From assembly GCA_002371295.1 (NCBI GenBank), contig DFGZ01000138.1:1-16605 (forward strand): a stretch of 16,605 nt of DNA. Direction: 5' to 3'. Below are positions 1 through 16,605 of this stretch, in pieces. A program made the translations under genes and the position numbers. How positions within the stretch are numbered: position 1 is the first letter of the stretch; the number at the start of each line of letters is the position of its first letter. The notes beneath the pieces are model-generated. The model made no database searches, had not been told where the DNA came from, and saw only the letters and a program-made list of their open reading frames with translations. This DNA comes from Oribacterium sp. UBA3737. Lineage in GTDB: Bacteria; Bacillota_A; Clostridia; Lachnospirales; Lachnospiraceae.

Positions 1-14
1 CCTGAGAGTGCGGA

Positions 15-69
15 ATGTGGGAGGAACGCGGGAGCGCATAGCGCGAAGCGGTCCGATATCGACTTTTGA
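15..69 (+). repeat. Structured intergenic repeat, family 1, copy A
   Basis: This 55-base element lies directly before folC and resembles 11506-11560, with roughly three quarters of positions shared. Both begin ATGTGGGAGGA and end with GATATCG followed by a run of four T. Between these lie two nested stems: an outer GAaCGC/GCGgTC and an inner GCGC/GCGC. The stem bases differ between the copies, mostly in ways that keep pairing (see the matching finding). The hairpin followed by CTTTTG could end an upstream + strand transcript or form a folC leader. Function is unknown. Confidence 0.6.
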
Positions 70-90
70 TACTCAATGAAAGGCAGCAAA

Positions 91-1623
91 ATGGACTGGA
101 ACGAAGCTATAGCACTATTTCACGGCGCAGACTGGAAGCACGCGAAGATCGGTCTCGACCGGATGAAGGATCTGATGAAAGTGCTGGGAAATCCTCAGAA
201 GGATCTCAAATTCATACATATAGCAGGAACCAACGGAAAGGGCTCAGTCTGTTCCATGACAGCTTCTGTTCTCACAGCTGCAGGCTACAGGACCGGTCTC
301 TATGTTTCACCCCATCTTGACGCCTTTAACGAGCGCATCTCCATAGATGGTGCTTATATCTCTGACGAAGATCTCAGAAGAATAGCCGGAAAAATAAACG
401 CTGCAGTTTCAACTCTCCGGGAAGAACCTACGGATTTTGAGCTGATAACCGCTCTTTCTCTCTGCTATTTCGCAGAACAGAACTGTGATTTCGTGGTACT
501 GGAAGTCGGTATGGGCGGCCGCCTTGATGCCACCAATGTCATCGACGCACCAGTTGCAGCCGGAATCATGAGCATCGGCCTCGATCATACTGAGGTTCTC
601 GGGGACACAGAGGAACTCATAGCAAAAGAAAAGGCCGGAATCATCAAAAAAGGCTCTGATGTAGTTGTACTTAATCAGAAGCCTTCTGTTCTTGATGTCA
701 TCATAGAAAAGTTCAGATATGTCAATTCAGATATTCACATCAACCGGAAATCCCTGACCACCTATAATGCATGTATCAATACTGCAACTCCCGAAAAAAC
801 ATGCTATGCCCTTGGAGAGGATTCATATTCCGCATTTGATACTTCGGAACTGCCCTATGGACATACCTGCCACGTTGCAGATACCCTGACCACCGACAAC
901 GGCAGTTCTTATCACGGATTAAACTCCGATGTAACTGCTGCTTATACGGATAATGCCCCTGCCCGGCTCATCATCACTGACTCGTCATCCATTTCTGTTC
1001 ATTCAAGAAATCTGTCCGGTCAGGTTTTTGATTACAACGATTTCAGAGACATCGAACTGCCACTTCTTGGGGCATATCAGACCGAAAATGCCGCTGCGGT
1101 TTTGGAGCTCATAACCTGCCTCAGAGCTCGCGGTTATATGATTTCCGATGAAGCAGTCCATAAGGGTCTTCTTAATGCCAAATGGCCGGGGCGTTTTGAA
1201 CTTCTCTCCACTGATCCATACTGCATAGTTGATGGTGCCCACAATCCAAACGGTGTCATGGCCCTTATCGAGTCTATCAAAACCTTCCTGCCGGACCGAA
1301 AGATCTGTTTTGTCATGGGTGTAATGAAGGACAAGGACTATCATGAGATGCTCCGCCTCATCACACCTTTTGCCGAAAGCTTCGTGACAGAACTCCCTTA
1401 CAGCGCCCGGGGTCTTGATCCGGAAATCCTGAAAAAGGAAATCGCTGCATACTTTGACGGTCCCGTTGATACTGCAGATTCAGTCACCGAAGCCGTGGAC
1501 AAGGCATTGGCACACGCAAAAGAAACAAGTACTCCTGTAATCTGCTTCGGTTCACTGTATCAGGTAGCGGACATCAGGAAACATGTTATGAATGATAGCC
1601 TTCACAGACAAAGAACCACATGA
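91..1623 (+). CDS. folC: Bifunctional folylpolyglutamate synthase / dihydrofolate synthase, with an internal insertion
   Basis: Cytoplasmic Mur-ligase-type enzyme that adds glutamate to dihydropteroate or tetrahydrofolates using ATP. Visible landmarks (510-aa numbering) are the P-loop GTNGKGS at 46-52, SPHLDAFNERI from 73, EVGMGGRLDATN in the central domain and DGAHNPN from 381 in the C-terminal ligase domain. I chose the ATG at 91 because GAAAGG lies 7 bases upstream; an in-frame ATG at 76 has no such site. The family is usually about 430 aa. The excess is mostly one Ser/Thr/Tyr/Asp-rich segment near residues 220-298, between the central domain and the LPLLGAYQTENAA strand. The C terminus (NDSLHRQRTT) is read from the antisense of a TraX remnant, so the native end seems replaced. 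It fits the downstream metF-metH folate cluster, though inverted genes separate them. Confidence 0.93.
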   Translation: MDWNEAIALFHGADWKHAKIGLDRMKDLMKVLGNPQKDLKFIHIAGTNGKGSVCSMTASVLTAAGYRTGLYVSPHLDAFNERISIDGAYISDEDLRRIAGKINAAVSTLREEPTDFELITALSLCYFAEQNCDFVVLEVGMGGRLDATNVIDAPVAAGIMSIGLDHTEVLGDTEELIAKEKAGIIKKGSDVVVLNQKPSVLDVIIEKFRYVNSDIHINRKSLTTYNACINTATPEKTCYALGEDSYSAFDTSELPYGHTCHVADTLTTDNGSSYHGLNSDVTAAYTDNAPARLIITDSSSISVHSRNLSGQVFDYNDFRDIELPLLGAYQTENAAAVLELITCLRARGYMISDEAVHKGLLNAKWPGRFELLSTDPYCIVDGAHNPNGVMALIESIKTFLPDRKICFVMGVMKDKDYHEMLRLITPFAESFVTELPYSARGLDPEILKKEIAAYFDGPVDTADSVTEAVDKALAHAKETSTPVICFGSLYQVADIRKHVMNDSLHRQRTT

Positions 1624-1774
1624 TGGGCGCCGTAAGCCTGCCTATAAAATGAAGCGCCAATGGAATGGGCTCTGCCGGAAACCCGGGATAAAGAAGATCC
1701 GTCCCGTGATCGATAGTCATGGCAATGATCGCAACCAGCTTCAGATAATTGGAATTACACAGTCTGTTATTCAT
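1586..1774 (-). pseudogene. Truncated TraX-family membrane protein remnant (N-terminal 62 codons)
   Basis: The 62-residue reading frame has the N-terminal pattern of TraX-family proteins as I know them from Clostridia: LKLVAIIAMTIDH, then HFIGRLTAPIMWFFVCEGYH. Intact members carry on after the EGYH motif with several more membrane helices. Here a stop follows one residue later and no related sequence continues, because the next bases are the antisense of the folC end. The start is intact, with AGAGGA about 5 bases before the ATG, so a short peptide with one or two hydrophobic helices could still be made. Its 3' end overlaps the folC end by 38 bp in convergent orientation. Family call from pattern memory; truncation seen directly. 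Confidence 0.7.
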
Positions 1775-1840
1775 TTAGTCCTCTTTCCGGCAAGTCAAAG
1801 TCCCGCACCTCATGATTCTCCATATAAGAATACCACCAAA

Positions 1841-1875
1841 ACAAAAGCAGACAAATCACAACACGTAATTTGTCT
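1841..1875 (-). terminator. Probable intrinsic terminator of the wall-binding protein gene
   Basis: AGACAAAT (1849-1856) pairs with ATTTGTCT (1868-1875) around an 11-base loop. Read on the minus strand the hairpin is followed by CTTTTGTTTTGG. It lies about 40 bases after the stop of the minus-strand gene at 1916-2482. The stem is A/T-rich, so efficiency is uncertain. Confidence 0.5.
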
Positions 1876-1915
1876 ACTTTACACCGGTTGTTTAATTGTT
1901 AATGCCGAAAAATCA

Positions 1916-2482
1916 TCACCCTACTTTTGTAAATCTGACATTATTCTGTGCATTGACCTCTGTGAGTGTATTACCGGAAAACAGATAATATACATCCCCA
2001 AGAACATCTGTGAAGAATCCCGGATTATCAGTTGGAATGATCTTAAATGTATCACCACTGGTATCGTTTTCCATAGACAGACTGCCAGCTTCTCCCGGCC
2101 AATCGGTAACATAAACCCGTATCGGACTGTCGTTTTTCTTCCATACTCCCACATAAGCGAAGGTATCAGCCGGATCGACCGGATTTCCCACACGTGCACC
2201 ATCAGCGCCTACATAATAGCCATCCGGAGTATACGCATTGGTAAGCATCGCTCCATCCTCGCCAAGATAATACTGTCCTACCCACTGGTTCGTCATTGCT
2301 CCCCAGTCACCTCCGAAGAAATACCATTTGCCGTCGATCTCCTTCCATGTGGCTGCAGTGAAAGTACCATCATCCTCAAGATACATCATCCCACAGATAT
2401 CCTCCACCCATTCCCCGGCAAATGCACAGGTACTCATCATAATCACCAACCCCAGAGTCAGAAGCCAGATTCGTTTTTTCAT
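1916..2482 (-). CDS. Small secreted protein with choline-binding-type (cell wall-binding) repeats
   Basis: A 188-aa exported protein. Residues 1-22 form a signal peptide (MKKR, a hydrophobic stretch, then a likely AFA|G signal peptidase I site). Residues of about 23-97 contain three to four short aromatic/glycine repeats of the CW_binding_1 type: DGTFTAATWKEIDGKWYFF, then W.GQYYLGEDGAM and DGYYVGADGARV. Such repeats bind choline or related wall polymers. The C-terminal half (about 98-188) I do not recognise; it looks like a small beta-rich domain with WKKNDSPIRVYV and FTDVLGDVYYLF. Start is secure: AGGAGG (2488-2493) sits 5 bases before the ATG. It is a single gene with its own promoter and terminator, inverted between folC and metF. 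Surface location is well supported; the role is unknown. Confidence 0.8.
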   Translation of the reverse strand: MKKRIWLLTLGLVIMMSTCAFAGEWVEDICGMMYLEDDGTFTAATWKEIDGKWYFFGGDWGAMTNQWVGQYYLGEDGAMLTNAYTPDGYYVGADGARVGNPVDPADTFAYVGVWKKNDSPIRVYVTDWPGEAGSLSMENDTSGDTFKIIPTDNPGFFTDVLGDVYYLFSGNTLTEVNAQNNVRFTKVG

Positions 2483-2487
2483 AGTTA

Positions 2488-2522
2488 CCTCCTATACTGT
2501 ATCGTCTAATATGTCTATTATA
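2488..2522 (-). promoter_or_regulatory. Promoter -10 box and ribosome binding site of the wall-binding protein gene
   Basis: On the minus strand a perfect TATAAT (2517-2522) precedes the AGGAGG site (2488-2493) and the ATG at 2482 by a short leader. The best upstream -35 match is GTGACG at a 15-base spacing, which is weak. The -10 and ribosome binding site are seen directly; start-site use is inferred. Confidence 0.45.
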
Positions 2523-2868
2523 ATCCAATTTCTATATCGTCACTGATTTTTGAAAATTTTTTTCATCAAAAATATAAATAACGTGAGTGTTAAAAGGCAA
2601 CATCGAATCCTTCCGCGTAAAGTGTTCCCGCGATTCTCATATATTTTCAACCTAAACCCGAAGTGCAATAAACTGTATCTATAGCCGCTACTAAATTTAA
2701 TATATTTTGAATTGTTTTGACGATGTGATTAAATAGTATTAATTGGTCGAAAGATGCATTTTTTGCACATGTGAAATTCACTGTCATTGATGAAATAAGT
2801 GTGAGTGCCAGGGTCGACACCGGACATTTTTCGCTTAATTCAATATATTTCAAATCAGCGAGGAAACT
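2523..2868 (+). other. A/T-rich intergenic region upstream of metF, no gene recognised
   Basis: About 345 bases without a convincing gene. It holds a weak A/T palindrome (ATTTTTGA 2546-2553 with TCAAAAAT 2566-2573) and TTGACG at 2717-2722 with only poor -10 candidates downstream. I looked for S-box (SAM), T-box, cobalamin and tetrahydrofolate riboswitch signatures and saw none. The metF promoter is probably in here, but I cannot place it. Confidence 0.4.
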
Positions 2869-3732
2869 ATGAGAATCATCGATATACTAAACAGCGGCAA
2901 GATAACATTATCCTTTGAGGTTTTCCCACCGAAAAAGATCGAAAACTTTGAATCAGTACAGCATGCAACCGAAGAGGTTGCCGCTCTTCATCCCAGTTTC
3001 ATGTCCGTGACCTATGGGGCCGGCGGCGGAACCTCGGAGTTTACACTTAACATCGCAAAGAATATCCGCGACAAGCACGGAGTCGAGGTTCTCCCACATC
3101 TCACCTGCGTATCTTCAACTAAAGAGCATGTTCATAATATGCTCCAAAAGTTCAAGGAGAACGGTTTCGAGAACATCATGGCTCTCCGCGGTGACATCCC
3201 GAAGGACGGCACTCCGCACCATGATTATCATTACGCCTCCGAACTCATTGAAGATATAAAACAGCATGGTGATTTCTGTATCGGAGGGGCCTGCTATCCG
3301 GAAGGTCATGTTGAGTGCACACACAAGGATGAAGATATCAGAAATCTAAAGAAAAAAGTCGACGCCGGTGTGGATTTCCTCACCACTCAGATGTTCTTTG
3401 ACAATGCCGAGTTCTTCAACTTCCTGTACAGGCTTCGCGAGAATGACATCCGTGTACCTGTACTTGCGGGAATAATGCCTATCACCAATGCAAAGCAGCT
3501 TGGCCGTTCAGTTGCTCTTTCCGGCACATCTGTTCCCACACGCTTCAGAGAGATCGTAGACAAGTTCGGAGATTATCCTGATGCTATGAAACAGGCAGGA
3601 ATAATATATGCAACCGAACAGATCATCGACCTCATAGCCAATGACGTAAAACACATCCACGTTTATTCCATGAACAAGCCGGATATCGCTGAAGCGATAC
3701 AGAAGAACCTTTCGGAGATTCTGAAGATTTGA
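2869..3732 (+). CDS. metF: 5,10-methylenetetrahydrofolate reductase
   Basis: Cytoplasmic FAD enzyme reducing 5,10-methylene-THF to 5-methyl-THF, the methyl donor for methionine synthase. At 287 aa it is the normal length for a bacterial MetF barrel. Visible signatures: FEVFPPKK from residue 16, where E17 matches the catalytic Glu of E. coli MetF (Glu28); TYGAGGG; HLTC; ALRGD at 105-109, where D109 matches the flavin-site Asp; CYPEGH at 142-147; the TTQMFFDN strand and GIMPITN. The start has GAGG five bases upstream. It is followed at a 156-base distance by the methionine synthase activation gene and metH, giving a coherent methyl-transfer cluster. In Clostridia the electron donor can be ferredoxin or a partner subunit; no MetV partner is seen here. 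Confidence 0.96.
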   Translation: MRIIDILNSGKITLSFEVFPPKKIENFESVQHATEEVAALHPSFMSVTYGAGGGTSEFTLNIAKNIRDKHGVEVLPHLTCVSSTKEHVHNMLQKFKENGFENIMALRGDIPKDGTPHHDYHYASELIEDIKQHGDFCIGGACYPEGHVECTHKDEDIRNLKKKVDAGVDFLTTQMFFDNAEFFNFLYRLRENDIRVPVLAGIMPITNAKQLGRSVALSGTSVPTRFREIVDKFGDYPDAMKQAGIIYATEQIIDLIANDVKHIHVYSMNKPDIAEAIQKNLSEILKI

Positions 3733-3751
3733 ATTACAGATTAGATTTTTC

Positions 3752-3782
3752 AGTGCCGTTGCCAAATGGTCGCGGCACTTTT
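3752..3782 (+). terminator. Hairpin with short T-run after metF
   Basis: AGTGCCG (3752-3758) pairs with CGGCACT (3773-3779) around a 14-base loop, followed by TTTT (3779-3782). It lies 20 bases after the metF stop. The T-run is short, so it may only partly stop transcription into the metH genes. Its 3' end, ACTTTTGATA, also occurs at the end of the repeat at 15-69. Confidence 0.45.
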
Positions 3783-3888
3783 GATATATCAATGAAAGTG
3801 GGCTTCAATATGCACTTTTTACAGCATTTACTGAAATATCATTCAGTATGGATTTCGCGAGAAACACTTTCAAAGCACATATACACCT

Positions 3889-4743
3889 ATGATTGAATTA
3901 CGAACCAAAGAAATATACCGGTTTCTCGGGTACCGGAACATCACTCCCACCCCTGAGATAGACGAAAGGATAAGGCTCTGTGTAGAAAAAATGCAGGCTG
4001 CCGCCTCCCCCAGATGCTTTTATCGAAAATTTTCAATATCGCAGACCTCACCTGATATCACTCATATCGCAGGTCTCACCATAAAGTCAAAGAACCTGTA
4101 CAGGAACCTTCAGGGCTGTGAAGAAGCTTATATGTTCGCCGCAACCGTGGGCTTAGGCATTGACCAGCTCATTAAGCGAAGTGAAGTAACGAGCATCATG
4201 GATGCCGCCATATATCAGGCGGCAGGCGCCGAGATGGTGGAGGCCTTTGCGGATTCGGAAATGAACAAGCTTCGGGCTCAGGAGGCAGAAAAGGGCTTCA
4301 GGCTTCGTCCCAGATACTCTCCCGGCTACGGCGACCTGCCTCTTGCCTTGCAGACCGACTTCGCCAGAATTCTCGATATGCAGAAATGGTGCGGCATAAG
4401 CCTTACGGACACTCTCCTCATGGTTCCCAGCAAATCCATCACCGCCTTTATCGGGTGCGTGAAAGCTGAGTCTAATGAGAAATCATCACCGGATTCATCT
4501 CTGACTATACCGGTTGGCGCAATGGACAATGATGACACTTATCTTGCCGATATCGTGAATCCCCTGGAAGCTACCGGCCTTTCGGCAAAAGAGTCCACAG
4601 GTTCGAAAAAGATATGTCGTAATACTCTTCCGGAAACCTCCTGCACTCAGTGCAGCATGGCTTCCGAATGTATGTACAGGCACCCCAATTTCAATCACTC
4701 TGAAGGAGATAACAAATGCGTAAAAATATACTGGAACGTTTAG
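3889..4743 (+). CDS. Cobalamin-dependent methionine synthase activation-domain protein (stand-alone)
   Basis: A 284-aa cytoplasmic protein matching the C-terminal reactivation domain of MetH, here as a separate gene. That domain binds AdoMet and lets oxidised cob(II)alamin be reductively methylated. The signature region is RPRYSPGYGDLPLALQ (RYSPGYGD 142-149), corresponding to the AdoMet-binding R-x-x-PGY segment of E. coli MetH, followed by SLTDTLLMVPSKSITAFIG. The C-terminal tail carries a CxxC-x5-C cluster (C252, C255, C261) followed by MYR, which I recall from clostridial stand-alone versions and which could hold metal. No ribosome binding site is apparent before the ATG, yet the first residues (EIYRFLGYR) fit the family. 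The 3' end overlaps metH by 28 bases and contains its ribosome binding site, so the two are probably translationally coupled and work as one enzyme. Confidence 0.9.
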   Translation: MIELRTKEIYRFLGYRNITPTPEIDERIRLCVEKMQAAASPRCFYRKFSISQTSPDITHIAGLTIKSKNLYRNLQGCEEAYMFAATVGLGIDQLIKRSEVTSIMDAAIYQAAGAEMVEAFADSEMNKLRAQEAEKGFRLRPRYSPGYGDLPLALQTDFARILDMQKWCGISLTDTLLMVPSKSITAFIGCVKAESNEKSSPDSSLTIPVGAMDNDDTYLADIVNPLEATGLSAKESTGSKKICRNTLPETSCTQCSMASECMYRHPNFNHSEGDNKCVKIYWNV

Positions 4744-7280
4744 GAAAAGAATGGATATTTTTTGACGGCGGCACAGGCTCCATTCTGCAGTCAAAGGGAC
4801 TTAAGCCCGGAGAGCTTCCCGAAACCTGGAACCTTAGTCACCCGGAAGACATCATCGACCTTCATCTTGGGTATCTCAATGCCGGCTCCCACATCTTCAA
4901 CACCAACACCTTCGGTGCCAACCGCCTGAAATATCCCGAAAATCTGGATGAGATAGTTACAGCCGCAGTACGTCTCGCAAAGGAAGCCCGCCGCCGATCC
5001 GGTCGTGAGGATGATTCCTACATCGCTCTCGACATCGGCCCTACAGGAAAGCTACTTAAACCTATGGGAGACCTCTCCTTCGACGATGCCGTGGATATCT
5101 TTGCCGAGGTTGTCCGAATCGGTGCCAGAGAGGGTGCGGACCTCGTGCTCATTGAGACCATGAATGACTCCTACGAGGCGAAGGCTGCGGTACTTGCCGC
5201 AAAGGAAAACTGTGACCTCCCGGTTCTCATCACCTGTGTTTTTGACGCCTCGGGAAAAATGCTCACTGGCGGCACTCCGGAGTCTGCCGTTGCCATGCTG
5301 GAAGGACTCGGTGTGGATGCTCTGGGCACCAACTGCTCTCTCGGTCCCGAGCAGATGATCCCTATCGTGGAACGTCTCGTAAAAGCCGCACATGTTCCGG
5401 TTCTTGTAAATCCCAATGCAGGACTCCCGAAATCAGTGGACGGGAATACTGTTTACGACGTGGATGCGGAAGCATTTGCAGGCTTCATGCGAACCATCGC
5501 GGAAATCGGTGCCACCGGTCTCGGCGGCTGCTGCGGAACCACACCGGAATACATCAAAAAGGAAATTGAGGCCGTTACCGCTCTTCCCTTCCGTGCTCCT
5601 GTACCGGAGAATTATACAGTCATTTCCTCCTTCTCTCAGGTGGTGGAAATAGGCGGCGGTGCGAAGCCGGTGATCATCGGCGAGCGCATCAATCCAACCG
5701 GTAAAAAGCGCTTCAAGCAGGCACTCATCGAGCATGACATCGATTACATCGTGGATCAGGGCTTACAGCAGGAATCTGCCGGAGCCCATGTTCTGGATGT
5801 CAATGTGGGCTCTCCCGAGATCGATGAAACAGAGCTTATCGACGAGGTAATCACGAGACTTCAAAGCGTGCTGGCTCTTCCGCTTCAGATCGATACCTCT
5901 GACCCTGCAGCCATGGAGCGGGCGCTGAGACATTATAACGGAAAAGCTCTCATAAACTCCGTGAACGGCAAAGAGGAAGTGATGCATCAGATCTTCCCTC
6001 TCGTTAAAAAGTATGGCGGCGTAATCGTAGGTCTCGCACTTGATGAAGACGGAATCCCTGATACCGCCGACGGCCGCATCCGTATCGCGAAAAAGATTTA
6101 TGATACAGCAGCATCCTACGGCATCAGGAAGGAGGATGTAGTCATTGACGGACTCTGCATGACCATTTCAAGTGACCCCAGAAGTGCCCTCGTGACTCTC
6201 GAGACTATCCGCCGCATCCGGGACGAGCTTCACGGAACTTCAATCCTCGGCGTTTCAAATATCAGCTTCGGTCTCCCCGCAAGAGAGTTGGTTAACTCAT
6301 TCTTTTTCGCCATGGCCCTTCAGAACGGACTGTCCTGTGCCATCATTAATCCGAACAATCAGGCTATGATGCAGGCATACAGAAGCTTCTGCGCTCTCAC
6401 CGCTCAAGACGAGAACTTCATGGATTTCATCGGAGCTTATCAGAACTATAAGACTCCCGATAAACGTGTATCCGAGGCGGTAGACAATTGTCGCGCCCGC
6501 GTCCTTGATGCCCTCGGAATTTCAGCCGGAAACCTTGAGTTTTCCGGCAGTCCCCTAGGAAGCGGTTCTAAGTCTCAGGCCAATGCTTCCGCCTCGGCAC
6601 AGTCTTCAGGCGGAGCTTCTACATCAGGCGGCAGTTCCAAAGCTAAAGCCGGAAAAACCAGACTGATGGAGGCGATCGAACGAGGCATGGCCAGTCCCGC
6701 CGCAGAAGCCACGAAGGAGGCATTACGCTCAAGGGATGCTCTCGACATCATAAATCAGGATCTGGTGCCGGCCCTGGACATCGTCGGTCAGGGCTTTGAA
6801 AAGGGAACTGTCTTCCTTCCTCAGCTCCTCATGGCTGCGGATGCCGCAAAGACTGCCTTTTCGGTTGTAAAAGAATCCATGGCAGGCGTACAGCAGGAAG
6901 TTAAGGGCAAGGTGATCCTCGCCACTGTAAAGGGGGATATCCATGATATCGGAAAGAACATCGTAAAGGTCCTTCTTGAGAACTACGGCTACGATGTCAT
7001 AGACCTCGGAAAGGATGTTCCTCCTGAAGCTGTGGTGGAAGCCGCCATCTCTCAGGATGTAAAGCTTGTAGGGCTCTCCGCTCTCATGACCACCACCGTA
7101 GTCAGCATGGAGGAAACCATCCGACAGCTCCGGGAGAAAAAGCCGGACTGCAAAATCGCAGTGGGCGGTGCCGTCATGACACAGGACTATGCCGACAAGA
7201 TAGGCGCCGACTGCTACGGCAGAGACGCCATGACCACCGTAAGATATGCGGATGAGCTTTGTGAAAAGGGACTGCTGTAA
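4716..7280 (+). CDS. metH: Cobalamin-dependent methionine synthase, short form without activation domain
   Basis: Transfers the methyl group of 5-methyl-THF to homocysteine through cobalamin. 854 aa with domains in order: homocysteine methyltransferase (about 1-300) with zinc-ligand cysteines C207 (GTNCS) and C272-C273 (GGCCGT); pterin-binding barrel (about 315-595) starting VIIGERINPTGKKR; a Ser/Gly/Ala-rich linker (about 609-648); the helical B12 cap (about 650-730, FLPQLLMAA); and the B12-binding Rossmann domain with DIHDIG at 741-746, where H743 is the axial cobalt ligand. The roughly 330-residue reactivation domain of E. coli MetH is absent and supplied by the overlapping upstream gene. 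Start is firm: GAAGGAG lies 8 bases before the ATG, inside the upstream coding region. The 40-residue linker between the two substrate modules and the cobalamin module is longer and lower in complexity than I would expect. Confidence 0.97.
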   Translation: MRKNILERLGKEWIFFDGGTGSILQSKGLKPGELPETWNLSHPEDIIDLHLGYLNAGSHIFNTNTFGANRLKYPENLDEIVTAAVRLAKEARRRSGREDDSYIALDIGPTGKLLKPMGDLSFDDAVDIFAEVVRIGAREGADLVLIETMNDSYEAKAAVLAAKENCDLPVLITCVFDASGKMLTGGTPESAVAMLEGLGVDALGTNCSLGPEQMIPIVERLVKAAHVPVLVNPNAGLPKSVDGNTVYDVDAEAFAGFMRTIAEIGATGLGGCCGTTPEYIKKEIEAVTALPFRAPVPENYTVISSFSQVVEIGGGAKPVIIGERINPTGKKRFKQALIEHDIDYIVDQGLQQESAGAHVLDVNVGSPEIDETELIDEVITRLQSVLALPLQIDTSDPAAMERALRHYNGKALINSVNGKEEVMHQIFPLVKKYGGVIVGLALDEDGIPDTADGRIRIAKKIYDTAASYGIRKEDVVIDGLCMTISSDPRSALVTLETIRRIRDELHGTSILGVSNISFGLPARELVNSFFFAMALQNGLSCAIINPNNQAMMQAYRSFCALTAQDENFMDFIGAYQNYKTPDKRVSEAVDNCRARVLDALGISAGNLEFSGSPLGSGSKSQANASASAQSSGGASTSGGSSKAKAGKTRLMEAIERGMASPAAEATKEALRSRDALDIINQDLVPALDIVGQGFEKGTVFLPQLLMAADAAKTAFSVVKESMAGVQQEVKGKVILATVKGDIHDIGKNIVKVLLENYGYDVIDLGKDVPPEAVVEAAISQDVKLVGLSALMTTTVVSMEETIRQLREKKPDCKIAVGGAVMTQDYADKIGADCYGRDAMTTVRYADELCEKGLL

Positions 7281-7286
7281 AAACAA

Positions 7287-7311
7287 ACAGGAGGGGCGTC
7301 ACCCCTCCTGT
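7287..7311. terminator. Shared hairpin terminator between metH and the TRAP/two-component operon
   Basis: ACAGGAGGGG (7287-7296) pairs perfectly with CCCCTCCTGT (7302-7311) around a 5-base loop. On the minus strand it is followed by TTGTTTTT, ideal for ending the operon whose last gene stops at 7385. On the + strand it lies 6 bases after the metH stop but is followed only by a mixed TACTATTGTT, so it should act best on the minus strand. Confidence 0.8.
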
Positions 7312-7384
7312 ACTATTGTTAATATGTGTAAATCACTGAATCTCTATGTAGCAGGAGTTTTCCAGATTAACCGCCTTACTTCAT

Positions 7385-8923
7385 TTACGTCTTCAGTAAA
7401 GCAACATATTCGCTGGGTGATATTTTTTCAGTCTTTTTAAAACACTTTCCGAAATACCCGGGATCCTGAAATCCCACTTCGTATGAAATCTCTGTAATAC
7501 TCATCCCGGTTTCTCTCATGAGCTGCATGCTATGCTCTATCCTTATTTCTGTGAGATACTCGGTAAACGATTTTCCCTCCTGAGCCTTAAAACTTTTGCT
7601 GAGATAGCCGGAACTCACCTCCAGCTCATCTGCAACTGTCTGTAAACCTATCTGTTCTTTGTAGTGCTCGTTCAGGAATTCCTTTGCCTTTCTTACTATC
7701 ATGGCATTTCCGGAAAATACCTTGTCTTCGGATATTCTGTCAATGATCGAAAGTGCCTTTTCAAATATAGCCTCTGCATCCTTTGGAGACCCCTCGGAAA
7801 AAAGGCTTTGTATCATAAGAGCCGTCTCTGTGGGGATTCTTTTCTCGGAATGATAATTCATCTTTCTTATTTCCGACATGATAAGGTGCCATGAATCCCT
7901 GAGCATCATGCTACCGTCAGGCTCATACTTTCTGAATATCTTTATGATACTGTCACGGTTTTTCATGGATTCTTCCCTGTTCTTTGACAGGATGCCAAAC
8001 CTCATTCTGTCCTCCGCTTTGCAGAGCTCCTCTATATCCGACAGCATTTCTTTAAAGCTTCCCTGAGACTCCGGCAATGCATAATCCTCCACATATTTTT
8101 CCGCCTCGGAAAAAGCCATTCCCGCCTGTTCCACGGTCTCATAGGTCCCGCTCACGCCGCAAAGCACCGGATTCTGATCAAAATCGGTAAGGTACTCCCT
8201 TGTCTTTCGGATAGCAGTGTTTAACTCACTGTATGCAAGCTCTTCATCAGAGAAAATGTAAAGGACCATTTGTTTAAATATGCTGCTGACAAGCACATGA
8301 TCCGAAGCCTGCCTGAAAAAACTTCTTATGACCTCACATCCTCCGCTTCCCATTTTCATAATACTGTCATGATAGAAGGATATGCACTTGAAGCTCCCTG
8401 AGCGTATACCGAAAAGCTGCAGATCTTTTTTCAGTATACTGCTGCCCCTTATCTGAAATGCCATGGGCCAGACGATATCCCTGTCCGCATCTCCATAAAG
8501 TATCTCCATATCCCCTGACTTTTCTTTTTCGGAAATATCTTCATCCATATCCATCAGGGCGATAAGGCGGTTCAATGTTTCCTCCAGCTCCTCATCCAGA
8601 TACGGCTTCACCAGAAAATCCTTTACTCCTAGCTTTATGGCCTGCTTCGCATAGGAGAACTGCCCATAGGCAGACAATATCACCAGCGCCGTATTCGGCA
8701 GTTTCCTCTTTAACTGTCCCGCCGCCTCCAGCCCGTCAAGTCTTGGCATACGAATATCCATAAGTATTATCTCCGGGTTCAGCTCCAGAGCCTTGGAAAC
8801 CAGCTCAGCCCCGTCCTTGGCAGCAAAAACAAGCTTTAAAACACGGCCGTACTTTTCCGAAATAAACTTTGTCAGATACTCTCTTTCAAATTTTTCATCG
8901 TCAGCGATCATGACTCTGATCAT
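7385..8923 (-). CDS. YesN-type response regulator with AraC-family DNA-binding domain
   Basis: A 512-aa cytoplasmic transcription regulator. The N-terminal receiver domain (about 1-120) has the acidic pair D8-D9, phospho-acceptor D56 in MDIRMPRLDG, switch residue S84 and K106 in FLVKPY. A long middle region (about 125-400) is characteristic of YesN proteins and of unknown function. The C terminus has two AraC helix-turn-helix units (about 410-510): LQTVADELEVSSGYLSKSFK, then ITEISYEVGFQDPGYFGKCFKK. The ribosome binding site GAGGTGG is 6 bases before the ATG, 10 bases after the kinase stop, so the pair is co-translated. It is the last gene of the TRAP operon and probably activates the dctP promoter; a candidate paired operator is seen at 14742-14769. 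Family certain, target inferred. Confidence 0.93.
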   Translation of the reverse strand: MIRVMIADDEKFEREYLTKFISEKYGRVLKLVFAAKDGAELVSKALELNPEIILMDIRMPRLDGLEAAGQLKRKLPNTALVILSAYGQFSYAKQAIKLGVKDFLVKPYLDEELEETLNRLIALMDMDEDISEKEKSGDMEILYGDADRDIVWPMAFQIRGSSILKKDLQLFGIRSGSFKCISFYHDSIMKMGSGGCEVIRSFFRQASDHVLVSSIFKQMVLYIFSDEELAYSELNTAIRKTREYLTDFDQNPVLCGVSGTYETVEQAGMAFSEAEKYVEDYALPESQGSFKEMLSDIEELCKAEDRMRFGILSKNREESMKNRDSIIKIFRKYEPDGSMMLRDSWHLIMSEIRKMNYHSEKRIPTETALMIQSLFSEGSPKDAEAIFEKALSIIDRISEDKVFSGNAMIVRKAKEFLNEHYKEQIGLQTVADELEVSSGYLSKSFKAQEGKSFTEYLTEIRIEHSMQLMRETGMSITEISYEVGFQDPGYFGKCFKKTEKISPSEYVALLKT

Positions 8924-8933
8924 TCATGCCACC

Positions 8934-10370
8934 TCACTCCTGAACTCTGTAGAAATATATAGTTATCTTCGTTCCCGTTTCACCGGTAGAGATATTCATC
9001 ACATCGTCTCTTCTGTATAACAGCTGCAAACGCTCATAAACATTAAGGAGCCCTATTCTCTTTCCGACCTTATGCTCCTTAAGTTGTTCCAATGTTTCCT
9101 TACTGAGTCCGCACCCGTTATCCGACACCTCCACCTCGATAAGCTCCGACTTCTCGGTGATAGAAATGGACACTCTGCCGTCTTCAGTGACATTTTCAAG
9201 CCCATGCCTGATGGCATTCTCAACCAAAGGCTGGATGATGAGAGGCGGAACCAGATAATCATTATCCATATAGGATTTTTTTACATCCAGATCGATCTTT
9301 ATCCTGTCTTTGCAGTGTACCCTCTGAATATACAGGTAGGATTCCAAAAGCTCTATTTCTTCATCAAGTGGAATAGTCAGGGTACAGGTTTCAATGCTGC
9401 TCCTCAGAATCTTTGAAATGGCTTTTATAAGCATTACCGCCGTCCTGTTTTCTTCCAGCTGTATGCTCCTGATGACAAGGCTCAGTGTGTTAAACAGAAA
9501 ATGAGGGTTTATCTGAAGCTGCAGCTCCTTCATCTTGGACTCTGCAAGACGCCTTTTCTGTTTTTCATTTTCCAGCATCTGGGCGGAAAGTTTGTCCCGG
9601 ATTTCAAAATTATGATTGATTTCCACTATCATGTCCCGGATCTTATGCTTCATATCATTGAAGGTTTTCACCACCACATGAAGCTCTTCATATTTATCAT
9701 CCGGAATATCCTCACCCTCAAAATTGCGTTTACCGATTTCATAAGCCCCATCCCTGAGATTTTTCACTGAGCCAAGTATTCTGTCAAAGAGATAATTGTA
9801 CAGAAACAGAATGCTTATATCTCCAAGAAGCAAGATTAGATTTATGATGATCATACAGATTCGATGGGTCTTGACAGTACGTTCATAAGAGGCAGTCACA
9901 TAATCAAGATAAGAGGTTGTAAGAAGATTCAGGTTGCTCTCTATAAGAAGATCCAGTTCCTCAATGTAGTCGATTCCATGATCACTTTTTTCTCCAACAG
10001 GAGCGATGTAATCATCTATAACTTCTTCCCTGTGATCCATCATCTGGGAAACTATTCTGAACATCATGCGTATCTGCCTGTCTCCCGGAATCTCATAGCC
10101 TATATTTGTAAGGGCATCTTCTGCTTTTCCGATACTTTCCCGGTATTCCTTTAGTGTCTCTTCTTCTCTTTCCTTGTTATAAAGATGAAATACTTTTCTT
10201 GAATCATTAAAAGCGGTCTCTATCTCATTGATTCTTCTGTATCTGTCCATGTAATTCGAATATCTCTGCATAAACTGCATCGAAAGAAACAGATTGATAC
10301 AGATGATGAGAACCAATCCCAGACAGAATATAAAATGATTTTCTTTGATTTCCTTTTGAAGACTTTTCAT
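8934..10370 (-). CDS. YesM-type membrane sensor histidine kinase
   Basis: A 478-aa integral membrane kinase of the His_kinase (LytS/YesM) class. Order: membrane helix at about 12-34; an extracytoplasmic helical sensor region at about 35-170; second helix at about 171-193; HAMP and coiled linker at about 195-280; phospho-acceptor H290 in LQINPHFLFNTL; N-box N385 in VENAIRHGLE; and the G-box D417-N418-G419 with later GIGLLNVYERLQLLY-like nucleotide-binding sequence (here KRIGLLNVYERLQ). No good ribosome binding site precedes the ATG, but no longer in-frame start exists because of an upstream TGA, and the first helix begins a few residues in. The sensor domain has no recognised ligand fold, so the solute signal is probably delivered by the DctP-type protein encoded immediately upstream. 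Partner regulator follows after 10 bases. Confidence 0.93.
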   Translation of the reverse strand: MKSLQKEIKENHFIFCLGLVLIICINLFLSMQFMQRYSNYMDRYRRINEIETAFNDSRKVFHLYNKEREEETLKEYRESIGKAEDALTNIGYEIPGDRQIRMMFRIVSQMMDHREEVIDDYIAPVGEKSDHGIDYIEELDLLIESNLNLLTTSYLDYVTASYERTVKTHRICMIIINLILLLGDISILFLYNYLFDRILGSVKNLRDGAYEIGKRNFEGEDIPDDKYEELHVVVKTFNDMKHKIRDMIVEINHNFEIRDKLSAQMLENEKQKRRLAESKMKELQLQINPHFLFNTLSLVIRSIQLEENRTAVMLIKAISKILRSSIETCTLTIPLDEEIELLESYLYIQRVHCKDRIKIDLDVKKSYMDNDYLVPPLIIQPLVENAIRHGLENVTEDGRVSISITEKSELIEVEVSDNGCGLSKETLEQLKEHKVGKRIGLLNVYERLQLLYRRDDVMNISTGETGTKITIYFYRVQE

Positions 10371-10450
10371 ATCTGCTTTGTATCCCGCATATCCTGAATG
10401 AGCTTTTCATAACTACTTTGCATCACGTATGTCCTGAATGAGCTTTTCAT
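10371..10450 (-). repeat. 40-bp imperfect tandem duplication between sensor dctP and kinase
   Basis: 10371-10410 and 10411-10450 are two copies of a 40-base unit, both ending CCTGAATGAGCTTTTCAT and differing at a few positions; a further partial CTTTTCAT lies at 10363-10370. The copy at 10411-10450 encodes the last codons of the DctP-type protein (LIQDIRDAK). The other copy is non-coding and contains an out-of-frame echo of those codons. The 40-base period is not a multiple of three. Confidence 0.85.
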
Positions 10451-11435
10451 TTCCCTCACCATACTTCTTATAGACAGGTTCTACGGCTTTTATCCACTGA
10501 TCCATATCCTCAGGCTCCATGACCTGAACCTCCGATAAACTGCCGTAGGCATCATCCTCCGCCTTCTGGATCTCGGTCCGATTGTAATCCTCCGTCATGG
10601 CGGCAGCCTTACTGATGATCTCCCTGTTCTCCGGTGACAGATGCTCCCAGGTGATCTCGCTCATGACCACCACGCTGGGGGAATACATATGCCCCGTCTT
10701 TATGTAGTATGGTGCCACCTTATAAAACTTATTTGAATAGTAGCTGGATACGGGATTCTCGGCTCCGTCAATCTCCTCCTTCTGAAGAGTATTGTAAAGT
10801 TCCGCATAGGTGGTCACCACCGGAGTGGCACCGAAGGCGCTTATGGTATCTGTAAGGATATCTGATACCATGGTACGGATAGTCTTGCCCTTCATATCGG
10901 ACATGCGGCGTATAGGGGTTTCCGCCATCATAAGATTTCTCACACCCTCATCCAGAAAAAAGAGTCCCACCATCTGAGATCCGCTTTCCTCTATATCATC
11001 AAGTATTCTCTCTCCTATGGGACCGCCGCAGACCTTCCAAAAATGCTCTCTGTCCCTGAAAAGATATGGTAAGGATAAAATCTCCACCTTCATATCCCCT
11101 ATCTTGCTGAGGGAACTGCCATTTGCACGGTAGAAATCCAAAGCACCCATCTGGAGCTGCTGATAGCTCTGAAGCTCATCTCCCAGAATTCCGGAAGTGT
11201 AAATGTCTATCTCAATGCTTCCGTTGCTGAGCTCCTTCACTTTGTCAGCAAAGTAATGTGCGCTTTCTACAGTTATATTTCCCTCAGGATTCACATCTCC
11301 GTATCGCAGCACCAGCTTTCCTTCATCCACAGCCTTGGAACTGTCAGACTCCAGTATCAGCACCACTATCGTCAATAGGCTGGTAAGGATAACCATTGCT
11401 GCCGCGATATAAAGTTTATGATCTTTTTTATTCAT
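10413..11435 (-). CDS. TRAP DctP-family solute-binding protein, signal-anchored, probably a co-sensor
   Basis: A 340-aa DctP-fold protein. Residues of about 8-28 form a hydrophobic segment (LYIAAAMVILTSLLTIVVLI) without a lipobox cysteine, suggesting an uncleaved membrane anchor rather than a lipoprotein. The binding domain shows KLVLRYGDVNP, the conserved ligand arginine R187 in KGKTIRTM and EIDGAENPV with the Asn typical of carboxylate-binding DctPs. I chose the ATG at 11435; an in-frame TTG at 11450 gives five more residues but follows directly on a hairpin. It precedes the YesM/YesN pair, whereas the transporter has its own DctP at 13583-14644. In Bacillus subtilis DctB, a DctP-type protein, is a co-sensor for the DctS kinase, so a sensory role is the best reading. 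An alternative is a second substrate receptor for the same DctQM. Confidence 0.88.
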   Translation of the reverse strand: MNKKDHKLYIAAAMVILTSLLTIVVLILESDSSKAVDEGKLVLRYGDVNPEGNITVESAHYFADKVKELSNGSIEIDIYTSGILGDELQSYQQLQMGALDFYRANGSSLSKIGDMKVEILSLPYLFRDREHFWKVCGGPIGERILDDIEESGSQMVGLFFLDEGVRNLMMAETPIRRMSDMKGKTIRTMVSDILTDTISAFGATPVVTTYAELYNTLQKEEIDGAENPVSSYYSNKFYKVAPYYIKTGHMYSPSVVVMSEITWEHLSPENREIISKAAAMTEDYNRTEIQKAEDDAYGSLSEVQVMEPEDMDQWIKAVEPVYKKYGEGNEKLIQDIRDAK

Positions 11436-11450
11436 CTTTATACACCACAA

Positions 11451-11485
11451 ATGGTCCGCCCTGCTAAACCGCAGAGGCAGACCAT
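11451..11485 (-). promoter_or_regulatory. mRNA hairpin directly before the sensor dctP start
   Basis: ATGGTC (11451-11456) pairs with GACCAT (11480-11485), and the pairing continues inward through GCC/GGC and CTGC/GCAG with small interruptions to a 6-base loop TAAACC. On the minus strand the hairpin ends 15 bases before the ATG at 11435. There is no T-run, so it is not a terminator; it could mark an RNA processing or stability site or mask the ribosome binding site. Confidence 0.5.
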
Positions 11486-11505
11486 ACTACCATTTAAATA
11501 TCATG

Positions 11506-11560
11506 ATGTGGGAGGAGCGTGGGAGCACGAAGTGCAAAACGCTCGGGATATCGGTTTTGG
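11506..11560 (+). repeat. Structured intergenic repeat, family 1, copy B
   Basis: Second copy of the element at 15-69. Nested stems: outer GAGCGT/ACGCTC and inner GCAC/GTGC with a GAA loop, then GGGATATCGGTTTTGG. Compared with copy A the inner stem and the outer stem change on both sides while still pairing. It lies in the 186-base gap between dctM and the sensor dctP, so the operon mRNA carries its antisense, which folds equally well. Confidence 0.6.
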
Positions 11561-11621
11561 CCCCAGCATCATCTGACTCAATTCATCAATGCTGTATTTA
11601 AGCATTAACATAATTTCCGCA

Positions 11622-12908
11622 TCAACCTGCTACACCATATACAAGGTTAGGCAGGAACAGCACAGCCTGTGGAAATAATATCATGAAAAGTATGACCAGA
11701 ACAACCGCCGCATAAAACGGCCATCCATCCCTGAAGGTATCCCCGATGGAGCATTCCATGATATCCGATGTCGCATACAGGGCAACTCCAACCGGTGGTG
11801 TCATAACGCCAAATGTTACAGTTGTCATCATGATCATTCCGAAAACAACCTCGTCTACACCTACGCTTCTCATGACAGGCAGCAGAATGGGGGTCAGGAT
11901 CAGTGCAATGACCGTTGTCTCCATGAACATTCCGCATAAACACAGGAAAAGTATGACAAGAAGGAGCAGCAGAACTGGATTTGAAGTAACACTTATCAAG
12001 GCATTGGCAATGGTAACCGTGATGTTATCGTACACTACTCCGTAGCCAAAAACTCCGGAGAAGGCAAGTATGATGGTTATGACCGTGATATCCTTGACGG
12101 ATGACCTGAGTGTCTGCAGCATGCTCTTCCATGTAAGCTCATGATAGATCACAGTTCCCACAAAAAGCGCATAGGCACAGGCAAATGCACCGGATTCCGT
12201 CGGACTCATGATGCCGAAACGAATCAGAACTATGAGAAGTACCGGGAAAAGCATTGCCCAGATACTCTCAAGAAAAGTTTTGAAGATGACTCCAAGTGGC
12301 GCCGGTTTTTCATGCTCCGGCTTGTAACCGTATTTTTTTGCGCTCCATGTGACTGCAAGCATCAGGAGCACACACATGAGAAGTCCCGGAACCCATCCTG
12401 CCATGAACAGTCGTCCTATGGAGACCTCTCCTACAGTCCCGTATATGATGAGTCCCATTGAAGGCGGAATCGTCGCAACTATAAGTCCTGATATACCGTT
12501 TATGGCTGCCGCCCAGCCCCTGCGATATCCAAGTCTTGTCATTTCAGGTCCGAGAATACGGCATTCCATGGATGCATCCGCAACGGCTGACCCGGAAACA
12601 CCTCCCATGAGTGTGGACATGAGACATGAAACCTGACCTATATTTCCATACATATGTCCCGTGCAAGCATTACAGAACTTTAAAAGCCGCTTTGTGATAC
12701 CGCAGCTGTTCATAAGATTTCCTGCAAGAATAAAAAGCGGAATCGCAAGCATGGTGAAGCTCTGTGATGTGGAGATGGACTTCTGCACAAGAACCGTCAT
12801 GGGAAGATCTCTGATCATGAAGAAGGTGAATCCCGAAATTCCGATGGAAAACGCAACCGGCATACCTGCCAGAAGCAATACCAAAAATACACCTATCGCA
12901 ATAAACAT
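11622..12908 (-). CDS. dctM: TRAP transporter large membrane subunit
   Basis: A 428-aa polytopic inner-membrane protein of the usual DctM length with about 12 hydrophobic segments. It forms the elevator-type, ion-coupled translocation path. Family signatures are visible: GGVSGSAVADASM, IVATIPPSMGLIIYG, GIMSPTESGAFACAYA, GMFMETTVIALILTPILLP and the late TPPVGVALYA. In studied TRAP proteins the GxxSGS and TPPxG regions help bind Na+. The ATG overlaps the dctQ stop (TAATG), so translation is coupled. It works with DctQ and the lipoprotein DctP encoded upstream. The substrate cannot be read from sequence; organic acids are common but not certain. Confidence 0.96.
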   Translation of the reverse strand: MFIAIGVFLVLLLAGMPVAFSIGISGFTFFMIRDLPMTVLVQKSISTSQSFTMLAIPLFILAGNLMNSCGITKRLLKFCNACTGHMYGNIGQVSCLMSTLMGGVSGSAVADASMECRILGPEMTRLGYRRGWAAAINGISGLIVATIPPSMGLIIYGTVGEVSIGRLFMAGWVPGLLMCVLLMLAVTWSAKKYGYKPEHEKPAPLGVIFKTFLESIWAMLFPVLLIVLIRFGIMSPTESGAFACAYALFVGTVIYHELTWKSMLQTLRSSVKDITVITIILAFSGVFGYGVVYDNITVTIANALISVTSNPVLLLLLVILFLCLCGMFMETTVIALILTPILLPVMRSVGVDEVVFGMIMMTTVTFGVMTPPVGVALYATSDIMECSIGDTFRDGWPFYAAVVLVILFMILFPQAVLFLPNLVYGVAG

Positions 12909-13411
12909 TATCCCGCCATCCTCACTTTCTCAGATTTTCCTTTATCTCCGGTCATCTCCTTTATATTGGCCAAAAGATTTATAGCTGTAGAGATGATCAT
13001 CAAAACCGATCCTACAGGAACCGCCATGGTTACCCAGCTGTAGCTGATGCCGAGTGCGGTGATCTGCCTGCTCCAGCCTTCAATGCACATTTTGTAGCCA
13101 TTTAAAGCCAGTACCATAAGAAATGCTATGATCATCAGCTTATACAGAATTCCAAGGACATTCTGAACAGCCTTGGGCAGTTTTTTGATCAGAAGATCGA
13201 CTCCGATGAGGCCGGTTCCCCGCACAGCTATATCACCACCGATAAAAATGAGCCATGCAAAGGCTACAAGGGCCACATCCTGTGCCCAGTTCAGCGGACG
13301 CCCGAAGGTTCTGAACAGAGCTGACGCAAAGACAAGTATGGTAAGCCCGGCCAGTAATACTAAGGCAAGATTCTCTTCAAAAAGGCAGAATCCTTTATAC
13401 AGTTTCTTCAT
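12908..13411 (-). CDS. dctQ: TRAP transporter small membrane subunit
   Basis: A 167-aa protein with four hydrophobic segments, the standard size and topology of DctQ, which pairs with DctM in the membrane. The family pattern RPLNWAQDVALVAFAWLIFIGGDIAVR is present around residues 34-62. The ribosome binding site GAGGAG is 8 bases before the ATG. It lies 171 bases after the dctP stop, with hairpins in between, and overlaps dctM by one base. Confidence 0.94.
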   Translation of the reverse strand: MKKLYKGFCLFEENLALVLLAGLTILVFASALFRTFGRPLNWAQDVALVAFAWLIFIGGDIAVRGTGLIGVDLLIKKLPKAVQNVLGILYKLMIIAFLMVLALNGYKMCIEGWSRQITALGISYSWVTMAVPVGSVLMIISTAINLLANIKEMTGDKGKSEKVRMAG

Positions 13412-13447
13412 AACAGATACTCCTCACACAGTAAATTTATAGGTTTC

Positions 13448-13474
13448 CGAAGGCATTTTCTTTGGTCGCCTTCG
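13448..13474 (-). promoter_or_regulatory. Hairpin in the dctQ leader
   Basis: CGAAGGC (13448-13454) pairs with GCCTTCG (13468-13474) around a 13-base loop. It lies about 37 bases before the dctQ ATG, downstream of the larger repeat hairpin at 13506-13559. Without a T-run it is more likely an mRNA stability or spacing structure than a terminator. Confidence 0.4.
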
Positions 13475-13505
13475 TAGATCCGGCTGAACCGGACAGTGTT
13501 CCGGC

Positions 13506-13559
13506 GTGTCATTAATTCCCAAATCCTGTTCCTGCACAATGATTTGGGAATTTAGACAC
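13506..13559 (-). repeat. Palindromic intergenic repeat, family 2, copy in the dctP-dctQ gap
   Basis: A long imperfect hairpin: GTGTC (13506-13510) with GACAC (13555-13559), then a perfect 12-bp stem AATTCCCAAATC (13514-13525) with GATTTGGGAATT (13541-13552) around a 15-base loop. Its minus-strand reading shares CCAAATCA, TGC, GATTTG and TGACACGCC in order with 16107-16148, so the two are one family in opposite orientation. It lies just after the solute-binding protein gene, where REP-type hairpins are known to stabilise the upstream mRNA. Confidence 0.65.
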
Positions 13560-13582
13560 TTGCATCATCAGATTATCTGTTA

Positions 13583-14644
13583 TTACTGGATTCCGGCTTC
13601 CTTATAGATTGACTCTCTGAGTTCTGTCCAGCCAAGCTCCTCATAAGCCTTCTTTGCAGCTTCCTTAAATGCATCCTTATCTACTTCTGTTACAGTCATA
13701 CCATTCTCTGTAAGGGTCTTTTCAAGATCAGCCTGAGCTGCGATTACCTCCTGTGCGTTCTGATATGCGCAGGACTGGAAATCCTTCTCTACGATTTCCT
13801 GATATTCCTGAGGAAGCTCATCGAACCACTTCTGTCCGCATACTACGAAATTGAAAAGATTGATATGTTCTGTCTTGGAGATGTTTTCGCAAACTTCATA
13901 AAGCTTTGAAGAAACGGCTGAAGTATACTGAACTTCACATCCGTCGATAGACTTGGTCTGGATTCCGTTGTAAACCTCTGACCAGGCGATATTATACGGT
14001 GTTGCGCCCAGTGCCTCGATTGACTTTGAGTATGGAGCGGCTCCCGGTGTACGGATAACTACACCGCTGAGGTCAGCCGGTGTCTTGAATTCCTTATGTC
14101 CCATAAATGAACGGGCACCATCATAGTAGTTATAGCAGAGCGGGTGAAGTCCCTGAGTATGAAGCTCACTGTCCCATCCCTTAAAGGTATCTGTTTCCAT
14201 GACCTTCATTCCATCTTCATAATTGTCTACAAAGTAAGCCATATTGAGGATTCCGATATCATTTACATAGCTTGAAAGACGTCCTGCATCTGTAAGAACT
14301 GCGATTCCCATTCCCTGAAGGGCCTGGTCGATCATATCTTCTTCCGCGCCAAGCTGACTTGAAGGATAGATAGTTACGAGAACATGTCCGTCTGTATCTT
14401 CCTTTATCTTATCTGCTGCTGCCTGCATTCCTCCATATATCATAGACGTGTCTGTCTGGGTGGTGGAAAGCTTAAGCTCATATACCTTTCCGTCATCTGC
14501 CGGCGCCTGTTCCTTTGCCGCTGCTTCTGTTTCTGCAGTTTTTGCAGACTCTGCCTTTGGTGCGTCGGCACTCTTGCTTCCACATGCTGTAAGTGCAGCG
14601 ATCATAGCTGCAGCAAATGTCATGGCAACCAGATTTCTCTTCAT
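13583..14644 (-). CDS. dctP: TRAP transporter solute-binding lipoprotein
   Basis: A 353-aa extracytoplasmic binding protein. The start is the ATG at 14644, with AGGAGG (14653-14658) 8 bases upstream; it begins MKRN and reaches a lipobox LTAC with C21, so it should be a membrane-tethered lipoprotein. Residues of about 22-55 are an Ala/Glu/Lys linker. The DctP fold follows: VYELKLSTTQTDTSM, YPSSQLGAEEDMIDQALQG, then VVIRTPGA with the conserved ligand arginine R198. The segment after IDG reads CEVQYTS instead of the more common xENP, so the pocket probably differs from that of the second DctP at 10413-11435. It leads the operon dctP-dctQ-dctM. Substrate unknown. Confidence 0.95.
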   Translation of the reverse strand: MKRNLVAMTFAAAMIAALTACGSKSADAPKAESAKTAETEAAAKEQAPADDGKVYELKLSTTQTDTSMIYGGMQAAADKIKEDTDGHVLVTIYPSSQLGAEEDMIDQALQGMGIAVLTDAGRLSSYVNDIGILNMAYFVDNYEDGMKVMETDTFKGWDSELHTQGLHPLCYNYYDGARSFMGHKEFKTPADLSGVVIRTPGAAPYSKSIEALGATPYNIAWSEVYNGIQTKSIDGCEVQYTSAVSSKLYEVCENISKTEHINLFNFVVCGQKWFDELPQEYQEIVEKDFQSCAYQNAQEVIAAQADLEKTLTENGMTVTEVDKDAFKEAAKKAYEELGWTELRESIYKEAGIQ

Positions 14645-14694
14645 AATTTCTTCCTCCTGAAATACTGTAGTTACTATTTGGAAAGCCCTTAAGC

Positions 14695-14769
14695 TTCCCT
14701 GTTTTCTGTTAAAAATTATAAAAAACGGAGGAAATTTAAAACAGGGAATATATTTATCTTGCAGGGAAA
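14695..14769 (-). promoter_or_regulatory. Candidate activator-dependent promoter of the TRAP operon with TTCCCTG direct repeats
   Basis: On the minus strand a perfect TATAAT lies at 14715-14720, 71 bases before the dctP ATG. The -35 position (about 14738-14743) reads TGTTTT, a poor match. Just upstream are two direct repeats of TTCCCTG (14742-14748 and 14762-14768) with a 20-base period, about two helical turns, in the position where AraC-type activators bind. A third copy in inverse orientation (14695-14701) lies just after the -10. The YesN regulator of the same operon is the obvious candidate binder. The motifs are seen; the function is inferred. Confidence 0.5.
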
Positions 14770-14779
14770 TTTTGGCTCT

Positions 14780-14815
14780 GAAATTATTTTTTATTACTGC
14801 AGAAGAAATAATTTC
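14780..14815. promoter_or_regulatory. 10-bp inverted repeat upstream of the dctP promoter
   Basis: GAAATTATTT (14780-14789) and AAATAATTTC (14806-14815) are exact inverted repeats separated by 16 bases. They are centred roughly 90 bases upstream of the expected dctP transcription start and beyond the preceding gene's terminator. It could be a dimer-binding operator. A/T-rich palindromes can arise by chance, so confidence is modest. Confidence 0.35.
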
Positions 14816-14861
14816 CATACATGTATACAGAGGCTCTATCCCACCTGCCTGCCTTATAAAT

Positions 14862-14891
14862 AAAAAGTGGCAGAGCACTAAACGCCCTGCC
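14862..14891 (-). terminator. Intrinsic terminator after the prephenate dehydratase-like lipoprotein gene
   Basis: On the minus strand GGCAGGGC pairs with GTGCTCTGCC (8 pairs including one G-U; 14869-14891), followed directly by ACTTTTTATTT. It lies about 100 bases after the stop at 14990 and separates that gene from the TRAP operon, which therefore needs its own promoter. Confidence 0.75.
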
Positions 14892-14989
14892 GCATTAAAC
14901 ACATAAAATGTATTATTTCTTGTTTTGAGTGAGATATAGCCTTGCCGGGTCACACAGAACCAAGTAAGCTACTTTCACTCGGACCATAC

Positions 14990-16063
14990 TCACACAACCG
15001 GCACCTCAACAGCCCCGAAGCTGCCTAGGAAACGGACACCTTCCTGCCCGGAGACTTCTTCGATTTCTTCTTTCGTAACACCACCCGGCTTTTCGGTCTC
15101 TATGATGTAGTTGTATCGTCCAAGCTTACTGCCCTCAGGTCTGTCATGGATGGTCACCATTTCAAGCCCTGCATCATGTATGGTCAGTATGATGTCATCG
15201 ATCCTGTTTGCCTCGCAATCCGCCACAAACAGTGCACGATCATTCCCTTCACTTTCCAGCGGAGCCTTCGAAAGAACATAGAAACGGGTCTTATTTGCAT
15301 CAGTGATCTGAACATTTTCAGCCAGCACGGTCAAACCATAAAGCTCTGCAGCTCCGGGAGAAGCGATTGCCGCGATGGTCTTGTCTCCCTGCTCTGCAAC
15401 ATAACTTGCTGCCGCTGCGGTGCTTGCCATCTCAGAAACCTCCGCATCCGGCATATGCTCTGCTCGCCACTTCTCAGTCTGCTTTATGCCCTGGGCATGT
15501 GAGCATACAGTTTTAATGTCTTCGACCGTAGCTCCTTCAACACCCATGAGAGTCTGGTTTATGGGCAGGACCACTTCGCCCACCACATATACATTTTCTT
15601 CCGCTATCAATGCATCAACATATCCTGTAACGGCTCCACCCAGAGTATTTTCCTGCGGAATGACCGCATACTCCGACCCGCCTGTCATCACATCCGAAAT
15701 AGCCTCCGAAACCGTATCCTTCGGTAAAAATGTTCCTTTTTCTCCAAAGAAGAACCGGGTCGCCTCCTCTGTATAAGTCCCTGCAGGTCCCAGGAAGCTG
15801 ACCTTCGCCTCTGTAAAAGCATCACTATCGATAGTGTTTTCTGCCCCGGACACTGTTTCTCCAGTGTTATCTGTAACCCTCTCTTTATCATCTCTGCCTG
15901 ATTCAGCGTCAGCCTTTACCTCTGCCTTATTTTCAGCCCTTGTAGCCCTTGTTTCCTTCTCCTGCGCAGTGGTCTCTATAGCCGGAACCGCATCATAACC
16001 GCAGCCGCTCACAGTCCACATCAGCAAATTCACAGCCATAAAAAAAGCAACCGTTCTCTTCAT
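14990..16063 (-). CDS. Exported lipoprotein with prephenate dehydratase and ACT domains
   Basis: A 357-aa protein. Residues 1-21 are a lipoprotein signal (MKR, hydrophobic core, VSGC with C21). Residues 22-87 are a charged Glu/Lys/Asp/Ala linker. Residues of about 88-265 match prephenate dehydratase: VSFLGPAGTYTEEA from 88, PQENT with E138-N139, SHAQ with H189 and Q191, STAAAA from 214, then AAELYGLTVLAENVQ and T259-R260-F261, the TRF motif carrying the catalytic Thr of the family. Residues of about 275-345 look like the ACT domain, but the ESRP motif reads HDRP and the GALV motif is not evident. Start supported by AAGGA 8 bases upstream. The fold resembles type 2 binding proteins, so it may be an external sensor or binding protein instead of an enzyme. 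Biosynthetic copies are cytoplasmic, which makes the export signal unusual. Confidence 0.9.
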   Translation of the reverse strand: MKRTVAFFMAVNLLMWTVSGCGYDAVPAIETTAQEKETRATRAENKAEVKADAESGRDDKERVTDNTGETVSGAENTIDSDAFTEAKVSFLGPAGTYTEEATRFFFGEKGTFLPKDTVSEAISDVMTGGSEYAVIPQENTLGGAVTGYVDALIAEENVYVVGEVVLPINQTLMGVEGATVEDIKTVCSHAQGIKQTEKWRAEHMPDAEVSEMASTAAAASYVAEQGDKTIAAIASPGAAELYGLTVLAENVQITDANKTRFYVLSKAPLESEGNDRALFVADCEANRIDDIILTIHDAGLEMVTIHDRPEGSKLGRYNYIIETEKPGGVTKEEIEEVSGQEGVRFLGSFGAVEVPVV

Positions 16064-16106
16064 AAACTCTTTCCTTTCCCATAATATGATGTAAGGGTCA
16101 AAAGTA

Positions 16107-16148
16107 CCAAATCACGTGCTTGCACGTTGATTTGAGACTTTATGACAC
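16107..16148 (+). repeat. Palindromic intergenic repeat, family 2, second copy; possible terminator on the minus strand
   Basis: CAAATCA with CGTG (16108-16118) pairs with CACG-T-TGATTTG (16123-16134). It shares CCAAATCA, TGC, GATTTG and TGACACGCC in order with the minus-strand reading of 13506-13559. Read on the minus strand the hairpin is followed by GTACTTTTGACCC, so it could end the Tyr-rich gene stopping at 16155. The ACTTTTGA tail recurs at 3777 and at 62. Confidence 0.6.
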
Positions 16149-16154
16149 GCCCGA

Positions 16155-16605
16155 TTACCCGCAGTATTCCCAGCTGTCACTGTATTCATCGTAACAGTAC
16201 ATGGAATCCGTGTCCTCATCATAATAGTACATGCTGTCTGTTTCATCATCATAAAGATAGAGATAGCCGTCATCGTAGCAGTACCATATCTCTTCCTCAT
16301 AGTCATATATCCAGTCATCAAAGCAGTCGTCGGTATCCGCATAATAGTTCGGATCGCAGCCTGAGTCATAGTCGCAGTATAGTCCGTTGTCATAATAAGA
16401 GCTATAGCCTGAATTATACCCTGAACTGTAATCTCCATCGTAGCAGGAGCTGTAATCGTAGCCATACTGGCAGGAACCGCCGTTACTGATGTTGCAGCCG
16501 TACTCACTCTCATAGTTCCCCCAGCCGCCCCAGCTGTTCTCAAAGACATTATAATCGTAATAATCACTGTAGCCGGAGCTCTTCACAAATCCCTTAAGCC
16601 AGTCT
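16155..16605 (-). CDS. Tyr/Asp/Cys-rich low-complexity protein, 5' end beyond the window
   Basis: The minus-strand frame is open to the window edge, continuing upstream of an in-frame GTG at 16586 as ...DWLKGFV, so the gene is probably truncated by the window. The GTG has AAGGG only 4 bases upstream and could be a real start of a 143-aa protein, but I favour the longer gene. In those 143 residues about 33 are Tyr and 9 are Cys, with abundant Asp, Ser and Gly and few basic residues. The C-terminal end has near-repeats about 10 residues long: DETDSMYYY, DEDTDSMYCY, DEYSDSWEYC. No known domain, no signal peptide and no membrane helix are visible in this part. Function unknown; strand choice rests on the clear repeats and the plausible stop and terminator after it. 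Confidence 0.6.
   Translation of the reverse strand, partial: DWLKGFVKSSGYSDYYDYNVFENSWGGWGNYESEYGCNISNGGSCQYGYDYSSCYDGDYSSGYNSGYSSYYDNGLYCDYDSGCDPNYYADTDDCFDDWIYDYEEEIWYCYDDGYLYLYDDETDSMYYYDEDTDSMYCYDEYSDSWEYCG

Follow-up and report, generated by a model that had tools for sequence, protein, structure and literature searches.

The stretch of DNA analyzed here (the window, 16,605 nucleotides of a contig of Oribacterium sp. UBA3737) encodes a prephenate dehydratase (PDT) that begins like a lipoprotein, which raises the question of whether the protein is exported and what a PDT would do outside the cell. The gene starts with ATG and encodes 357 amino acids (Table 1). The region after the predicted lipidation site is a charged linker, as the preliminary description had it, with 16 acidic and 8 basic residues; within the bounds that we set ourselves, it is 63 residues long and not 65. 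The body matches Pfam PF00800 over profile positions 1 to 179 of 181 (E = 9e−55) and scores 185.7 bits against a gathering score of 25.2, which places it in the PDT family. PF00800 was the sole Pfam match at E ≤ 10, with no match to SBP_bac_3, CM_2, or the ACT model. An AlphaFold model (mean pLDDT of 91.1, pTM of 0.86) has the beta-alpha-beta-beta-alpha-beta order of an ACT domain and aligns over its full length, ACT part included, with PDT+ACT structures. By this model, the ACT regulatory domain fold is present despite the missing Pfam match. The combination of a VSGC lipoprotein start, a linker, a complete PDT domain, and an ACT fold is far beyond chance, and the window protein is almost certainly, as predicted from its sequence, an exported lipoprotein with a PDT fold.

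Table 1. Positions of the features of the PDT gene and its surroundings in the window
Feature	Positions	Strand	Evidence or occurrence
Gene for predicted exported PDT lipoprotein, whole ORF including stop	14990..16063	−	ORF list, sequence, Pfam
Purine-rich, ribosome-binding-like stretch GGGAAAGGAAAGAG, 3 bases 5' of ATG	16067..16080	−	Sequence reading
Predicted type II signal peptide MKRTVAFFMAVNLLMWTVSG, residues 1-20	16004..16063	−	Sequence and family-wide N-terminal test with cytosolic control
Lipobox cysteine Cys21 (VSGC, residues 18-21), predicted lipidation site	16001..16003	−	Sequence, relatives' pattern
Charged linker, residues 22-84, 63 aa (9 E, 7 D, 4 K, 4 R)	15812..16000	−	
PDT catalytic domain, residues 88-267	15263..15802	−	Pfam
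Modeled ACT-fold C-terminal domain, residues about 276-353	15005..15238	−	AlphaFold secondary structure and structural match
IPQENT, residues 135-140, with catalytic E138-N139	15644..15661	−	29/29 exported
S188, H189 ... Q195 (E. coli S208, H209, Q215)	15479..15502	−	29/29 exported, 52/52 cytosolic
TRF, residues 259-261 (E. coli T278-R279-F280)	15281..15289	−	29/29 exported
HDRP, residues 306-309, replacing ESRP (E. coli PheA 329-332)	15137..15148	−	
Intrinsic-terminator-like hairpin and T run, between PDT gene and TRAP genes	14869..14891	−	Consensus scan, RNA fold

Protein searches returned 1,504 proteins at E ≤ 1e−10 with the window protein as the query and 1,796 with a query from a second subfamily, sets that may both include cytosolic PDTs, and the best 120 of each, 240 in all, were examined. 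An N-terminal hydrophobic segment was found in 236 of these 240 relatives versus 2 of 52 cytosolic PDTs, and a strict lipobox pattern in 207 versus none, which bears out the signal peptide and VSGC lipobox of the preliminary description. Close homologs with the same body that start without a signal had been named there as evidence against export. No such result emerged from the 240. Of the four relatives that lack the segment, P0010, P0132, and P0138 have their starts within the signal/lipobox stretch, and P0174 has no N-terminal signal as its start is called. By eye, some members of the group carry an SPase I type signal, and one, L017, has a transmembrane-like anchor instead.

A genome scan found 28 loci with an exported PDT. 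The tree was built from 81 rows, 29 exported and 52 cytosolic, with identical sequences collapsed and with labels that we assigned from the loci and starts. Two loci were left out of the alignment and tree: L036, which is the same gene as L022, and L026, where the gene lies at a contig edge as two pieces in different frames (positions 149 to 891), either a true break or a sequencing error. The exported PDTs fell on one side of a branch in 200 of 200 bootstrap trees (support of 100/100), and in the midpoint-rooted drawing the stem of this clade has a length of 2.04 changes per column. Within it are two subfamilies, one of 20 rows (100/99) and a more weakly supported one of 9 rows (83/88), and one genome, G016, holds a member of each. 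Hosts named in the tree belong to the Lachnospiraceae, Erysipelotrichaceae, Oscillospiraceae, and Clostridiaceae, but single host names may be wrong because many rows are metagenome assembled. As judged from their sequences, the predicted exported PDTs are one clade found in several families of the Bacillota and separate from cytosolic PheA, so that looking for signal-bearing relatives, as the preliminary description suggested, uncovered a family and not a single odd gene.

Several members depart from the common layout. In Lachnospiraceae MC2017, a 965-amino-acid ORF with a lipoprotein-like start (L022:5913-8810) has N- and C-terminal glycoside hydrolase family 3 (GH3) domains followed by a C-terminal PDT and reads, by sequence, as an extracellular glycosidase-PDT fusion. 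The exported PDT at L018:7068-8801 has 577 amino acids, and its N-terminal ∼300 residues had no confident Pfam match, with weak phytase-like and SMP-30 matches. N-terminal additions of other kinds occur in P0016 and P0032, and P0011 has a C-terminal addition. The source label of P0135, an exported PDT of the second subfamily (subfamily B), is Treponema sp., outside the Bacillota, which may reflect transfer or a mis-binned contig.

The 29 exported and 52 cytosolic rows were compared by mapping them on E. coli PheA (L089). E138, N139, S188, Q195, T259, R260, and F261, the counterparts of E159, N160, S208, Q215, T278, R279, and F280, are identical in all 29 exported PDTs; we take N160, S208, Q215, and T278 to be PDT catalytic residues. 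The STA motif is found at residues 214 to 216, so that E138-N139, STA, and TRF are all present as first described. At the position of E. coli E232, the window protein has A213, and only 8 of the 52 cytosolic PDTs have glutamate there (the available text of PMC8192741 describes catalytic roles for E159 and E232). The earlier description had left it open whether the protein is an enzyme, a binding protein, or a sensor. Modeling the structure and comparing active-site residues, which it had proposed as a check, gave a PDT+ACT fold with catalytic residues kept in 29/29, and this kept active site speaks more for an enzyme than for a protein that only binds or senses. We consider it likely that the exported PDTs are catalytic.

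The regulatory domain tells a different story from the active site. The roles of the TRF, GALV, and ESRP motifs are treated in the accessible part of PMC10845154, and the Phe-binding pair, GALV plus ESRP, is not found in the window protein. The position of E329 is H in 28/29 exported PDTs and E in 46/52 cytosolic ones, and that of S330 is D in 27/29 and S in 51/52, respectively, while R331 and P332 are unchanged. G309 of GALV is present in 51/52 cytosolic but only 2/29 exported PDTs, and the GALV positions are changed, which agrees with the altered ACT motifs noted at the outset. Because HDRP is itself conserved, the regulatory site has changed and is not decaying. Between the window gene and that of Oribacterium sp. 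C9, dN/dS is 0.12 over the full length and 0.08 when the domain alone is compared, and ratios in four other pairs range from 0.06 to 0.24; the gene is under purifying selection. An intact active site with a swapped regulatory motif is a natural experiment in ACT-domain specificity.

Conceivably, the PDT cleft of an extracellular lipoprotein could bind an aromatic or other small acid and hand it to a transporter or membrane sensor without catalysis. Lipoproteins are the usual form of binding proteins in Gram-positive bacteria, and among the matches listed in structure searches, the nearest folds after PDTs include binding proteins. The surroundings also offer possible partners. In the window, the genes next to the PDT gene encode a TRAP transporter, which has a DctP of its own, and a two-component system; SpoIIE-type proteins are encoded near the exported PDT in L027 and L162, and in L022 an MCP gene comes after it. 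Against this stand the catalytic residues, T259 included, that are kept in 29/29, together with a terminator-like hairpin that divides the PDT gene from the TRAP genes. The consensus scan found 3 such sites in the region versus 1.4 expected, and the RNA fold of positions 14850 to 14915 has a z score of −2.86. Moreover, the window DctP, DctQ, and DctM had no match at E ≤ 1e−5 among the neighbor genes of the 36 other loci examined (the first 28 and 8 added later), one of which is from Oribacterium sp. C9. The hairpin and the lack of Dct matches at these loci rule out the TRAP operon as a general partner, and a noncatalytic binding or sensor role is unlikely.

The wider neighborhood was compared across 29 gene sets (the window and 28 loci reaching up to ∼10 kb on each side, many of them shorter). 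Genes were called as the longest ORF, and an antisense ORF displaced the PDT in L009, L018, and L023, which leaves a PDT cluster of 26 among the 29 sets. PDT aside, no family was common to more than 3 of the 29 sets. Families found in three sets comprise four from a near-identical Solobacterium trio, a receiver domain, a glycosidase-like family (L007, L018, and L028), a cysteine-synthase-like family (L016, L024, and L028), the ORF antisense to PDT, and one other (L020, L022, and L026). The neighborhood fits a stand-alone surface enzyme and names no pathway.

The SpoIIE-type proteins (signaling phosphatases) near the PDT lie together with exported HAD proteins, or HAD plus histidine-acid-phosphatase proteins, at L162:1869-8048 and L027:5746-12027, and the MCP gene of L022 follows the exported PDT gene. 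An NSS-type symporter, of a transporter family that carries amino acids, is present in both L011 (positions 776 to 2194) and L012, and the exported PDTs of these two loci sit side by side as sisters in the tree. In the window, two DctP-type proteins (10413-11450 and 13583-14665, minus strand) flank the DctQ- and DctM-like genes by eye, and the second adjoins the two-component system and may be its sensing partner and not a part of the transporter. Upstream of the PDT gene is an open-ended ORF (16155-16604, minus strand) that is rich in Tyr, Asp, Ser, and Gly and had no Pfam or PHROG match.

If the protein is an enzyme, its substrate need not be prephenate. I135, Q137, G142, Y148, W199, and Y262 are present in 29/29 exported PDTs and in at most 1/52 cytosolic ones, with I135 and Q137 in 0/52. 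These clade-specific residues adjoin catalytic ones in the sequence, so the substrate may differ from prephenate. The window protein (198.8 bits) and three relatives (216.9, 216.5, and 202.4 bits) also score below the NCBIfam PRK11898 equivalog cutoff of 219 bits, whereas the cytosolic PDT L034 scores 230.2. An extracellular enzyme could instead act on arogenate, on an acyl-homoserine lactone or other amide, or on a cyclohexadienyl acid; the gene persists in two genomes described below (G705 and G728) that apparently lack a prephenate pathway, and according to the available text of PMC8192741, GqqA is a PDT with an added acylase activity. The known PDT catalytic residues are, however, unchanged, and the sequence names no alternative substrate. 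An extracellular enzyme of this other kind seems improbable, and the balance tips slightly toward prephenate as the substrate.

A cytosolic PDT accompanies the exported one in 28 of 36 genomes (22 of the first 28 and 6 of 8 later ones), and 15 of the 22 in the first set have a chorismate mutase match over the cutoff in the same frame. All 8 exported PDTs of the later genomes have a lipobox by eye, and the second PDT in 6 of them is without a signal. Both types occur in Oribacterium sp. C9, the nearest named relative: the exported L001 and, separately, the cytosolic chorismate mutase-PDT L034. Eight of the 36 genomes yielded the exported PDT only (G002, G003, G004, G007, G013, and G028 among the first 28). 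The worry raised at the outset that the gene might be the sole pheA of its genome is eased for Oribacterium sp. C9 and the other genomes with a second copy and still stands for those eight. L144 (G477:C7), a cytosolic PDT, is the C-terminal half of a 562-amino-acid ORF whose N-terminal part resembles folate-pathway enzymes (FolB/FolK-like by eye). At L112 (G011:C40), an ORF of ∼960 amino acids gave matches to chorismate synthase as well as to chorismate mutase, and its contig also contains a PDT frame.

Two related genomes of the family of G028, G705 (1.6 Mb) and G728 (1.5 Mb), have the exported PDT only. Profile searches of both found no match for chorismate synthase, DHQ synthase, or CM_2, and PDH_N matches were weak and below the cutoff. 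Their single PF00275 protein is 46 to 47% identical to one PF00275 protein of G610, taken as MurA, and 22 to 24% identical to the other, taken as AroA because it is encoded beside a prephenate dehydrogenase; AroA was not detected in either genome. The exported PDT occupies the same neighborhood in both, with a dN/dS of 0.064 between them. If these assemblies are near complete, the substrate there cannot be homemade prephenate, and keeping an exported PDT with no apparent prephenate supply suggests that the protein probably acts on material from other organisms. As close kin, the two count as one case, and the assemblies may be incomplete. G007 and G028 had no DHQ synthase or PDH_N match, with chorismate synthase and CM_2 present.

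Most genomes do have chorismate synthase (27 of the first 28 and 6 of the 8 later ones) and chorismate mutase (26 and 6, respectively). Chorismate or prephenate leaking from the cell itself might then be converted outside by a hidden overflow pathway in Gram-positive bacteria, an idea proposed for PheC of Pseudomonas and reported, in the accessible part of PMC10520331, for exported chorismate mutase and PheC. Such an overflow pathway is very unlikely here, given that the gene is retained in G705 and G728, where the chorismate pathway was not detected, and that no signal start was seen by eye in the 30 CM_2 ORFs examined out of 33 matched in the first 28 genomes, which speaks against an exported chorismate mutase as the partner. 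Last, a mis-called start on a cytosolic PDT, in favor of which nothing was found, is made extremely improbable by the signal features of 236/240 relatives versus 2/52 controls and by the separate clade.

The distribution of the exported PDT is patchy. It was found in 1 of 291 genomes drawn from the class of G001, namely, in G001 itself, and this rules out a broad presence in the Clostridia; the next best match in that class was of the mutase-fused kind at 40% identity. Five of 299 genomes in the family of G001 and 5 of 195 in that of G028 contain it, counting the central genome of each. Among the 28 loci, the source titles of 7 point to a ruminant gut site, and another 8 carry RUG names, which denote rumen genomes; no enrichment is claimed from these raw counts. 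Carriage by mobile elements found no support: searches with two peptide patterns confirmed no relative in viral contigs, and identities to plasmid and phage records were at most 34.7% among the best 10 of 77 and the best 10 of 16, about the level of cytosolic PDTs.

We therefore favor, at roughly even confidence, a membrane-anchored extracytoplasmic enzyme of the PDT fold that acts from outside on prephenate or a close analog without normal phenylalanine feedback. This reading builds on what the sequence provides: a signal peptide, lipobox, tether, intact PDT site, remodeled Phe-site motifs, purifying selection, and a separate clade. The signal peptide would send the protein through Sec, and once Cys21 was lipidated, the protein would be held on the outer side of the membrane, with a linker long enough for the domain to stand off into the cell wall. 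There, prephenate or a close cyclohexadienyl analog, perhaps from lysed or leaking neighbors or from digested plant cells, would be dehydrated and decarboxylated, and the product, phenylpyruvate or similar, could be taken up and transaminated or fermented. Phenylalanine feedback may have been lost, or another ligand may have taken its place. Whether the substrate comes from an external source is close to an even call. Counting against this extracytoplasmic enzyme are the clade-specific residues and subthreshold scores described above and the lack, in the gene sets and ORFs examined, of any conserved partner, be it a transporter, an aminotransferase, or an exported chorismate mutase, as well as the fact that prephenate is scarce and acid labile. 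A broader proposal, which we put forward only tentatively and regard as rather doubtful, is that gut and rumen Bacillota, even species that lack a shikimate pathway of their own, use this surface clade and its respecified ACT domain (HDRP) to draw on prephenate or an analog shed by other cells as a shared extracellular intermediate. The ACT domain would then respond to some ligand that is not phenylalanine. Turnover of prephenate by the enzyme would imply a public substrate and a trade in shikimate-pathway intermediates among gut microbes.

Among the closest known systems are the cytosolic PDT and P-protein PheA (PF00800; 3mwb, 6vh5, 2qmx, and 2qmw), which share the fold, the active-site residues, and the PDT+ACT order. 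The exported PDT differs from them as a lipoprotein with no fused chorismate mutase, with ESRP and GALV replaced, and in standing apart in the tree on a long stem. By sequence family (SBP_bac_3), PheC is similar to solute-binding proteins, and the window protein had no Pfam match to that family or to the chorismate mutase domain of fusions of chorismate mutase with cyclohexadienyl dehydratase (CM-CDT). The initial view of PheC as an unrelated binding-protein fold needs qualifying, since the catalytic domain of PDTs also belongs to the periplasmic-binding-protein type, as stated in the available text of PMC8192741 and seen in structure lists. A search of titles and abstract openings, few of them from subscription papers, found no published case of an exported or lipoprotein bacterial PDT beyond PheC and the CM-CDT fusions and nothing useful on rumen phenylpyruvate. 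GqqA of Komagataeibacter europaeus (7am0 and 7alz) has acyl-homoserine lactone acylase activity in addition to its PDT function, by the same portion of PMC8192741; nothing in the exported PDT points to such an activity. EqPdt of the powdery mildew Erysiphe quercicola is a PDT that works outside its own cell and is active on prephenate, but it is fungal, has no predicted signal peptide, and is also able to serve fungal metabolism (PMC11980547, accessible part). In PheC and the CM-CDT fusions, too, a shikimate-pathway dehydratase lies outside the cytoplasm, in organisms that also have a cytosolic CM-PDT, and these enzymes are not feedback regulated according to the available text of PMC10520331, which compares with the changed Phe-site motifs of the exported PDT. 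That text describes the exported CM-CDT fusions as proteobacterial, rare, and of obscure role, and they carry a chorismate mutase domain, whereas here a PF00800 PDT plus ACT domain occurs in the Bacillota as a lipoprotein with no such domain. It also calls it an enigma that exported chorismate mutases and dehydratases sit where they have no obvious substrate or use for their product, and this puzzle now extends to the Bacillota, to a different enzyme family, and to many species, including two related genomes that apparently lack the pathway.
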